Origin: Curtobacterium sp. MCBA15_009
GTDB taxonomy: Bacteria > Actinomycetota > Actinomycetes > Actinomycetales > Microbacteriaceae
Length of the DNA: 64,000 bases
Assembly (NCBI RefSeq): GCF_001864895.1
Contig: NZ_MJGO01000038.1
Location: 153,840 to 217,839, forward strand
Direction of reading: 5' to 3'
Numbering within the stretch: position 1 is the stretch's first letter; each line of letters opens with the position of its first letter. Below, one piece after another: positions 1-64,000 of the stretch. Position numbers and translations under genes: made by a program. A model generated the notes under the pieces. That model was not told the origin of the DNA. It made no database searches and worked only from the letters and a program-made list of their open reading frames with translations.

Positions 1-181
1 CACCTCGTCGATCGCCGCCTTCGCCTCCGGCGGGCACGTCTGCCGTCGGGCCCTCGACGGCGAGACCGGTCTGGTGAGCATCTCCGACGACGACGAGCAC
101 TTCGCCGAGCGGTTCGCGTACGAGCTCGCGACCGTCCTGCTCGGCGGCGCCTCGGGTGCCGACGAGCGGGCCTACGGCTGA
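1..181 (+). CDS. C-terminal fragment of an unidentified protein (5' end outside window)
   Basis: An open frame enters from the left edge and gives about 59 residues before its TGA, which overlaps the ATG of the next gene (TGATG). The fragment contains an acidic patch (SDDDEHFAERFAYEL). I cannot assign a family from this piece. The overlap implies translational coupling with the 7-TM protein downstream. By analogy with actinobacterial loci where a protein like the downstream one follows an XRE regulator or ImmA/IrrE-type peptidase gene, this could be the tail of such a peptidase, but that is weak inference. Confidence 0.6.
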   Translation, partial: TSSIAAFASGGHVCRRALDGETGLVSISDDDEHFAERFAYELATVLLGGASGADERAYG

Positions 182-1086
182 TGACCCTGCTGTACGCCGC
201 CGCCTTCTGGTGCGCGGCGCTGATCTTCCTCGCCCGCACCCCGTACGTGCTGCGCAACCCACGGGGCCGCGCCGCCTGGGGCGCGACCGGCGTCGGGGCG
301 CTCGGGCTGCTGACCCTGGGCAGCGTCGTGCCGCAGCCCACGCTCGACGGGTTCCTCGGCGGCACGAACGTCATCTACCTGGTGCAGAACGTCTGCGCGA
401 CCGCGGCGTTCTGGCTGATGCTCCGCGCGAGCACGTCCGACCTGCCGCGGCGCCCGCGCCTGGCGCACCCGCTGGCACTGCTGGCGATCGTCGTCGCGTT
501 CACGGTGCCGTTCCTGCTGGTGCGCGACCGCGGCGGCACCGAGTTCCACTTCATCGTCGTCCAGATCCACCAGCCCGCGATGTGGGTCTGCGCATCGGTC
601 TACCTGCTCGGCATCGCGGCGATCGCGGCGACGACGCTGCGGTACGGCGTGCTGCAGGACCGGGTCGCGCTCGTCGTGTTCCGCGTGGGACTCGCCCTCG
701 TCGTGGTCGCCTGCCTCGACGAGGTCGCGTCGCTCGCCCTCGACCACTTCGAGGTCGGCCCGACGGCGTTGCGCGACGGGTTGCGGCTCGGGTTCGACCC
801 GCCGTTCTACCTCGGCGTGGTGCTCATGGTGCTCGCGATGGCGTCGCTGACGTTCCGCCGCTGGGGCCGCGACGTGCGGTGCCGACGGCACAACCGACGG
901 CTGCGGCGGATCACCCGTCGGCACGCCGTGCGCGCCGTCGAGCGCGGCGGTGACGCCCAGACCCGCACCTACGACCTCGTCATCGCGATCCGCGACGCCG
1001 AGGTGCAGGGCCGTGCGCTGGACGACGCCGAGCTCGCCCACGTCCGGTCGGCGGAGCGCACGCTGACCCGCAGTCTCGGCGGCTGA
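181..1086 (+). CDS. 7-TM membrane protein, MAB_1171c/DUF6545-like
   Basis: This 301-residue protein has about seven hydrophobic segments in the first 230 residues. A basic cytoplasmic stretch (RRWGRDVRCRRHNRR) follows, then a soluble tail of about 70 residues containing YDLVIAIRDAE. The layout (7 TM plus a tail with a 'VIEIRD'-like motif) resembles the MAB_1171c family of putative transporters, which in actinobacteria often sit beside XRE or ImmA-type genes. No transport substrate is known for that family. The ATG overlaps the stop of the preceding gene, so both are probably co-translated. The family assignment comes from memory of motif and topology, not an alignment. Confidence 0.75.
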   Translation: MTLLYAAAFWCAALIFLARTPYVLRNPRGRAAWGATGVGALGLLTLGSVVPQPTLDGFLGGTNVIYLVQNVCATAAFWLMLRASTSDLPRRPRLAHPLALLAIVVAFTVPFLLVRDRGGTEFHFIVVQIHQPAMWVCASVYLLGIAAIAATTLRYGVLQDRVALVVFRVGLALVVVACLDEVASLALDHFEVGPTALRDGLRLGFDPPFYLGVVLMVLAMASLTFRRWGRDVRCRRHNRRLRRITRRHAVRAVERGGDAQTRTYDLVIAIRDAEVQGRALDDAELAHVRSAERTLTRSLGG

Positions 1087-1210
1087 GCGCCGCCCCCTGG
1101 CGGCCGCGCCCCACCCGGGGCCCGCCCGCGCCCGGCTCGGGTCCCGCCCGGGTCCCGCTCGGATCCTGCCCGTGTTCCGCCCGCACGGCTCCGAGGGAGT
1201 ACAAGGAGCC

Positions 1211-1606
1211 ATGGGCCAGCTCATCTACGACGGCGAACCGCTCGACCTCCGCATCGACGACCGCGCACTCACGCACCTGCAGATCGTCATCGTGAACATG
1301 CTGCGACGCGACCACCGCTTCGCGTTCTCGTGGCGCGACGACGTGGTGCACGGCGACGGGCGCAGCACGATCTGGCTGCACCCCCAGGTCAGCCTGCACT
1401 TCAAGTTCACCGGCAGTCGCACGCCGTCGATCAACCGCAGCTGGCTCGAGGACCTGTACGCGGCGGCCACCTCCGGCTCCGGCCTCGTGCTGACGCCGGA
1501 GCCGTCCGACACGAGCACCGCGGCGGACTCGGCGTGGTCGCGGGCGGTGGCGGCGGGTGACGCCGGCGACGCGTCGGACCACACGGCGGGGAACACCGGC
1601 GGGTAG
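1211..1606 (+). CDS. DUF7882 family protein (often misnamed ATP-dependent DNA ligase)
   Basis: This protein has 131 residues. The ATG at 1211 follows AAGGAG (1203-1208); the upstream in-frame ATG at 1172 has no such site. Residues 1-100 carry the conserved pattern of a small domain typical of Microbacteriaceae: MGxLIYDG, LxHLQIVIVNMLRR, FAFSWRDD, GRSTIWLHP, LHFKFTGSRTPSINRSWLE and a final LTPEP. The last 30 residues are Ala/Gly/Ser/Thr-rich and probably disordered. Databases often label this family a DNA ligase, but I see no nucleotidyltransferase motif. Its function is unknown. It is monocistronic, with a separate upstream region after the 7-TM gene. Confidence 0.85.
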   Translation: MGQLIYDGEPLDLRIDDRALTHLQIVIVNMLRRDHRFAFSWRDDVVHGDGRSTIWLHPQVSLHFKFTGSRTPSINRSWLEDLYAAATSGSGLVLTPEPSDTSTAADSAWSRAVAAGDAGDASDHTAGNTGG

Positions 1607-1657
1607 CACGGACGCGGTTCCCGGTCAACGGGTACCGGATCCGGATCGGTCGACGTA

Positions 1658-1671
1658 CGGTGACGTCACCG
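1658..1671. promoter_or_regulatory. 14-bp perfect palindrome, possible operator
   Basis: The sequence CGGTGACGTCACCG is a perfect palindrome. It overlaps TACGGT (1656-1661), which fits an actinobacterial -10 hexamer (TANNNT) for rightward transcription. It lies in the 389-bp space between the DUF7882 gene and the convergent reductase gene. Which gene it would control is unclear; the only rightward candidate is the doubtful small frame at 1748. Confidence 0.3.
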
Positions 1672-1747
1672 CGGTTCGCTGCCGTCCCAGTGCCGGCATC
1701 CAGGGAGTCGGTACGGGCACGATCCGCGGCAGGAGGGGACCCGAACA

Positions 1748-2002
1748 ATGAACACGAGGCGGTGTGCGCCCGGAGCCGACCAACCACCGGCAACCGCGCG
1801 ACGCACACGGTGGGAGTCCTGGATCAGGGGACTCGCCACCCGGCAGGCCGGGCTGCGACGCCCGGTCGACCGCCTCGGGATCACGGGCTCGTCGGCCGGA
1901 CCTCACCGGCCGATGCCCTCCGCGGGGACCACCTCGGCCGTCGGATTCGGGTTCCGCGGCCGGGGTGGCTCCCGCACGACCTCCGGGGCGGCTGCTCAGT
2001 AG
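1748..2002 (+). CDS. Possible small protein of unknown function (84 aa)
   Basis: An ATG at 1748 is preceded by AGGAGG (1731-1736) with an 11-nt spacer, and a candidate -10 and palindrome lie upstream. The 84-residue product is rich in Arg, Gly, Pro and Thr, with no motif I recognise. Its third-position GC is visibly lower than in neighbouring genes, which argues against it. It overlaps the end of the convergent reductase gene by 7 bp. Apart from this frame and the palindrome I see nothing in 1607-1995. Confidence 0.2.
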   Translation: MNTRRCAPGADQPPATARRTRWESWIRGLATRQAGLRRPVDRLGITGSSAGPHRPMPSAGTTSAVGFGFRGRGGSRTTSGAAAQ

Positions 2003-3786
2003 ACGTCGCGGACGTACCGCTTCGCCCGGCGCAGGTCGGCCAGGTAGGCCTGGGCGTCGTCGTCGTCCCGACCCCGGCCGCGCCGGATGACGTCGAGCAG
2101 CGCCGCCTCGACATCCTTCGCCATGCGCGAGGCGTCGCCGCACACGTACACGGAGGCGCCCTCCTCGAGCCAGGCGAACAGCTCGTCGGCCTGCTCGCGC
2201 ATCCGGGTCTGCACGTAGACCTTCTCGGCCTGGTCGCGCGAGAACGCCAGGTCGAGCCGGGTGAGCACGCCCTGCTCGCGCAGGTCGGTGAGCTCGTCCT
2301 CGTAGACGAAGTCGGTCTCGCGGTGCTGGTCGCCGAAGAACAACCAGTTGCGTCCCGTGGCCCCGGCTGCGGCCCGCTCGTGCAGGAAGCCGCGGAACGG
2401 CGCGATGCCGGTGCCCGGGCCGATCATGACCATCGGCGCGGACGGGTCCGCCGGCACGCCGAACGACGCGTTCGGCTGCAGGTAGACGTCGACGGTGCCG
2501 CCCGGCGCGACCCGGTCGGCGAGGAACGTCGACGCGACACCGGCGTGCATCCGGTGCGGGTCGCCGTACCGGACGGAGGCCACGGTCAGGTGGACCCGAC
2601 CCGGGTGCGCCAGCGGGCTCGACGAGATCGAGTACTGGCGCGCCTGCAGCGGCCGCAGGTTCGGCAGCAGTTCGTCGAGGCCGGGTGCCGCCGACCCCGC
2701 GTCGCGGAGCAGGTCGAGCACGTCGCGTCCCCAGAGCCACCGGTCGAGCTCGTGCTTGTCGCCGTGTGCCACGACGGCCGCGAGCTCGCTCGACGGTGCG
2801 CGCTGCACCAGGTCGGCGATCAGGTCCTTCGACGGCGTCCGGACCTCGCGATCGGTCCGCAGGACCTCGGCGACCGGGAGCCCGTCGACCGTCTCGCCGC
2901 CGTTCGCACCGACCTGCTCGAGCAGTTCGGCGACGAACACCTCGTCGTTCACCGGGACGACCGCGAGCGCGTCGCCGGCGGCGTACTCGATGCCCGAGTC
3001 GCCGAGGTCGAACTCGTGGTGGCGGATCTCCTTCGCGCTGTGCGGCGCCGACAGCAGCCGGTTCTCCACCAGCGTCGCCGGGAACGGGTTGCGCTTGGTC
3101 CACTGCGCCCCCGGCCGGGAGGCCCGCCCCGCCCCCGCCCCGCCGGTCGCGGTCGCGCCGTCGCCGGCTCCACCGCCCGTGGTCGCTCCGGGGGTGCCCG
3201 TCACGCCGGCCTCGGCCGCCAGCCGGTCGAGCACCGCCGCGGACCACAGCGCGGCCGGGTCCTCGAAGTCGACGTCGCAGTCCACCCGGTCGTGGATGCG
3301 GGACGCGCCGAGCTGCTCGAGGCGGGTGTCGAGGAGCTTGCCGGCCTGGCAGAACTCGTCGTAGCTCGTGTCGCCGAGCCCGAGGACCGCGTACTGCAGC
3401 CCCTCGAGCCGCGGCACGGTGCTCGCCTGGAACGCGTCCCAGAACAGGCCGGCGTTGTCGGGCATCTCGCCCTCGCCGTAGGTCGAGGTGACGACGAGCA
3501 CGTGCGACATCCCGGCGAGCTGCTCGGGGGTGACGGCGTCGAGGGCGCTGGCCCGACCGCCGAGTCCGCGGGCCCTCGCGCCGGCGACGAGCTCGTCGGC
3601 CAGGAACTCGGCGTTGCCGGTCTGGGTGCCGAAGAGCACGTCGATCGTCGTCGTGGGCGCGTCGGGTGCGACCTTCTTGCCGGCGGCGGCGATGCCCGCG
3701 ATGAACCCGGCGAGCCAGGACTCCTGGGTGGCCGAGAACGGTGCGTCGACCGGGATGAGCGATCCGGTCGGGGGCAGGGTGCTCAC
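1996..3786 (-). CDS. CysJ-type NADPH diflavin reductase partnered with GltB-like protein
   Basis: This 596-residue protein starts at the GTG at 3786, which overlaps the stop of the GltB-like gene (GTGA). Residues 45-195 form a flavodoxin domain (FGTQTGNAEF, TSTYGEGEMPDN, GLGDTSYDEFC). A Gly/Ala-rich linker follows, then an FAD-binding FNR domain (RQYSISSSPL, VASTFLADRV) and an NADP-binding domain (GPGTGIAPFRG, SRDQAEKVYVQ, YVCGDASRMAKDV). It ends in RDVY, as CysJ proteins do. Known CysJ-type proteins move electrons from NADPH through FAD and FMN to a partner such as sulfite reductase hemoprotein. No sulfite or nitrite reductase gene is nearby. The coupling to the GltB-like gene suggests it feeds electrons to that FMN/Fe-S protein instead. 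The domain call is firm; the partner is inferred. Confidence 0.9.
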   Translation of the reverse strand: MSTLPPTGSLIPVDAPFSATQESWLAGFIAGIAAAGKKVAPDAPTTTIDVLFGTQTGNAEFLADELVAGARARGLGGRASALDAVTPEQLAGMSHVLVVTSTYGEGEMPDNAGLFWDAFQASTVPRLEGLQYAVLGLGDTSYDEFCQAGKLLDTRLEQLGASRIHDRVDCDVDFEDPAALWSAAVLDRLAAEAGVTGTPGATTGGGAGDGATATGGAGAGRASRPGAQWTKRNPFPATLVENRLLSAPHSAKEIRHHEFDLGDSGIEYAAGDALAVVPVNDEVFVAELLEQVGANGGETVDGLPVAEVLRTDREVRTPSKDLIADLVQRAPSSELAAVVAHGDKHELDRWLWGRDVLDLLRDAGSAAPGLDELLPNLRPLQARQYSISSSPLAHPGRVHLTVASVRYGDPHRMHAGVASTFLADRVAPGGTVDVYLQPNASFGVPADPSAPMVMIGPGTGIAPFRGFLHERAAAGATGRNWLFFGDQHRETDFVYEDELTDLREQGVLTRLDLAFSRDQAEKVYVQTRMREQADELFAWLEEGASVYVCGDASRMAKDVEAALLDVIRRGRGRDDDDAQAYLADLRRAKRYVRDVY

Positions 3787-6700
3787 GCGGTGACCGCCTC
3801 GGTCGGCGCCTGCGGTGCGCGGCGGGCGATGTCCTCGAGCGCCGCGGTCGCGAGCAGCTCGTCGAAGCGCGCGGCACGCAGCCGGCCGGCGTTCTTCGCG
3901 TTCTGGTGCATGATCCACCCCGTCGTGCCGGGCGCGTCCATGCTGCGGTTGTTCCGCTGCGTGAGGGCGCGCTTGGAGTCGTCGAGCCGCTTGACCGCGA
4001 TGAGCGTCGCGAGCTCGTCGTCGGCGAACCGGTCGAACGTGCCGCGCAGGTACTTCACGACGCGCTGCTTGACGGCGAAGTCCTCGGTCAGCACCAGGTT
4101 CCGCACCGCCTCGGTCACCCGCGGGTCACCGGCGCCGGCACCGGGCACCCGTTCCTGCGCCACGTCCTGGGCGACGCCGAGCACGGTGTACGACGCCAGG
4201 AGCGAGAACATGTCCTCGCCCTGGTCGCCGAGGGCGGGCGCGCGGCCGTCGAGCACGGTGCGCTGGTCGCGGTAGTCGACCTTGAAGGCGCGGAGCTTGT
4301 CCGTCGCGACGGAGGCCGCGAGTTCGTCGAGCAGCTCCGGTCGGGTCGCGGCGGCGAGGATCGCGTCCGCGTCCTGGCTGAGCAGGAGTGCCCGCGGCAT
4401 GCCGACGTACACGTGCCCGCGGGTGGTCGCCCACGCGAGGAGCAGCCGCTCGGCGAGGGCCGAGCCGGTCGCCTCGAGGTGCCACTCGAGCAGCAGGCGG
4501 GCGGCGTCCTCGTGGAACGCGCCGCGCTCCGTGTCGGTGACGGGGAACACCAGGAGCGAGTCCGTGCTGGCGCGCTCGGCGACCTGGCCGGTCGGGTCGT
4601 ACTGGTACAGGAACCCGCCGGACATGCCGTTGCCGAGGCCCTTGCCGAAAGCGCCGAGGTTGAACACGGCACCGCCGGTCATGTACTCGCAGCCGAAGTC
4701 GCCGACGCCCTCGACCACCGCGGTGGCCCCGGAGTTCCGGACGGCGAACCGGTCGCCGGCCTCGCCCTGCACGAAGGTGCGGCCGCCGGTCGCGCCGAAC
4801 AGCGCGAAGTTGCCGACGAGCACGTTGCCGCCCTGCTCGGCGCTGCCGCCGCCGGGCGCGCGGACGACGATCCGGCCCCCGCTCTGGCTCTTGCCGACGC
4901 CGTCGTTGGCGGTGCCGGTGTGCTCGAGCACGATGCCGTCGTTGGTGAAGACGCCGTACGACTGCCCGGCCGAGCCGTGCGTGCGGATCGTGACCGCGCC
5001 GTCGACGAGCCGGCGGCGGCCGCGGTCGTCGGTGGCGATCGCCGGACGGGCCGACAGGTCGACGTCGCGCAGCTCGTGGTTGAGCAGGCGCTCGACGTCG
5101 ATGCCGAGCTGGCCGCCGACCGACTTGTCCGCGTTGCCGAGGACCACGTCGTCGATCAGCACGGCGTGCTCGTGCCCGTCGACCAGCGCCGTCCGGACTC
5201 GCTCGATGAGCGCGTCGTCGGTGCGGTAGTCCTTCTCGAGGTACTCCGGGTCGGTGACGACCTTCTCGGGCACCTGGGCGAGCAGGGCACGGGCGTCGAG
5301 CCGGCCGACGCTCGCCGGGTGGTCGAGGAGCTGCAGCAGGTCGGTGCGCCCGCGGGCCTCGCGCAGGGAGCGCAGACCGAGACGGGCCAGGATCTGCCGC
5401 ACGTCGTGGGCGATGTTGAGCAGGTACTGCGCGAGCGCGCGGGGGTCGCCCTCGAACGCCTCGGCGTTCGTGGTGAGGCCCGCCGGGCACTGCACGTTGC
5501 AGTTCTTCGCCATCACGCAGCCGAGCATCATGAGCGCGGTGGTGCCGAACTCGAACGAGTCCCCGCCGAGCAGGGCGCTCGTGACGACGTCGCTGCCGGT
5601 CTGGTGCGCACCCGAGCAGCGGAGTGTGACCTTCTGGCGCAGGCCGTTCGCGACGAGGGCCTGGTGCACCTCGGCCACGCCGATCTCCGCGGAGCGTCCG
5701 GCGTACTTCAGGCTCGTGACGGCCGCGGCGCCGGTGCCGCCGGTGTTGCCGGCGACGTTGATGACGTCGGCGCCGGCCTTCGCGACGCCGACCGCGATGG
5801 TGCCGATGCCCTCGGACGACACGAGCTTCACGACCACCCGGACGCGGGCGGCCTTGCAGTCGTGGATGAGCTGCGCGAGGTCCTCGATCGAGTACGTGTC
5901 GTGGTGCGGCGGCGGCGAGATGAGCTCGACGCCGGGCGTCCCACCGCGGGCCGCGGCGATGTCCACCGTGACCTTGGGCGCGGGCAGCTGCCCGCCCTCG
6001 CCGGGCTTCGCGCCCTGGCCGATCTTGATCTCGAGCTCCTCGAGCATGGGGTCGGCGAGGTAGCCCGCCCAGATGCCGAACCGGCCCGAGGCGAACTGCT
6101 TGATGCGCGAGCCGCGGATCGTGCCGTAGCGGGAGTGGTGCTCGCCGCCCTCACCGCTGTTCGACATGCCGCCGACCATGTTCGTGCCGTGCGCGACGGC
6201 CTCGTGGGCGGTGGCGACGAGCGCACCGTGGCTCATCGCGCCGGACGCCAGGGTCCGGGTGATCTCGTGGGCCGGCTGGACCTCGTCGAGCTCGACGCTC
6301 GCCGGGGCGCTCTGCAGCAACGCGAGCAGCGCGACGGCCGCACCGGTGGCGCGGAGCGTCACCTGGGTGTCGTCGACGGCGTCGACGTCGATCTGCCCCG
6401 GGTGGAGCAGCGCGAGGCCGTCCGCGAGGGCCTGGTGGCGCAGTGCGCCCGTGGGTCCCGTCGACGTGAGCTCCAGGCAGAAGCGAGCCGTGCCTCCCGG
6501 GAGACCGTCGGGGGACGCCGGACGCGAGCCGGAGAGCCCGCGCACGGTGACGCTGGCGTTGCCGCTCGTCGAGAAGCGACCGAGCTCGCGGGCGAAGTCC
6601 TCTGCCGTGTCGATGCCGGTGACGTCCGCGGGCAGCGCGAGGACGTCGCGGAGCGCGGCGGGACGACGGGACCGCTCGTCGTGGGTCGTCTGCAGGAACG

Positions 6701-9398
6701 TGACGTAGCCCGGCGTGATCCGGTGCTGGTCGATCTCGGCGTCGCTCAGCCGGTCGTACCCGGTGTTCCGGTACGCGGCGTCGGTGATGCCGAACGAGTC
6801 GTCGAGCTGGCCGAGCGTGAGCAGGCGCAGCGCGTCCGAGTCGCCGGAGCGCTCGAAGGCCGGGCGCTCCTCGGTCATGCCGCCGAACCCGCGGACGCTC
6901 GCGACGCCGAACGAGTGGCCGGCGCCGTCGGAGCGTTCCTTGAACAGCCCGAGCAGCGGGACCTGGCCCTCGGACGCCACCGAGCGGGCACGCTCGTGCC
7001 AGTCCGTCGCCGCCTGGGCGATGCGCGCGAAGCCGACGCCGCCGACCGGGGCCTGCATGTGCGGGAAGATCCGCGCGAGCACGTCGTCGCCGGTGTCGAG
7101 GTAGTTCGGCTCGAAGAACTCGCCACCGATGTAGCTCTCGGCGGTGCACAGGCCGACCCGGCCCATGGTCTTCGCCAGGGCCTTCTCGGCGGCCTTGCGG
7201 AACCGCTTGAGCGCCAGGTCGGTCGCGGTCAGCTCGCCGGCGGGGGCGGGTGCGGCGGGGTACTTCTCCTCCGCACGCAGCCGAGCGCTCAAGCTGTACA
7301 CAGCGGCGGCACCGAAGCCCAGCGCGGTCGCGACGTGGTGTGACGACGGCAGCTGACCGCTCTCCGCGACGACGGACACCCGCAGGCGCAGACCGGTCTC
7401 GATGAGCCGCTGGTTGACGGCGGCCACGGCCAGGATCACGGGGAGGGGTGCACGGGTCGACGACACCGCGCGGTCGCTGACCACGGCGATGCCGCCGGTC
7501 GTCGCCGCGAACGCCTCGATCGCGTCGCACAGGGCGTCCAGCGCGCCGCGCACCGCGTCGGCGTTCGCCTGCTCGTCGTCGGGCACCGGCACGTAGAGCA
7601 TGTCGAAGCGCTCGAGCGGCACGACGTCCTGGTCGCGCAGCCGCACCATGTCGAGGTGGCCGAGGATCGGCGACTCCACGACGAGCTGCCGGCTCGTCGA
7701 ACCCGTACCGTCCGGTTTCGCGCCCAGTGCGACGCGCATCGACATGCCGTCGGCCTCGCGGATCGAGTCGAGCGGCGGGTTCGTCACCTGGGCGAAGCGC
7801 TGCGAGAAGTACTTCGCCATGCCGCCCTCGGTGTCGCTCAGGGCGTTGATCGCGTTGCCGTAGCCCATCGCCGAGATGCGCTCCGACCCGTTCTGCAGCA
7901 TCGGGTCGAGCATGAACCGGAAGCTCTCCTGGTTGAGCGAGTACGCCACGTACCGGCCCGCGAGCGACAGGTCGCCCTCGTAGCCCAGGGTGTTCCTGGT
8001 GCGGTCGTAGGCGGGCGCGGGCAGGTCGTCGAGGTGCACACGCGCGGCGTCGAGCAGCGTGCCGTAGTCACGGCGGGCCGCGAGCATGCGCAGCACCTCG
8101 TCCGTGCGCATGCGGGTCCCGGTGCGGTGGTCGACGACGAGCATGCCGCCGGCCTCGATGCGGCCGCGGTGCACGACGTCGTCCGCGGGGAACTCCACCT
8201 GGCCGGCCTCGGACGCCACCATCAGGTACTCGGCCGTCTCGGTGGTGCGCAGCGGGCGCAGCCCCAGCCGGTCCAGGCGGGCGCCGACGACGTCGCCGTC
8301 GCTGAAGATCACGGCGGCGGGGCCGTCGTTCTTCTCCTCGTACAGCGAGAAGTACTCGAGCATGTCCCGGACGTCCGGGGTCAGCGTGCGGTCGTTCTCC
8401 CACGCCGGCGGCATGAGCGACACCACGGCCTCGACGATCTCGAGCCCGTCGTCGAACACACGGCTCTGCAGGGTCTGGTCGAGCCGGCTCGAGTCCGACT
8501 GCCCGGGCGGACGCACGATGCTCCGGGTGCGGGCACGCGCGAGCGCCTCGTCCGACAGGCGGTTCTTCCGGTCGGTGTTCAGCTCGCCGTTGTGCGCCAT
8601 CAGGCGGAACGGCTGCGCCATCGTCGGGTGCGGCTCGGTGTTCGTCGAGAACCGGGTGTGGAAGTACAGCGTCCGGACCGAGTGCCGGGGGTCGCGCAGG
8701 TCGGTGAAGTACCCGATCACCTCGCCCGAGTTCAGCCGGCCCTTGAGGATCTGGGTCCGCGCGCTGAGCGACAGCGGGTACAGGGCGGCGTGGTCGGCGT
8801 GGTCGGCCGCGGCCTCGCCGTAGGACACCGCCTCGATCGCGAGCAGGGCGCGGTTCGCGGCGGCGTCGACCTCGGTGCGCTCCCACGACTCCGGCGCGCG
8901 GAAGACCCACTGCACGATCGGCAGCTGGTACTGCTCGGCCTCGGGCCGGGCGACCGAGTGGTCGACGGGGACGTCACGGACGAGCAGCAGCTCGAACCCC
9001 TGCTGCTCGATGGCGTCGGTGACGGTCTGCTGCGCACGGGCGCGCTCGGCGTCCGCCGTCGTGCCTGCGCCGCTCGGCACGAAGCAGTTCGCGACGCCGA
9101 AGTGACCCGCGCGGAGCTGCTCGCCGGTGATCGCGCTGAAGAACTCCACCGACAGGTCGATGCTGACACCCGCGCCGTCGCCGACGCCCTCGGCGGACTT
9201 GCCGCCGCGGTGCGGGATGGAGCAGAGCGCTTCGTCGCCCTTGCGGATGACGTCGTGGCTCGGCGTCCCGTCGAGACGGGTGATGAAACCGACGCCGCAG
9301 TCGCTCGACTCGCGGGCAGGGTCGTAGAGACCGAAGGAGGTGGGGTTCACGGGAGGGTCCAGAGGGGCGTTGCCGGCAGCGGACGGCGCGGGCTGCAT
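3783..9398 (-). CDS. Glutamate synthase large-subunit-like protein (GltB-like), variant Fe-S motif
   Basis: This 1871-residue protein is read from ATG 9398; a GTG at 9350 would give 1855. Domains in order: class II glutamine amidotransferase with candidate catalytic Cys34 after a short propeptide (SSDCGVGF), HRGG and AHNGELNT; a central domain; an FMN/Fe-S synthase domain (MSHGAL, KIGQGAKPGEGG, NTGGTGAA); and a C-terminal GXGXG beta-helix (GNFALFGATGG, YMTGGAVFNLG). Classical GOGAT makes glutamate from glutamine and 2-oxoglutarate using electrons from GltD. Here the Fe-S loop, encoded near 5480-5525, reads C-x5-C-x3-C (CVMAKNCNVQC), whereas classical GltB has C-x5-C-x4-C. No gltD is adjacent; a diflavin reductase overlaps the 3' end. 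It may be a divergent GOGAT or a related amidotransferase. Confidence 0.85.
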   Translation of the reverse strand: MQPAPSAAGNAPLDPPVNPTSFGLYDPARESSDCGVGFITRLDGTPSHDVIRKGDEALCSIPHRGGKSAEGVGDGAGVSIDLSVEFFSAITGEQLRAGHFGVANCFVPSGAGTTADAERARAQQTVTDAIEQQGFELLLVRDVPVDHSVARPEAEQYQLPIVQWVFRAPESWERTEVDAAANRALLAIEAVSYGEAAADHADHAALYPLSLSARTQILKGRLNSGEVIGYFTDLRDPRHSVRTLYFHTRFSTNTEPHPTMAQPFRLMAHNGELNTDRKNRLSDEALARARTRSIVRPPGQSDSSRLDQTLQSRVFDDGLEIVEAVVSLMPPAWENDRTLTPDVRDMLEYFSLYEEKNDGPAAVIFSDGDVVGARLDRLGLRPLRTTETAEYLMVASEAGQVEFPADDVVHRGRIEAGGMLVVDHRTGTRMRTDEVLRMLAARRDYGTLLDAARVHLDDLPAPAYDRTRNTLGYEGDLSLAGRYVAYSLNQESFRFMLDPMLQNGSERISAMGYGNAINALSDTEGGMAKYFSQRFAQVTNPPLDSIREADGMSMRVALGAKPDGTGSTSRQLVVESPILGHLDMVRLRDQDVVPLERFDMLYVPVPDDEQANADAVRGALDALCDAIEAFAATTGGIAVVSDRAVSSTRAPLPVILAVAAVNQRLIETGLRLRVSVVAESGQLPSSHHVATALGFGAAAVYSLSARLRAEEKYPAAPAPAGELTATDLALKRFRKAAEKALAKTMGRVGLCTAESYIGGEFFEPNYLDTGDDVLARIFPHMQAPVGGVGFARIAQAATDWHERARSVASEGQVPLLGLFKERSDGAGHSFGVASVRGFGGMTEERPAFERSGDSDALRLLTLGQLDDSFGITDAAYRNTGYDRLSDAEIDQHRITPGYVTFLQTTHDERSRRPAALRDVLALPADVTGIDTAEDFARELGRFSTSGNASVTVRGLSGSRPASPDGLPGGTARFCLELTSTGPTGALRHQALADGLALLHPGQIDVDAVDDTQVTLRATGAAVALLALLQSAPASVELDEVQPAHEITRTLASGAMSHGALVATAHEAVAHGTNMVGGMSNSGEGGEHHSRYGTIRGSRIKQFASGRFGIWAGYLADPMLEELEIKIGQGAKPGEGGQLPAPKVTVDIAAARGGTPGVELISPPPHHDTYSIEDLAQLIHDCKAARVRVVVKLVSSEGIGTIAVGVAKAGADVINVAGNTGGTGAAAVTSLKYAGRSAEIGVAEVHQALVANGLRQKVTLRCSGAHQTGSDVVTSALLGGDSFEFGTTALMMLGCVMAKNCNVQCPAGLTTNAEAFEGDPRALAQYLLNIAHDVRQILARLGLRSLREARGRTDLLQLLDHPASVGRLDARALLAQVPEKVVTDPEYLEKDYRTDDALIERVRTALVDGHEHAVLIDDVVLGNADKSVGGQLGIDVERLLNHELRDVDLSARPAIATDDRGRRRLVDGAVTIRTHGSAGQSYGVFTNDGIVLEHTGTANDGVGKSQSGGRIVVRAPGGGSAEQGGNVLVGNFALFGATGGRTFVQGEAGDRFAVRNSGATAVVEGVGDFGCEYMTGGAVFNLGAFGKGLGNGMSGGFLYQYDPTGQVAERASTDSLLVFPVTDTERGAFHEDAARLLLEWHLEATGSALAERLLLAWATTRGHVYVGMPRALLLSQDADAILAAATRPELLDELAASVATDKLRAFKVDYRDQRTVLDGRAPALGDQGEDMFSLLASYTVLGVAQDVAQERVPGAGAGDPRVTEAVRNLVLTEDFAVKQRVVKYLRGTFDRFADDELATLIAVKRLDDSKRALTQRNNRSMDAPGTTGWIMHQNAKNAGRLRAARFDELLATAALEDIARRAPQAPTEAVTA

Positions 9399-9469
9399 CG
9401 GTGGAGCGCTCGCCGCGGGCAGACCGGTGGTGGCAGTCGGGCCCTGTGGGGTGGTGGTGCGGTAGGGCG

Positions 9470-9499
9470 ATGCTACGGCTTGGTATACCGCGGCCGCAA
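9470..9499 (-). promoter_or_regulatory. Candidate promoter of the gltB-like operon
   Basis: On the minus strand TTGCGG (9499-9494) and TAGCAT (9475-9470) are 18 nt apart, matching a housekeeping-sigma promoter. The start of transcription would be near 9463, giving a leader of about 65 nt to the ATG at 9398. No strong ribosome binding site precedes that ATG or the alternative GTG. Confidence 0.35.
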
Positions 9500-9504
9500 C
9501 AAAC

Positions 9505-9600
9505 CGGCCGGACGGGTGGCGTGCGGGGCGTGGGCGGGGTGCGGGTGGGGTGCGGCGCGGGCGCGGCGCGGGGTGTGGGCACCGGGCGACCGGCGTGGGG
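9505..9600 (+). other. G-run-rich stretch, possible G-quadruplex former
   Basis: Many runs of three or four G occur on the plus strand with short loops. The stretch lies upstream of the leftward gltB-like promoter and about 200 bp before the LuxR-type gene. It accounts for part of the 412-bp space 9399-9810. Elsewhere in that space I see only a copy of the GGTTGTGCGAG motif (about 9684-9694), shared with the repeat near 11.4 kb. Confidence 0.4.
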
Positions 9601-9810
9601 CCGACGCCGTCGGCCGGTGCGAGGACGGTTCGCACGATCGAAGTGCGACGGCGCCACGGATCGGGGCGGTTCGGCACCACTGTGGTTGTGCGAGCCGACG
9701 ATCCGACCAGCCGGCCCGGCCGTCCGCCGCCGCCCGCCGCACCCCGCCGCGGCGAACTCCTGGTGAACGAGCGAACACGACACGTGTTGCACGGATACGT
9801 TCGACGCACG

Positions 9811-10629
9811 ATGACGACCGAGCGCGATGACGCACACCGATCGGCCATGCTGCTCCCGGGGGAGCTGCTGGGGCTGTCGCTCGACGAGCGGTGCGCCGAG
9901 TTCGAGGCGCTCCTGCTCGCACCACCGCTGCACGGCATCCGGCCGGACGGCCACGACTGGCTCCGGCAGCGGTACGCCGAGATCGTCCCGATCGTGCTGC
10001 CGGCGGCGCTGCGGGCCGTCGAGCGCGGTGAGCCCGTCGACCGCGACTGTCTGGCACGGCTGCGCGAGGTCGCCGCCGCACGGGCCGAGGACCCGCGGGT
10101 GGACGTCTCGGTGGTGCTCCGCGGGGCACTGCCCGCGATCCGGGTCTTCGCTCTCGTCATGCACACGGCGACGCGCGACCACGCGGCCACGGCGGACCGT
10201 GCCGCGCGGACCATGCTCGCGATGAGCCGGGCGTCGCTGGTGGCCCACGAGCTCGGCTCGTGCTGGGCCGAGTCCTGGTCGCACCAGCGTCGACGGGCCG
10301 CGGCCGATGCGTCGGCGACGGTGACGACGGGGGAGATCGACCTGGTCGCCGAGGCGCCCGGTCTCGACGACACCGAGGAGCGGATGCTGGCGCTCGCGGC
10401 CCACGGTCTGTCGAACGACGCGATCGCGCGCGAGACCTCGTACAGCCGCCAGGCGGTGGCGTGGCACCTCGGACGGCTCATGCGGACGTGGAAGGCGCCG
10501 AACCGGACCGCGCTGGTGTCGATCGCCTTCGTGAAGGGGTGGATCCGCGCGCGGTGCTCGGAGCGTCCGGATGCCGTCTGGCCGCCGTCGCTCGGCCCGG
10601 GGACGGACGCGCACGACGACGGCCCCTGA
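9811..10629 (+). CDS. LuxR-type transcriptional regulator
   Basis: This 272-residue protein has a C-terminal helix-turn-helix of the LuxR/GerE type (TEERMLALAAHGLSNDAIARE, then SRQAVAWHLGRLMRTW, about residues 190-245). The N-terminal 180 residues are helical and match no receiver or PAS domain that I can recognise. The ATG at 9811 was chosen because TACGTT (9796-9801) sits 9 nt upstream and no ribosome binding site is visible, fitting leaderless or very short-leader transcription. It is divergent from the gltB-like operon, so it could regulate that operon. A hairpin overlapping its stop probably ends transcription. Confidence 0.8.
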   Translation: MTTERDDAHRSAMLLPGELLGLSLDERCAEFEALLLAPPLHGIRPDGHDWLRQRYAEIVPIVLPAALRAVERGEPVDRDCLARLREVAAARAEDPRVDVSVVLRGALPAIRVFALVMHTATRDHAATADRAARTMLAMSRASLVAHELGSCWAESWSHQRRRAAADASATVTTGEIDLVAEAPGLDDTEERMLALAAHGLSNDAIARETSYSRQAVAWHLGRLMRTWKAPNRTALVSIAFVKGWIRARCSERPDAVWPPSLGPGTDAHDDGP

Positions 10630-10648
10630 GACCGGGGTCCCAGGGGCC
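10621..10648. terminator. Bidirectional hairpin terminator
   Basis: GGCCCCTG (10621-10628) pairs with CAGGGGCC (10641-10648), and an inner GACC/GGTC stem extends it. It overlaps the stop codon of the LuxR-type gene and lies just past the end of the convergent secreted-protein gene. There is no T-run, which is common for GC-rich actinobacteria. Confidence 0.6.
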
Positions 10649-10667
10649 GGACGTCGTGCGCGGCGGG

Positions 10668-11165
10668 TCAGCCGCCGTTGACGCTGATGACGTTGTCGAT
10701 GCGCTCGATGTTGCCGAACGCACCCCAGTTCAGCCAGCCGCCGTCACCGTTGTTGGTGATCCGGCCGGCTCCCTTGAACCAGTAGATGACGTAGTTGCCG
10801 CCCTTGATGTCGATCGACTGGGCGTCGGCGACGTCGCCCTCGACCGTGATGTCCTGGTTCTTGTTGACCACCGCGACGGTGAGGCGGTCCGGGTTGCCGG
10901 CGTTCCAGTAGCCGACGTCGAGTGCGGCCTGCACGGCACCGCCCCGGTCGCCCTGGTCGTTGACCGCGTCCTTGATGGCGTTGACGAGCGCCACCGGGTC
11001 GAGGTTGACGTTGACGTTCCCGCCGAGGTCGGCGGTGGAGGAGCTCGGCGCCGGTGCCGGCTCCGCGGCCTGGGCGGGAGCGGCGACGAGGGCGCCTGCG
11101 ATGACCGCGCCGCTGAGGGCGGTGCCGGCGAAGAGCTTGACGGACTTGGACTTGAACGAGTTCAT
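10668..11165 (-). CDS. Small secreted protein of unknown function
   Basis: This 165-residue precursor has a clear Sec signal peptide: MNSFKSKS basic start, a hydrophobic core (LFAGTALSGAVIAGALVAA) and an AQA cleavage site near residue 33. The mature part begins with a Pro/Ser-rich stretch. It then has a mixed region of about 120 residues (NVNVNLDPVALVNAIKDAVND, GGNYVIYWFKG, ending NVISVNGG) without cysteines. I do not recognise a family. GATGGGA lies just upstream of the ATG at 11165. It is probably exported and monocistronic, ending at the shared terminator. Confidence 0.8.
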   Translation of the reverse strand: MNSFKSKSVKLFAGTALSGAVIAGALVAAPAQAAEPAPAPSSSTADLGGNVNVNLDPVALVNAIKDAVNDQGDRGGAVQAALDVGYWNAGNPDRLTVAVVNKNQDITVEGDVADAQSIDIKGGNYVIYWFKGAGRITNNGDGGWLNWGAFGNIERIDNVISVNGG

Positions 11166-11378
11166 GATCGTGTTCCCATCTCTGCATCGGTGACCCGTGT
11201 GGGTCGTCTTGCTCGGACAGGAACCAGCCTGCGTCGGCTCCGGCCGGGATGCACGTGATCCGGCCCGACGTTGGACGATCGTCTGACGACCCGCCCGCGG
11301 CGGCGCACACGTGGCATGCTCCGCGCGCCTGGCCGCCCGGCGCAGGCCGCTCGGACCGGCGCCCGGTGCGAGCGCCGC

Positions 11379-11442
11379 TCGCACAACCGGAACGACCCCG
11401 CGCCGGGCGATCCCGCGGTTCGGGGTGACCTCGGTTGTGCGA
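11379..11442. repeat. Imperfect inverted repeat with CGGTTGTGCGA core
   Basis: The left arm (11379-11400) and right arm (11421-11442) match at 17 of 22 positions when one is reverse-complemented. Both contain CGGTTGTGCGA. A single related arm occurs near 9684. It lies in the 389-bp space 11166-11554 upstream of the secreted-protein gene, which also holds the tandem repeat described next. Confidence 0.55.
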
Positions 11443-11460
11443 ACCGCGCCGCCGCGGCCG

Positions 11461-11523
11461 CCGCGCGCCGCACCCGCCGCGCGCCGCACCCGGCGCGCGC
11501 CGCACCCGCCGCGCGCCGCACCA
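11461..11523. repeat. 16-bp tandem repeat, about four units
   Basis: The unit CCGCGCGCCGCACCCG occurs at 11461-11476 and 11477-11492. It recurs with one change at 11493-11508 and in shortened form at 11509-11523. It is intergenic and ends about 30 bp before the 3' end of the small membrane protein gene. Confidence 0.85.
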
Positions 11524-11554
11524 CGGCCGCAGCGCGCCCGCGCCGCGCCCCCGG

Positions 11555-11824
11555 TCAGTGCGGCAGCAGCACCTGCACGACGGCGACGATGACGAGCGCA
11601 GCGATCGGCACGCCCGCGATCCACAGGCCCGCCCGCACCTGCGTGCGTCTGATCGTCGGCGGGGCGTGCGAGGAGCGGGCGAACTCGGTGGCCGCCACGA
11701 GTTCGGGGGCGGCAGCCGGGGGAGCCGGTTCCGGCTGGGGGCGGTCGTCCTCGAAGGCCGGGACCTCGACGACCAGGTCGGCCGGGTCCGGTCGGCCGGG
11801 CAGCTCGTCGTACCGGTTCGTCAT
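11555..11824 (-). CDS. Small single-pass membrane protein
   Basis: This 89-residue protein has an acidic, Pro-rich N-terminal half (residues 1-60) and one C-terminal transmembrane helix (LWIAGVPIAALVIVAVVQVLL). That suggests a tail-anchored topology with the N-terminus in the cytoplasm. The start at 11824 is supported by GAGGAGG six bases upstream. No family is recognised. It lies 77 bp downstream of the fructosamine-kinase-like gene on the same strand. Confidence 0.75.
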   Translation of the reverse strand: MTNRYDELPGRPDPADLVVEVPAFEDDRPQPEPAPPAAAPELVAATEFARSSHAPPTIRRTQVRAGLWIAGVPIAALVIVAVVQVLLPH

Positions 11825-11901
11825 GCGGGCCTCCTCGTCGTGACCGTCCACCCAGTATCGCGCTCCGACACCGGCCGCGCACGGCCCTCCGCCCGCCGCG
11901 G

Positions 11902-12714
11902 TCAGGCGTACCGCTGTGCCGCGCGCAGCGCCGATCCGGTGTACGACCCGCCGAACAGGAACACGTGCAGCAGCAGCGGCGCGAGCTGGTGCAGTTCGAC
12001 GCGCTCCTGCCAGCCGTCGGCGAGCCGGGACTCCCGGTCGTAGGCGGCGAGCACCGTCTCGAGCCGGGGCAGCCCGAACAGCCCGAGCAGCGCCAGGTCC
12101 GTCTCGGCGTGGCCGCCGTGCGCGATCGGGTCGATGAGCACCGCCCCGGTCGGCTCCGACGAGTCGGTCGGCCAGAGCACGTTGCCCGCCCACAGGTCGC
12201 CGTGCAGTCGCGCCGGTCGGTCGCCGACGAGCGCCGGCTGCGGCGACCCGAGGGTGCCGTCCTGCACCCGGTCGGCGACCCGGTCGAACACGGCGGCCTG
12301 GTCGTGGTCGAACCCGCCGGCGTCGACGATGCGGCGGACGAAGTCCCGGATGCGGTACTCGGCGAAGAACTCGCCCCACGTGGCCGGCGCGCGCTCGGCG
12401 CTGACGAACGGGGTGCGCGAGCGCCCCATGCGCAGCGGCGACCCGGCCGGCCAGCCCGCGGGCGGCGCGCCCCAGTGGTCCGCACCGGCGGCGTGGGTGT
12501 GCGCGAGGGAGCGTCCGAACCGCTCCGCCTGCGCGGCGGTGGGGGAGCCGTCGGAGACCAGTTCGAGGTCGAGCACCGTCCGGCTCGGCCGTCCGAGCAC
12601 CCGCGCCGTCCTGGTGCCGCCGTCCGGCTCGGCAGCCGCGAGCCACTCGAGTCCAGCCGCCTCGGCGGCTGCCTCGTCGGGGGTGGTGAAGGTCTTCACG
12701 TGCGTCTCGGCCAT
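11902..12714 (-). CDS. Fructosamine kinase family protein
   Basis: This 270-residue protein has the kinase-like fold of the fructosamine-3-kinase/aminoglycoside phosphotransferase group. The catalytic loop is HGDLWAGN (His171 onward), followed by the metal-binding LIDP. The N-terminal half has the expected LELV hydrophobic strand and conserved FGRSLAHTHAAG and FFAEYRI segments. Family members phosphorylate fructosamines or ribulosamines on glycated proteins or small molecules so the sugar is released. No substrate can be deduced here. It is transcribed leftward, apart from the two-component pair upstream. Confidence 0.85.
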   Translation of the reverse strand: MAETHVKTFTTPDEAAAEAAGLEWLAAAEPDGGTRTARVLGRPSRTVLDLELVSDGSPTAAQAERFGRSLAHTHAAGADHWGAPPAGWPAGSPLRMGRSRTPFVSAERAPATWGEFFAEYRIRDFVRRIVDAGGFDHDQAAVFDRVADRVQDGTLGSPQPALVGDRPARLHGDLWAGNVLWPTDSSEPTGAVLIDPIAHGGHAETDLALLGLFGLPRLETVLAAYDRESRLADGWQERVELHQLAPLLLHVFLFGGSYTGSALRAAQRYA

Positions 12715-12759
12715 CGCCCCATCCTGCCGACGACCGCGGCGTGCCCGTTCAGCGCCCGG

Positions 12760-13446
12760 TCACCCGGCGGCCCGCCCGCGCCGGGCCGCGTGCACGACCA
12801 GCGCGAGCTGCACCCGGTTCTCGACGCCGAACTTCTCGTAGACGTGGCCGATGTGCGTCTTCACCGTGGCGAGCCCGACGAACAGGTCGGCGGCGATCTG
12901 CGCGTTCGACGCCCCGTTCGCGACGGCGAGGGCGACCTCGGTCTCGCGCTCGGTGAGCAGCGCGAGCAGCCGCCGCTCCGCCGCCCCGTCGGTGTCGGGG
13001 CGCACCGGTCCGGCGTCCGGTGCCGCGGCGAAGGCGATGACCCGGTCGAGCACGGACGGCGACAGGATCGACCGGCCGGCGGCGACGGTGCGCACGGCCT
13101 CGACGAGCTCGTGCGGCGGGGTGTCCTTGAGCAGGAACCCGCGGGCACCGCTCCGGAGGGCGCCGAGCACGAGGTCGTCCCCCTCGAACGTCGTCAGGAC
13201 GAGCACGGCGAGTTCCGGCCGACGCCGCAGTTCGCGAGCGGTCGCGACCAGGCCGTCGCAGCGCGGCATCCGGATGTCCATGAGCACGACGTCGGGTTCG
13301 GTCGCCGCGATGACGCCCTCGGCCTCGAGCCCGTCACCGGCCTCGCCGACGACGTCGATGCCGACATCGCCGCTGAGCAGCAGCCGGAGGCCGGCGCGCA
13401 CGAGCTGGTCGTCGTCGACCAGGACGACCCGGACCGGTGCGGTCAC
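12760..13446 (-). CDS. NarL/LuxR-family response regulator
   Basis: This 228-residue protein has a receiver domain with Asp11-Asp13 as acidic cluster, Asp57 as phospho-acceptor (LMDIRMP) and Lys107 (LKDT). A C-terminal LuxR helix-turn-helix follows (LTERETEVALAVANGASNAQ, then KTHIGHVYEKF). The GTG start overlaps the stop of the histidine kinase gene by 4 bp (GTGA), so the two are translationally coupled and form one two-component system. The input signal and targets are unknown. Confidence 0.92.
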   Translation of the reverse strand: MTAPVRVVLVDDDQLVRAGLRLLLSGDVGIDVVGEAGDGLEAEGVIAATEPDVVLMDIRMPRCDGLVATARELRRRPELAVLVLTTFEGDDLVLGALRSGARGFLLKDTPPHELVEAVRTVAAGRSILSPSVLDRVIAFAAAPDAGPVRPDTDGAAERRLLALLTERETEVALAVANGASNAQIAADLFVGLATVKTHIGHVYEKFGVENRVQLALVVHAARRGRAAG

Positions 13447-14654
13447 GCCGTCCACGGCAGCACCGCCTCGACGGTCCAGACGCCCTCGGCCCCGGCCCCG
13501 GCGCGGAAGGTGCCGCCGACGAGCCGGGCGCGCTCGGCGAGGCCGCGCAGCCCGTGCCCGACGTCGATCGTGCCGGCGTCGGCGGCGTCGTCGGTCGACG
13601 CGACCGGGTTCGTCACGACGACCCGCAGGGCCGGGGTGGGGAGCAGGTCGAGCACCACGTCGACCGGCCGCCCGGTCGCGTGGCGGCGGGCGTTCGTCAG
13701 GGCCTCCTGCACGATGCGGTACGCGTGGCGACCGACGACGGCCGGCACCGTGTCGAGGTCGCCGAGCGTGGCCCGGACCGTCGTCCCCGCGGCGCGCGCC
13801 TGGTCGAGGAGCGCGGGCAGGTCGCCGAGCGTCGGCTGCGGAGGCGCGGTGCCGGTGACCTCGTCGCCCCCGGTGGACGCGGGGTCGCGCAGGACCCCGA
13901 GCACGTCGCGCAGGTCGGTGAGCGCGGCGTGCGCCTCGGCGCGCACCACGCCGGCCGCGGCCGCCGTCTCGTCGGGGGAGAGCGCGGGACCGCGGTACTC
14001 GAGCGCCCCGGCGTGCAGCGCGACGAGGGACAGCCGGTGTCCGAGCACGTCGTGCATCTCGCGGGCGATGTGCGCGCGTTCCTGCTCGCGGGCGCGGTCC
14101 TCGCGGAGCTGCTGGTCGCGTTCGAGCAGGGCCGCGCGTTCGCGGAGCGACACGACGAGGGCGCGGCGCTGGCCGACGCCGATGCCGATGGCCGCCAGCA
14201 GGGCGACGACGACGGCGGCGGCCACCACGACCTGCCACAGCGGTGTGGCGTCGTCCGGCACGAGCAGGCCCTCGTACACGATCGTGGCGACGACCATCAC
14301 CGCGCTCGTCACGGCGATCTCGACGACGCGACGGCGGGTGGCGACCGAGACCACCGCGAGTGCGGCCGCCCCGATCGCCAGCGTCGAGACCGTGCTCAGC
14401 GCGACGACCACGATCGTCACCAGCAGGGGCGCACGGTGTCGGAACGGCACGAGCAACAGGGCGAGGACCCCGCACAGCAGGTCGGCGACGAGCAGACCGC
14501 CGACACGGGCGTCGCTCCACCCCGCGGTGTCGAGCGTCCACCAGACCAGGGCGAAGGCGGTCACGCCGGCCAGCGCGGCGACGGCCAGCCGCCAGGTCTC
14601 CGCCCAGATGCGTCGACCGACGGGGACGGCGGGCAGGGTCGCGGTCGTGGTCAT
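13443..14654 (-). CDS. Two-component sensor histidine kinase (HisKA_3 type)
   Basis: This 403-residue protein has an N-terminal membrane domain of about five helices (residues 15-160). A short coiled-coil follows, then a HisKA_3 dimerisation domain with phospho-acceptor His201 (EMHDVLGH) and a HATPase_c domain (YRIVQEALTNARRHA, GHGLRGLAERARLVGG). This is the usual layout of actinobacterial partners of NarL-type regulators. TAGGCT (14666-14661) ends 6 nt before the ATG and no ribosome binding site is visible, so the transcript is probably leaderless. It is coupled to the response regulator downstream. Confidence 0.92.
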   Translation of the reverse strand: MTTTATLPAVPVGRRIWAETWRLAVAALAGVTAFALVWWTLDTAGWSDARVGGLLVADLLCGVLALLLVPFRHRAPLLVTIVVVALSTVSTLAIGAAALAVVSVATRRRVVEIAVTSAVMVVATIVYEGLLVPDDATPLWQVVVAAAVVVALLAAIGIGVGQRRALVVSLRERAALLERDQQLREDRAREQERAHIAREMHDVLGHRLSLVALHAGALEYRGPALSPDETAAAAGVVRAEAHAALTDLRDVLGVLRDPASTGGDEVTGTAPPQPTLGDLPALLDQARAAGTTVRATLGDLDTVPAVVGRHAYRIVQEALTNARRHATGRPVDVVLDLLPTPALRVVVTNPVASTDDAADAGTIDVGHGLRGLAERARLVGGTFRAGAGAEGVWTVEAVLPWTA

Positions 14655-14709
14655 GCTCCGAGCCTAGGAAGCCGGGGCGGTCGGCGGATCCACCGAAGGT
14701 CGTACGCGC

Positions 14710-15558
14710 TCAGACCGCGTCGACGAGCGCCCGGGCCAGCGGGTGCCACTCGCGCGACACCGGCCCGCTCAGCACGAGCGTCCGTTCCAGTCGTCGGGCC
14801 ATCGGCACCATGACGAGGTCCGGCGGCAGCATCACGCGTCCGAGCGTCGGCACGATCGAGACGCCCTCGCCCCGTTCGATCATGCCGAACATGGTGCTCA
14901 TCTCCCGCACGCGGTGGGCGTAGCGGAAGGGACGCCCCTCGAGCTCGTGCAGCTTCTGGATCTGGTACTCGCAGCCGCCACCACCGGCGACGAGGCCGTC
15001 CTCGTGCAGGTCGTCGAGCGAGAGCGCGGGCAGCTCGGCGAGCGGGTGGTCCCGACGGACGACCGCTGCCATCTCGTCCTGGGCGACGACGACCCCGCCG
15101 ACGGGGACCGGCGAGGGGTCGACGAGCACGGCGGCGTCGACGGTGCCGGCCTCGAGCCACTCGGGCATCTCGTCGTCGTCCCCCTCGTAGACCTGGACGT
15201 CGACGTCCGGCAGGGTCACCGCCCACAGCTCGCGGAGTCGCGGCAGCAGGCCCTGGCAGACGGTGGGGACGGCCGCGAGTCGCACGGTGCCGCGGGCCGA
15301 GGCGGGCCGGACCACCGCCTCCAGGGCGTCGACGGAGGCGAGCACGCTGCGGGCGTGGGCCAGCAGACGCTCGCCGAGGGGTGTCGGGGTCGCGACGCCG
15401 CCGCGGCGGACCACCGGTCCGCCCACCTCGCGCTCGAACCCGGCGACGGCGTGCGACACCGCGGACTGGCCGACGCCGAGCTCGGCGGCGGCCGCCGTGA
15501 ACGAGCCGGTGTCGAGCGTCGTGACGAACGCCCGCAGCTGCGGGACGGAGACGGTCAT
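14710..15558 (-). CDS. LysR-family transcriptional regulator
   Basis: This 282-residue protein has an N-terminal winged helix-turn-helix (VPQLRAFVTTLDTGSFTAAA, GVGQSAVSHAVAGFE) followed by a periplasmic-binding-like effector domain (GTVRLAAVPTV to the C-terminus). It is divergent from an EamA exporter gene with about 70 bp between starts, the usual arrangement for a LysR regulator and its target. GAGGAG lies 5 nt before the ATG. Candidate half-sites lie in the shared promoter region. Confidence 0.9.
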   Translation of the reverse strand: MTVSVPQLRAFVTTLDTGSFTAAAAELGVGQSAVSHAVAGFEREVGGPVVRRGGVATPTPLGERLLAHARSVLASVDALEAVVRPASARGTVRLAAVPTVCQGLLPRLRELWAVTLPDVDVQVYEGDDDEMPEWLEAGTVDAAVLVDPSPVPVGGVVVAQDEMAAVVRRDHPLAELPALSLDDLHEDGLVAGGGGCEYQIQKLHELEGRPFRYAHRVREMSTMFGMIERGEGVSIVPTLGRVMLPPDLVMVPMARRLERTLVLSGPVSREWHPLARALVDAV

Positions 15559-15568
15559 GCGTGCTCCT

Positions 15569-15602
15569 CATGTCGGTATGAGCGACATGCGTTCGCGACA
15601 TG
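15569..15602. promoter_or_regulatory. Candidate LysR operator
   Basis: CATGTCG (15569-15575) and CGACATG (15583-15589) form a perfect inverted repeat 7 bp apart. A third CGACATG lies at 15596-15602. The array lies between the divergent LysR and EamA genes. Paired plus auxiliary half-sites are typical of LysR activation and recall sites. Confidence 0.55.
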
Positions 15603-15628
15603 CCGCCCGGTTGTCGAGACTGTACCTC

Positions 15629-16534
15629 GTGAACGCCGCCCTCTACGTCCTCGTCGCCCTCACCTGGGGTTCGAGCTTCCTCTTCGCGAAGATCGGACTC
15701 GACGGCCTCGCGCCCCAGCAGGTCGCCACCGTGCGGACCGTGCTCGGCGCCGTCACGCTCGTCGTGGTGCTGCTCGCGACCCGGCGGCGCTGGCCGCGGG
15801 AACCGCGGGTGTGGGTGCACCTGGCCGTCGTCGCGGTGTTCCTCAACGCGCTGCCGTCGTCGCTCATGGCGTGGGCCGAGCAGACGGTGCCGTCGGGACT
15901 CGCGAGCATCTACAACGCGACGACCCCGATCATGACGCTGGCCGCCCTCGCGGTGCTCGTGCCGTCCGAGCGGCTGCGCGGCCGGCAGGTGCTCGGGATC
16001 GTGCTCGGCATCGTCGGGGTGCTCGTGCTCGTCGGCCCGTGGGACGTCCTCACCGACCCCGAGGTCCTGGCGAGCGTGCCGGGACAGGTCGCGCTGCTCG
16101 GCATGACGGCGTCCTACGGCGTCGGGCTCGCCTACCTGCGCCGGGTGGCGGTGGCGAGCGCGTACGACCCGGTCACGTTGGCGACGGTCCAGCTGACGCT
16201 GGCGTCGGGGATGCTCCTGGTGGTCGCGCCCGTCATCGCGACCGGTCCGGTGCAGCTGGACGGGAGGATCGTGGCCGCGATGGTCGCGCTCGGTTGCGTC
16301 GGGACGGGGCTGGCCTACGCCTGGAACACGCGCCTGGTGCAGGCGTGGGGCGCGGGTCGCGCGTCCACCGTGACCTACCTGACGCCGGTGGTCGGGGTGG
16401 CGCTCGGCGTGCTCGTGCTCGGTGAGCGGGTGCGGTGGAACGAGCCGGTCGGCGGCCTGGTCGTGCTGCTCGGCATCGCGCTCGCGTCCGGGGTGCTCGG
16501 GCGTCGCCGGACGGCGGTGCGGACCGCGGTCTGA
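15629..16534 (+). CDS. EamA/DMT-family transporter
   Basis: This 301-residue protein has ten predicted transmembrane helices in two EamA repeats. Typical motifs are WGSSFLFAKIGL near the N-terminus, AEQTVPSGLASIYNATTPI in repeat 1 and YLTPVVGVALGVLVLGE in repeat 2. The family exports small metabolites or amino acids; no substrate can be read from the sequence. The GTG at 15629 begins the conserved part. Upstream ATGs at 15578 and 15587 lie inside the candidate operator and would add residues unlike the family. No clear ribosome binding site precedes any of them. It is divergent from its probable LysR regulator. Confidence 0.88.
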   Translation: MNAALYVLVALTWGSSFLFAKIGLDGLAPQQVATVRTVLGAVTLVVVLLATRRRWPREPRVWVHLAVVAVFLNALPSSLMAWAEQTVPSGLASIYNATTPIMTLAALAVLVPSERLRGRQVLGIVLGIVGVLVLVGPWDVLTDPEVLASVPGQVALLGMTASYGVGLAYLRRVAVASAYDPVTLATVQLTLASGMLLVVAPVIATGPVQLDGRIVAAMVALGCVGTGLAYAWNTRLVQAWGAGRASTVTYLTPVVGVALGVLVLGERVRWNEPVGGLVVLLGIALASGVLGRRRTAVRTAV

Positions 16535-16577
16535 CGGCGGGGCCCCGTGGCGTGCGGCGCCGACGTCCGGTGCCGGG

Positions 16578-17225
16578 TCAGTCCTCGTCGAGGTGCGCCG
16601 ACAGCGGCGGACCCGGGTGCAGCACGCCGTTCACGATCGCCTGGATCGCGAACTCGCTCGCCGCGGCGAGGTCGACGGCCGACGGGTCGAGCAGCCACTG
16701 CAGCTGCAGGCCGTCCATGACCGCGAGGACCGCCGCCGAGGCGTGGTCGACGGTGCGCAGGTCGGTCACGCCCTCGGCTGCGCAGAGCGCACGGAACGCG
16801 TGGTCGACGTCGGACCGCAGGGTCCGGTACCGCTGCTCGAAGTAGGCGCGCGCCGGGTGGTCGTCGGTCACGGACTCGGACGACAGGACCGTGTAGACCT
16901 GCACGATGCCGGGCCGGAGGCTGTTGCGCAGCACGGTCGACACGAAGTGCACGAACAGGCCGGCGCCGCCCGGCATCTGCTTGCCGTCGAGGTCGGCGAC
17001 GTCGTCGCGGTCGCGGAACTCGATCACCTCGAGCAGCAGGGCCTGCTTCGAGCCGAAGTGGTGCAGGACGCCCGCGCGGGTGATGCCGACCTGGTCCGCG
17101 ATGTCGGCAAGGGTGCCGTTCGTCGAGCCCTTCGCGCCGAACGTGTCGACCGCCGCCCGGAGGATGTCCTGCCGCTTGCGTTCGGTCTCGGGTCGTGGCG
17201 TGGCACTGCTGGCAGTCGTGGTCAT
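16578..17225 (-). CDS. TetR-family regulator of the oligosaccharide operon
   Basis: This 215-residue protein has an N-terminal TetR helix-turn-helix (ILRAAVDTFGAKGSTNGTLADI, GITRAGVLHHFGSKQALL). Its helical ligand-binding domain resembles TetR_C_6-type regulators (YTVLSSESVTDDHPARAYFE). It is divergent from the six-gene ABC/beta-glucosidase operon, and the shared 141-bp region contains an inverted repeat over the operon's promoter. The likely role is repression of that operon, with relief by a sugar or glycoside; this is inferred from position only. Most known cellobiose operons in actinobacteria use LacI regulators, so a TetR here is a little unusual. Confidence 0.9.
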   Translation of the reverse strand: MTTTASSATPRPETERKRQDILRAAVDTFGAKGSTNGTLADIADQVGITRAGVLHHFGSKQALLLEVIEFRDRDDVADLDGKQMPGGAGLFVHFVSTVLRNSLRPGIVQVYTVLSSESVTDDHPARAYFEQRYRTLRSDVDHAFRALCAAEGVTDLRTVDHASAAVLAVMDGLQLQWLLDPSAVDLAAASEFAIQAIVNGVLHPGPPLSAHLDED

Positions 17226-17274
17226 CGCACCGGTCTCCCGCCTTCGAGTCGCTCGTCACACTACACCGGATCGT

Positions 17275-17307
17275 TACTTGCTTTCTGGTCAGTAAGTACG
17301 TTACGTT
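17275..17307 (+). promoter_or_regulatory. Promoter and TetR operator of the oligosaccharide operon
   Basis: TTGCTT (17278-17283) and TACGTT (17302-17307), 18 bp apart, form a good promoter for the binding-protein gene. The inverted repeat TACTTGCT...AGTAAGTA (17275-17298) overlaps the -35 and spacer, where a repressor would block RNA polymerase. The AT-rich character contrasts with the surroundings. Confidence 0.6.
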
Positions 17308-17366
17308 CTGCCGCAGTCGCCTGTTCAGCAGGCCACGGAAACGACGAAGTTCCCGAGGGAGAAGCA

Positions 17367-19043
17367 ATGAGGCTCAAGAAACACCTGATCACGGCGACCG
17401 CAGTCGCCGCGCTGGGCGCCATGGTGCTCACCGGATGCTCGAGCGGCGGCCAGGGCGGCTCCGGCGGCTCGGGCTCGTCGACCCTGACGATCGCCAAGCC
17501 GGACGGCGCTGCCGTCCTCGCGACGCAGATCAACAACCCGTTCATCAGCACCGGCTCCGGCATGTCCCTCGGGTACGACCGCATGATCTTCGAGCCGCTC
17601 GCGATGGTCAACCCGGTGGGCGACAACCAGACCACCCCGTGGCTCGCCTCGAAGGTCACCTGGAACGACGACTACACGAAGCTCACGGTCACCCCCCGCG
17701 AGGGCGTGAAGTGGAGCGACGGCGAACCGTTCACGGCGGACGACATCGTCTTCACGTACTCGCTCATCAAGGACAACCCCGCGCTCGACCTCGGCGGCCT
17801 GAAGCTGACCAGCATCGAGAAGGACGGCGGCGACGTCGTCATGGACTTCAGCGAGTCGAAGTTCGTGAAGCAGGGTGACGTGCTGCACGTCAGCATCGTC
17901 CCCGAGCACCAGTGGAAGGACATCGCGGACCCGACGAAGGACGCGGTCAAGGACGCCGTCGGCACCGGTCCGTACACGATCTCGACCTTCTCGTCGCAGG
18001 GCGTCGTGCTCAAGGCCCGCTCGGACTACTGGGGCGGCAAGGTCCCCGTCGCGCAGCTGAAGTACCTCGAGTACAACGACAACACCGGCCTGCTGCGCGG
18101 TCTGCAGAACCGTGAGACCGACTGGGCGCAGATCTTCATCACCGACTTCGAGAAGAACTACGTGCAGAAGGACCCGGAGCACAACGTGTTCTGGGGCGCC
18201 AACATCCTCAGCCCCGACATGATCGTCGTGAACACCACGAAGGCACCGTTCAACGACGTCGCGCTCCGCAAGGCCGTCAACATGGTCATCGACCGCAAGG
18301 CGCACGCCGAGAAGGCCCGCAGCAACGCCGGGCCCGAGCTGAAGAACGTCACCGGCATCCCGCAGCCGACCGGCGACCAGTACATCGCCGACGAGTACAA
18401 GGACCAGGAGTTCTCGATCGACGTCGACGGCGCCAAGAAGGTGCTGACCGACGCCGGCTACACGTGGAAGAGCGGCGCCCTGACCGACCCGTCGGGCAAG
18501 GCGGTCTCCTTCACGCTGCAGAACCCGCAGGGCTGGAACGACTACGTCACCGGCATCCAGCTCATCGCCACCCAGGTGGAGAAGACGCTCGGCGCCGACG
18601 TCAAGGTCGCGACCCCCGACGCCGACACCTGGACCTCGAACGTCGCCACCGGCAACTTCGACGCCGTCCTGCACTGGAGCGGCTCCGGTTCGAACCCGTG
18701 GCACATCTACGACGACACGATGAACGGCGCCTACCTGGAGCAGGAGTCCGGCGGCAAGGTCGCCGACAACTTCGGCCGTTACGACAACCCGGAGGCGACC
18801 AATCTGCTCAAGGAGTACGCCGCGGCCTCGGACGACGCGACGCGCAAGGAGGCGCTCGACGAGGTTCAGAAGATCTTCGTCGAGGACGTCCCGGCGATCC
18901 CGATCGGCACGCACCCGCAGCTCGGTGAGTACAACACCCGGAACTTCACCGGGTGGCCGAGCGAGGAGGACCAGTACGCCACGGCCGACCCGACGCAGCC
19001 GTGGGCCGTCCAGGTCCTCATGCAGCTGAAGCCGGCGAAGTAG
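17367..19043 (+). CDS. ABC transporter substrate-binding lipoprotein, SBP family 5
   Basis: This 558-residue lipoprotein has a basic start, a hydrophobic core and the lipobox LTGC (Cys near residue 24), followed by a Gly/Ser linker. The body matches dipeptide/oligopeptide-type binding proteins of family 5 (WNDDYTKLTVTPREGVKWSDG, FTADDIVFTYSLI, GTGPYTI, LRKAVNMVIDRK). Some family-5 proteins bind cello- or manno-oligosaccharides rather than peptides. The beta-glucosidase at the end of this operon makes a beta-linked oligosaccharide the likely ligand. GAGGGAG precedes the ATG. A strong hairpin follows the gene. Confidence 0.9.
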   Translation: MRLKKHLITATAVAALGAMVLTGCSSGGQGGSGGSGSSTLTIAKPDGAAVLATQINNPFISTGSGMSLGYDRMIFEPLAMVNPVGDNQTTPWLASKVTWNDDYTKLTVTPREGVKWSDGEPFTADDIVFTYSLIKDNPALDLGGLKLTSIEKDGGDVVMDFSESKFVKQGDVLHVSIVPEHQWKDIADPTKDAVKDAVGTGPYTISTFSSQGVVLKARSDYWGGKVPVAQLKYLEYNDNTGLLRGLQNRETDWAQIFITDFEKNYVQKDPEHNVFWGANILSPDMIVVNTTKAPFNDVALRKAVNMVIDRKAHAEKARSNAGPELKNVTGIPQPTGDQYIADEYKDQEFSIDVDGAKKVLTDAGYTWKSGALTDPSGKAVSFTLQNPQGWNDYVTGIQLIATQVEKTLGADVKVATPDADTWTSNVATGNFDAVLHWSGSGSNPWHIYDDTMNGAYLEQESGGKVADNFGRYDNPEATNLLKEYAAASDDATRKEALDEVQKIFVEDVPAIPIGTHPQLGEYNTRNFTGWPSEEDQYATADPTQPWAVQVLMQLKPAK

Positions 19044-19056
19044 CACCTCCACTCCA

Positions 19057-19096
19057 GTCCGGGGCGGGGCACGGACCACCGCGTCCCGCCCCGGAC
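19057..19096 (+). terminator. Intra-operon hairpin (attenuator or mRNA 3' stabiliser)
   Basis: GTCCGGGGCGGG (19057-19068) pairs perfectly over 12 bp with CCCGCCCCGGAC (19085-19096). It sits between the binding-protein gene and the first ATPase gene. Such hairpins commonly let binding proteins be made in excess over the membrane components. Confidence 0.65.
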
Positions 19097-19125
19097 GTCG
19101 CGGTCAGCAGGAAGGCGACGAGCAC

Positions 19126-19950
19126 ATGACCGACACACTCCTCTCCGTGCGCGACTTCTCGGTCGTGTACGACGTCGACCCGCCGGTGCGCGCGGTCAAG
19201 GGCGTCACCCTCGACATCCAGCGCGGCGAGATCGTCGGTCTCGCCGGCGAGAGCGGATGCGGCAAGACCACCCTGGCGTACGGGGTCCAGCGACTCCTGC
19301 GGCCGCCGGCCGTCATCACCGACGGCAGCGTCGTGTTCCACGACCGTTCAGGCGAGGACGTCGACGTCAACGCGCTCGACGTCGAGGCCATGCGCCGCTT
19401 CCGCTGGGACAAGATCTCGATGGTCTTCCAGGGCGCGATGAACGCGCTCAACCCGGTGGCGACGATCGGCGCCCAGCTCGACGACGTGTTCGTCGTGCAC
19501 CGCCCCGACCTGGACCGCAAGCAGCGCCGTCGTGCCGTCGTCGAGCTGCTCGACATCGTCAAGGTCGGCGCGCAGCGCTTCCGGTCGTACCCGCACGAGC
19601 TCTCCGGCGGCATGCGGCAGCGCGTCATGATCGCGATGGCGCTCGCGCTCCGTCCGCAGCTCATGATCATGGACGAGCCGACGACCGCGCTCGACGTGCT
19701 CGTCCAGCGCGAGATCCTCAGCCAGATCTCCCAGCTCCGCCACGAGTTCGGGTTCTCGGTCGTCTTCATCACCCACGACCTGCCGCTCCTGCTCGAGATC
19801 AGCGACCGCATCGCGATCATGCGCGAGGGCGAGATCGTCGAGCTGGCGACCGCCGAGCGCATCTGGAACGACCCGCAGCACGACTACACCCGCAAGCTCC
19901 TGGCATCGTTCCCGCGTCTGACCGGGGAGAAAGGGGTGGTCGTACGATGA
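19126..19950 (+). CDS. Oligosaccharide/oligopeptide ABC transporter ATP-binding protein 1 (OppD-like)
   Basis: This 274-residue ATPase has Walker A GESGCGKTT, a Q-loop (SMVFQGAMNALNP), the signature LSGGMRQRV, Walker B LMIMDEPTTALD and the switch His in FITHDLP. The C-terminal part is OppD-like but shorter than classical OppD (about 330) and has no Fe-S or Cys-rich tail. It pairs with the ATPase encoded next, which overlaps by ATGA, to energise the two permeases downstream. It acts at the inner face of the membrane. Confidence 0.92.
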   Translation: MTDTLLSVRDFSVVYDVDPPVRAVKGVTLDIQRGEIVGLAGESGCGKTTLAYGVQRLLRPPAVITDGSVVFHDRSGEDVDVNALDVEAMRRFRWDKISMVFQGAMNALNPVATIGAQLDDVFVVHRPDLDRKQRRRAVVELLDIVKVGAQRFRSYPHELSGGMRQRVMIAMALALRPQLMIMDEPTTALDVLVQREILSQISQLRHEFGFSVVFITHDLPLLLEISDRIAIMREGEIVELATAERIWNDPQHDYTRKLLASFPRLTGEKGVVVR

Positions 19951-20759
19951 CGACCCTCGAGTTCACCAACGTCACGAAGGTCTACAACGTCCGGGGCTCC
20001 GGACAGCTCAAGGCCCTCGACGACGTCAGCTTCACGCTGTCCTCCGGGCAGACCATCGGGCTCGTCGGCCAGTCCGGCAGCGGCAAGTCGACGATCGCGA
20101 AGATCCTCACGCAGCTGGAGCGGCCGACGTCCGGGCAGGTCCTGCTCGACGGGTCGCCGATCCCGACCTCGGGCAAGGGACTGCGGAAGTACCGGCAGCA
20201 GCTGCGCATGGTCTTCCAGGACCCCTTCGCCTCGCTGAACCCGTACCACTCGATCCGCCACCACGTCGAGCGGCCGCTGCGACTCGACCGGGTCGTCCCG
20301 CGCGACCAGGTCGACGACGAGGTCCGTCGGCTGTTGGAACGGGTGCGCCTGGACGCCGACGCGGTGATCGACCGTCGCCCGCACGAGCTCTCCGGCGGTC
20401 AGCGGCAGCGCGTCGCGATCGCCCGTGCCCTGGCGTCGCGTCCCTCGCTGCTCGTCGCCGACGAGCCCGTGTCGATGCTCGACGTCTCCATCCGCCTCGG
20501 CGTGCTCAGCCTGCTCGCCGAACTGCAGCGCGAGGAGGGGCTCGGCGTCCTCTACATCACGCACGACCTCGCCACGGCGCGGCACTTCAGCGACGAGATC
20601 GTGGTCCTCAACCAGGGCCGCGTCGTCGAGAGCGGCCCCGCCGACGACGTCATCCTGCGCCCGCAGGACCCCTACACGCGCGAGTTGCGCTCCGCTTCGC
20701 CCGACCCCGAGAAGCACTTCCGGGACCTGTCGGCACAGTCATCAGGAGGTGCGCGGTGA
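19947..20759 (+). CDS. Oligosaccharide/oligopeptide ABC transporter ATP-binding protein 2 (OppF-like)
   Basis: This 270-residue ATPase has Walker A GQSGSGKST, a Q-loop (RMVFQDPFASLNP), the signature LSGGQRQRV, Walker B LLVADEPVSMLD and ITHDL. The FQDP-SLNP motif is typical of OppF/DppF proteins. The ATG overlaps the previous stop, and its own stop overlaps the GTG of the first permease, so translation is coupled throughout. It is the second nucleotide-binding subunit of the importer. Confidence 0.92.
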   Translation: MTTLEFTNVTKVYNVRGSGQLKALDDVSFTLSSGQTIGLVGQSGSGKSTIAKILTQLERPTSGQVLLDGSPIPTSGKGLRKYRQQLRMVFQDPFASLNPYHSIRHHVERPLRLDRVVPRDQVDDEVRRLLERVRLDADAVIDRRPHELSGGQRQRVAIARALASRPSLLVADEPVSMLDVSIRLGVLSLLAELQREEGLGVLYITHDLATARHFSDEIVVLNQGRVVESGPADDVILRPQDPYTRELRSASPDPEKHFRDLSAQSSGGAR

Positions 20760-21826
20760 GCGCCGAACTGCAGACCCCGGTCGACCCGACGCTCGTCGGC
20801 ACGACCGCGACCGGCACGGACGGGCAGCGCAGCCGCGTCCCGTGGCGGTTCATCGGTGGCCGCGTGCTCTTCTACGCGTTCACCCTCTGGGCCGCGATCA
20901 CGATCAACTTCTTCCTGCCGCGCATGCTCAAGGGCGACGCGGTCGACGCGTTCATGGCCCGCAGCCAGGGGCAGCTGACGCCGGACGCCGAGAAGTCCCT
21001 GCGGGCACTGTTCGGCCTGGACACCTCGGTGCCGCTCTGGCAGCAGTACCTCGACTACTGGAACATGCTGCTGCACGGCAACCTCGGCATCTCGATCTCG
21101 ACGGGCCTCGCACCGGTCGGTGAGGCCATCGCCTCGGCGCTGCCGTGGACGCTCGGCCTCGTCGGCTTCGCCACGATCATCTCGTTCCTCATCGGCACCG
21201 CTGTCGGCGCGGTCATCGGCTGGCGCCGCGGCAGCAGCCTGGACGCACTCGTCCCGATCACGACGTTCCTCGGCACCGTGCCGTACTTCTGGCTGGGCCT
21301 CATCTTCATCGCCGTGTTCTCCACCGCCCTCGGCTGGTTCCCGGCCGGCCACGCCTACGAGATCGGCGTCGAGCCCGGGTGGAACGGCCCCTTCATCCAG
21401 GAGGTCGCGTCGCACGCGGTCCTGCCGGTCGTGACGATCGTCATCGTCTCGCTCGGCGGCTGGGTGCTCGGCATGCGCAACATGATGCTCACCGTCCTCG
21501 ACGAGGACTACATCACGGTCGCGCAGGCGAAGGGCATGCCGAACCGTCGCGTGCTGTGGAAGTACGCCGCGCGGAACGCGGTGCTGCCGCAGATCCAGAG
21601 CTTCGCGCTCGCCATCGGGTTCATCGTCGGCGGCACGCTCGTCATGGAGATGGTGTTCTCCTACCCGGGCATCGGGCTCCTGCTGCTCAACGCCACCAAC
21701 GCGAAGGACTACGCGCTGATGCAGGGCATCTTCCTCGTCCTCGTCCTGGCGGTCCTCGTGGCGAACGTCATCGCCGACATCGCCTACGCCGTCCTCGATC
21801 CCCGTACCCGTCAGACGGAGGCCTGA
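20756..21826 (+). CDS. ABC transporter permease 1 (OppB-like)
   Basis: This 356-residue membrane protein has about six helices. The inner-membrane component signature EDYITVAQAKGMPNRRVLWKY (EAA loop) contacts the ATPases. The N-terminal 35 residues before the first helix are hydrophilic. It starts with a GTG overlapping the upstream stop. It forms the translocation pore with permease 2. Confidence 0.92.
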   Translation: MSAELQTPVDPTLVGTTATGTDGQRSRVPWRFIGGRVLFYAFTLWAAITINFFLPRMLKGDAVDAFMARSQGQLTPDAEKSLRALFGLDTSVPLWQQYLDYWNMLLHGNLGISISTGLAPVGEAIASALPWTLGLVGFATIISFLIGTAVGAVIGWRRGSSLDALVPITTFLGTVPYFWLGLIFIAVFSTALGWFPAGHAYEIGVEPGWNGPFIQEVASHAVLPVVTIVIVSLGGWVLGMRNMMLTVLDEDYITVAQAKGMPNRRVLWKYAARNAVLPQIQSFALAIGFIVGGTLVMEMVFSYPGIGLLLLNATNAKDYALMQGIFLVLVLAVLVANVIADIAYAVLDPRTRQTEA

Positions 21827-21828
21827 TC

Positions 21829-22917
21829 ATGAACAGTCCAGCCGAGAAGACCCCCGTCCTCGTGCAGCCGGTGGGCGCCGGCGCCCCGGAGACCGCGGCC
21901 GTCCTGACCACCGAGCCGGCAGGCCCCCGCCGCGGCGGCGACAAGACCTTCTGGTCGCAGCTGCGGGCGTCGACTGCGATGTTCGCCAACCCGAAGTCCG
22001 CCACCGGGCTCGTCATCCTCGGGGTGTTCGTGCTCGTCGCGGTCTTCGCCCCGCTCATCGCCCCGGCCGACCCGCAGGCACAGAACCTCGACGCGACGCT
22101 CGAGCGGCCGTCGTTCCGGCACCTGCTCGGCACCACGCACATCGGGCAGGACGTCTTCAGCCAGCTCGTCTACGGCACGCGCGGCGTGCTGGTCGTCGGG
22201 TTCCTCGCGACCATCATGGCGACCGTGGTGGCGATCGCCGTCGGCGTCACCGCCGGGTACCTGCGCGGGTGGAAGAGCGAGTCGCTGTCCGCGCTGTCGA
22301 ACGTGTTCCTCGTCATCCCCGGGCTCCCGCTGATGATCATCGTCGCCTCGCAGTTCCAGGACCCGCCGCTCTGGGTCGTCGCCGCCGTGCTCGGCTTCAC
22401 CGGCTGGGCGTGGGGCGCCCGGGTGCTCCGCGCGCAGACCATGTCGCTCCGCAACCGCGACTTCATCCAGGCGGCCCGCGCGAACGGCGAGCCGCTGCAC
22501 CGGATCATCCTGGTCGAGATGCTGCCGAACCTCATGGCGATCATCGCCTCGAGCTTCGTCGGCACGATGACCGCGGCCGTCCTCGGCCTGACGACGCTCG
22601 CGTTCATCGGGGTCATCCCGGTGTCGAACCTGAACTGGGGCACGATCCTGTTCTGGGCGCAGCAGAACAACGCGTTCCCGGACTACTGGTGGTGGTACAT
22701 CCCGGCCGGGCTCTGCATCGCCCTGCTCGGTGTGGCGCTCTCGCTCATCAACTTCGGCATCGACGAGTACGTCAACCCGCGCCTGCGCTCCGCCGGTGAG
22801 CGTGCCCGTGCGATGAAGCGCAAGGGCATGAACGTCAACGCCGCCGTCACCCAGGTCCGTCCGGTCCGCACGGCCGCCGACCCGGACGACCGCAATCCGT
22901 CAGGGGATCGCGCATGA
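21829..22917 (+). CDS. ABC transporter permease 2 (OppC-like)
   Basis: This 362-residue protein has a long N-terminal tail, an OppC-type N-terminal helix (NPKSATGLVILGVFVLVAVF) and the typical GTTHIGQDVFSQLVYGTR segment. The EAA loop is NRDFIQAARANGEPLHRIIL. Six membrane helices are expected. GGAG precedes the ATG, only 2 nt after the upstream stop. The basic C-terminal tail (ARAMKRKG) is cytoplasmic. Its stop overlaps the ATG of the glycosidase gene. Confidence 0.92.
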   Translation: MNSPAEKTPVLVQPVGAGAPETAAVLTTEPAGPRRGGDKTFWSQLRASTAMFANPKSATGLVILGVFVLVAVFAPLIAPADPQAQNLDATLERPSFRHLLGTTHIGQDVFSQLVYGTRGVLVVGFLATIMATVVAIAVGVTAGYLRGWKSESLSALSNVFLVIPGLPLMIIVASQFQDPPLWVVAAVLGFTGWAWGARVLRAQTMSLRNRDFIQAARANGEPLHRIILVEMLPNLMAIIASSFVGTMTAAVLGLTTLAFIGVIPVSNLNWGTILFWAQQNNAFPDYWWWYIPAGLCIALLGVALSLINFGIDEYVNPRLRSAGERARAMKRKGMNVNAAVTQVRPVRTAADPDDRNPSGDRA

Positions 22918-25187
22918 GCACCACCGCACCCGCCGCCGCGACCGACGGGCGGCCGGACGGCGCCCCGGCCTACACCGCCCCGTCCCTGCCGACCGCCGAC
23001 CGCGTCGCCGACCTGCTCGCCCGGATGACCGTGGAGGAAAAGGTCGGGCAGATGCTGCAGCTCGATGCCCGCGACGACCTGCGCGACCACGTCCTGCGGC
23101 GAAACGTCGGCTCCGTCCTGCACACGTCGCCGGAACGCATCCTCGAGGCGAACCGGCTCACCGCTGAGACGCGCCTGCGGATCCCGCTGCTCGTCGGCGA
23201 GGACTGCATCCACGGGCACTCGTTCTGGCCGGGGGCGACGATCTACCCGACCCAGCTCGGCATGGCCGCGTCGTGGGACACGGACCTCGTCGAGCGGGTG
23301 GCGCGTGCCACCGCCCGCGAGGTCGCCGCCACCGGCGTGCACTGGACCTTCTCGCCGGTGCTCTGCATCGCCCGGGACCTGCGGTGGGGGCGCATCAGTG
23401 AGACCTTCGGCGAGGACCCGTTCCTGATCGGCGAGCTCGCCAGCGCGATGGTGCGCGGGTACCAGGGCGACGGCCTCGACGACCCGACCGCGATCCTCGC
23501 CACGGCGAAGCACTTCGCCGGCTACTCGGAGACGCAGGGCGGCCGGGACGCCAGCGAGGCCGACATCTCGCGCCGCAAGCTCCGCAGCTGGTTCCTGCCG
23601 CCGTTCGAACGCGTCGCCCGCGAGGGCTGCCGCACGTTCATGCTCGGGTACCAGAGCACCGACGGCGTCCCGATCACCGTGAACGACTGGCTGCTCAACG
23701 AGGTGCTGCGCGGGGAGTGGGGCTGGACGGGCACCCTGATCACCGACTGGGACAACGTCGGCCGCATGGTCTGGGAGCAGCAGGTCCAGCCGGACCACGC
23801 CCACGCGGCCGCCGCCGCGGTGCGCGCCGGCAACGACATGGTGATGACCACGCCCGCGTTCTTCGAGGGTGCCCTCGAGGCGGTCGAGCGCGGCATGCTC
23901 GACCCCGACGCGTTCGACGCCGCCGTGGCGCGCATCCTCACGCTCAAGTTCGACCTGGGCCTGTTCGAGGACCCGCGGCTGCCCGCCGCCGACCTCGACG
24001 ACGTCATCGGGACCGACGAGCACGCAGCCCTCAACCTCGACGTCGCGCGCCGGTCGATCGTGCTGCTCGAGAACGACGGCACGCTGCCCCTCGACGAGTC
24101 GGAGCCGCTCCGGGTCGCGGTCGTCGGACCGCTCGCCGACGACGCGCAGACGCAGCTCGGCGACTGGGCCGGCGGGTCCGGTCAAGCGGGCTGGCTCGAC
24201 GGCCAGCCGCGGTCCATGATCACCACCGTGCTCGACGGCCTGCGCGGGATCGGTTCGTGGGACGTCCAGTACGCGGTCGGTGCCGAGATCCTGAGCCTCG
24301 AGCAGGACCCGCAGGGCGCGACGTTCCCGGACGGGCAGCCCCGGCCGCCGGTCGTCGTGCCGGCCCCGTCCGACCCGGCGCTGCTCGCCGAGGCCGTCCG
24401 CGCCGCCGAGGAATCGGACGTCGTCGTCGCCGTGGTCGGCGACCGCATCGAGCTCGTCGGCGAGGGGCGCTCCACCGCCACGCTCGACCTGATCGGCGGC
24501 CAGGGCGCGCTCCTGGACGCCCTCATCGCGACGGGGAAGCCCGTCGTGGTCGTCCTGCTCGCCTCGAAGCCGCTCGTGCTGCCGCCGTCGGTGGCGGACG
24601 CCGCCGCGGTGGTCTGGGCAGCGAATCCCGGCATGCTCGGTGGTCGGGCGCTCGCCGAGCTGCTGGCCGGCCGGGTCGAGCCCTCGGGGCGCCTGCCGAT
24701 CTCGTTCGCCCGGCACGTCGGGCAGCAGCCGACGTACTACAACCAGATCCGCGGGCAGCACGGTGACCGGTACGCCGACCTGACCCAGGAGCCGGCGTGG
24801 GTCTTCGGCGAGGGCCGTTCGTACACCACCGTCGAGTACACCGACCTGGCCGTCGTCGACACCGAGCTCGGCCCGGACGACACCGTCGTGGCCGAGGTCA
24901 CCGTCCGGAACACCGGCGCGCGGCCGACCCGTGAGACGGTCCAGCTCTACGTCCGCGACGCGGTCACGAGCGTCAGCTGGGCGGACCGCGAGCTCAAGGC
25001 GTTCCGGCAGGTGGACGTCGCCCCCGGCGCCGCGGTGCGGGTGCGGATCGAGCTCCCGGTCGCGGACTGCTCGATCGTCGACGCCGCAGGCGTGCGCCGG
25101 GTCGAGCCCGGAGCCTTCGAGGTGCTGGTCGGACCGTCCTCGCGGCCGTCGGCACTGCACGCCGCGCGCTTCACGGTGACGGGCTGA
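22914..25187 (+). CDS. Glycoside hydrolase family 3 beta-glucosidase
   Basis: This 757-residue enzyme has no signal peptide, so it should be cytoplasmic. The GH3 N-terminal barrel carries the substrate-binding AKHFAGY and the nucleophile Asp278 in TLITDWDNV. The GH3 C-terminal domain (SIVLLENDGTLPL, VVGDRIELVGEGRST) supplies the acid/base region. A fibronectin-III-like domain closes the protein. Full GH3 three-domain architecture and length are normal for the family. It is coupled (ATGA) to the importer genes, so it probably hydrolyses imported beta-linked oligosaccharides to monosaccharides. Cellobiose is the commonest substrate for such enzymes, but xylo- or laminari-oligosaccharides are possible. 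Confidence 0.92.
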   Translation: MSTTAPAAATDGRPDGAPAYTAPSLPTADRVADLLARMTVEEKVGQMLQLDARDDLRDHVLRRNVGSVLHTSPERILEANRLTAETRLRIPLLVGEDCIHGHSFWPGATIYPTQLGMAASWDTDLVERVARATAREVAATGVHWTFSPVLCIARDLRWGRISETFGEDPFLIGELASAMVRGYQGDGLDDPTAILATAKHFAGYSETQGGRDASEADISRRKLRSWFLPPFERVAREGCRTFMLGYQSTDGVPITVNDWLLNEVLRGEWGWTGTLITDWDNVGRMVWEQQVQPDHAHAAAAAVRAGNDMVMTTPAFFEGALEAVERGMLDPDAFDAAVARILTLKFDLGLFEDPRLPAADLDDVIGTDEHAALNLDVARRSIVLLENDGTLPLDESEPLRVAVVGPLADDAQTQLGDWAGGSGQAGWLDGQPRSMITTVLDGLRGIGSWDVQYAVGAEILSLEQDPQGATFPDGQPRPPVVVPAPSDPALLAEAVRAAEESDVVVAVVGDRIELVGEGRSTATLDLIGGQGALLDALIATGKPVVVVLLASKPLVLPPSVADAAAVVWAANPGMLGGRALAELLAGRVEPSGRLPISFARHVGQQPTYYNQIRGQHGDRYADLTQEPAWVFGEGRSYTTVEYTDLAVVDTELGPDDTVVAEVTVRNTGARPTRETVQLYVRDAVTSVSWADRELKAFRQVDVAPGAAVRVRIELPVADCSIVDAAGVRRVEPGAFEVLVGPSSRPSALHAARFTVTG

Positions 25188-25233
25188 CCCGGTCACGCGG
25201 TCGGCGTCGGTCCCGCGACCGTACGCTGACCGT

Positions 25234-26103
25234 GTGACCGACTCCGGCAGACCCTCGACCGCCCGGCTGCTGTTCGCCTCGTCCCACCCCGGGCCGACGG
25301 TGACCGTGACGGTCCTGGCCACCGTGCTCGCCGCGGCCGTCGGGCACCCGGTCTGGCTCGTGGTGCTGGTGGCCGCGGCGGTCGTGGCCGGGCAGCTCTC
25401 GATCGGCCTGGCGAACGACTGGATCGACGCCGACCGCGACCGTGCCGTCGGACGGAGCGACAAGCCCGTCGCGCGCGGACTCATCGACGTCCGCACCGTC
25501 CGCACGGCGGCGTTCGTGACCGCGGCCGTCGCCGTGCTGCTGTCGATCGGCCTCGGTCCGGTCGCCGCGGTCGCGCACCTCGTGCTCGTGGCGGCGGGCT
25601 GGGCCTACGACGCCGGGCTGAAGCGCACGATGTGGTCGGTGGCGCCGTTCGTGGTCGCGTTCGGCGCGTTGCCCGTCGTCGCCGTCGCCGCTGGTCCGGC
25701 CGGGCAGTGGCCGGCGCCGTGGGCGGTCGCCACCGGCGCGGTGTTCGGCATCGCGATCCACTGCACCAACGTGCTGCCGGACCTGGTCGACGACGCCGCC
25801 ACCGGGGTCAGGGGCTTCCCGCACCGGCTCGGGCTGCGCGGCGCGGGTGTGACGGCGTTCGGCGCCCTCGTCGTGGCGGCGGTCCTCGTGCTCGGGGGCC
25901 AGCTCGCCGGGGCCGACCCGGTGCGCGGCGTCGGCGTCGTGCTCGCCGTGGGCGGCACCGCCGTGGTCGTCGTCCTGGCGGCGGTGGGCGTGCGGCTCGT
26001 GGTCGCCGGTCGGGCCTCGCGGACGCTCTTCCGGCTCGTCATCGCGTCGTCGCTCGTCCTCGTGGTCGAGCTCGGGCTGGCCGGGGCGCGCCTGGTCGGG
26101 TGA
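25234..26103 (+). CDS. UbiA-family prenyltransferase
   Basis: This 289-residue protein has about eight membrane helices. It carries both Asp-rich motifs of the UbiA superfamily: NDWIDADRD (residues 61-69) and NVLPDLVDDAATG in the second half. These bind Mg-prenyl diphosphate. The enzymes prenylate an aromatic or chlorin acceptor (quinones, heme O, chlorophyll) or form glycosyl lipids. With no pathway genes adjacent, the acceptor is unknown. TACGCT (25222-25227) ends 6 nt before the GTG start with no ribosome binding site, indicating leaderless transcription. Confidence 0.88.
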   Translation: MTDSGRPSTARLLFASSHPGPTVTVTVLATVLAAAVGHPVWLVVLVAAAVVAGQLSIGLANDWIDADRDRAVGRSDKPVARGLIDVRTVRTAAFVTAAVAVLLSIGLGPVAAVAHLVLVAAGWAYDAGLKRTMWSVAPFVVAFGALPVVAVAAGPAGQWPAPWAVATGAVFGIAIHCTNVLPDLVDDAATGVRGFPHRLGLRGAGVTAFGALVVAAVLVLGGQLAGADPVRGVGVVLAVGGTAVVVVLAAVGVRLVVAGRASRTLFRLVIASSLVLVVELGLAGARLVG

Positions 26104-26188
26104 CGCCGGCCGTGACCCGACGCGACGTGCCCGGCCCGGCTCGGCCCGGCCGGCGCGGGGGAGCCGACCAGACGACCGACGTGCGCCG

Positions 26189-27379
26189 TCAGGCCCAGCG
26201 CATGGCGTAGAGCCGGGCCAGGCCGTGCGCGGTCGGGAGCGCCAGGGCGGACCGGAGCACGGCCTCCCGGGCGACCGCCGCGACCGGGCCGAGCGGACGC
26301 CCCGTCGCCATGTTCGCCTCGGCCTGGCGGGCGGCCCGGCGGGCCGACGCCTGTCGCCGGGAGGCGTACCGCGGCCACGGGCCGGCGGCACCGGAGGCGA
26401 CCGCACCGGCGAGCAGGGGTGCGAGGTCGACGGCGTCGAGCCAGCCGAGGTTCATGCCCTGGCCGCCGATCGGGCTGATCTCGTGCGCCGCGTCGCCGAC
26501 CAGGACGACGCGGCCGACCCCGACGCGGTCGGCGGTCCGCCGTCGGACGCCGAACGTGCTCGTCATGGTGCAGCTGGCGGGGTCGGGGTCGGCGCCCGTG
26601 CGGGAGCGGACGAGCGCCGCCAGGCGGGCGGCGGCCTCCGGGTCGGGCGTGCCGCGATCGCCCACGCCGGACGGTGTCGGGGCGTCGGCGGGCAGCAGGG
26701 CGACGTACCGACGGCGTCCACCGGGCAGCGGGAACGACTCCGTCACGCCGTCCGGTCCGACGTCGACGAGCGCTGCGGTCCGGGCCGAGGGGTCCTCGGG
26801 GTCGGCGAAGTCGCCCATCAGGTAGCGCTCCGGGTAGTCGCGGCCGGTCGTGCGGATGCCGAGCAGGGCGCGGACCGCGCTCCGGCCGCCGTCCGCGCCG
26901 ACGACGAACGACGCCCGCAGGGTGGTCGTCGCACCGTCGGGGCCGACGCCTGAGGCGACGACGTGGTCCGGGTGCCGGTCCAGCCCGGAGACGGTCGTGC
27001 CGGTGGTCAGCGCTCCCGGCGCGAGTGCCTCGAGACGCTCGCGGAGCAGGGACTCGGTGCGGTGCTGGTCGAGCGTCGCGACGTAGGGGTGGGTGGTCGA
27101 GGCACGCGCGAACGACAGCGTGCCGAGCGTGCGGCCCCGGCTGCGTGCGACGCCCCGGCGGACGAGGACGGCCTCGGCGAGCACGGCGCCGGCCAGCCCG
27201 ACGGCCGCGAAGGCGTCGAGCGAGGGCGGGTGGATGCCGATCGCGCGCGAGCCCACGGGCGGTTCCGTCCGACGTTCCCACACCCGGACGTCGAGCCCGC
27301 GGGCGGCGAGCAGGACGGCCGTGAAGAGGCCGACGGGTCCGCCGCCGACGACGAGGACGTCGGTGCGGTCACTGGTCAC
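26189..27379 (-). CDS. FAD-dependent aromatic-ring-type monooxygenase
   Basis: This 396-residue protein has the Rossmann motif VVGGGPVGLFTAVLLAARG at the N-terminus, the middle DG motif GADGGRSAVR and the second FAD motif VLVGDAAHEISPIGGQGMN. This is the PheA/TfdB class of NAD(P)H-dependent hydroxylases, at normal length. Its substrate is unknown. The GTG at 27379 is preceded by TAGGCT (27391-27386) with a 6-nt gap, so it may have its own leaderless promoter. It also lies 9 bp after the acyltransferase gene and could be read through from it. Confidence 0.88.
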   Translation of the reverse strand: MTSDRTDVLVVGGGPVGLFTAVLLAARGLDVRVWERRTEPPVGSRAIGIHPPSLDAFAAVGLAGAVLAEAVLVRRGVARSRGRTLGTLSFARASTTHPYVATLDQHRTESLLRERLEALAPGALTTGTTVSGLDRHPDHVVASGVGPDGATTTLRASFVVGADGGRSAVRALLGIRTTGRDYPERYLMGDFADPEDPSARTAALVDVGPDGVTESFPLPGGRRRYVALLPADAPTPSGVGDRGTPDPEAAARLAALVRSRTGADPDPASCTMTSTFGVRRRTADRVGVGRVVLVGDAAHEISPIGGQGMNLGWLDAVDLAPLLAGAVASGAAGPWPRYASRRQASARRAARQAEANMATGRPLGPVAAVAREAVLRSALALPTAHGLARLYAMRWA

Positions 27380-27388
27380 GGGCCGAGC

Positions 27389-28603
27389 CTACGGTCCGAC
27401 GGGGTCGTGCGCGGGCGCGGCGGTGGCCCGGGCGGCGGCAGACCGCGCCTCGAGCCGCTTGCGGAAGCGTTCGACGGGCACCTCGACCGCGTAGGCGGCG
27501 CCGATCGACACGACCAGGACGGCAGCGACCAACCCGATCGTCCCCCAGACCCCGATCGCGAAGGTGCCGAGCAGGGCGATCACGAGCGGGTGCCAGAGGT
27601 ACGCCGAGTACGAGACCCGTCGGCCGAACCAGGAGACCGGGGTCCACGCGAGTGCGGCGGAGACGGGGGAGCGCACCGAGACGAGGCCGCCGATGAGCAG
27701 TGCCGACACGAGCGCGGTCGCGGGCAGCACCACGCCGAAGGTCCAGGCGTGCTGGGTCCAGTCGTCGTCGATCCAGACGAGCACCCCCACCAGGAGCGCG
27801 AACCCGAGCCAGGTCGCCACGGTGCCGGCCAGACCGGCCGCGAGCACGCGGACCCGGGCGTCGTCGAGCAGCAGGGCGAGCGCGCAGCCGACCGCGAGCG
27901 GCACGACGCCGAGCACCGGCGAGAAGTAGACGTCCGGCGTGGCACCGCCGCTCGGGGTGCGGTAGCTCAGCCACGACGCGACCGAGCCGCCGACGACGAG
28001 TGCGCCGAGCCCGGTGAGCAGCCAGCGTCGCCGGGTCCGCAGCGTGGCGAGCAGCACCAGGACCGGCGGCCACACCAGGTAGAACTGCTCCTCCATCGAC
28101 AGGCTCCACGTGTGCGCGAAGACCCCCTGCGTGGTGTCCCAGAACGCCCGGAACAGGTTGCCGGTGTAGGTGAGGGCGATGAAGGCGGCCTCTCCCGCCG
28201 AGAAGGTCGCGCCCTTGTAGTCGCCGACCCAGTTCCAGAGCAGGAGCCCGACGACCACGAACGCGAGCAGCGCCGGGTAAAGCCGGAGCAGTCGCTTGCC
28301 CCAGAACGTCCCGAGCCGCACCCGACCGGTCCGGCGCCGCTCGCCGAGCAGCAGCGTGGTGATGAGGAAGCCGGAGAGCACGAAGAACACGGTGACGCCG
28401 ATGAAGCCGCCCTCGAACTGCGGCACGTGCAGGTGGTAGAGGACCACGACGAGGATCGCGAGGGTGCGCAGCCCGTCGAGGGCCGGCGCGCGGTGCGTCA
28501 GCGGCGGCGGCGGTGCGGTCGGGGACCCGGCAGCTCGGGCGTCCGCAGCGCGCGGGGGAGCACCGACCCGCGATCGCGCGGGCGTGAGCGTGTCCGTGGT
28601 CAC
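27389..28603 (-). CDS. Acyltransferase family 3 membrane protein
   Basis: This 404-residue protein has about ten membrane helices. Typical acyltransferase-3 motifs are RAPALDGLRTLAILVVVLYHL (with the conserved Arg and the catalytic-type His), GGFIGVTVFFVLSGFLIT and RLLRLYPAL. These enzymes O-acetylate surface polysaccharides, peptidoglycan or lipids on the outer face of the membrane. AGGAGG lies just before the GTG start. There is no fused SGNH domain. The neighbouring genes do not reveal a substrate. Confidence 0.88.
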   Translation of the reverse strand: MTTDTLTPARSRVGAPPRAADARAAGSPTAPPPPLTHRAPALDGLRTLAILVVVLYHLHVPQFEGGFIGVTVFFVLSGFLITTLLLGERRRTGRVRLGTFWGKRLLRLYPALLAFVVVGLLLWNWVGDYKGATFSAGEAAFIALTYTGNLFRAFWDTTQGVFAHTWSLSMEEQFYLVWPPVLVLLATLRTRRRWLLTGLGALVVGGSVASWLSYRTPSGGATPDVYFSPVLGVVPLAVGCALALLLDDARVRVLAAGLAGTVATWLGFALLVGVLVWIDDDWTQHAWTFGVVLPATALVSALLIGGLVSVRSPVSAALAWTPVSWFGRRVSYSAYLWHPLVIALLGTFAIGVWGTIGLVAAVLVVSIGAAYAVEVPVERFRKRLEARSAAARATAAPAHDPVGP

Positions 28604-28710
28604 GGTCCTCCTGTGCGGGGTCGGGCGGCCGGTCAGCCGCTCCCGGAGCTGCCTGCCGGGTCATCCCAGGGTGCTCCGCCCGCCCTTGAGGAACCTCAGA
28701 GTGCCCGCGC

Positions 28711-28802
28711 CTCCCGTCCGGCGCCGGTCCGGATCGCTGCGTTCAGTGAGCAGGAGACGTCGGGTGCCGTGGTCGGACCCGGCGTGTTCTGCTCACCGGG
28801 CG
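28711..28802. repeat. Hairpin repeat family A, copy 1
   Basis: This 92-bp element begins CTCCCGTCCG and contains inverted arms (GTGAGCAG...CTGCTCAC, 20-bp arms) around an 11-nt loop. It is a near-identical direct copy of 28876-28967. Both lie in the 393-bp space 28604-28996 between convergent-side gene ends, with no coding potential. Confidence 0.85.
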
Positions 28803-28840
28803 AGTGCGCGTCCCGTACGGGTGCGCCGCGCGCCGGCCGC

Positions 28841-28885
28841 CGGACGGGAGGCCCGTGGCGGTGCCGCCCACGGGCCTCCCGTCCG
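28841..28885. repeat. Palindrome family B, copy 1
   Basis: The 18-bp arms starting CGGACGGGAGG (28841-28858) and ending CCTCCCGTCCG (28868-28885) are perfect reverse complements around 9 nt. The right arm overlaps the start of hairpin repeat A copy 2. Similar palindromes occur at 30589, 39714 and 62494. Confidence 0.85.
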
Positions 28886-28967
28886 TCGTCGGTCCGGATC
28901 GCTACGTCCAGTGAGCAGAAGACGTCGGGTGCCGTGGTCGGACCCGGCGTGTTCTGCTCACTGGGCG
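28876..28967. repeat. Hairpin repeat family A, copy 2
   Basis: This element matches copy 1 over 92 bp with few differences. The internal arms pair at 18 of 20 positions around the loop GCCGTGGTCGG. It ends 30 bp before the 3' end of the TetR gene and may act as its terminator. Confidence 0.85.
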
Positions 28968-28996
28968 CGCCCGCTCCGGCGCCGCGCGGGGAGGCC

Positions 28997-29569
28997 TCAA
29001 CCCGCCGACCGCACCATGGCGGTGAGCGCGTCGAGCCGTTCGTGCACGAGCGTGCGGAACGGCCGGGCCTCGTCCGGGGCGATCCACTGCGCGAACGCCA
29101 GGTGGAACACGGTGACGGCGGTCTCCGCGGCCATCGTGGCGGTCGGCTCGGCCACGCCGCGTTCCCGCAGGAGCTCGCCCAGTCGTGCCGTCAGGGTCGC
29201 GAGCTTGCCGAGTTCGCGCTCGCCGAGGGCGGGGGTCGCGTCGATGACGACCTGCCGTGCCCGCGACCAGGCCCGTCGCTCCTCGGGGAAGAAGCCGACG
29301 GACCCCTCGAGGGCCAGGCGGACCAGGGCGAACGGGGCCGTGCCGTCCGGCGCCGAGCGGACGGCGTCGCTGAACATGCCGAGGAAGCCCTCCTGCCCGG
29401 CGAACAGCACCTCGGGCTTGTCGGCGAAGTGCCGGAAGAACGTGCGCTCCGTGACCTCGGCCTCGGCGGCGATCCGGGCGACGGTGGTCGCGTCGTAGCC
29501 CTCGCTCGTGAAGAGCTGCAGCGCGACGGCCTGCAGCCGTTCACGCGTTCCGGGTTGCCACCTGACCAT
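28997..29569 (-). CDS. TetR-family transcriptional regulator
   Basis: This 190-residue protein has an N-terminal helix-turn-helix (LQAVALQLFTSEGYDATTVARI, VTERTFFRHFADKPEVLF) and an all-helical ligand domain (TetR_C-like, GSVGFFPEERRAWSRARQVV). It is divergent from an SDR gene and probably represses it through the palindrome between them. TAGACT (29581-29576) ends 6 nt before the ATG, again pointing to a leaderless transcript. Confidence 0.9.
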   Translation of the reverse strand: MVRWQPGTRERLQAVALQLFTSEGYDATTVARIAAEAEVTERTFFRHFADKPEVLFAGQEGFLGMFSDAVRSAPDGTAPFALVRLALEGSVGFFPEERRAWSRARQVVIDATPALGERELGKLATLTARLGELLRERGVAEPTATMAAETAVTVFHLAFAQWIAPDEARPFRTLVHERLDALTAMVRSAG

Positions 29570-29584
29570 GCCGAGAGTCTACTG

Positions 29585-29636
29585 ATGACAGCGGCTGACA
29601 TGGAGTGCTACGGTGACGTCAGTTCATGACATCACC
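29585..29636 (+). promoter_or_regulatory. Promoter and TetR operator of the SDR gene
   Basis: ATGACA (29585-29590) and TACGGT (29609-29614), 18 bp apart, form a promoter. GGTGACGTCA (29612-29621) and TGACATCACC (29627-29636) form a 10-bp inverted repeat with one mismatch, placed at the -10 and start point. Repression by the divergent TetR protein is the simplest reading. Confidence 0.55.
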
Positions 29637-29665
29637 GTCGTGGACGCCTGCGAAGGGAAGCACTC

Positions 29666-30571
29666 ATGCACGTGTTCGTCACCGGGGCCTCCGGCTGGAT
29701 CGGCTCCCACACCGTCGACGACCTGCTCGCCGCCGGCCACACCGTCAGCGGCCTCGCCCGTTCCGACGCCTCGGCCACCGCGCTCGAGGCGAAGGGCGTC
29801 GCGGTCGTGCGGGGCGGCCTCGACGACCTCGACGTCCTCGCCGGGGCCGCGGCAGCCGCCGACGGCGTCCTGCACCTCGCCAACAAGCACGACTGGTCGG
29901 ACCCGGTCGGCACGAACGCCGCCGAACGCGCGGCCGTCGAGGCCCTCGCCGGCGCCCTCGTCGGCACCGACCGGCCGCTGGTCGTGGCGTCGGGCGTCGC
30001 GGGGCTCGCCCAGGGGCGTCCGTCGACCGAGGCGGACGCCAACCCGTTCGTCGGGCCGGACACCATGCGCGGCGGCAGCGAGAACCGCGGGTTCGACTTC
30101 GTCGACCAGGGCGTCCGCGCGATCGCGGCACGCTTCAGCCCGACGACGCACGGCACCGGCGACCACGGCTTCATCGCCGAGATCGTCGCGGCGGCACGGC
30201 GCTCCGGCGTGTCCGGGTACATCGGCGACGGGACGAACAGCTGGGCAGCCGTGCACGTCACGGACGCCGCACGGGTCGTCCGGCTCGGCCTCGAGCAGGC
30301 ACCCGCCGGCACGCGCGTGCACGCCGTCGCCGAGACCGCGATCCCGACCCGGCAGATCGCCGAGGCCATCGGCGCAGGACTCGGGTTGCCGGTCACCTCG
30401 ATCGACCCGGCGGACGCGGACGCGCACTTCGGGTTCATCGCCCGGTTCTTCGGCATGGAGATGTCCGCCACGTCCGAGGCCACCCGTGCGCTCCTCGGTT
30501 GGGAGCCGACGGGGCCTGGTCTGCTCGAGGACATCGCCGCCGGCGCCTACTCCGAGCCGCGGGTCGCGTAG
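29666..30571 (+). CDS. NAD-dependent epimerase/dehydratase (extended SDR family)
   Basis: This 301-residue protein has the Rossmann motif VTGASGWIGS at residues 5-14, HLANKHDW as the beta-4 region and a final sugar-epimerase-like C-terminal domain (GYIGDGTNSWAAVHVTDAARV). The usual YxxxK is not obvious; the region around VASGVAGLAQG is atypical. Similar proteins are NAD(P)-binding reductases of unknown substrate that are often induced by electrophiles. GAAGGGAA precedes the ATG. It is divergent from, and probably controlled by, the TetR regulator. Confidence 0.85.
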   Translation: MHVFVTGASGWIGSHTVDDLLAAGHTVSGLARSDASATALEAKGVAVVRGGLDDLDVLAGAAAAADGVLHLANKHDWSDPVGTNAAERAAVEALAGALVGTDRPLVVASGVAGLAQGRPSTEADANPFVGPDTMRGGSENRGFDFVDQGVRAIAARFSPTTHGTGDHGFIAEIVAAARRSGVSGYIGDGTNSWAAVHVTDAARVVRLGLEQAPAGTRVHAVAETAIPTRQIAEAIGAGLGLPVTSIDPADADAHFGFIARFFGMEMSATSEATRALLGWEPTGPGLLEDIAAGAYSEPRVA

Positions 30572-30588
30572 CCGGGGCGACCAGCCGC

Positions 30589-30708
30589 CGGACGGGAGGG
30601 TCGTGGCGGCGCCGCCACGGGCCTCCCGTCCGGCGCCGGTCCGGACCACCGCACATGGTGAGCAGGAATGGTCGGGTGCCGTCGTCGGACCCGACCGTTC
30701 CTGCTCAC
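30589..30708. repeat. Palindrome B copy 2 plus hairpin A copy 3
   Basis: A 44-bp palindrome (30589-30632, arms matching at 20 of 22) is followed directly by hairpin A: GTGAGCAGGAATGGTCGGGT (30658-30677) pairs with 30689-30708 at 19 of 20 positions around an 11-nt loop. It fills the space between the convergent SDR and NDH-2 genes and probably terminates both. Confidence 0.85.
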
Positions 30709-30739
30709 GAAGCGAGCGGGCCGTGCCCGCGCCGCCCTG

Positions 30740-32038
30740 CTACTCGGCCTTCTGCATCTGCCAGGGCTCGGGTTCGCGGTCGCCGTTCGGACGCACGGGA
30801 CGCACGTCGCCGACGATCGGGATCGCCCGCTTCCGCATGAACCACAGGTAGCGGACGAAGAAGTGCGACAGCGTCGACAGCCGGTTGCCGTTGCCGAGCA
30901 ACGAGGCGATGTGCACCGCGACCCAGGCGAGCCACGCGACCGGGCCGACCATCGTGATGCCGCCGCGCAGCTGGGCGACCGCGGCGTTCGTGCCGATCGT
31001 CGCCATGGTGCCCTTGTCGAAGTAGGTGAAGTGCTCGGTGGACTTGCCGTCGAGCAGGCGCTTGATCTGCTTCGCGACGTGCTTGCCGCCCTGCAGTGCG
31101 GGCTGGGCCAGCTGGGCGAGCGCGTCGTCCTGCGCGGCGATGTCCCCGGCGGAGAACACCCGGTCGACACCCTGCACCGCGAGGTCGTCGCCCACCTTGA
31201 TGCGGCCGCCGTGGGTCTGCGGCATGCCCCAGCCGGAGACCTCCTTGTGGGCGGCGACGCCGGTCGCCCAGATCACCTGCGAGGCGGGGATGAACTCGCC
31301 GTCGGCGGTGGTCACGCCGTCGCGCTGGACCTCGGCGACGCCCGTGTTCAGCCGGAGCACGACCCCGCGCTTCCGCAGGACCTTCGCCGCGTACCGGCGC
31401 AGACGCGGTGCGAACGGCTTGAGGAGCTCGCCACTGCGGTGGACGAGGGTGATCGAGATGTTGCCGCGCTCGATCTCCGGGTAGGCGCCGACCAGCGCCT
31501 GGTCGCGGAGCTCGGCGAGGGCGCCGGCCATCTCGACGCCGGTCGCGCCGCCGCCGACGATAACGATGCGGATCTCGTCCGGGCCCTGGTTCGCCGCAGC
31601 CTCTTCGAGGCGGGTGAACAGCTCGTCGCGGATCCGGAGCGCCTGCGAGCGGGAGTACATCGAGTAGGCGTACTCGTACGCGCCGGGGGTGCCGAAGTAG
31701 CTCGTGTTCACCCCGTTCGCGAGCACCAGGTAGTCGTACTGCAGGTGCTCGCCGTCGGACATCTCGGCGATGCGTTCGTCGGTGCGGATGCCGGTGAGCA
31801 GGCCGTGGCGGAACTCCGCGTTGGCCTGTCGGGCCCGCAGGCTCCGCAGGAAGTACGTCACGTCACCGGCGTTCAGCCCGCCCGTCGCCACCTGGTACAT
31901 GAGGGGCTGGAACATGTTGTAGACGTGCCGGTCGACGAGCGTCACCCGGACCGGTGCGTCGGCGAGCTCCCGCATGGCGGCGACACCGGCGAATCCTCCG
32001 CCGACGATGACGACGTGCGGGCGGGTGTCCTGGGGCAT
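30740..32038 (-). CDS. ndh: Type II NADH dehydrogenase (NDH-2)
   Basis: This 432-residue flavoprotein has two Rossmann motifs: FAD (VVIVGGGFAGVAAMREL) near the N-terminus and NADH (IRIVIVGGGATGVEMAGAL) in the middle. It also has QPLMYQVATGGL, the ATG motif VIWATGV, and FSAGDIAA for the FAD ribityl. The C-terminal region (VAWLAWVAVHIASLLGNGNRL, then FFVRYLWFMR) is a membrane-attachment segment typical of bacterial NDH-2. The enzyme oxidises NADH and reduces menaquinone without pumping protons. ATG 32038 is preceded by GAGGAAAG. An earlier in-frame start adds residues with no homology. Confidence 0.9.
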   Translation of the reverse strand: MPQDTRPHVVIVGGGFAGVAAMRELADAPVRVTLVDRHVYNMFQPLMYQVATGGLNAGDVTYFLRSLRARQANAEFRHGLLTGIRTDERIAEMSDGEHLQYDYLVLANGVNTSYFGTPGAYEYAYSMYSRSQALRIRDELFTRLEEAAANQGPDEIRIVIVGGGATGVEMAGALAELRDQALVGAYPEIERGNISITLVHRSGELLKPFAPRLRRYAAKVLRKRGVVLRLNTGVAEVQRDGVTTADGEFIPASQVIWATGVAAHKEVSGWGMPQTHGGRIKVGDDLAVQGVDRVFSAGDIAAQDDALAQLAQPALQGGKHVAKQIKRLLDGKSTEHFTYFDKGTMATIGTNAAVAQLRGGITMVGPVAWLAWVAVHIASLLGNGNRLSTLSHFFVRYLWFMRKRAIPIVGDVRPVRPNGDREPEPWQMQKAE

Positions 32039-32138
32039 GCTGGTTCCGGCTTTCCTCGGCGAGTGGGTCACCCACGAGGGTACGCGCGCTGTGGCGCGCT
32101 CCGGTCCACCGCCGACCGGGAGGCACGGGTCGGCTCCG

Positions 32139-32687
32139 TCAGGCGTCGCGCCTGGCGTAGGTGCTCACGACGTTCCCCTTGCTCGTCACGGTGCTGTCGA
32201 CCAGCCGCAGGCGCGTGGGCGGGTCGGTCGGCTCGAACAGCCGGCGCCCGGCACCGGCGATCGCGGGGTGCACCATCAGCTGCAACTCGTCCAGCAGGCC
32301 GGCGAACAGCAGGTGCCGCACCACCGTGACGCTGCCGCACACCGCGATGTCGGCGCCGTCGCGCTGCCGGAGGTCGCGGACGAAGGTGTCGAGGTCGCCC
32401 GGGATCCTGGCGGCGTTCTGCCACGTCAGGTCGTCGCCCAGCGTCGTGGAGGCCACGTGCTTCTCGATCGGGTTGATCCACTGCCCGAACGGGTCGTCCG
32501 GGTGCGCCGGCCACCACTCGGCCCACTCGAGGTAGCTGTTCCTGCCGAGCAGGACGGTGTCGGTACGGGCCATGAAGGCGCCCATGCCCGCACCGAGCTC
32601 GTCGTCGAAGCTGTCGTACTGGAACCGGAACGGGTCCTGCACGACCCCGTCGACCGAGGTGAAGAGTCCCGCGGTGACCGTGCGCAT
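32139..32687 (-). CDS. Dihydrofolate-reductase-like (RibD_C) protein
   Basis: This 182-residue protein has the pattern of stand-alone RibD_C/DHFR-fold proteins: FTSVDGVVQDP at the N-terminus, TVLLGRNSYLEW, IAVCGSVTVVRHLL and LQLMVHPAIAGAGRRLFE. These bind NADPH and reduce unknown pterin- or flavin-like substrates; they are not true folA. TACGAT (32700-32695) ends 7 nt before ATG 32687 with no ribosome binding site. It is divergent from the alpha/beta hydrolase pair. Confidence 0.9.
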   Translation of the reverse strand: MRTVTAGLFTSVDGVVQDPFRFQYDSFDDELGAGMGAFMARTDTVLLGRNSYLEWAEWWPAHPDDPFGQWINPIEKHVASTTLGDDLTWQNAARIPGDLDTFVRDLRQRDGADIAVCGSVTVVRHLLFAGLLDELQLMVHPAIAGAGRRLFEPTDPPTRLRLVDSTVTSKGNVVSTYARRDA

Positions 32688-32766
32688 GGTGCGGATCGTA
32701 CGCCCGGTCCTCCCGGTCCGCGAGGACGCTGACCAGGTGCTGCGAGTGGTCGCGTAGCCTCGGTCC

Positions 32767-33540
32767 GTGCGCGCCAAGGTGGAGACCGTCCGGATCGGCG
32801 GCCTCGCCGTGCGCCTGCACACCGCGGCTCCCGCCGGTCGGGTCCGGGCCGACCTGGCCCCCACCGTCGTGCTCGTGCACGGCATCGGGATGTCGCACCG
32901 TTCCTTCGGGCGGTCGCAGCGCGCGCTCGCCGCGACCCACCGCACCGTGAGCGTCGACCTGCCCGGCTTCGGCGGGGTGCCCGGTGCCGGTCGTGCACTG
33001 TCGGCCGCGGAACTCGCCGACCTGGTCGTCGCGGCCGTCCGGTCGCGCGGCGCGGACGACCTCGTGGTCGTCGGGCAGTCCCTGGGGACACAGATCGCGG
33101 TCGAGGCCGCCCGCCGGCACGCCGACGCCGTCGGCTCGGTCGTGCTCGTCAGCCCCGTGGTGGCGTCCGACCGGCGGTCGCTGCTGCTGCAGGCGCTCGA
33201 CCTGGCCCGTGACTCGCTGGTCGAGGGGCCGCGCATGAACGCCGTGCTGACCACCGACTACCTGCGGAGCGTGCGCCAGTACGTGCGCGAGCTCGCGCCG
33301 ATGCTGCGCTACCGCATGGAGGACACCATCACCGAGGTCCGTCAGCCGGTCCTGGTCGTCCGCGGCTCGCTCGACCCGATCGCCCGGCACGGCTGGTCGG
33401 CCGGCATCGCCGCGGCAGCCCCCGTCGGCGCGTTCGTCGAGCTCGCCGGCGCCCACCACGTGCAGGAGCGACAGCCCGTCGCCTTCGCCCGGCTGCTCGG
33501 CGAGTTCCGACGTGCCCAGGCCCGCGAGGGCCTGCGGTGA
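32767..33540 (+). CDS. Alpha/beta hydrolase
   Basis: This 257-residue protein has the oxyanion-hole motif LVHGIGMSHRSF, the nucleophile elbow VVVGQSLGTQ (Ser105), a candidate Asp in RGSLDPIAR and His in GAHHVQE. That completes a catalytic triad. There is no signal peptide. It has the size and cap region of small ester or haloalkane-type hydrolases; the substrate is unknown. TAGCCT (32755-32760) ends 6 nt before the GTG start, so transcription is probably leaderless. It overlaps the next hydrolase gene by 4 bp. Confidence 0.88.
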   Translation: MRAKVETVRIGGLAVRLHTAAPAGRVRADLAPTVVLVHGIGMSHRSFGRSQRALAATHRTVSVDLPGFGGVPGAGRALSAAELADLVVAAVRSRGADDLVVVGQSLGTQIAVEAARRHADAVGSVVLVSPVVASDRRSLLLQALDLARDSLVEGPRMNAVLTTDYLRSVRQYVRELAPMLRYRMEDTITEVRQPVLVVRGSLDPIARHGWSAGIAAAAPVGAFVELAGAHHVQERQPVAFARLLGEFRRAQAREGLR

Positions 33541-34262
33541 CCGAGGTGCTCCGGTCCGCCGACCGCGTGCCGCTGCTGCGACGCGCACGGTGGGCGGTGC
33601 TCGACTGGTGGTACGCGGTCGTGTGGCAGGTGCGGAGCCTCGGGCCGACCACGACCGACGACTACCGGACGGGTGACGGCCAGCCCGTCGTCGTGATCCC
33701 GGGCGTCTACGAGACCTGGCACTTCATGCGGCCGCTCATGGACGCCCTGCACGACCGCGGACACCCGGTGCACGTGCTGCCCGTGCTGCGGCACAACCTG
33801 CGCCCCGTGCCCGAGTCGGCGGACGAGGTCCTCGGGTACCTGCGTGAGCACGACCTGCGGGACGTGCTCGTCCTCGCGCACAGCAAGGGCGGACTCATCG
33901 GCAAGTACGCGATGACGCGACTCGACGACCACGCCCGCATCGACCGCATGGTCGCGGTCTCGACGCCGTTCGGCGGCTCGGGCTGGGCCCGCCTCGCGCC
34001 GGTGCGGCACCTGCGGGCGTTCCGGGCGTCGGACCCCGTGCTCGCCGCCCTCGCCCGGGAGCTCGACGCGAACGCGCGGATCACCTCGGTCTACGGCGTC
34101 TTCGACACGCTCATCCCGGAGGGCAGCGAGCTCGCGGGCGCGACGAACGTGCGGCTGCCGGTCGGCGGCCACTTCCGGATCCTCGGCGACGCGCGGACGC
34201 GGTCCGCGGTGCTGTCCGCTGCCGACCCGGGCACCGCGGCACCGGACCGGGACCCGGCCTGA
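33537..34262 (+). CDS. Triacylglycerol-lipase-like alpha/beta hydrolase
   Basis: This 241-residue protein has VVVIPGVYETWHFMRPLMDALHDRGH as the N-terminal strand and oxyanion region and LAHSKGG as nucleophile elbow (Ser116). Asp in YGVFDTLIPEG and His in LPVGGHFRIL complete the triad. The GVYE and HSKGG motifs are those of a lipase/esterase group acting on lipids. The GTG overlaps the stop of the previous hydrolase gene (GTGA), so the two hydrolases are coupled and may act in one pathway. Confidence 0.85.
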   Translation: MTEVLRSADRVPLLRRARWAVLDWWYAVVWQVRSLGPTTTDDYRTGDGQPVVVIPGVYETWHFMRPLMDALHDRGHPVHVLPVLRHNLRPVPESADEVLGYLREHDLRDVLVLAHSKGGLIGKYAMTRLDDHARIDRMVAVSTPFGGSGWARLAPVRHLRAFRASDPVLAALARELDANARITSVYGVFDTLIPEGSELAGATNVRLPVGGHFRILGDARTRSAVLSAADPGTAAPDRDPA

Positions 34263-34307
34263 ACGATCGGCCCTGCGCCGAAGGGTCCGAGGACCGTCGC
34301 CGACGAC

Positions 34308-34385
34308 GGCCCCGGGGCATCGCGTGCCCGGGTCTGGCCCGGCTCAGGCCCCGGGGCATCGCGTGCCCAGGTCTGGCCCAGTTCA
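34308..34385. repeat. Two 39-bp tandem repeats with hairpins at a convergent gene end
   Basis: Units 34308-34346 and 34347-34385 are near-identical, and a shortened third begins at 34386 inside the VOC gene. Each contains GGGCA/TGCCC arms around CGCGA on the minus strand. Being 39 bp (13 codons) the array would not shift frame. It lies between the convergent hydrolase and VOC genes and probably acts as a double terminator. Confidence 0.8.
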
Positions 34386-34769
34386 GGCCCCGGGCAGGAA
34401 CAGGCAGAACGGGTGCCCGTCGGGATCGAGCAGCACCCGGACGTCGTCCTGCGGCTGGAACGCTGCCTGCGTCGCACCGAGCTCCTCGGCGCGCGCGACG
34501 GCTGCCGGCAGGTCCTCGACCTGGAAGTCGAGGTGCAGTTGCATGCCGGGGGCACCGGGCGTGCCGGGCCAGGTCGGGGCGACGTACCCGGACTCGTACT
34601 GCACGGAGAGACCGGGGCCCTCGGCGGGGCGGATGCGGGCCCAGGTGGGGCCGTCCTCGTGGACGGTCCACCCGGTCAGGGCACCGTAGAACCGGGCGAG
34701 GGCGATCGGCTCCGGGGACTGCAGGACGGTCGCGGCGAGCGTCGGCATCGAGGCGTCTTCGCTGGTCAT
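34383..34769 (-). CDS. VOC-family (glyoxalase-like) protein
   Basis: This 128-residue protein covers two beta-alpha-beta-beta-beta repeats: LAATVLQSPEPIALARFYGALTGW, then LDFQVEDLPAAVARAEELGA, ending LLDPDGHPFCLF. It matches glyoxalase/bleomycin-resistance-like proteins of actinobacteria. Metal ligands are not clear, so an enzymatic or binding role cannot be set. TACGCT (34782-34777) ends 7 nt before the ATG with no ribosome binding site. Its 3' end runs into the tandem repeat. Confidence 0.88.
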   Translation of the reverse strand: MTSEDASMPTLAATVLQSPEPIALARFYGALTGWTVHEDGPTWARIRPAEGPGLSVQYESGYVAPTWPGTPGAPGMQLHLDFQVEDLPAAVARAEELGATQAAFQPQDDVRVLLDPDGHPFCLFLPGA

Positions 34770-34805
34770 GCCGCGGAGCGTACGCCGATCAGCGGCCGGA
34801 GCCGT

Positions 34806-35813
34806 TCACCGGGCCGCCACGCTCGCGCGCTCGACGATGCGGTGCGGCACCACCACGGTCTCGGGCGGCCGGCCCCGGTCCTCGATCCGTCGGGTCAGCA
34901 GGTCGAGGGCCGCGGTCGCGAACGCCCGCCGGTCGAACGACACCGTGCTCAGCGCCGGGATCGCGTACGCCGCGCCGTCGATGTCGTCGAAGCCGATGAC
35001 GCTGACGTCCTCGGGCACGCGGACACCCCGCGCCGCGAGCACGTGCAGCACCCCGAACGCGATCGAGTCCGTGAACGCGAAGACGGCGTCGGGGAGCGGG
35101 TGCGCGTCGAGCCAGGACGCGAAGGCCGTCGCCGCCGCGCTGGTCGTCCACGCCGGCAGCGGCACGCGGAGCGACGGGTCGGGGTCGACGCCGGCGGCGC
35201 GGAGGGCCTCGAGGTGGCCCTGCTCCCGCAGTTCGCCGGTGGCGGTCGGTGCCGACGCCCGGGGCGCCCCGACGATCGCGATGCGGCGGTGGCCCGCGGC
35301 GAGCAGGTGCTCGGTGACCTGTGCGGCGGCCGCTCGGCTGTCGACGTGCACCTGGTCGACGTGTTCGGGTTCGACCTCGCCGATGACGACGGTCGGGGGG
35401 AGCCCCTCGGTCGAGGCGAGCACGCTGCCGCTCAACGACACCGGGTTGAGCACGAGCCCGTCGACCAGGTGGGCGCGGGCCCGGGACACCAGGTCGCGCT
35501 CGCGGGCCGGGTCGTTGCCGGTCTGGTCGAGCTGCACGACCCACCCGCGGTCCCGGGCGAGCTCGACGAACAGCTGGGCGAGTTCGGCGGAGTAGGCGCT
35601 GCCCATCTCCGGCAGGGTCAGGGCGATGGCACCCGAGCGGCCGTTGCGCAGACCGCGGGCGGACAGGTTCGGGACGTAGTCGAGCTGGGCGAGTGCCTGC
35701 TCGACGCGCTCCCGGGTCTCCGGGCGCACCGCGACCCCGCCGTTGATGACGTTGGAGACGGTCTTCGGCGACACCCCGGCGAGGGCGGCCACGTCCCGCA
35801 CGGTTGCGCGCAT
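34806..35813 (-). CDS. LacI-family transcriptional regulator
   Basis: This 335-residue protein has an N-terminal LacI helix-turn-helix (TVRDVAALAGVSPKTVSNVINGG, hinge YVPNLSARGLRNGRSGAIAL) and a periplasmic-binding-like sugar domain (GLVLNPVS, VIGFDDIDGAAYAIPALSTV). It is divergent from the sugar-type ABC importer at 36083-39623 and most likely represses it at the nested palindrome there. TACGCT (35826-35821) ends 7 nt before the ATG, so it is probably leaderless. Confidence 0.93.
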   Translation of the reverse strand: MRATVRDVAALAGVSPKTVSNVINGGVAVRPETRERVEQALAQLDYVPNLSARGLRNGRSGAIALTLPEMGSAYSAELAQLFVELARDRGWVVQLDQTGNDPARERDLVSRARAHLVDGLVLNPVSLSGSVLASTEGLPPTVVIGEVEPEHVDQVHVDSRAAAAQVTEHLLAAGHRRIAIVGAPRASAPTATGELREQGHLEALRAAGVDPDPSLRVPLPAWTTSAAATAFASWLDAHPLPDAVFAFTDSIAFGVLHVLAARGVRVPEDVSVIGFDDIDGAAYAIPALSTVSFDRRAFATAALDLLTRRIEDRGRPPETVVVPHRIVERASVAAR

Positions 35814-35869
35814 CGGGTCGAGCGTAGCGCCGCTGCCGGTCGCGGGTGCAGCGGGTCCGCTCCGCGCGG

Positions 35870-35926
35870 TTCGTGAGCAGCAACGGTCGGGTTCCCCCGG
35901 ACGACCCGACCGTTCCTGCTCACGAA
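35870..35926. repeat. Hairpin repeat family A, copy 4
   Basis: The 23-bp arms TTCGTGAGCAGCAACGGTCG... (35870-35892) and 35904-35926 pair at 22 of 23 positions around an 11-nt loop. It lies between the LacI gene promoter and the ABC operon promoter, not at a gene end, so a terminator role does not fit all copies. Confidence 0.85.
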
Positions 35927-35991
35927 GCGCGCAGCCGCGCTCTCGACGCACCCCCGGACCGCCCTGCGGGCGGGTGTGCGCTCACTGGAGC

Positions 35992-36036
35992 GTGACAACC
36001 GTGGAAACAGATGGCAACGGATTGCCACGTTGTAAC
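35992..36036 (+). promoter_or_regulatory. Nested palindromic operator upstream of the sugar ABC operon
   Basis: The inner palindrome is TGGCAA-CGGA-TTGCCA (36012-36027). Outer arms GTGACAACCGTGG (35992-36004) and CCACGTTGTAAC (36025-36036) are also inverted. An even wider CTGGAGCG/CGCTCCAG pair (35985-35992, 36052-36059) surrounds them. A LacI-family repressor encoded next door is the likely binder. Confidence 0.6.
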
Positions 36037-36082
36037 CGCGTCCGCCAGGGTCGCTCCAGGAATCCAACGGAGGAGGCCCCGA

Positions 36083-37072
36083 GTGACGACGCTCGACGAC
36101 CGCGCGACCATCACCGCGCAGACCGCACCACCCCCGGACCCCGGGCTCCGCCGCCGCACCACGTGGCAGCGGATCCGACGCGACCGGGTCCTGCTGCTGA
36201 TGGGGCTGCCCGGCCTCGCGCTGCTGCTCGGCTTCCACTACCTGCCACTGCTCGGCAACCTCATCGCGTTCCAGGAGTACCTGCCGTTCGTCCCGCTCGG
36301 CCGCAGCCCCTGGGTCGGGTTCGAGAACTTCTCGGTGGTGTTCGACGGCGACGCCGAGTTCCTCGGGGCGCTGCGGAACACGCTCGTCATCACCCTCGTG
36401 CAGGTCGTCTTCGTGTTCCCGGCACCGATCGTCCTGGCGCTCATGCTCAACTCGCTGTTGTCGGAGCGGGTCAAGGGGGTCGTGCAGTCGATCCTGTACC
36501 TGCCGCACTTCCTGTCCTGGGTGATCGTCGTCGCGGTGTTCCAGCAGATCCTCGGCGGCTCCGGGCTCGTGAACAACGCGATCCGGGCGGCTGGCGGCGA
36601 CGCGATCGACTTCCTCGGCAACCCCGACGGGTTCATCGCCCTGCTCACGAGCCAGGTGATCTGGAAGGACACCGGCTGGGCGACGATCCTGTTCCTCGCC
36701 GTCCTCAGCTCGATCGACGCGAGCCTGTACGAGGCGGCGAAGATGGACGGCGCGAGCCGCTGGCGGCAGCTCTGGCACGTCACGTTGCCGGGCATGCGCG
36801 GGATCATCGTCCTGCTGCTCATCCTGCGCCTCGGGGACTCGCTCACGGTCGGCTTCGAGCAGATCATCCTGCAGCAGCAGGCCGTCGGCCGTGCCGCCAG
36901 CGAGGTCCTCGACACCTACGTCTACAACAACGGCGTGCTCGGCGGCCAGTGGGGCGTCGCCGCCGCCGTCGGACTCGTCAAGGGTGTCGTGGGCGTGCTG
37001 CTCGTGCTCGGCGCCAACAAGCTCGCGCACGTCTTCGGCGAAGCGGGCGTCTACCGGAAGGAAGCGCGATGA
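36083..37072 (+). CDS. Sugar ABC transporter permease 1 (LplB/UgpA-like)
   Basis: This 329-residue membrane protein has six helices and the EAA loop ASLYEAAKMDGASRWRQLWH. The N-terminal FHYLPLLGNLIAFQEYLP resembles LplB-type permeases, which work with large family-1 binding lipoproteins. The GTG at 36083 is preceded by GGAGGAGG (36069-36076). The gene overlaps the second permease by ATGA. It probably imports a plant-derived oligosaccharide. Confidence 0.92.
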   Translation: MTTLDDRATITAQTAPPPDPGLRRRTTWQRIRRDRVLLLMGLPGLALLLGFHYLPLLGNLIAFQEYLPFVPLGRSPWVGFENFSVVFDGDAEFLGALRNTLVITLVQVVFVFPAPIVLALMLNSLLSERVKGVVQSILYLPHFLSWVIVVAVFQQILGGSGLVNNAIRAAGGDAIDFLGNPDGFIALLTSQVIWKDTGWATILFLAVLSSIDASLYEAAKMDGASRWRQLWHVTLPGMRGIIVLLLILRLGDSLTVGFEQIILQQQAVGRAASEVLDTYVYNNGVLGGQWGVAAAVGLVKGVVGVLLVLGANKLAHVFGEAGVYRKEAR

Positions 37073-37995
37073 CCGCCACGCACACGGTGACCGTCCCCGG
37101 GCAGCGGAAGCGGAAGCGCGGCGGGCCGGACGCCGCACCGCTGCCCGGCCGCCTGCTCACCGGCACCGTCCTGTTCGTCATCTGCCTCGTCGTCATCCTG
37201 CCGTTCGTCGGCATCGTCTCGACGAGCCTGGCCCCGACCGCGCAGGTGAACGACGCCGGCGGGTTCGTGCTGTGGCCGGAGGGCCTCGACCTCGGTGCCT
37301 ACGAGAGCATCTTCGCCGGCGGGGTCGTCACCCGCGCACTCGTCGTGAGCATCGGCATCACGACGGTCGGCACGCTGATCAGCCTGTTCGTCACCGCGAT
37401 GCTCGCCTACGCGCTCAGCCGCCCCGGCTCGTACGGCTCGGGCGTCGTGCTCGGCCTGGTGCTCGTCAGCCTGCTGTTCGCACCGGGGCTCATCCCGAAC
37501 TACCTCGTCGTCAAGCAGTTCGGCCTGCTCGACTCGTACTGGGCGCTCATCCTGCCGACGGCACTCAGTGCGTTCAACGTCATCGTGATGCGGTCCTTCT
37601 TCATGGCGATCCCGCAGGAGCTGCTCGAGTCGGCCCGCATCGACGGCGCCGGCGACTTCGCGGTGTTCTGGCGGATCGTGCTGCCGTTGTCGAAGGCCGT
37701 GCTCGCGGTCATCGGCCTGTTCTACGCGGTCGGGTACTGGAACGCGTTCTTCAACGCCCTGCTCTACATCAACGACACCGCGAAGTGGCCCCTGCAGCTC
37801 GTGCTCCGGACCTACGTCATCAACAACGCGCAGCTCGGCGGCTCCGATCTCGGCGCCTCCTCCGACGCGTTGCCCCCGCAGGCGTCGATCCAGATGGCGA
37901 TCCTCGTCGTCTCGATCGTGCCGATCCTCATCGTCTACCCGTTCCTGCAGCGGCACTTCGCCAAGGGTGTCCTGACCGGCGCGGTGAAGGGCTGA
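37069..37995 (+). CDS. Sugar ABC transporter permease 2 (YtcP/UgpE-like)
   Basis: This 308-residue protein has six helices and the EAA loop ELLESARIDGAGDFAVFWRIVLPLS (partial motif). NAFFNALLYINDTAKWPLQLVLR is characteristic of YtcP/LplC-type permeases. The basic N-terminus (QRKRKRGG) is cytoplasmic. It is coupled to permease 1 and followed 5 nt later by the binding-protein gene. Confidence 0.92.
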   Translation: MTATHTVTVPGQRKRKRGGPDAAPLPGRLLTGTVLFVICLVVILPFVGIVSTSLAPTAQVNDAGGFVLWPEGLDLGAYESIFAGGVVTRALVVSIGITTVGTLISLFVTAMLAYALSRPGSYGSGVVLGLVLVSLLFAPGLIPNYLVVKQFGLLDSYWALILPTALSAFNVIVMRSFFMAIPQELLESARIDGAGDFAVFWRIVLPLSKAVLAVIGLFYAVGYWNAFFNALLYINDTAKWPLQLVLRTYVINNAQLGGSDLGASSDALPPQASIQMAILVVSIVPILIVYPFLQRHFAKGVLTGAVKG

Positions 37996-38000
37996 CCGAC

Positions 38001-39623
38001 GTGACCACCAACGGCATCACCCGCCGCGCGCTCATCGCGGGCGGTCTCGGGGTCGCGGCCACGGGCCTCCTGGCTGGCTGCTCGACCGTGACCCGCTCGA
38101 CCGACGTCACCGCCATCAACCGCGCGGTCACCCTGCCGGACCACGTGCCGTGGACCGGAGGTCCGCGACCGGCGCTGCCGCAGACGAGCCCGCTCATGCC
38201 GAGCGCGTTCCGGAGGATCCCGGCGACGCTCGTGCCCACCGACGGCACGCCCGGCGACGGCTCGACCGTGCACGGCAGCGTCCCCACGAACTCGCCCGTG
38301 CCGCCCTCCAAGGGTTCGAACCCGTACTGGCAGGGCCTCGACGAGCGGATGGGGATCGACCTCGACCTCACCATCACCCCGAACGCCGACTTCGGCAACA
38401 AGTTCGCCACCCAGGTCGCCGGCGACACCCTCGGCGACGTCTTCACCGTGTTCGGGTCGTTCCCGTACCTGCCGCAGTTCCTCGAGGCGAAGGCGGCGGA
38501 CCTCAGCCCGTACCTGTCGGGCAGCGGGGTGCGCGACTACCCGTACCTGGCGAACCTGCCGACGGCGTCGTGGCGGGGCACGGTGTTCTCCGGCGGCATC
38601 TACGGCGTCCCGGTCCCGCGCGGACCGCTCGCGTCGCAGGCGCTGTCCCGCCGCCAGGACCTGTTCGCGCAGCTCGGCGTCGACCCGTCGTTCTCGTCCG
38701 TCGACGAGTTCGTGCAGCTCTGCCGCGAGGTCTCCGACCCGCACCGCAACCGCTGGGCGCTGGCGTCCGTCCCGACCAACGCCCTCGCGCCGATGTTCGG
38801 CCTGCCGAACCAGTGGCGGCAGGAGGGCGGGCGCTTCACCCACATGTACGAGCTCGACGAGTACCAGGACCTGCTCGAGGTGTCGCGGAAGCTCGTCGCC
38901 GAGGACCTCGTCCACCCGGACAGCATCACGGCCTACAACGGCAAGGTCTGGTTCGTGCAGGGCTCGGCGCTCATGCTCTGCGACACCTACACCGCCATCC
39001 CGGGGCTGCTGCAGCAGGCGACGCCCGGCAGCGGCTTCGAGCTGACGATCGCGCCGTTCGTCGGTCCGGCCGGATCCGAGCCGGAGCCGTGGCTCGGCGA
39101 CCCGAACAACACCATCAGCGCCGTCGCCGCCGGCTCCGAGGAACGCGTGCGGGTCCTGCTCGAGGTGCTCAACTGGTGCGCGTCGCCCTTCGGTACCGAG
39201 GCCTGGACCTACCGCAAGTTCGGCATCGAGGGTCGCGACTTCGAGTACCGGGACGGCGCCCCCGTCCTGACGAAGACCGGCAACAGCGAGACCGCGCTCG
39301 GTGAGTTCCCGCTGCAGTACTTCACCGAGTGCCCGCTGCCGCTGTTCTACGCGGGGCACCCGGAGATGACCGACACCGTGCACGACTCGCTCGCGTCGTG
39401 GGTGGACCGGGGTCTCGCCAACCCCGCGTACGGCCTGTACTCGCCGACGAACTCGACGAAGGGTCCGGCACTCGGCACCTTCGCGACGAACGCGATGAAC
39501 GACGTGCTGCTCGGGCGGGCGAAGGTGTCGTCGTGGCGGTCCGTCGTGCGCGAGTGGCGTCGCCGGGGCGGCGACGCCGTCCGCCGGGAGTACCAGCAGG
39601 CGCTGGCGGCGCGCTCCTCCTGA
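38001..39623 (+). CDS. ABC transporter extracellular solute-binding lipoprotein
   Basis: This 540-residue lipoprotein has the signal RRALIAGGLGVAATGLLAGC, a twin-Arg start and a lipobox (Cys near residue 27). The body resembles large LplA-type family-1 binding proteins that pair with LplB/YtcP permeases (GSNPYWQGLDERMGIDLDL, GIYGVPVPRG, GKVWFVQGSALMLCDTY). There is no ATPase gene in the operon, so a shared MsmK-type ATPase encoded elsewhere is presumably used. The ligand is not known; an oligosaccharide is likely given the LacI regulator. Confidence 0.9.
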   Translation: MTTNGITRRALIAGGLGVAATGLLAGCSTVTRSTDVTAINRAVTLPDHVPWTGGPRPALPQTSPLMPSAFRRIPATLVPTDGTPGDGSTVHGSVPTNSPVPPSKGSNPYWQGLDERMGIDLDLTITPNADFGNKFATQVAGDTLGDVFTVFGSFPYLPQFLEAKAADLSPYLSGSGVRDYPYLANLPTASWRGTVFSGGIYGVPVPRGPLASQALSRRQDLFAQLGVDPSFSSVDEFVQLCREVSDPHRNRWALASVPTNALAPMFGLPNQWRQEGGRFTHMYELDEYQDLLEVSRKLVAEDLVHPDSITAYNGKVWFVQGSALMLCDTYTAIPGLLQQATPGSGFELTIAPFVGPAGSEPEPWLGDPNNTISAVAAGSEERVRVLLEVLNWCASPFGTEAWTYRKFGIEGRDFEYRDGAPVLTKTGNSETALGEFPLQYFTECPLPLFYAGHPEMTDTVHDSLASWVDRGLANPAYGLYSPTNSTKGPALGTFATNAMNDVLLGRAKVSSWRSVVREWRRRGGDAVRREYQQALAARSS

Positions 39624-39656
39624 CCACGGACGGGCGGCCGTCGGTCGCTTCTGTGC

Positions 39657-39757
39657 AAGCGACAGGTTCCTGCGGATCGTCGGCGGCAGACTGTCGCTTT
39701 CGCGGCCTGTTTCCGGTCGGGAGGCACGGGGCGGGTTGGTCACGTGCCTCCCGTCCG
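39657..39757. repeat. Hairpin plus palindrome B copy 3 downstream of the ABC operon
   Basis: AAGCGACAG (39657-39665) pairs perfectly with CTGTCGCTT (39691-39699). Then CGGTCGGGAGGCACG (39714-39728) pairs with CGTGCCTCCCGTCCG (39743-39757) at 14 of 15 positions. They lie between two convergent genes and probably serve as terminators. Confidence 0.75.
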
Positions 39758-39837
39758 TCTGTCGGTCACCACCCGACGGTGCGGGGCGGGCTGGGAACGT
39801 CGGAGGCGAGCGAGCGCGTCAGCGGCGGGCAATCTCG

Positions 39838-41172
39838 TCAGCGCGGGGTGACCGCCAGGTTGCGCCACTGCGCCTCGACGGCGTGCTCACGGACCCCGAC
39901 CGCGCCGCTCGTCGTGCTGCAGGAGCCGAAGTCGGCGCTCGCCTGCACGACGGTGCCACCGGCCGAGGGAGAGGCGGTGGCCGTGACCACGCAGCCGACG
40001 ACGGCCACCGTGACGTGCCACCACTCGCCGAGCCGGGCCGGACGGGGCAGGGCCGTCGACGCCCCGGGCACCCACCGACCGGCGTCGTGCTGCCCGACGA
40101 CGAGGCTCGTGCCGCTGATGCCGGCGGAGAACCCGCGGAACGCGTCCGTACCCGCTCCGGCGTCGTTCACCCGCGTGATGAACCCGGCGTCGGTGGCGGC
40201 GGTCGGTTCCCGCATCAGGCGCACGTCGCCGGTCAGCGTCATGTCGCCCCACGAGCGGTTCAGCACCTGCTTGTCGCCGACGTTCTGGTCGGCGGTGTTG
40301 AGGATCGTCTCCTGCTGCTGGTCGAAGGTCCACGAGCCGCCGTACGTCGCGGCCGCCGAACCGTCGTTGAACGATGCGGTCGCGAAGGTCGAGTTGTACG
40401 GGGAAGGGGTCACCGACGGCTTCGGAGCCCCCTGGGTCGCGGTCACGAACCGGTAGCCCGCCTTGCTGTCCTGGTTCCGCAAGCCGATCGCACCGGCGGT
40501 CAGGCACGTGTCCGAGGAGTCCGTGTAGGTGGCGCGGGTCCAGTCGTTCGCGCCGACGGTGGTCTGCCAGGCCATGATCGTGCACCCGGACGCCTGGACG
40601 ACCAGGTGGTAGAACTGCCCGCGCCGCAGGTCGCCGGGGATCGTGGTGCGCGCCAGCGACGGCGAGTAGGTGCCGTTGCGCATCCGACCGATGAACAGTG
40701 CGTTCGTCGACAGGTCGATCGCGGCGTAGTACGCGTTCATCGCGTCGGTGCCGGCAGCGGGCGACGTCACCCGGACGAGCAGACCGGCCTGGTTGCCCTC
40801 GTTCACCTGCACGTCGCCCTGCATCGTGTAGTCCGTCCACTCCGGGTTGCCCGTCACGGCCTTCGGGCCGTCGGTGCCGCCGCAGGACTCGATGAACTTG
40901 CCGTACCCGAAGGTCGTCGTGGTCGCCCAGCAGCCGTTGTAGGTGGTCCAACCGGCCTGGCCGCCGGCGAAGGAGTCGCGGTACGGGAACGTGGTGCGGT
41001 TGTAGCTCGACGCGCTCGCCACGGAGTTCGTCGGGTGCGCGAAGGTCGCCGTGTAGGCGCCGTCGGTGGTCGGGAACAGGCCGGCGACGACGACCCCGAG
41101 CGCGAGCAGGGCCACGACCAGGGACCGCCACGGACGGCGCGTCCGCGCGGGTCCCGGGACCGTCGCGCTCAC
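39838..41172 (-). CDS. Exported protein with two lectin/LamG-like domains, SipW-dependent type
   Basis: This 444-residue protein has one N-terminal hydrophobic segment followed by GAYTATFAHPTNSVASAS. That closely resembles the N-terminus of the TasA-like protein two genes upstream and fits a SipW-type signal sequence. The rest is two concanavalin-like beta-sandwich repeats of about 190 residues (FAGGQAGWTTYNGCW..., FNDGSAAATYGGSWTF...). Each has paired cysteines and patterns such as LLVRVTSPAAGTDAMNAYYAA / FITRVNDAGAGTDAFRGFSA. Such domains bind carbohydrate or form surface assemblies. The GTG overlaps the SipW-like gene's stop (GTGA). The function is inferred. Confidence 0.8.
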   Translation of the reverse strand: MSATVPGPARTRRPWRSLVVALLALGVVVAGLFPTTDGAYTATFAHPTNSVASASSYNRTTFPYRDSFAGGQAGWTTYNGCWATTTTFGYGKFIESCGGTDGPKAVTGNPEWTDYTMQGDVQVNEGNQAGLLVRVTSPAAGTDAMNAYYAAIDLSTNALFIGRMRNGTYSPSLARTTIPGDLRRGQFYHLVVQASGCTIMAWQTTVGANDWTRATYTDSSDTCLTAGAIGLRNQDSKAGYRFVTATQGAPKPSVTPSPYNSTFATASFNDGSAAATYGGSWTFDQQQETILNTADQNVGDKQVLNRSWGDMTLTGDVRLMREPTAATDAGFITRVNDAGAGTDAFRGFSAGISGTSLVVGQHDAGRWVPGASTALPRPARLGEWWHVTVAVVGCVVTATASPSAGGTVVQASADFGSCSTTSGAVGVREHAVEAQWRNLAVTPR

Positions 41173-42107
41173 CGTGGGTCCTCCGCGGCCGGGGCGGCGG
41201 ACCCGGCGGCGTCGACCAGCGGCGCGGTCGTCCGGCCGACGACGAACGCGACGACCACCGGGACGGCGCAGACGAGCCCGAGGACGACCCACCCGGTCGG
41301 GGACAGGTCGAGCCGCGACGCGACGTGGAAGACGCCGTCGGTGTCGCCCGGCACGGCGAGCTCGGCGGTCCCGCCGCTCAGCAGGTGCGCGGACCCGCCG
41401 TCGGTGACCGTGGCTCTGATCGGGAGCACGCCCGTCGACACGACCCGTGCGACGCCGTCCCCCGTGTCGGCCGAGGTGCCGAGCAGCTGGAGCGCCACGA
41501 ACGGCCGCAGGACCGCGCCCACCACGGCGACCGACAGGGCGGCACCGAACAGCCGCAGTGCCGACCGGAGGTCGCCCGGGGCGAGGAAGCCGGTGGCGAA
41601 CCACACGAGGGCCACCGCGGCGACGATCCAGGGGAGCGCGCGGCCCGCCCACCCGACGACCGGCAGGACGGCGACGACCTGGCCGACGGTGTCGGAGGGG
41701 TCGAGGAGCCAGGCGTCGGGCGAGGCGTTCACGTCGCCCTTGGTGCGGATGCCCGACGGCCCCGACGCGTCGATCCGGTGCGTGTACCGGTCGCCGCCCG
41801 CTCCCGGACGGAAGGTGATGACCTCGCCCACCGCGAGGTCGCCCGCCGTCGCCGGCCGGGTGACGACGAGGCTGCCGACGGGCGCCGCGGTGCCCATCGA
41901 CGGCGTGCGGACGTCGAACACCCGCACACCCGACAGGGCTGCGATCGTCAGGGCGCCCACCCCGAGCACCACGAGCAGCAGGACCACCCCGACCCGGACC
42001 GAGACGCCGGTGCCCCGCCCTCGGCGACGACCGCGCGCGGGCAGCACGGCGGCCCCGGGGCCGTCGACGACGACGGTCCCGGGGCTCTGGAGGCTGCTCG
42101 TGCTCAT
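41169..42107 (-). CDS. SipW-type signal peptidase I
   Basis: This 312-residue protein has an N-terminal helix, then the S26B (ER-type) signal-peptidase motifs: the Ser in TPSMGTAAPVGSLVV, the His in DRYTHRIDA, and TKGDVNASPDAW. Further helices follow, then a periplasmic region (PIRATVTDGG) and a final helix. SipW peptidases process the unusual signal peptides of TasA/CalY-type fibre proteins. Standing between a TasA-like gene and a second exported protein, it is the likely processing enzyme for both. The C-terminal extension of about 150 residues is longer than in Bacillus SipW. Confidence 0.85.
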   Translation of the reverse strand: MSTSSLQSPGTVVVDGPGAAVLPARGRRRGRGTGVSVRVGVVLLLVVLGVGALTIAALSGVRVFDVRTPSMGTAAPVGSLVVTRPATAGDLAVGEVITFRPGAGGDRYTHRIDASGPSGIRTKGDVNASPDAWLLDPSDTVGQVVAVLPVVGWAGRALPWIVAAVALVWFATGFLAPGDLRSALRLFGAALSVAVVGAVLRPFVALQLLGTSADTGDGVARVVSTGVLPIRATVTDGGSAHLLSGGTAELAVPGDTDGVFHVASRLDLSPTGWVVLGLVCAVPVVVAFVVGRTTAPLVDAAGSAAPAAEDPR

Positions 42108-42148
42108 CGGCTGTCAGGGATCGACGACGGCGTCGTCGACCGTCCCGC

Positions 42149-42769
42149 TCAGGCGGTGAAGGTCCAGGTGAGCGGCTGGGAGAGCGAGAGGCCGGCGGTG
42201 TTGTTGGCCGAGTTCGCCGGCAGTGCGACGGTGATCTTCGCGGTCCGCACCTCGGACGGCTGCAGCGGGTACGGGATCGTGGTCGACGTGCCGGCGAGGC
42301 TCGCCGGGGTCGTCGCGTCGGGCAGCACGTCGGCGTCCAACCACTTCATGGTCACGATCACCTTCTGGCACAGGTCGACGCTGCTCCCCGACGGGGTGGT
42401 GGCGCAGGAGCCGCCGGACAGCGTCATCTGCTTCGGCTCCGCCTTGCCGCTGTTCTTGAAGGTCACGGTCGTGGTCTTGCTGTCGCCGGGGCGCAGCGTC
42501 TGCCCGCTGTACAGGTTGGGCGTCGAGCACGTGGCGGAACCGGAGGCATCGGTGGTGCAGGTGGTGCTCGACCCGGCCTCGTTCGTCTCGGCGACGTCGA
42601 CCGACGCGGTCGAGACGGTGTTGTTCGGGTGCAGGAAGCTCGCGGTGTACGCCGAGAGGGTGCCCGAGAAGGACATGGACAGGGCGATGGCAGCTGCGAT
42701 CCCCGCGCCGATGACGAGCGGGCTGAACCGCTTGCGACCAGCGGTGGTCGCGACGACGTGCTTGGACAT
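42149..42769 (-). CDS. TasA/CalY-like surface protein with SipW-dependent signal peptide
   Basis: This 206-residue precursor has a basic N-terminus (AGRKRF), a hydrophobic core (LVIGAGIAAAIALSMSF) and then SGTLSAYTASFLHPNNTVST, the pattern of SipW-dependent proteins. The mature part is a Thr/Ser-rich beta-sandwich (LRPGDSKTTTVTFKNSGKAEP, LTWTFTA) with four to five Cys. TasA proteins form biofilm fibres in Bacillus; actinobacterial relatives are little studied. GGAGGT lies 11 nt before the ATG. The gene heads a three-gene operon with the peptidase and the lectin-like protein. Confidence 0.82.
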   Translation of the reverse strand: MSKHVVATTAGRKRFSPLVIGAGIAAAIALSMSFSGTLSAYTASFLHPNNTVSTASVDVAETNEAGSSTTCTTDASGSATCSTPNLYSGQTLRPGDSKTTTVTFKNSGKAEPKQMTLSGGSCATTPSGSSVDLCQKVIVTMKWLDADVLPDATTPASLAGTSTTIPYPLQPSEVRTAKITVALPANSANNTAGLSLSQPLTWTFTA

Positions 42770-42870
42770 GGCTGTGCTGTACCTCCGAGAGGCCCGGGTC
42801 GGGTCAGGGGCACCGCGCGCGACCCACTGGCCGGCGCACGGAGCAGCGCCCCCGGGGATGGGCGCTGCGT

Positions 42871-42887
42871 ACTGAGTGGTATTCAGT
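42871..42887 (-). promoter_or_regulatory. ACTGA/TCAGT inverted repeat upstream of the TasA-like operon
   Basis: ACTGA and TCAGT flank a 7-bp centre about 100 bp upstream of the TasA-like start. It may be an operator or part of the promoter; no convincing -35/-10 pair was found around it. I see nothing else in 42770-42999. Confidence 0.3.
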
Positions 42888-42999
42888 CCTGCACGCGACT
42901 GTAGGCACGCTCAGACCACGCCGTGTCCCCCAGAGCGCGGGCAGACAGGTCCGTGCATCCCTCGGCCGAGGGGTGTCCGGGGCCGGTCGTGCCCCCGGA

Positions 43000-43668
43000 T
43001 CAGGGGGCGATCCAGCCCGGCTCCCCGAGGAGTTCCTCGACCTCGCGCACGAGCCGGGCCGCGTGGAAGCCGTCGGCGGCGGCGTGGTTCACCTGCAGGG
43101 CCATCGGCAGCAGGACCCGGTCGCCGACGGTGCGGTACCGACCGAGCGTGATGATCGGCAGCAGGTGGTCCCACCCGTCGGCGATGTGCAGGGCGAAGCC
43201 GGTGAACGCGGCCCAGGGCAGGCTCGACACGTCGAACACGTTCCGCGGGCGGTCCTGCTGCGGGAACATGCGGGTGTCGTGCCGGTGCTCGGCGATGGTC
43301 GCGACGGCGTCGTCGTGGAACCGGCGGAAGTCGGCGTCGTGGCGGACCACCAAACCCGAGAACGTCTCGGTCTCCGGGTGGAACACGGTGAACTCCGGAT
43401 GGACCACGTCCCACACCGCGGGGGACCCGTCCGGCAGGAGCTGCATCCGGAACTCCGGGTGCCGGTTCACGACGGTGCTGATCGCCCAGAGCTGCGCGGG
43501 GTAGGTCCGCACACCGGCACGACGGACCGCCTCGACGAACCGGGTGACGTCGAGCTCGACCGTCATCTCGTACGAGCAGGGCACCCGCCGCCGGTAGTGC
43601 TCGAAGTGCTCACGCCGGGCCCAGCGGTCCGTGTCGATCGGTTCGAGGTGTGCGTCGGACGGGGTCAT
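43000..43668 (-). CDS. Chloramphenicol acetyltransferase-like protein
   Basis: This 222-residue protein has the length and pattern of classical trimeric CAT enzymes: RREHFEHYRRRVPCSYEMTVELD at the N-terminus, PEFRMQLLPDG, PWAAFTGFALHIADGWDHLLPIITLGRY and the catalytic motif NHAAADGFHAARL. His195 falls at the position of the catalytic His of CAT III; the first His of the usual HH is Asn here. CAT transfers acetyl from acetyl-CoA to chloramphenicol; relatives acetylate other small molecules. The gene is chromosomal with ordinary base composition and no mobile element nearby, so it may be intrinsic. Confidence 0.85.
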   Translation of the reverse strand: MTPSDAHLEPIDTDRWARREHFEHYRRRVPCSYEMTVELDVTRFVEAVRRAGVRTYPAQLWAISTVVNRHPEFRMQLLPDGSPAVWDVVHPEFTVFHPETETFSGLVVRHDADFRRFHDDAVATIAEHRHDTRMFPQQDRPRNVFDVSSLPWAAFTGFALHIADGWDHLLPIITLGRYRTVGDRVLLPMALQVNHAAADGFHAARLVREVEELLGEPGWIAP

Positions 43669-43701
43669 CGGACCAGCATGGCCGTCCGGTGCCGCAGCCG
43701 C

Positions 43702-44070
43702 TCAGTCCGTCGGGTGCACGAGGCAGAACGGGTGACCGGCCGGATCGAGGTACACCCGGAACGTCGCCGTCCCGGAGCCCGTCGCCGTCGCCCCGATCGC
43801 CAGGACCGCGGTCTCGCCCGCGTCGAGGTCGTCGACCTTCACGTCGAGGTGGCTCTGCTGCGGGACCGCCTGGCCCGGCCACTCCGGCGCGCGGTACTCG
43901 TCGACCCGCTGGAACGCGAGGATCGGACGGTGGTCGGTGAAGGGGAGCGCGACCTCCGCCCAGTCCTCCTCGAACTCGACGATCTCCCCGCCGAGCAGCT
44001 CGGCGTAGAAACGGGCGAGGGCGCGGGTGTCCGAGCAGTCCAGGACGACGACGTCGAGTGTGCCGATCAT
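43702..44070 (-). CDS. VOC-family (glyoxalase-like) protein
   Basis: This 122-residue protein has two VOC repeats (TLDVVVLDCSDTRALARFYAEL; LDVKVDDLDAGETAVLAIGA; YLDPAGHPFCLVH). ATG 44070 is chosen because TAGCGT (44083-44078) ends 7 nt upstream and no ribosome binding site exists. The alternative GTG at 44079 would lie inside that -10. It starts 20 bp after the HrpA stop. It is similar in motif to the VOC protein at 34383-34769. The substrate is unknown. Confidence 0.87.
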   Translation of the reverse strand: MIGTLDVVVLDCSDTRALARFYAELLGGEIVEFEEDWAEVALPFTDHRPILAFQRVDEYRAPEWPGQAVPQQSHLDVKVDDLDAGETAVLAIGATATGSGTATFRVYLDPAGHPFCLVHPTD

Positions 44071-44089
44071 GGCCGACACGCTAGCCCCG

Positions 44090-47000
44090 TCAGCGCGCCG
44101 CTGCCAGGGCCTTCGTGATCCGCTGCAACGAGACCGTCTCGGCGGTGCCGAGCTCCTGCGCGAACAGGCTCAGCCGGAACTCCTCGAGCATCCACCGGGC
44201 GTGCACGAGTTCCGGGTGGGCACCGACGGCGGGCGGGAAGCTCCCACCGGCGTCGACGTACCGGTCGGTCGCGACGGTGACCTCGCGCATCCACGTCGCG
44301 TCGCGACCGGGGTTCTGCAGGAGCTTCTGGACACGAGCCTCGACGCCCTGCAGGTACACCCGGACCCGCCGGAGCCGGTCGAGCCCCGCGTCCGAGACGA
44401 AGCCCGGGTACACGAGGCGTTCCACCTGCTGGCGCATGTCCGTCAGGGCGCCGAGCAGCGACATCGAGTTCGCCTGCTTGAGCGCGCGCTCCGCGGACCG
44501 CTGCGCGGCGAACACGGCGGCGAGCTCGGAGACGGCCGCGAACATCGTGTCGACGACCGTGGCCGACACGGCGTCACGGACGGCCTCGAACCCCGCCTTC
44601 GTGAACACCAGGCCGTCCGGGTGCGCGCGACGGATGCCGGCGTCCACCACGGCCGCGAGCACGTCGTCGAACAGCGCCGCCGTCGACGGGTACGGGCTCG
44701 CGGCGAGCGCGAGCTTCTCCTGCGCGGTCAGGTGCGACTGGATGTACGACACCGGCGAGGGCACCGCGAGCATCACGAGCCGCCGCACCCCGGCGGGCAT
44801 CCGGACCTGGCGGTCCGCCGGGGTCGCGAGCAGCTGCACGCCGACCGTCGCCTTCGGCCCCGAGCCCTCCTCCACCAGCGCCGGGTAGGCGCGGATCACG
44901 CCGCCCGCCTGCTTCGTGTCGAGGGTCTGCGGCAGGTCGTCCGTCGGCCACGTGGTGAGACCGGAACGCTCCACCGTCCGACCGGCGGTGGCGTCGGCGA
45001 CCTGCGCCGGGCCTCCCGGTCGGTTCCGCCCGCGTTCCTGCGTCGCCCGGGCGACGCTCTCCTGGGTGCGGTCCTTCAGCTTGGTCTGCAGCGCCGACAG
45101 GTCCTTGCCGGCCTCGACCCGCCGTCCCCGCTCGTCGACGACCGCCCACGTGGGCAGCAGGTGTGCGGGGACCCGGCTCAGGTCGAAGTCCGACTCGGAC
45201 ACCGGCACGTAGGTCATCCGCTGGATGGCCTTGGCGAGGGTGGCGCGGAAGGACTCCGTCGGCTCGGTGGGGGCGTCGTCGGGCAGCTCGGCCACGATCT
45301 TCTCGGCCCAGTCCGCCGCGGGCACGACGTTCTTGCGGATCTGCTTCGGCAGCGACTTGATGAGCGCGGTGACGAGCTCCTTGCGCAGGCCGCGCACCTG
45401 CCAGTCGAAGCCCTCCTCACGCATCCGGGGGAGCAGCGCGAGCGGCACCTGGACGCTGACGCCGTCGTCCTGGGCTCCCGGCTCGAAGCGGTACCGGATG
45501 GCGAGTCGCTGGTCGCCGCTCCGCCACTGGGTCGGGTACTCCTGCTGGTCCTGCGCGGCCTCGGCGGCGTCCTCGTCGAGCAGGTCGGACCGCTGCATCG
45601 TGAGCAGGTCCGGCTCGTCGCGTCGCGCCTGCCGCCACCACCCCTCGAAGGCGCGGGTGGTCGCGACGTCGGCGGGGACGCGGGCGTCGTAGAACTCGTA
45701 GACGTTCTCGTCGTCGAGCAGGATGTCGCGGCGCCGGGTGCGCTCCTCGAGCTGCTCGAGTTCCTTGCGGAGCTTCCGGTTGGCACGGTCGAACGCCTGC
45801 TGGGAGTCCCACTCGCCCTCGACCAGGGCGTGCCGGATGAAGAGCTCGCGGGAGTGCTCCGGGTCGATGCGGGAGTACTGCACCCGGCGACGCTGCACGA
45901 TGGGGACGCCGAACAGCGTCACCCGTTCGTACGCGACCACGGCGCCCTGCTTCTTCTCCCAGTGGGGTTCGCCGTACGTGCGCTTCAGCAGGTCGCCGGC
46001 GAGGGGCTCCACCCACGCGGGGTCGATCCGACCGACGGTGCGGGCGAACAGCCGGCTGGTCTCGACGAGCTCGGCGGCCATCACGGCGTCCGGCTGCTTC
46101 TTCGCCAGCACGCTGCCCGGGAAGACCACGAAGCGGGTGTTCCGGGACCCGAGGTAGTCGCGCTTCTCACGGTCGCGCAGACCGATCTGGCTGAGCAGTC
46201 CGGACAGCAGCGACCGGTGCACCGCATCGCCGTCGTCGGAGCGGGACTGCCCGACCCGGACGTCGACCTGCTTCGCGGCGCGGGAGAGCTGCCGGTACAG
46301 GTCCTGCCACTCGCGGATGCGCAGGTAGTTGAGGAACTCGGCCTTGCACAGGCGGCGGAAGGCGCTCGACGAGAGCTCCTCCTGCTTGTCCTCGATGTGG
46401 TTCCACAGGTTGAGCAGCGTGAGGAAGTCGCTGGTGGGGTCGGCGAAGCGGGCGTGCAGCTGGTCGGCGTGCGCACGCTTCTCGAGGGGACGCTCGCGCG
46501 GGTCCTGGATGCTCAGGGCGCTGACGACGGCGATGACCTCGCGGCCGACCCCCTGGCGCCCGGCCTCGAGCACCATCCGTCCGAGCCGGGGGTCGATCGG
46601 CAGACGTGTCAGCTGCCGGCCGGACTTCGTGATCCGACCGTCGGTGTCGACGGCGCGGAGCTCGCGGAGCAGGTCGAGGCCGTCCTTCACGCCGCGGGAG
46701 TCCGGCGGCTGCAGGAAGGGGAACGACTCGATGTCGCCGAAGCCCAGGGAGATCATCTGCAGGATCACCGCGGCGAGGTTCGTGCGGAGGATCTCCGGGT
46801 CCGTGTACTCGGGCCGGCGGCCGAAGTCGTCCTCGGAGTAGAGCCGGATCGCGATGCCGTCGCTCGTGCGCCCGGCACGCCCGGACCGCTGGTTCGCGCT
46901 CGCCTGGCTGATCGCCTCGATCGGCAGCCGCTGCACCTTGGCCCGCGGCGAGTACCGCGAGATGCGGGCCGTGCCGGTGTCGACGACGTACTTGATGCCG

Positions 47001-47962
47001 GGGACGGTCAGGCTCGTCTCCGCCACGTTGGTCGCCAGGACGACCCGGCGACGGACGCCCGGGGTGCTGCGGCGCTCGAACACCCGGTGCTGGTCGGCGG
47101 CGGACAGCCGGCCGTAGAGCGGCAGGACCTCGGTGCCCGGGTAGCGCTTGCCCTCGATGGCGTCCTGCGCGTCGCGGATCTCGTTCTCGCCGGACAGGAA
47201 CACCAGGACGTCGCCGGGGGCCTCACGATCCAGCTCGTCGAGCGCGTCCGTGATGCCCTGCATGACGTCGCGGTCGTCGGGCGTCCGGCCGCCGCCGCTG
47301 TCGTCGGTGCGGGGGTCGTCCTCGTCGTCGGAGCCAGCGGAGCCGTCGGCGTCCTTCGGGTCCTCGGCGACGAGCGGCCGGTAGCGGACCTCGACCGGGT
47401 AGGTGCGGCCGGAGACCTCGATGATCGGGGCGCCGCCGAAGTGCTCCGAGAAGGACTGCGGATCGATCGTCGCACTCGTGATGATGAGCTTGAGGTCGGG
47501 ACGGCGGGGGAGCAGGCGCTTCAGGTACCCGAGCAGGAAGTCGATCGTCAGCGAGCGCTCGTGGGCCTCGTCGATGATGATCGTGTCGTAGCGCTTCAGG
47601 TCGCGGTCGAAGTGGATCTCGTTGAGCAGGATGCCGTCGGTCATCAGCTTCACCCGGGTGTTCGACGACACCTTGTCGGTGAACCGCACCTGGTAGCCCA
47701 CGAGGTCGCCCAGCTCGCCGCCGAGCTCCTCGGACACCCGCTCGGCGATGGTGCGGGCGGCGATCCGGCGGGGCTGCGTGTGGCCGATGTGCTCGCGCCC
47801 GAGCTCGAGGCAGATCTTCGGCAGCTGGGTCGTCTTGCCGGACCCGGTGGCCCCGGCGACGATGACCACCTGGTTGTCACGGATGGCGGCCGCGATGTCG
47901 TCCCGTCGCTGCGAGACCGGCAGCTCCGGCGGGTAGGTGATGACGAGCGGCGAGGAGGACAT
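44090..47962 (-). CDS. hrpA: ATP-dependent RNA helicase HrpA
   Basis: This 1290-residue protein is the usual HrpA length. It is a DEAH-box helicase with Walker A GATGSGKTTQ, DEAH (IIIDEAHERS), SAT (ITSATIDPQSF), motif IV-VI (FLSGENEIRD, ATNVAETSLTVPG, QRSGRAGRT), then HA2/OB and the long DUF3418-type C-terminal domain. An acidic, low-complexity insert (EDPKDADGSAGSDDEDDP) sits between motif III and motif IV. HrpA acts in mRNA processing and rescue of stalled ribosomes. ATG 47962 is preferred because TATCCT (47977-47972) lies 9 nt upstream; ATG 47968 would be too close. Confidence 0.93.
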   Translation of the reverse strand: MSSSPLVITYPPELPVSQRRDDIAAAIRDNQVVIVAGATGSGKTTQLPKICLELGREHIGHTQPRRIAARTIAERVSEELGGELGDLVGYQVRFTDKVSSNTRVKLMTDGILLNEIHFDRDLKRYDTIIIDEAHERSLTIDFLLGYLKRLLPRRPDLKLIITSATIDPQSFSEHFGGAPIIEVSGRTYPVEVRYRPLVAEDPKDADGSAGSDDEDDPRTDDSGGGRTPDDRDVMQGITDALDELDREAPGDVLVFLSGENEIRDAQDAIEGKRYPGTEVLPLYGRLSAADQHRVFERRSTPGVRRRVVLATNVAETSLTVPGIKYVVDTGTARISRYSPRAKVQRLPIEAISQASANQRSGRAGRTSDGIAIRLYSEDDFGRRPEYTDPEILRTNLAAVILQMISLGFGDIESFPFLQPPDSRGVKDGLDLLRELRAVDTDGRITKSGRQLTRLPIDPRLGRMVLEAGRQGVGREVIAVVSALSIQDPRERPLEKRAHADQLHARFADPTSDFLTLLNLWNHIEDKQEELSSSAFRRLCKAEFLNYLRIREWQDLYRQLSRAAKQVDVRVGQSRSDDGDAVHRSLLSGLLSQIGLRDREKRDYLGSRNTRFVVFPGSVLAKKQPDAVMAAELVETSRLFARTVGRIDPAWVEPLAGDLLKRTYGEPHWEKKQGAVVAYERVTLFGVPIVQRRRVQYSRIDPEHSRELFIRHALVEGEWDSQQAFDRANRKLRKELEQLEERTRRRDILLDDENVYEFYDARVPADVATTRAFEGWWRQARRDEPDLLTMQRSDLLDEDAAEAAQDQQEYPTQWRSGDQRLAIRYRFEPGAQDDGVSVQVPLALLPRMREEGFDWQVRGLRKELVTALIKSLPKQIRKNVVPAADWAEKIVAELPDDAPTEPTESFRATLAKAIQRMTYVPVSESDFDLSRVPAHLLPTWAVVDERGRRVEAGKDLSALQTKLKDRTQESVARATQERGRNRPGGPAQVADATAGRTVERSGLTTWPTDDLPQTLDTKQAGGVIRAYPALVEEGSGPKATVGVQLLATPADRQVRMPAGVRRLVMLAVPSPVSYIQSHLTAQEKLALAASPYPSTAALFDDVLAAVVDAGIRRAHPDGLVFTKAGFEAVRDAVSATVVDTMFAAVSELAAVFAAQRSAERALKQANSMSLLGALTDMRQQVERLVYPGFVSDAGLDRLRRVRVYLQGVEARVQKLLQNPGRDATWMREVTVATDRYVDAGGSFPPAVGAHPELVHARWMLEEFRLSLFAQELGTAETVSLQRITKALAAAR

Positions 47963-47980
47963 GAGCATTCCAGGATACCG

Positions 47981-49813
47981 TCACACGGTCTGTGCGGCGA
48001 GTTCCGTGACCGACCGGGCGGGCAGCGCGCACACGCGGTCGTGGCAGACGAAGGCCGCGGGGTCGAGCGACGCCCGCTCGTCGAACAGTGCGAAGCCAGC
48101 CGCCGACCAGTCGCGCGCCTGCTCCGGGGTCACCCGTGCGACGACGGTCCCCGGCCGACGGGCGCCCCTGACGGCGTCGCGCAGCGGGTCGTTCGGGTCG
48201 GAGGCGACGACGACGACCTCGCGCGACGGCCGCTGCAGCGCGAGGGCGACGCCGAGGGCATCGGCGTGGCCGAGCGGCCGTTCGGTCCCGGTCACGGCAC
48301 GGTCGGCGACGAGCCGGGTCGCGGCGACGCGGTACCCGTCGTCGCCGGTCAGTGCCGCGAGGGTCGCCGCAGCGGCGGCCAACGCCACCGTGCCCGACCG
48401 CACCGCGGTCTGCGGCTGCTCGCCGGTCGCGGTGCCCGCGGCCGCCAGGACGGGGTCCACGTCGAAGCGCGCCGCGACGCCGTCGTCCACCAGGGACCGC
48501 GCCGCGACGGCGAGTCCGGCGTCCCCGGTGACGAGGGCGAGTTCGAGCAGCCCCTCGGCCAGGAGCCCGACGTCCTCGACGGTCGGCGGCGCGCTCGACG
48601 CCCCCCGCGAGGTGCCCGACCGGACGACGACGTGGCCGTCGCGGACGTGGGCACGCAGGACGGCGTCGGCGGCACCGCGGGCGAGGTCGACCATCTCGTC
48701 GTCGCCGTGGCGGGCGCCGGCGATCGCGAGCCCACGGATCGCCAGGCCGTTCCAGCCGGTCAGGACCTGGTCGTCGAGGGGCGGGGGATCGAGCAGCGCG
48801 CGTTCGGCGAGCGGACGTCGGTACCACTCGCCCTCGACCCGCCGTCCGTCGATCGTCGACTCGCTGTCCTGCGCCGCGACGAACGCCCCGTCCTCGCGAC
48901 GCAGCGTGTCGCGGAGGAAGTCCGCGATGCCCCGGGCCTGCTCGGCACCGGCGACCGCGAGCAGCCCCGCGTTGTCGTACAGCATCCGCTCGTAGTGCGG
49001 CACGCTCCAGTCACGCCGGGTCGCGTACCGGAAGACACCGCCGTCGGCGTCGGTGAGCTCGGACCCGCGGATCGCCGCCAGCGACCGGTCGAGCAGCGCG
49101 GCGGCCTCGGCGTCGCCGTCGGCTGCCGCGTCGCCGAGGAACTCGAGCAGCGGTGCCCCCGGGAACTTCGGTGCCCCGCCGAAACCGCCGTACGTGGTGT
49201 CCTCGGACCGCAGGAGCTGACCGGTGACGGCGCGGACCCGGTCGACGGACGGGAGGCGCGGGTCGCCCCCGGCGGGTTCGTCGCCGACCAGCGCGGCTGC
49301 GTCCGACTCGGCTCCCTGCCGGATCGCGGTCGCGATCGCCGTCGCGTTCGCGTCGACCTCGTGCCGGCGCTCCGTCCACGCGTCGAGCACCGCCGCCAGG
49401 ATCTGCCGGAACGCCGGGACCTGGCCGACGGGGGTGGGCGGGTAGTAGGTGCCGGCGAAGAACACGTGCCCGTCGGGCGTCAGGAACGTGGTCAGCGGCC
49501 ACCCGAGTTGCTGGGTGAACGCGCTCGCCGCGGCCATCAGGCTGGCGTCGACGTCGGGGTTCTCCTGCCGGTCGACCTTGACGGCGACGAAGTCGCGGCG
49601 GAGCAGCGCACCGACCTCGGGATCGGCGAAGCTCTCGCGAGCCATGACGTGGCACCAGTGGCAGGTGGCGTACCCGACGGAGACCAGGACGGGCACGTCG
49701 CGGCGCCGGGCCTCGGCGAAGGCGTCCGGCCCCCACTCGCGCCAGTCCACCGGGTTGTCGGCGTGCATCCGCAGGTAGGGGCTGACCGAGGTGCCGAGTC
49801 GGTTGTCGTTCAT
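47981..49813 (-). CDS. DUF255/YyaL thioredoxin-domain protein
   Basis: This 610-residue protein begins with the DUF255 segment [24 protein letters not shown] thioredoxin-like domain follows with CHWCH ([15 protein letters not shown]) and the conserved DRQENPDVD and [12 protein letters not shown]. The remainder is an alpha/alpha barrel with FGGAPKFP and GWNGLAI motifs, as in glycan epimerases. Length is slightly below the family norm (about 670). The biochemical role of the family is not settled. It ends 18 bp before hrpA and might share its transcript. Confidence 0.9.
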
Positions 49814-49904
49814 GGCTCCCAGCGTGCCCCGTCCCGACTGGGTGGGTCGCCGTCTCGGAGGATCTGTGGACGGTTGCCGGCCGTCCACAGGGACCACCGG
49901 GGGA

Positions 49905-50450
49905 TCAGGCGGGCAGCCACCCCGTGAGCGACGCGAGGTGGCGTGCGACCTGCTCGGGCGTCCGGCCGTCCGTGTCCACCCGGGTGACGGTGTCCGGGAT
50001 GGCCGTGTCGAGCCTCCTGGCCGTCCGCGTGCTGTGCGCGAGCTGCGCCGACGGGACCACGCCGCCGGACCGACGGCCCAGCCGCTCGGCGGTGACGTCG
50101 TCACCGGCCCGGAGCAGGACGGCGGTGACCACGGGGTCGTCGCCGACGGCGGCGGCCAGCCGGTCCTGTTCGAGCACGGACACCGTGTTCGTGAACACCA
50201 ACCGGTGGTGCCCGAGATCCCGGTACGCCGACCAGAGCAGGGCGAGGTTCCGCTCGGCGAGGCGGACCTCGGGGTGTGCGACGTGCGGTGCCGGGTGGGC
50301 GAGGTCGAGGACGTCGCCCTCGATCACCGCGTGGTGCACGTCGGCGCCGACGAGCAGGTCGTGCAGGGCCTCGGCCACCGTCGACTTGCCGACACCCGAG
50401 CGCCCGCCGAGGAACAGGACCTCGGGGCGGCCGGGCGCGACGTCGGCCAC
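49905..50450 (-). CDS. P-loop kinase-like ATP-binding protein
   Basis: This 181-residue protein has a Walker A motif [10 protein letters not shown] near residue 15, then a nucleoside-kinase-like arrangement: a conserved Asp in [10 protein letters not shown], a middle strand [13 protein letters not shown] and [20 protein letters not shown] as lid. It resembles small chloramphenicol-phosphotransferase/adenylylsulfate-kinase-like proteins. The substrate is unknown. The GTG start follows the SDR gene by 2 bp, so both are in one operon. Confidence 0.8.
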
Positions 50451-50452
50451 GG

Positions 50453-51520
50453 TCAGCCCAGGCCGAGGGAGAGCAGTGCGAGCGCGGCGTCCTCGGGGCC
50501 GTAGTCGAACATGCGGTCCCAGAACGGGTCGGCGGCCCACGGCACGTCGCTGCCCGCCGGGACCGCGTGGGCGGTCTCGACGAGCCAGTCGAGCTCCGGC
50601 AGGACGGCGGACGCGAACGTCGGCGGCTGCCACCCGAGCGCGCGGGCGGCGGTGGTGTCCAGGACGAACGGCGACGGCGACGACCACGGCGTGGTGCCGA
50701 CGAACGCCGGCGCGTCCTGGTCGAGCAGGACCTCGTCGAACCGGTGGTCCAGGTGTGCGGCGATCGTCCGGACGATCTCGAGCGCGTCCGGGGCGGAGTC
50801 GTCCGCCACGTTCAGGATGCGACGGTCCGGCGCGTCGGCGACCAGGCGGACGAGCGAGCCGATGCCGCTCGCGGCGGTCGTGTGGTCGACGCTGCGGCCG
50901 GCGTCGGCGAGCAGGACGCGCTCGCGGCCGTCGAGGACCCGGCGGACGACGAACCACTCCCGCGGGCGGCCGATGCCCACGCCGTACACCTTGGACGGGC
51001 GCAGCACCGTCACCGGGGCGCCGTGGTCGAGCAGGACCTGCTCCGCGGCGACCTTCGCCGCACCGTAGCCGTCACGACTCGTCGGGTCGCCGTCGCCCGC
51101 GGCCACCGTGGGCTGGAGCTCGGTGACGGCCCCGCCGAACACCGGCTTGTCGAGGGAGTTCGCGTGCCGACCCTGCTCGTCGACGTAGACGGAGCGCGAC
51201 GAGACGAACACCGAGGACCCGACGTCGTCGAGGAACGGCAGGAGCTGCACGGCGTCGTCACGGGTCAGGCCGACCGTGTCGACCACCAGGTCCGCTCCCG
51301 GGCGCAGCAGGTCGCGCAGGGTGCTCGTGTCGCGCCGGTCGCCCGCGGTGAAGGTCACGCCGCGTGCGGTCAGGGCGTCGGCGGCGGGGCCACCGCGCCG
51401 GGCGAGGACGTCGACCTGCCAGTCGTCACCGCCGCGGCCGGAGACGTCGAGGAGCTCACGCGCGACGGCCGAACCGATCCCGCCGGTACCGCCGAGGACG
51501 ACCGCGCGTCTGCTGCTCAT
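50453..51520 (-). CDS. NAD-dependent epimerase/dehydratase family protein
   Basis: This 355-residue protein has the Rossmann motif VLGGTGGIGSAVARELL, an FVSSRSVY strand, the YxxxK catalytic pair (YGAAK) and LRPSKVYGVG. These are typical of extended SDR nucleotide-sugar epimerases and isoflavone-reductase-like proteins. The substrate cannot be deduced. TAGCGT (51532-51527) ends 6 nt before the ATG with no ribosome binding site. The kinase-like gene follows after 2 bp. Confidence 0.88.
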   Translation of the reverse strand: MSSRRAVVLGGTGGIGSAVARELLDVSGRGGDDWQVDVLARRGGPAADALTARGVTFTAGDRRDTSTLRDLLRPGADLVVDTVGLTRDDAVQLLPFLDDVGSSVFVSSRSVYVDEQGRHANSLDKPVFGGAVTELQPTVAAGDGDPTSRDGYGAAKVAAEQVLLDHGAPVTVLRPSKVYGVGIGRPREWFVVRRVLDGRERVLLADAGRSVDHTTAASGIGSLVRLVADAPDRRILNVADDSAPDALEIVRTIAAHLDHRFDEVLLDQDAPAFVGTTPWSSPSPFVLDTTAARALGWQPPTFASAVLPELDWLVETAHAVPAGSDVPWAADPFWDRMFDYGPEDAALALLSLGLG

Positions 51521-51618
51521 GTGCCCACGCTAGCCGTGCCGGGACGGTCGCACGTGCCGGGTCTGCCGGGTCGGTCTCGCCGGGCGCCGGGCCGCGGTCG
51601 GCCCGGTCGGCTGCCGGG

Positions 51619-52485
51619 TCAGGACGCGAGCGCCTCGGGCTCGTGCCGCCACCAGTCGGCCAGCGACCCGTCGTACACCCGCACCCGGTCGTGCCCCAGC
51701 ACCGTCAGGGCGAGCGCGTCGACGCAGGCGGCGCTGCCGACCCCGCAGTAGGTGACGATCTCGTCGTCGCCGATCACGTCGGCGAACGCCCGCGCCAGGG
51801 CAGGCCCGCGCAGGTACGTGCCGGTGGTCGGGTCGAGCAGCGAGTCGGCCGCCACCGAGGTGCTGCCCGGCACGAGCGGCGGGTGGTCGTCGCCGAGCGC
51901 CGACGCGGGCGCCGCCAGCACCAGCGACGCGGGCTCGTCGCCGGACACGGCCCGCAGGACCCGGTCGCGGTCGGCCCAGAGCGGACGCTCCTGACCCGCC
52001 AGGAACGCGCGGTGCGGCAGGGCGGAGTCCGCCGGCGAGGTGTGGAGGGCACCGACCCGCACAGGGCGCCCCTCGTCACGCCACTTGGCGAACCCGCCGT
52101 CGAGGACCGCGACGGCGTCGAAGCCGAACGAGCGGAAGATCCACCAGAGCCGTGCGGACCACTCACCGCTCCCGTCGTCGTAGACCACGACGGTGGCGGT
52201 GTCGGTCACGCCGAGGGCTGCGGCGGCGGCCTCGAACCGGTCGGCGTCGGGTCGGGTGAAGGGGAGCTCGGCGTCCGGCGTCGAGAACGCTCGGATGAGG
52301 TCGGCGTACCGCGCTCCCGGTACGTGGCCACGCTGCTCGTGGGCGTCCCGCGCGCTGTGCCAGGTCGTCCCACGCCCGGCACCGTCCGTGTGCACCGAGG
52401 CGTCGAGCACGATGAGCTCGTCAGCACCGAGGTGGTCTGCGAGCCACTGCGTCGACACGAGCGGCGAGGTCAGGACGGGGGCCAT
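51619..52485 (-). CDS. sseA: Thiosulfate/3-mercaptopyruvate sulfurtransferase
   Basis: This 288-residue protein has two rhodanese domains. The first has the inactive-type loop VVYDDGSGEWSARLWW with RGHVPGARYAD. The second carries the active-site Cys247 in TYCGVGSAAC and ends YDGSLADWW. It transfers sulfur from thiosulfate or mercaptopyruvate to acceptors such as cyanide or thioredoxin. The loop CGVGSAA differs from the common CGSGVTA, so substrate preference is uncertain. TATGGT (52498-52493) ends 7 nt before ATG 52485, which decides the start against an ATG at 52497. Confidence 0.88.
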   Translation of the reverse strand: MAPVLTSPLVSTQWLADHLGADELIVLDASVHTDGAGRGTTWHSARDAHEQRGHVPGARYADLIRAFSTPDAELPFTRPDADRFEAAAAALGVTDTATVVVYDDGSGEWSARLWWIFRSFGFDAVAVLDGGFAKWRDEGRPVRVGALHTSPADSALPHRAFLAGQERPLWADRDRVLRAVSGDEPASLVLAAPASALGDDHPPLVPGSTSVAADSLLDPTTGTYLRGPALARAFADVIGDDEIVTYCGVGSAACVDALALTVLGHDRVRVYDGSLADWWRHEPEALAS

Positions 52486-52659
52486 GCCGCACACCATAAC
52501 TCCGACCCCTGACGGCTGCGAGGGGAACGGACACACGGCGCAACGGGGTGTCGGGACGGGCGCTTCGGTCGGTCGGTGCGCTCCCCCGTTCTGGTGCCAC
52601 CCCGGCCGGTTCGTGCTCGGTATGTTGGTTCCCCGGATCACCCGGGGGAGGGCCACCAC

Positions 52660-53712
52660 GTGAGCACGCGGGAACAGCACGTCGGATCAGGGACCGCGGA
52701 GGCCTTCGCGGACCGTCTGCAACGGCTGCGCCGCGCTGCCGGGGACCCGTCGTACGGGGACGTCGCCGCCCGGATCACCGCACGCCGAGTCGCCGTCGGG
52801 ACACCGGAGGCGGCGGCTCGCATCGCCCGGTCCACCGTGTACGACGTGTTCCGACCCGGGCGGACCCGACTGAACGTCAGCCTCGTCGGCGAGGTCGTCC
52901 GTGTCCTCGGCGTCGCGGACGGCGACGTCGAGGAGTGGCAGCGCGCGGCGCGCTCGCCGGTGGTCGCGCGTCCGGGGCCGGGACCCGCAGGACCCGTCCG
53001 ACCCGAGGTCGGTCCGGCTCCGTCCGCCCAGTCGGAGGCCGACGAGCGGCCGACCGGGAGGCCCGGGTCGGCTCGACTGACCAGCTCGGCCTCCGCGGTG
53101 GTCGCGTCGTCCCTGCGCCGGTGGCCGGACCGGTTCCGCCACGACCTCGACGCGGGTTCCGTCGTGCTGCTCGTCGCTGCCGCTGTCGGACTCGACCTCT
53201 TCGGCGCCAGCGTCTCCGAGCAGTTCCACCTGCCGATCTGGCTCGACACGATCGGCACCGCCGTCATCGCCCTCCGACTCGGCCCGTGGGCAGGCGCCGG
53301 GGTCGGTGCCGGGGCGGTGCTCCTCAACCAACTCGCCCACGGGCCCACCTCCTTCTGGTTCGCCCTCGTCGGCGTCGTGGCCGGTCTGCTCTGGGGTGCC
53401 GGCGGCCGGTTGCGGGGCCTGCAGCGGTCATCCTGGCGGTTGCTCGTGCTCGGCCTCGTGGTGGCCGTCGGGTGCACAGCGGTGGCGACGCCGGTCACCG
53501 TCCTCGCCTACCAGGCGTCGGTGACGCACGGTACCCAGGCGTACATCGACCTGCTGTCGGCAGCGGGCGACGGTCCGTGGGTCGCCGTCGCCCTGGCGAA
53601 CCTCGGAGCGTCTGTCCTCGACAAGGTCCTGACCACCTTCGTGGCGTTCGCGTTGCTCGTGCTGCTCGAGCGACGGATGACGCGCGCACAGGAGACTCCG
53701 CTCCCGGACTGA
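52660..53712 (+). CDS. HTH protein fused to an ECF-S-like membrane domain
   Basis: This 350-residue protein starts with GTG after GGGGGAGGG (52644-52652). Residues 1-100 look like the N-terminal DNA-binding part of actinobacterial XRE-type regulators (FADRLQRLRRAAGDPSYGDVA, STVYDVFRPGRTRLNVSLVGEVVRVLG). A Pro-rich linker follows. From about residue 165 there are five to six helices containing PIWLDTIGTAVIALRLGPWAG, a pattern I know from substrate-binding S components of ECF vitamin transporters. I do not know this fusion. It could be a membrane-bound regulator sensing a vitamin-like ligand. It lies 74 bp upstream of the NERD/AAA operon on the same strand. Confidence 0.8.
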   Translation: MSTREQHVGSGTAEAFADRLQRLRRAAGDPSYGDVAARITARRVAVGTPEAAARIARSTVYDVFRPGRTRLNVSLVGEVVRVLGVADGDVEEWQRAARSPVVARPGPGPAGPVRPEVGPAPSAQSEADERPTGRPGSARLTSSASAVVASSLRRWPDRFRHDLDAGSVVLLVAAAVGLDLFGASVSEQFHLPIWLDTIGTAVIALRLGPWAGAGVGAGAVLLNQLAHGPTSFWFALVGVVAGLLWGAGGRLRGLQRSSWRLLVLGLVVAVGCTAVATPVTVLAYQASVTHGTQAYIDLLSAAGDGPWVAVALANLGASVLDKVLTTFVAFALLVLLERRMTRAQETPLPD

Positions 53713-53728
53713 AGCGCTGTCCGGGTTT

Positions 53729-53779
53729 GTGCGGACAGCGGTCCGGACACCGGTCCGGACACGTCCGCACACCTACGGT
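53729..53779 (+). promoter_or_regulatory. Promoter region of the NERD/AAA operon with nested repeats
   Basis: TACGGT (53774-53779) ends 7 nt before the GTG of the small membrane protein, fitting a leaderless promoter. Upstream, GTGCGGAC (53729-53736) and GTCCGCAC (53763-53770) are inverted, and CGGTCCGGACA is repeated at 53739-53749 and 53751-53761. The repeats cover the expected -35 and so may be a repressor or activator site. Confidence 0.5.
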
Positions 53780-53786
53780 CGGCGGT

Positions 53787-53963
53787 GTGAACCAGCTCCT
53801 CTCCACGACGGCCTCGGCGGTCGCGCTCGTCGGCGGCATCGTGCTCTTCGTCGCGCTCTTCACGCCGCGACGGTTCCGGGCGCGTCGTCCGGCCCGTTTC
53901 GGGATCGGCTTCGGCCTGCTCGGGGTCTCCGCCGTCCTCTGGACGGTGGCGGGGCGGAGCTGA
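53787..53963 (+). CDS. Small two-helix membrane protein
   Basis: This 58-residue protein has two hydrophobic helices (STTASAVALVGGIVLFVALF and ARFGIGFGLLGVSAVLWTVA) joined by a basic loop (TPRRFRARRP), predicting a hairpin in the membrane with the loop inside. No family is recognised. It is the first gene of an operon with the NERD protein, 26 bp upstream of it. The GTG start is set by TACGGT 7 nt upstream. Confidence 0.6.
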   Translation: MNQLLSTTASAVALVGGIVLFVALFTPRRFRARRPARFGIGFGLLGVSAVLWTVAGRS

Positions 53964-53989
53964 CGGTGCGCTCGACGAGAGGAACGAAG

Positions 53990-55393
53990 ATGAGCGGTCC
54001 GCTGGAGACCCGACGGCGGAGGTTCGCGCGTACCGCGGACATCCTGGTGGTGGTGCTGACGATCCTGAACGGTCTGAGCTGGGTGGTGGGCGGCCTGACT
54101 TCCCCCGCATGGTTCGCCGTGGTCCTCGGCCTGGCACTCGCCGGCCGGGTGACGCGAGACCACTTCCGGCCCCGGTCGGGCGTGCTCGGCACCATCGTGG
54201 CCGTCACCGCGCTCGCCACCGCGGTCCTCGGCGGGATCGTCACGGCGTCGTCGTCGCCCGTCGCCGGCCACGTGCTTCCTGTGCACCTGCTGTGGTCGCT
54301 CGTGATCGTCGCCGCGACGATCGCTCGCCCGGTCGTCGCGACGAGCATCCGGACCGGCGCCGCCGCCGACACGGCCAACCGCATCCGTGCCGCCGAGGAA
54401 GAGCGGATCCGGTCCAACCGTGAACGGGAACTCGACCACGTCGCCCGCGTCGAACGCGACCGCAAGTGGGCAGCGCGGCCGTCGGGTGACGGCGAGCGCA
54501 CCGGGTACGAACCGAGCGAGCTGGTCGACGTCGAGATCGGGCCGAACGCCTGGATGTACGGGGAGCCCGGTGCCGGCCTCGGTGGGTCCGGCTTCGACGC
54601 GCGCGCGATCGAGCGCGGGCGTGAGGGAGAGGTCAACTTCGCGAAGGTCCTCGAGCAGCGCGGCCTGCTCGGACGCTTCGCGACGTTCTGGTCCGTGCAC
54701 ATGCCGGACGAGGGCGTCGGAGCGAGCAAGCAGTTCCAGACCGACATCGACTGCGTGGTGGTCACCGGCTCCTCGATCTGGCTCGTCGACGTGAAGAACT
54801 ACGACCAGGGCGGCGTGCGCTGGACCGTCGAACGTGAGGACCCCCAAGGCCGTTCCTCGGCACCGACGCTCATCGCGATCGACCTGCAGACCGAGGGCGC
54901 GGTCGGGCACCCGCGCAAGATGTCCGGGAACATGAAGCTCGCCCGCGAGCGTTTCGGCCTCAAGATGCGCAACCTCGGCATCCGGACGATGGTGAAGCCC
55001 GTCGTCGTCATGATGCCGCGGGACGACGGCCTCGGCCGGATCCAGGACGTCGCGTGGCCGGGGGACATCCCCGCGGCCGGCCTGCCGGACCTCCTGCGCT
55101 GGCTCGAGGACGAGCCGGACTTCGTCCCCTCCGACGAGAACGCGAGGCTCCTCGTCCCGATCCTGTCGGCGCTGCTCAAGGACGAGAGCGGCTCCGCGCC
55201 GGTCGTCGGAGAGCGCCGGCGTCCGTCGCCCGCGGCGACACCGACCCGCACCGTGTCGACCGCCCGTGCCACAGCCACACGACCGGCGACGGCGCCGAGC
55301 ACGACCGAGGACGCCGGGTCGCGCAGTTGCTCCTCGTGCGGAGCGACCGTGACCGCGGAGATGGGCTTCTGCGAAGCGTGCGGGGCGGCGTGA
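53990..55393 (+). CDS. Membrane-anchored NERD-domain protein with C-terminal zinc ribbon
   Basis: This 467-residue protein has about four helices in the first 125 residues and a charged helical linker (RIRAAEEERIRSNRERELDHV). Residues 205-390 form a NERD (nuclease-related) domain: GREGEVNFAKVL (Glu212, Glu214), TDIDCVVV (Asp252, Asp254) and WLVDVKNYD (Asp267, Lys269). These are compatible with a PD-(D/E)xK active site. A Thr/Ala/Pro-rich linker leads to a zinc ribbon, CSSCGA and CEACGA, at the end. GAGAGGAA precedes the ATG. Its stop overlaps the next start (GTGA). Nuclease activity is inferred, not known. Confidence 0.82.
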   Translation: MSGPLETRRRRFARTADILVVVLTILNGLSWVVGGLTSPAWFAVVLGLALAGRVTRDHFRPRSGVLGTIVAVTALATAVLGGIVTASSSPVAGHVLPVHLLWSLVIVAATIARPVVATSIRTGAAADTANRIRAAEEERIRSNRERELDHVARVERDRKWAARPSGDGERTGYEPSELVDVEIGPNAWMYGEPGAGLGGSGFDARAIERGREGEVNFAKVLEQRGLLGRFATFWSVHMPDEGVGASKQFQTDIDCVVVTGSSIWLVDVKNYDQGGVRWTVEREDPQGRSSAPTLIAIDLQTEGAVGHPRKMSGNMKLARERFGLKMRNLGIRTMVKPVVVMMPRDDGLGRIQDVAWPGDIPAAGLPDLLRWLEDEPDFVPSDENARLLVPILSALLKDESGSAPVVGERRRPSPAATPTRTVSTARATATRPATAPSTTEDAGSRSCSSCGATVTAEMGFCEACGAA

Positions 55394-56100
55394 CCACCTG
55401 GTTGCTCGAGGTCGAGGTCGACGACCTCCGGGCCGCACTCGCGCACGTCGCCCCGTTCGCAGCGGCTGCGAACCCGTCCCCCTGGGACCGCATCCGCATG
55501 CACGTGCTGTTCGAGGGCGGCGTGGCGGACCTGCACCTGCTCGCCGGGTCGGACCGGAACCTCGCCGACGGAGCGATCGCACACGTGAGCGGGCGGACGC
55601 TCCGCGAACGGGACGACCGCGTGTTCTTCGGGACCGATCTGGTCCGTTCGGTCAGTGTGTCGTTGCCCTCGAGCGGCCTCGTGCAGATCGGCGTCGACCC
55701 GGGCGCGGTCTCCGTCCGCCACGTCGCGGACGGAGCGGTGGTCAGCACGTCGGCGGTCGTCGCGCGGATCAGCGTCGGGTGCTTCCCGACAGGAGCGGGG
55801 TGGCGGACCCTCGTCCCTGCTTCGCGCTGGACCAGGGGCGGACGAGCAGAGGTGTTCGAGGTGTTCGAGGACGACTACAGCTCGGAGCTGGTCGAAGCTG
55901 CGCCGACCGCGGTGGTGGTCGCCCCGGTGACGGGTCCGTCGACGACCGACACCGCACCCGGCGCGCCGGCGCCGACGCCCGCGAAGGCCAGGCCGGTCGT
56001 GATGCCGTCCCTCCCCGCGCCCGCAGCCGACCCCGCGCCGCGACGGACGCCCGTGCCGGCTCGTCGGACGGGTCACCTGTCAGCGGACGGCCGACGGTGA
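55390..56100 (+). CDS. Unrecognised protein with a possible sliding-clamp-like domain
   Basis: This 236-residue protein starts at a GTG overlapping the NERD gene's stop, and its own stop overlaps the GTG of the AAA gene. Residues 1-150 have alternating strands: WLLEVEVDDLRAALAHVAPFA, DLHLLAGSDRNLADGAIAHV, LVRSVSVSLPSSGLVQIGVD. This order (helix-forming first strand, xLxxxxxD strand, then LP segment) recalls one domain of a DnaN-type clamp. Residues 165-236 are Pro/Ala/Thr/Arg-rich and probably disordered. No family name can be given; the clamp likeness is my inference. Confidence 0.7.
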   Translation: MTTWLLEVEVDDLRAALAHVAPFAAAANPSPWDRIRMHVLFEGGVADLHLLAGSDRNLADGAIAHVSGRTLRERDDRVFFGTDLVRSVSVSLPSSGLVQIGVDPGAVSVRHVADGAVVSTSAVVARISVGCFPTGAGWRTLVPASRWTRGGRAEVFEVFEDDYSSELVEAAPTAVVVAPVTGPSTTDTAPGAPAPTPAKARPVVMPSLPAPAADPAPRRTPVPARRTGHLSADGRR

Positions 56101-59100
56101 GCGTCGGACGGATCAGGGACGTCGAGCAGGTCCTCCGGCTCACGGTCGGTGCCCTCCGCCGTGCCGTCGCCAGGACCGACGGGTTCCGAACCTCCGACGG
56201 CTCGGGTGTGCTGGACGGCGTTGGCCTGTGGGTCGACGAGGGCACTCGTGTCCAGCTGATCGCGTCGGACGGCGTGCACGTCGCCCTCGAACCGGTCCTC
56301 GACGCGGTCCCGATCCTGACGACCTGGCTGACGTTGCCGCCGAGCTTCGTGGTCGAGCTCACCGGCCACTTCGGCGACGACGACGAGGTGTCCATCGGGC
56401 TCGGCTGGGGCGAGGACGGTCGGCAGGTCGTCGTCCAGGGCGCCGCCGACGAGCCGGTGCTCCACCAGGCGATGTGGACGTCGCCGCGTCTGCTGGAGCA
56501 CCTCAAGGGCTCGTACGCGTTCTTCGGCGACGGGGAGGCGAGTCTGGTGACCGTCGACCGGAACGCGTTCATGAAGACCCTCGTGACCGCTGAGGCCGTC
56601 GAACCGTCATCGATCGTCACCCTCGCCCTCGCGCCCGAACGCGTCCTCGTCCGGGGCGCCGCCGGGTTGCTCGGCGATCCCGTGGCGGGGATCCTCGCCG
56701 GCCGACCCCGCCGGCTGCACGTGCCCGTCGAGCGGCTCCGTGCAGCGGTGCGCTTCGTCTGTTGGACCGCCGAACAGCGGTACGACGCCGTGGCGCTGCA
56801 GGTCTCGGGCGACGGATCGCGCGTGCGACTCTGGGGGACGGACGCCGACGGTGCGTCGGACGGTCCTGAGTGCTTCGTGCGGACGAGCTCCGACGAAGCC
56901 GGTGCTTCGCTCCGACGGATCGCTCGCGACGAACAGGCGGCTGGCCGGGAGGAGGCCGAGCCGGACGACGGGCTCGAGGTGCTCTCACCGCTCCCGCCGG
57001 CACAGGGGCCCGAAGCCGTCGCCGCCGTGCTCGCGGAGCTGGACGCGATCGTCGGGCAGGCCCAGCTCAAGGCGCAGGTGCGCAACGTCGTCGCGCAGGC
57101 GGAGCTCGTGCAGCTCCGCAGGGAGAAGGGCTTCCACGGCGAGCTGACCGCCGGACACCTGCTGTTCGTCGGGCCTCCCGGGACCGGGAAGACCACCATC
57201 GGCCGACTGATCGCCCGGCTCTACCACGCGCTCGGGTTCCTGCCCACGGACACCCTCGTCGAGGTCGACCGTGCAGCCCTCGTCGCAGCGCACGTCGGCG
57301 GCACCGAGGAACGCACGACCGCCGCTGTGGAGCGGGCGATGGGCGGCGTCCTGCTCGTGGACGAGGCGTACGCCCTCACCAGCGGCGGCGAGAACGACTT
57401 CGGCCGACAGGCGCTGGACACCCTGCTCAAGGCGCTCGAGGACCGCCGCGGGTCGTTCGTCTGCATCGCCGCCGGCTACCCGGCCGAGATGGACGCCTTC
57501 ACCGCGGCGAACCCGGGCATCGCCTCGCGGTTCCCGCAGCGCATCGAGTTCACCCCGTACTCCGCGGACGAGCTCGTCGCGATCGCCGTGCAGATGGCGT
57601 CGGACTCCGGTGCCGTCCTCACCCACGAGGCGGTCGAGCGGCTCGGGCTCCGACTCCGCGAAGCCGAGGTCTCCGGTCGCTTCGCGGAACGCACGTGGGG
57701 CAACGCGAGGACGGTGCGGACCGTGGTCGACCGAGCGGCCGCCGCTCGGGACGCCCGCCTCAGCGCGCTGCTCGCCGGTGCGCCCGGACTCGGGGGCGAC
57801 ACCATCGACGGAGCCGCCCTCGTCGAGATCCGGGAAGAGGACATCGTCGTCGCGTGCGACGACCAAGGTGTCGGCCGTCCGTCGGCCCCGACCGAGGACG
57901 TCGAGACCGTGCTCGCGGAACTGCGCGCCCAGATCGGGCAGGACCAGGTCGCCCGGCAGGTCGAGTCGCTCGTCGCCAACGCCCGCGCGGCTCGTGCGGC
58001 GGCCGATCGTGACGAACGTGCGACGGTGCCGGACATCCCGCACCTGCTCTTCACCGGTCCGCCCGGCACCGGCAAGACCACGATCGCCCGGCTCATCGCG
58101 CGCCTGTACCGTGCGCTCGGGCTCCTGCCGGGTGGCACCGTCGTCGAGGTTGACCGTGGCGACCTCGTCGCCGGGTTCGTGGGACAGACCGCGACGAAGA
58201 CGACCGAACGGATCGACGAGGCGATGGGCGGCGTGCTCTTCGTGGACGAGGCGTACGCACTCACGGCCGGAGGCGACGCCTTCGGGCGGGAAGCCGTCGA
58301 CACGCTGCTCAAGCGGATGGAGGACGACCGCGGCCGGTTCCTCGTCATCGCCGCCGGGTACCCGGAGCCGATGAGGGACTTCCTGCGGTCGAACCCAGGA
58401 CTCGCCCGGCGCTTCCCGACGACCGTCGAGTTCCGGTCGTACTCGGCCGAGCAGCTCGCCGAGATCGCGACCTCGATGGCGGCGGCGAGGAACGAACGGT
58501 TCACGGAGGACGCCGCACAGGTGCTCCGCGCCCGGTTGTCGGGGGCCGAGCGCGCCGGCCTGTTCGCCCGGGCCGACTGGGGGAACGCCGGAGCCGTCCG
58601 GAACCTCGTCGACGAGGCGGTCCGGGTCCGCAACACCCGCGTGTTCGCCGACGATCGCACCCCGCCGGTCGGTGCCGGCCTCGACGAGCTCGACGCGTCG
58701 GACGTCGAGGCGGCGTGCAGGTCGGTCCTGGCGGACGACGGGCCGGCCGTCGAAGCGGTGGGGGACGTCCTGGCGGAACTCGGCGCACAGATCGGGCAGC
58801 CCGGGGTCAAGGTCCAGGTCGAGTCACTGATGGCCGGGGTCCGCGCCCAGCAGGCGCGTCTCGCCCGGGGCATGTCGACCGGGCAGTCCCTGGTCGAGCA
58901 CCTGGTGTTCACCGGCCCGCCCGGGACCGGCAAGACGACGATCGCCCGGCTGCTCGCGCGGCTGTACCGCGCACTCGGCGTCCTGCCGTCCGGACACGTC
59001 GTCGAGGTCGACGCCGCGGGACTCGTCGCGGGCTACGTCGGTCAGACGGCGACGAAGACGGAGGAACGCATCGCGGAGGCCCGGGGCGGCGTGCTGTTCA

Positions 59101-59621
59101 TCGACGAGGCGTACACGCTCGCCGGCGACCGGGACAGGAGCTTCGGGCAGGAGGCGATCGACACGCTGCTCGCTCGCATGGAGAACGACCGGGGAGCCTT
59201 CATGGTGATCGTCGCCGGGTACCCCGACGAGATGGCCGGGTTCCTGCGTTCCAACCCCGGACTCCCGTCGCGCTTCACCCAGACGATCGCGTTCCGCCCG
59301 TACTCGTCCGACGACCTCGTCGGGATCGCGGAGCACATGGCGGTCGGAGCGCACGAACAGGTCACCGAGGACGCTCGCGAGCTGCTGTTGCGCCGTCTGA
59401 CGGCAGCGGAGGCGGCCGGACGGTTCTCCGACCGGGAGTGGGGCAACGGGCGTGCGGTGCGGAACATCCTCGACGACGCCGTGCGTGCCCGGGACCTGCG
59501 GTTGTTCGCGGATCCGTCGTCCGAGCCGACGTCGGACGAGATGGTGACGATCGAGGCCGTGGACATGACCGTCGCCGCCGACGCTGCTGCGCTCCCGGCC
59601 GGGGTCCCAGCAGCCTCCTGA
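56097..59621 (+). CDS. Clamp-like N-terminus fused to three CbxX/CfxQ-type AAA+ modules
   Basis: This is a 1174-residue protein. Residues 1-270 look like two clamp-type domains (VLRLTVGALRRAVARTDGF, VQLIASDGVHVAL; RLHVPVERLRAAVRFV, DAVALQVSGDGSRVRLWG). Three tandem AAA+ modules of the CbxX/CfxQ/SpoVK class follow. Their Walker A motifs GPPGTGKT start at residues 359, 654 and 940, and the Walker B motifs are VLLVDEAYAL, VLFVDEAYAL and VLFIDEAYTL. Arginine-finger strands NPGxxxRF are present in each, so all three appear active. Each module opens with a leader such as VLAELxAxIGQ. CbxX proteins remodel other proteins (Rubisco activase in one case). It is the last gene of the operon. Its role is unknown. 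Confidence 0.85.
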   Translation: MSVGRIRDVEQVLRLTVGALRRAVARTDGFRTSDGSGVLDGVGLWVDEGTRVQLIASDGVHVALEPVLDAVPILTTWLTLPPSFVVELTGHFGDDDEVSIGLGWGEDGRQVVVQGAADEPVLHQAMWTSPRLLEHLKGSYAFFGDGEASLVTVDRNAFMKTLVTAEAVEPSSIVTLALAPERVLVRGAAGLLGDPVAGILAGRPRRLHVPVERLRAAVRFVCWTAEQRYDAVALQVSGDGSRVRLWGTDADGASDGPECFVRTSSDEAGASLRRIARDEQAAGREEAEPDDGLEVLSPLPPAQGPEAVAAVLAELDAIVGQAQLKAQVRNVVAQAELVQLRREKGFHGELTAGHLLFVGPPGTGKTTIGRLIARLYHALGFLPTDTLVEVDRAALVAAHVGGTEERTTAAVERAMGGVLLVDEAYALTSGGENDFGRQALDTLLKALEDRRGSFVCIAAGYPAEMDAFTAANPGIASRFPQRIEFTPYSADELVAIAVQMASDSGAVLTHEAVERLGLRLREAEVSGRFAERTWGNARTVRTVVDRAAAARDARLSALLAGAPGLGGDTIDGAALVEIREEDIVVACDDQGVGRPSAPTEDVETVLAELRAQIGQDQVARQVESLVANARAARAAADRDERATVPDIPHLLFTGPPGTGKTTIARLIARLYRALGLLPGGTVVEVDRGDLVAGFVGQTATKTTERIDEAMGGVLFVDEAYALTAGGDAFGREAVDTLLKRMEDDRGRFLVIAAGYPEPMRDFLRSNPGLARRFPTTVEFRSYSAEQLAEIATSMAAARNERFTEDAAQVLRARLSGAERAGLFARADWGNAGAVRNLVDEAVRVRNTRVFADDRTPPVGAGLDELDASDVEAACRSVLADDGPAVEAVGDVLAELGAQIGQPGVKVQVESLMAGVRAQQARLARGMSTGQSLVEHLVFTGPPGTGKTTIARLLARLYRALGVLPSGHVVEVDAAGLVAGYVGQTATKTEERIAEARGGVLFIDEAYTLAGDRDRSFGQEAIDTLLARMENDRGAFMVIVAGYPDEMAGFLRSNPGLPSRFTQTIAFRPYSSDDLVGIAEHMAVGAHEQVTEDARELLLRRLTAAEAAGRFSDREWGNGRAVRNILDDAVRARDLRLFADPSSEPTSDEMVTIEAVDMTVAADAAALPAGVPAAS

Positions 59622-59723
59622 CCGAGCGGGCGAGCGGGTAGGCGGGGCAGTGGGGCAGCGTCGGGCCCTGGCCTCGGGAGCGCGCGGCGCGGGGTCCGCG
59701 ACAGGACACGCGTCGATCGACAC

Positions 59724-59820
59724 GTGGTTCGTCGGATCATGCACGCACAGAGGTTGCGCGCGCGTATTCCGTCGGACCACCTGTCGTTCGACCGGTGGTT
59801 CGTCGCACCATGCGCAGGCA
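59724..59820. repeat. Direct and inverted repeats in the space after the AAA gene
   Basis: GTGGTTCGTCGGATCATGCA (from 59724) recurs as GTGGTTCGTCGCACCATGCG (from 59795), and an inverted relative occurs at 59756-59780. CGTCGGACCACC (59770-59781) pairs with GGTGGTTCGTCG (59794-59805) at 10 of 12. The 327-bp space 59622-59948 lies between convergent genes and holds nothing else I can see. Confidence 0.65.
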
Positions 59821-59948
59821 TGCGCCCGGCCGCCCCGCCGCCCACCGCCCCGCGTCACGGCCCGCCGCCCCACTGCCCGCCGCACGCACGACGGCCCGCC
59901 CCGGTCTCCCGGGACGGGCCGTCGCAATCGTGCTGCGGTGGATCGGCG

Positions 59949-61490
59949 TCAGTGAGCCGCGGCGGGGATGCTCCCGGTCGTGGCGGACCCGGCGCGGGCG
60001 AGCCGCTCGAGTCGCACGGACTGCCGGTTGATGAGCAGGCCACCCGCGAGGGCGACGAGCACCAGCACACCGGCCGAGATCCCGAAGGCCACGTGGTAGC
60101 CGTCGAGCACGGCCTGGGCCTGCTGCAGCTTCGTCGGGGCCGCGTTCAGCCCGGACAGGCTGTTCGCGACGACGTCGGCGAAGATCGTCGAGAGCAGCGC
60201 CGTGCCGATCGAGCCGCCGATCTGCTGCATCGTGTTGACCGTGGCAGAGGCGACGCCGGCGTCGGCGCGGGCGACCCCCGTCGTCGCGGTGTTCATCGCG
60301 GACGAGAAGATCGTGCCCATGCCGAGGCCGATCACGATGAGCGCCGGCAGGACGGTGCCCGCGTAGGAGCTGTCGAGGTCGGTGCGGAGCAGCAGGAGCA
60401 GCCCCGTCGCGGCGACCAGGCCGCCGGCGAAGATGAGCACCTTCGGGCCGACGCGCGGCAGCAGGCGGCCGCCGATCTGCGTCGCCGAGATCATGATCGA
60501 CGCGGGCATCGGCAGGAACGCGAGACCGGTCTGCAGCGAGCTGAACCCGAGGGTCTGCTCGAGGTAGTAGGTCAGGAACAGGAAGATGCCGAACATGCCG
60601 ATCGCGACGAGGCCGATGGCGATGAACGAGCCGCCGCGGTCGCGGTCGAGCACGACGCGCAGGGGGAGCAGCGGGTGGGCGACCCGGGTCTCGATGAGCA
60701 CGAAGGCCGCGATCAGCAGGACACCGCCGGCGAGCATGACGATGGTGAGCGGAGCGTCCCAGCCGTTGGTCTCGGCGTTCGAGAAGCCGTAGACGACGCC
60801 GACCAGGCCGAGGGTGATGGTGAAGACGCCGGCGACGTCGATGCGGGGACGCTCGACCTTCGGCGGGCGCTCCATGAAGACGAGGGCGCCGATCACGCCG
60901 AGGACGGCGAAGACGACGTTGACGTAGAGGCACCAGCGCCAGGACGCGTACTCGGTCAGGACACCGCCGAGCAGCAGGCCGATGGCCGCACCCGAACCGG
61001 CGATCGAGCCGAAGATGCCGAACGCGCGGCCGCGTTCCTTCGGGTCGCGGAAGGTCGTGGTGAGCATGCCGAGCGCCGACGGGGCGAGCAGCGCGCCGAA
61101 CACGCCCTGCAGCGCGCGGGCGGCGACGAGCAGGCCGAACGAGTCGGCGAGGCCGCCGAGCACGGAGGCGAGCGCGAACCCGACGAGGCCGATGATGAAC
61201 GTGTTCTTGCGTCCGAACAGGTCGCCGAGGCGTCCGCCGAGCAGCAGGAGCGACCCGAAGGCCAGCGAGTAGGCGGTGACGATCCACTGCCGCTGGTCGG
61301 TGCCGAAGTCGAGGTCGGCCTGGGCCGAGGGGAGCGCGATGTTCACGATCGTCGCGTCGAGCACGACCATGAGCTGGGCGAGGGCGATGACCGCCAGGGC
61401 GATCCAGCGGCGGCTGCTCTTGGCGGGGGTGGTGCCCGGAGTCGTGGGTGCTGCCCCGGTGGGGGTCGGCATGGTCTGTTCTGCCGTCAC
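59949..61490 (-). CDS. MFS drug-type exporter (DHA2, 14-TM)
   Basis: This 513-residue protein has 14 predicted helices. Motif A is GGRLGDLFGRKNTFIIG, and motif D1-like VVLDATIVNIALPSAQADL follows the first helix, as in EmrB/QacA-type drug:H+ antiporters. The GTG at 61490 is preceded by GGAGG five bases upstream; an ATG at 61505 lacks a site. It is divergent from a TetR gene with palindromic sites between, the usual arrangement for an inducible efflux pump. The substrate is unknown. Confidence 0.9.
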   Translation of the reverse strand: MTAEQTMPTPTGAAPTTPGTTPAKSSRRWIALAVIALAQLMVVLDATIVNIALPSAQADLDFGTDQRQWIVTAYSLAFGSLLLLGGRLGDLFGRKNTFIIGLVGFALASVLGGLADSFGLLVAARALQGVFGALLAPSALGMLTTTFRDPKERGRAFGIFGSIAGSGAAIGLLLGGVLTEYASWRWCLYVNVVFAVLGVIGALVFMERPPKVERPRIDVAGVFTITLGLVGVVYGFSNAETNGWDAPLTIVMLAGGVLLIAAFVLIETRVAHPLLPLRVVLDRDRGGSFIAIGLVAIGMFGIFLFLTYYLEQTLGFSSLQTGLAFLPMPASIMISATQIGGRLLPRVGPKVLIFAGGLVAATGLLLLLRTDLDSSYAGTVLPALIVIGLGMGTIFSSAMNTATTGVARADAGVASATVNTMQQIGGSIGTALLSTIFADVVANSLSGLNAAPTKLQQAQAVLDGYHVAFGISAGVLVLVALAGGLLINRQSVRLERLARAGSATTGSIPAAAH

Positions 61491-61568
61491 GGCAGCCTCC
61501 TTCATGAAGGTTGGAGGGGGACTCGGAGCGCGCACCGTCGGGCACTCCGAAAGGAGAGGGGTCGAACC

Positions 61569-61651
61569 GGATGCACTGCATCCGCTTGTGGCCAGTGTAG
61601 ACCGAAACGGAGGAACCGCATCCACTTGTTCCCAGATAGTTCAACTAGGTT
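61569..61651. promoter_or_regulatory. Operators and promoters of the MFS/TetR divergent pair
   Basis: GGATGCACTGCATCC (61569-61583) is a perfect palindrome. GCATCCGCTTGTGGCCAG (61578-61595) is repeated as GCATCCACTTGTTCCCAG (61618-61635), 40 bp apart. TACACT on the minus strand (61602-61597) is a likely -10 for the exporter. TAGGTT (61646-61651) ends 7 nt before the TetR GTG. Confidence 0.6.
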
Positions 61652-61658
61652 CGTCCTC

Positions 61659-62327
61659 GTGAGCACCACCGAGTCCGCGTCCGACCTCGAGCGACCGCTG
61701 CGCGCCGACGCCGCGCGCAACCGCGAGCTCATCCTGCAGACCGCGCGGAAGTGCTTCGCCGAGCGCGGGCTCTCGGTCACGCTGAACGACATCGCGCACG
61801 AGGCCGGCGTCGGCGTCGGGACGGTCTACCGCCGGTTCGCCGACAAGGACTCCCTGATCGAGGCGCTGCTCGCCACGAAGTTCGAGGCCATGAACGAGGC
61901 CGCCGCACGCGCCGCCGACGTCACCGACCCGCGCGAGGCACTCCGCGTGTACCTGATGGGCGTGTTCGAGTTCCGTGCGCGGGACCGCGCCCTCGCCGAC
62001 GCCATCGTCCGCGCCGGCAAGGCCCGTCCGTCGATCGTGCTCGAGCGCGACCGGCTCGAGCGTCAGGTCGCGACGATCATCGGCCGCGCCGAGACCGCGG
62101 GTGTCGTCCGTGCCGGCTTCGACTACCGCGACCTGCCGATGCTCACGACGATGGTCGGCTCCGTCGCCGACGCGACCCGCGCACACGACCCGAACGCCTG
62201 GCGTCGGTACGCCGAGGTCATCATCGAGGGCGTGCTGCCCCGCGGCGGCACCGGTGCTGCCGAGCCGATGCTCGGTGCGCCCCTCGACCGCGAGTCGATC
62301 GAGCGCGCCCTGCACGCCCAGCCCTGA
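61659..62327 (+). CDS. TetR-family regulator of the MFS exporter
   Basis: This 222-residue protein has an N-terminal helix-turn-helix (LILQTARKCFAERGLSVTLNDI, GVGVGTVYRRFADKDSLI) and a helical ligand domain (FRARDRALADAIVRAG). It is divergent from the MFS exporter and probably represses both genes at the GCATCC sites. TAGGTT ends 7 nt before the GTG and no ribosome binding site is seen, so the start at 61659 is preferred and the transcript is probably leaderless. Confidence 0.9.
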   Translation: MSTTESASDLERPLRADAARNRELILQTARKCFAERGLSVTLNDIAHEAGVGVGTVYRRFADKDSLIEALLATKFEAMNEAAARAADVTDPREALRVYLMGVFEFRARDRALADAIVRAGKARPSIVLERDRLERQVATIIGRAETAGVVRAGFDYRDLPMLTTMVGSVADATRAHDPNAWRRYAEVIIEGVLPRGGTGAAEPMLGAPLDRESIERALHAQP

Positions 62328-62400
62328 CGCGACGGCGCGACCGGGACGCGAACGCGCAGACGCGCGAGCGCGCATCGCGGCGCGAGCGCGGCCCTCGCGC

Positions 62401-62556
62401 CCTCCTGCCCTCCTGCCCTCCTGCCCGAACGGACGAACGGACGAACGGACGGGCAGGCGGACGGACCGGCAGGCGGACGGACGGATGGCCGGACGGACGG
62501 GAGGCACGTGCCGGCGCCGACCCGCGCCTCCCGTCCGACGGTCCGACGGTCCGACG
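62401..62556. repeat. Cluster of short tandem repeats and palindrome B copy 4
   Basis: CCTCCTGC is repeated three times (62401-62424), followed by GGAC/GAAC tetranucleotide repeats (about 62430-62500). Palindrome B follows (CGGACGGGAGGCACG 62494-62508 with 62523-62537, 14 of 15), then GTCCGACG three times (62533-62556). It lies between the convergent TetR and mannosyltransferase genes. Confidence 0.8.
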
Positions 62557-62594
62557 GCCGGGGCGCGACCGGCGCGCCGGTCAGGACCCGCGCG

Positions 62595-64000
62595 CTACAG
62601 CCAGCTCGGCACCCAGTAGTGCGACCGGACGAAGTCCCACGGCACCTGCACCGCCGTCCACATCGGGTACCAGTAGACGGACGCCAGCACGACGACGCCC
62701 AGGTACACGCCCACCCACACGACCGCCCGGGTGCGTCGGCGTCGTGGATCGTCCCGCGAACCGAGCACCAGCGCGATCGCGGCGGCGAGCGCCATCACCA
62801 TGAAGGGCTCGAAGGCGATCGTGTAGAACTGGAAGACCGTCCGGTTCGCGTACGCGAGCCACGGCAGGTAGCCGGCTGCGACCCCGAGCAGGACGAAGCC
62901 GTACTCCCAGCGGCGGCGCAGGACCCAGAGCACGAGCAGGGCCACCGTCGCGACGACCGACGCGTACCAGATGAACGGGTTCGCGATGCCGGTGATCGCC
63001 GCCCCGCACCGGTCGACGACGCAGCCGTCCTGGCCGGCGCTCGTGCCGAGGTAGTACATCGACGTGGGGCGCTGCATGACGAGCCAGAGCAGCGGGTTCG
63101 CCTGGTACGAGTGCGGGGTGTGCAGGCCGATGTTGAAGCCGTAGATCTCGGTCTGGTAGTGCCACCAGTTCTGCAGGCTGTCCGGCACCCAGGCGAGCAC
63201 GCCGGTCCACCGCTCGCCGCCGCCGGCGATCCAGTTGCGGTCCCAGCCGTCCTTCGACACGAACCAGCCGGTCCACGACGCCAGGTACGTCACCGCGGCG
63301 ACCGGGACCGTGAGCAGGAACGACACCGGTGCCTGCTGCAGCAGCGCGCTGGACGACCAGAACGCCACCCCGGCACGGCGGCGGGCCATCATGTCGCTCA
63401 GCACGGAGTACACGGCGAAGAACGCCAGGAAGTACAGACCGGACCACTTCGTGGCCGAGGCCAGCCCGAGCGCGAGCCCCATCGCGAACAGCCACGGGCG
63501 CCACCAGAGCACCGGACCCCACAGGGTGTCGCGGCCGGCGGCGGCCCGGCGGGCGACCCACGCGTCGAGCTGCCGCTGGCTGCGTCGGCGGTCGAGGAGC
63601 AGCGCACCGAAGCCGAGCACGACGAAGAACGTCACGATGCCGTCGAGCAGCGTGACCCGGGACATCACGATCGCCTGGCCGTCGATCGCGAGCAGGCCGC
63701 CGGCGAGCGTGCCGACCAGGGTCGAGCGGAACAGCGACCGCGCGATCACCGCCGTGAGGAACACCGTCGCGATGCCGAGCACGGCGACGGCGAAGCGCCA
63801 GCCGAAGGCGTTGTCCGGGCCGAAGAGCAGCATGCCGAGGCCGATGAGGTACTTGCCGAGCGGCGGGTGCGCGATGAACTCGGCGGCGCTCGTGAAGATG
63901 TCCGTCTCGCCCCGGACGAACCGGTCGTCGGTCGTCGGGGCGTCGTCACCGCTCGGGTTCGCCGGCCAGGTGCCCTCGTAGCCGAGGTGCACGATCGACC
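62595..64000 (-). CDS. Protein O-mannosyltransferase (PMT family), 5' end outside window
   Basis: The fragment covers about 468 C-terminal codons and continues past the right edge; the GTG at 63992 is an internal Val, not the start. Motifs of the PMT family are HPPLGKYLIGLGMLLFG, a following GWRF segment, and RVTLLDGIVTFF. About ten membrane helices are present. The enzyme transfers mannose from polyprenyl-phosphate-mannose to Ser/Thr of exported proteins outside the membrane, as known in Mycobacterium and Corynebacterium. Substrates here could include the secreted Ser/Thr-rich proteins in this window, but that is speculation. Confidence 0.9.
   Translation of the reverse strand, partial: SIVHLGYEGTWPANPSGDDAPTTDDRFVRGETDIFTSAAEFIAHPPLGKYLIGLGMLLFGPDNAFGWRFAVAVLGIATVFLTAVIARSLFRSTLVGTLAGGLLAIDGQAIVMSRVTLLDGIVTFFVVLGFGALLLDRRRSQRQLDAWVARRAAAGRDTLWGPVLWWRPWLFAMGLALGLASATKWSGLYFLAFFAVYSVLSDMMARRRAGVAFWSSSALLQQAPVSFLLTVPVAAVTYLASWTGWFVSKDGWDRNWIAGGGERWTGVLAWVPDSLQNWWHYQTEIYGFNIGLHTPHSYQANPLLWLVMQRPTSMYYLGTSAGQDGCVVDRCGAAITGIANPFIWYASVVATVALLVLWVLRRRWEYGFVLLGVAAGYLPWLAYANRTVFQFYTIAFEPFMVMALAAAIALVLGSRDDPRRRRTRAVVWVGVYLGVVVLASVYWYPMWTAVQVPWDFVRSHYWVPSWL

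What the first reader, a model, noticed from the sequence alone, without database searches (positions are those of the whole stretch)
53729..59621. Candidate undescribed system: NERD nuclease-domain protein, small clamp-like protein and triple CbxX AAA+ protein in one coupled operon
Four genes run head to tail: a two-helix membrane protein, a membrane-anchored NERD protein with zinc ribbon, a 236-residue protein, and a 1174-residue clamp-like/AAA+ fusion. The last three overlap by GTGA, so fixed stoichiometry is likely. A nuclease-type domain plus a large remodelling ATPase is a combination seen in defence and DNA-quality-control systems. Here it is membrane-tethered, and the clamp-like domains suggest DNA or nucleoprotein binding. 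I recognise the parts but not the whole.
Basis: partly seen in the sequence, partly recalled or inferred. Interest (0 to 1): 0.85.

Follow-up and report, generated by a model that had tools for sequence, protein, structure and literature searches.

The report
Mobile nuclease, clamp-fold and ATPase cassette
A rare five-gene block, inserted between two ordinary genes in an actinobacterium, encodes a membrane-bound protein of DNA-cutting type together with domains shaped like ring-type "sliding clamps" joined to a motor ATPase; it looks like an undescribed machine, perhaps against foreign DNA, but no function has been tested.

Summary
In detail: four head-to-tail genes (58, 467, 236, 1174 aa), the last three joined by GTGA overlaps. 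A fifth gene upstream, H (52660-53712), belongs with them. The block is an accessory cassette of about 7.2 kb: in 29 of 29 sibling loci examined its two flanking genes lie together without it, and it occurs in 2 of 66 genomes of the genus. The NERD domain is real and keeps its E/D/DxK residues; the three AAA+ modules belong to the CbbX/SpoVK/EccA clade and have intact motifs. The clamp-like idea has no significant sequence support, but low-confidence AlphaFold2 models match sliding clamps (D 147-266: Z 13.3, 2.4 A over 109 residues; C 1-135: Z 8.5, though Foldseek alone was weak for C). NERD, clamp-like and AAA+ genes recur in the same order in Brachybacterium (3 of 47 genomes of its family); NERD relatives without the other two also exist (2 of 7 genomes). 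No known defence system was recognised, so defence remains inference. Best reading: a membrane-tethered nuclease controlled by a clamp-bearing CbbX-type ATPase, acting on invading DNA (0.4).

The parts
52562..59716 (.). inserted cassette, approximate limits; absent between the same two core genes in sibling genomes
   Evidence: in 6 siblings compared, DNA similarity stops between 52543 and 52561 and resumes at 59717 in one and at 59860-59960 in five; MFS and rhodanese genes adjacent in 29 of 29 sibling loci
52660..53712 (+). gene H: 350 aa, weak N-terminal helix-turn-helix and C-terminal ECF-transporter-S-like membrane part; candidate regulator or sensor of the cassette
   Evidence: all Pfam matches below cut-off; 33% identical to a gene near the NERD relative in L007
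53787..53963 (+). gene A: 58 aa, two hydrophobic helices, GTG start
   Evidence: 97% identical in L010
53990..55393 (+). gene B: 467 aa membrane protein with NERD domain (residues 209-280 matched) and C-terminal zinc ribbon (447-466)
   Evidence: E214, D254, D267, K269 invariant in 4 relatives; hydrophobic segments
55390..56100 (+). gene C: 236 aa; residues 1 to about 140 clamp-fold domain by prediction, rest a Pro/Ala/Thr-rich tail
   Evidence: model (pLDDT 38); Z 8.5 to sliding clamps; weak; GTGA overlap with B
56097..59621 (+). gene D: 1174 aa; clamp-fold N-terminus (residues 1-276, by prediction) and three CbbX/SpoVK-type AAA+ modules
   Evidence: GTGA overlap with C
56532..56894 (+). D residues 146-266: best-supported clamp domain, aligns with DnaN domain 3
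   Evidence: Z 13.3, rmsd 2.4 over 109 residues; part of this domain homologous to C of Brachybacterium (0 of 2000 shuffles)
57171..57194 (+). Walker A of AAA 1 (D residues 359-366)
58056..58079 (+). Walker A of AAA 2 (D residues 654-661)
58914..58937 (+). Walker A of AAA 3 (D residues 940-947)
51619..52494 (-). flanking core gene: rhodanese-like sulfurtransferase (name by eye; not part of the cassette)
   Evidence: 39 of 40 genus genomes
59949..61625 (-). flanking core gene: MFS-type transporter (name by eye; not part of the cassette)
   Evidence: next to the rhodanese gene in 29 of 29 sibling loci

Best explanation
H-A-B-C-D is one horizontally acquired accessory cassette that most likely makes a membrane-tethered, ATP-driven DNA-handling machine against invading DNA. 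Shown by sequence: the gene set, its insertion between core genes, repeated coupling of B, C and D, an intact NERD (PD-(D/E)xK-type) signature and three intact AAA+ modules of the CbbX/SpoVK/EccA clade. Shown only by low-confidence predicted folds: C carries one sliding-clamp-type domain and the N-terminus of D carries at least one more, probably two. Inferred: C and D together build a clamp-type ring stacked on an AAA+ ring. The clamp part recruits the substrate, as N-terminal domains are thought to do in other CbbX-clade chaperones, here DNA or a replication complex. ATP-driven remodelling then hands the DNA to, or switches on, the NERD domain at the membrane. H is inferred to be the regulator or membrane sensor.
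For: Empty site in 29 of 29 sibling loci. Presence in 2 of 66 genomes, each for the D 1-296 probe and for H. dS 0.26-0.35 for B, C and D (0.145 for the short A) against 0.035-0.063 in five flanking genes; dN/dS 0.18-0.38 for B, C and D, so the genes are under constraint and the cassette has a history unlike its flanks. B-C-D order with 4-base overlaps in Brachybacterium (3 of 47 genomes). NERD above cut-off, catalytic-type residues invariant in 4 rows. D model: the 50 Foldseek matches shown are all sliding clamps or complexes with one, E 8e-6 to 1.2e-4; Z 13.3 over residues 147-266. C model: ranks 1-22 of the second alignment are all clamps, then Z drops to 4.5 and below. Intact ATPase motifs. 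Variable N-terminal domains proposed to recruit substrates across the clade: PMC10659427 (passages). NERD domains occur in known defence systems: Mokosh I, Nhi-like (PMC10952713, passage), PglW of type-2 BREX (PMC12839542, passages).
Against: No defence-family match for A, B, C or H, and no recognised defence system among the neighbours scanned (one helicase-like gene near L009 with weak partial matches). B relatives stand alone in L007 and G448, so B can work without C and D. AlphaFold2 confidence is low (pLDDT 41 and 38), and the tools warn that matches of such models can be meaningless and that Z below 8 can be a common arrangement. Foldseek gave no match at E 0.001 for C. Sequence tests for DnaN likeness are not significant. 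The clamp-like regions are acidic overall (pI 5.9 and 5.0), whereas DNA-encircling clamps need a positive inner face (recalled). Characterised members of the AAA+ clade remodel proteins, not DNA (PMC10659427, passages). No phage, viral-contig or plasmid relative of the set was found with the probes used (B, D, the D N-terminus, Brachybacterium C; window C was not searched there).
Confidence: 0.4

Rival explanations
1. A membrane or envelope assembly machine: D is a dedicated CbbX/EccA-type chaperone for a membrane partner, B is a membrane scaffold whose NERD domain is not used to cut DNA, and C and the N-terminus of D are adaptors.
For: Characterised members of this AAA+ clade act on dedicated protein targets (RuBisCO, type VII secretion substrates, MurG; PMC10659427, passages). 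NCBIfam places D closest to SpoVK/EccA/CbbX. Three cassette proteins (H, A, B) have hydrophobic membrane-type segments.
Against: NERD active-site-type residues are invariant in all four aligned relatives; the fold hits are to sliding clamps; I saw no secretion gene in the cassette or directly beside it (gene list read by eye).
Confidence: 0.25
2. A DNA repair or replication quality-control accessory: the clamp-fold ring docks on replication forks, D strips or remodels stalled complexes, and B trims DNA at the membrane.
For: Predicted clamp fold with a nuclease-type domain and a remodelling ATPase.
Against: Present in only 2 of 66 genomes of the genus, inserted as a block with a foreign divergence pattern; the B profile matches no genome but its own among 396 sampled across the phylum. 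Quality-control genes are usually kept more widely. The genome's own dnaN is elsewhere.
Confidence: 0.15
3. An addiction or abortive-infection pair: the membrane NERD protein is a toxic nuclease held inactive by C and D and released when the cell is invaded or loses the cassette.
For: Tight coupling of B to C and D; cassette-like presence/absence.
Against: B relatives occur without C and D in L007 and G448, so no antidote is obligatory.
Confidence: 0.15
4. The clamp resemblance is a false lead from shallow models; C and the N-terminus of D are unrelated beta-alpha domains, and the unit is an ordinary AAA+ chaperone beside a NERD gene (this overlaps with the first rival).
For: pLDDT 41 and 38; DnaN-profile scores of C 1-145, D 1-130 and D 126-276 were reached by 123, 20 and 35 of 1000 shuffles; no Foldseek match under E 0.001 for C.
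Against: Two different proteins modelled independently both put clamps on top in structural alignment; the D domain is homologous to part of the Brachybacterium C protein of the same operon.
Confidence: 0.15

Closest known systems
CbbX / SpoVK / EccA clade of AAA+ chaperones
   Same: D scores highest in these families (best solved relatives EccA1 9lur and CbbX), with a variable N-terminal domain as elsewhere in the clade (PMC10659427, passages)
   Different: Three AAA modules in one chain; N-terminus with predicted clamp fold; coupled to a membrane NERD protein
Bacterial sliding clamp DnaN (and PCNA)
   Same: Predicted fold of C 1-135 and D 147-266
   Different: Split over two genes, no significant DnaN sequence match, fused to an AAA+ protein that is not a clamp loader; the genome has its own dnaN
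NERD-domain proteins (PF08378), including NERD parts of known defence systems (PglW of type-2 BREX, Mokosh type I)
   Same: NERD domain with conserved E/D/DxK residues
   Different: Here on a membrane-anchored chain of its own with a zinc ribbon; no kinase domain found
ATPase plus effector defence systems such as IetAS
   Same: AAA+ gene coupled to a second effector-type gene; AAA-level match of D to IetA models
   Different: Match is to the general AAA core only; the partner here is a NERD membrane protein, not a protease (IetS recalled)

Membership tests
NERD nuclease-related domain (PF08378) | profile match above curated cut-off | tested here: met
   32.6 bits against 22.1
NERD nuclease-related domain (PF08378) | PD-(D/E)xK-type acidic/lysine residues (motif recalled) | tested here: met
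   E214, D254, D267, K269 invariant in 4 relatives
NERD nuclease-related domain (PF08378) | nuclease activity | not testable with these tools
   needs purified protein
CbbX/SpoVK/EccA AAA+ clade | AAA core with AAA_lid_6 | tested here: met
   3 copies, all above cut-off
EccA of type VII secretion | single AAA module next to ecc genes | tested here: not met
   three AAA modules; no ecc gene noticed by eye among the window genes; a true EccA beside eccB/eccC is L111
DnaN sliding clamp | Pfam beta-clamp domains by sequence | tested here: not met
   no beta-clamp match for the D N-terminus, for C of L010 or for Brachybacterium C up to E 10, nor for window C up to E 1; DnaN profile not significant
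DnaN sliding clamp | clamp fold | tested here: inconclusive
   strong fold matches but models at pLDDT 41 and 38
DnaN sliding clamp | three domains in one chain | tested here: not met
   C is a separate gene; the D N-terminus before the AAA modules has room for two
Clamp loader AAA+ (DnaX/RFC) | clamp-loader profile above cut-off | tested here: not met
   dnaX 49 bits against 250, RFC small subunit 64 against 303
Known anti-phage system (PADLOC-DB 2.0.0) | specific match of components | tested here: not met
   A, B, C, H: none; D: AAA/P-loop-level matches only, best IetA 79 bits
Defence-island gene set | known defence genes nearby | tested here: inconclusive
   flanks are core genes in the genus; only one other window gene and three L009 neighbours were scanned with PADLOC, one of them a helicase-like gene with weak partial matches
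Accessory cassette | presence/absence between conserved neighbours | tested here: met
   29 of 29 sibling loci empty

The most novel reading that the evidence does not exclude
A new class of machine: a six-domain sliding-clamp-type ring permanently joined to a six-module CbbX-type AAA+ ring and tethered to a membrane nuclease. The domain counts fit: in the window cassette C plus D carry about 3 clamp domains and 3 AAA modules (two copies give 6 and 6); in Brachybacterium C has room for 2 clamp domains (one supported by homology, one unassigned) and D has 2 AAA modules (three copies give 6 and 6). The two AAA sets appear to have been duplicated separately. The ring would load itself on incoming DNA and feed it to the NERD nuclease at the membrane, so that a clamp would serve destruction rather than copying of DNA.
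Probability: 0.15. Interest if true: 0.92.

Novelty: new variant of a known kind. Interest (0 to 1): 0.62.

Why it matters
If the clamp fold is confirmed, this is a sliding-clamp-type assembly joined to an ATPase outside the clamp-loader family and tied to a membrane nuclease, an arrangement that none of my library or paper searches showed. It would extend the CbbX/SpoVK clade from protein chaperones to DNA-linked work and give a compact, movable cassette to test for defence against phages or plasmids. The empty-site comparison makes clean gene-removal tests possible.

Tried and rejected
Sequence tests of the clamp idea failed. Pfam gave no beta-clamp match (to E 10; to E 1 for window C). hhalign of small alignments to 18 DnaN sequences gave E 0.14-0.69. 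DnaN-profile scores were compared with 1000 shuffles each: C 1-145 reached by 123, D 1-130 by 20, D 126-276 by 35, the joined C+D piece by 95, Brachybacterium C 41-168 by 21, its residues 169-292 not reported at all; negative controls were reached by 729 (C tail), 168 (Brachybacterium D N-terminus) and 467 (part of B). D 1-130 and D 126-276 both align to the domain-2 part of the profile. I therefore rest the claim on predicted folds alone. Foldseek for C gave no match at E 0.001 or better (0 of 587); only the second aligner put clamps on top. Smith-Waterman tests were significant for one pair of pieces only (D 126-276 with L008 C 169-292, 0 of 2000 shuffles); ten other pairs were not, so the N-terminal half of the Brachybacterium C protein is unassigned.

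Hits of C in G023 and G109 were rejected: they fall in an unrelated 739-aa gene and in a dnaX-like gene. Distant NERD proteins on 7 Bifidobacterium and Arthrobacter plasmid records show no C- or D-type gene in the annotation of the three regions looked at; those of G333/G423 and the closer one of G448 have no C or D match nearby by tblastn. H relatives elsewhere in the family (23 of 249 genomes) lie among ordinary genes in the 8 loci examined by eye, so H is not specific to this cassette. Viral-contig scans gave nothing for B, for Brachybacterium C or for the D N-terminus; phage records gave nothing for B and AAA-only matches for D; plasmids gave AAA-only or no matches for D and its N-terminus and chance matches for Brachybacterium C. 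Window C was not searched in those collections. T7SS membership was considered and rejected.

Errors of mine: (fifth protein), and the H rows used H in a wrong reading frame; H was redone correctly. Searches were failed scripts; one search is the working version.
Full report
What is there. On the + strand, five genes follow each other: H 52660-53712 (350 aa), A 53787-53963 (58 aa), B 53990-55393 (467 aa), C 55390-56100 (236 aa) and D 56097-59621 (1174 aa). B/C and C/D overlap by the four bases GTGA. The pattern scan found no consensus promoter in 52300-60200 and two terminator-like sites, of which the only one on the + strand lies before H (52605-52621); both counts are near the shuffled expectation, so they say little.

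The proteins. B has three hydrophobic segments within residues 15-113, a NERD domain above Pfam's cut-off (32.6 against 22.1 bits) and a C-terminal CxxC-CxxC ribbon that stays below cut-off. In an alignment of four relatives E214, D254, D267 and K269 are invariant; their catalytic role is from recalled knowledge of PD-(D/E)xK nucleases. D has three AAA modules, each with Walker A, Walker B, an arginine-finger SRF/RRF and a WGN sensor-2 stretch. Its best families are SpoVK, EccA and CbbX (the scores are summed over three copies) and its best solved relatives EccA1 and CbbX. Its three lids are the only AAA_lid_6 matches in the genome at E 0.001. H has weak helix-turn-helix and ECF-S-like matches, all below cut-off.

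The clamp-like parts. Neither Pfam nor a DnaN profile built from 18 DnaN sequences significantly recognises C or the N-terminus of D. AlphaFold2 with only 4 and 2 aligned sequences gave low-confidence models (pLDDT 41 and 38), and the tools warn that matches of such models may be meaningless. Even so, the 50 PDB matches shown for the D model are all sliding clamps or complexes with one (237 matches at E 0.001 or better). Structural alignment puts D 147-266 on domain 3 of DnaN with Z up to 13.3, 2.4 A over 109 residues. For C, Foldseek was weak (best clamp E 0.41, no match under 0.001), but in the second alignment ranks 1-22 are clamps (Z 8.5 down to 6.0) and the first non-clamp is at Z 4.5; by the tool's note a Z under 8 alone can be a common arrangement. 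The first 130 residues of D are supported as a third clamp domain only by a motif at the matching place of the DnaN profile (VLDGVGLWVDEGTRVQLIASDGVHVAL; 20 of 1000 shuffles score as well) and by the length of the Foldseek alignments shown (239-307 columns). I treat the clamp fold as likely, and DnaN ancestry as unproven.

An inserted cassette. In the genus, the rhodanese-like gene that flanks the block was found in 39 of 40 genomes; loci were returned for 30, one of them the window's own. In all 29 other loci this gene lies beside the MFS-type gene that flanks the block on the other side; 9 further genomes with the gene were not looked at. In six siblings compared in detail, DNA similarity ends between window positions 52543 and 52561 and resumes at 59717 in one and at 59860-59960 in five. 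I saw no integrase or transposase gene within these limits (gene list read by eye). A D 1-296 probe finds 2 of 66 genomes, and H finds the same 2 of 66. Between those two genomes of one species, B, C and D differ at synonymous sites by 0.26-0.35 (A, only 58 codons, by 0.145), while five flanking genes differ by 0.035-0.063; dN/dS for B, C and D is 0.18-0.38. So the cassette has its own history and is under purifying selection. H is 78-79% identical between the two.

Relatives elsewhere. A profile of B finds 5 of 396 genomes in the order and 1 of 396 (its own) in the phylum at E 1e-10; two of the five hold only distant NERD proteins. One scan of named genomes gave Microbacterium L007 and Brachybacterium L008 and L009. 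Seven genomes thus hold a close relative of B: the window's, G179, L007, L008, L009, G499 and G448. In five of them C and D genes follow. In Brachybacterium L008, B/C overlap at 3596-3599 and C/D at 4471-4474 if D starts at its first ATG (my gene caller preferred a start at 4504). There C has 292 aa and D has 890-893 aa with two AAA modules. L009 has frameshifts in B and C. In 47 genomes of that family 3 have this C protein; two of the three appear to be L008 and L009 again. In L007 and G448 B stands without C and D. In L007 an H relative lies close to B, divergent and with one 110-aa gene between (33% identity, E 2e-37). This links H to B in a second place, although H relatives in 8 other loci stand among ordinary genes.

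How the two D types relate. The C-terminal clamp domain of window D is homologous to the second half of Brachybacterium C (Smith-Waterman 79, 0 of 2000 shuffles; ten other pairs of pieces not significant). A tree of 22 AAA modules groups the window's modules with one another and the Brachybacterium modules with one another; holding both sets in one clade is disfavoured (p-AU 0.025). The test group was chosen after the tree was seen, and the sampling is small (10 outside rows; Methylobacterium L114 dropped out because no frame was found). It suggests that the ATPase was duplicated, perhaps recruited, separately in the two lineages. The domain counts, 3 clamp (one weakly supported) to 3 AAA and 2 (one unassigned) to 2 AAA, both divide six; this is the basis of the novel case and is inference.

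Mechanism. I think it most likely that C and D form a clamp-bearing AAA+ assembly that recruits DNA or a replication complex and controls the membrane NERD nuclease, as a barrier to invading DNA. Ring assembly, DNA binding, cleavage and defence are all inferred. Against it stand the lack of a recognised defence neighbour among the few genes scanned (a helicase-like gene about 5.5 kb from B in L009 has weak partial matches, best E 2e-6, and a ResIII match), solitary B genes, the overall acidity of the clamp-like parts, and the protein-directed work of the characterised members of the AAA clade (PMC10659427, passages read). NERD domains do occur in defence systems (PMC10952713; PMC12458937; PMC12839542; passages only).

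Novelty. My paper searches (listings and abstract openings seen, passages read in five papers) showed no clamp-CbbX fusion and no NERD-clamp-AAA operon. The library holds open-licence papers only and each listing shows the best 7 to 15, so this is not proof of absence. I file the cassette as a new variant of the broad kind 'coupled ATPase and nuclease-type accessory cassette' and keep the clamp-ring machine as the bolder reading.

Noticed in passing
L023 5461-11964 (G333): A distant NERD protein (617 aa with a C-terminal P-loop-like stretch) sits beside a 553-aa zinc-ribbon GTPase-like protein and, further on, a 356-aa protein with a J-domain-like start: another NERD gene cluster of unknown function (domain names by eye).
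   Followed up: no
L009 7779-10239: B and C of Brachybacterium sp. Z12 are frameshifted, either decay of the cassette or assembly error; the apparently same genome G1082 is listed as 85% complete.
   Followed up: no
loci L083-L096 and L101-L108: H-type proteins (weak helix-turn-helix plus ECF-S-like membrane part) recur in 23 of 249 genomes of the family, up to 4 matched stretches per genome, among ordinary genes: a little-described family of putative membrane-bound regulators.
   Followed up: partly
L109 1061-4405, L110 824-4132: Streptomyces plasmid proteins annotated as beta-helix repeat proteins carry two CbbX-type AAA modules and lie next to S8 peptidase genes in two different plasmids, a possible further partner set of this AAA clade.
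   Followed up: no
L112 1880-5804: A single-AAA CbbX-type gene is separated by one small gene from a NACHT-domain gene on a Streptomyces avidinii plasmid.
   Followed up: no
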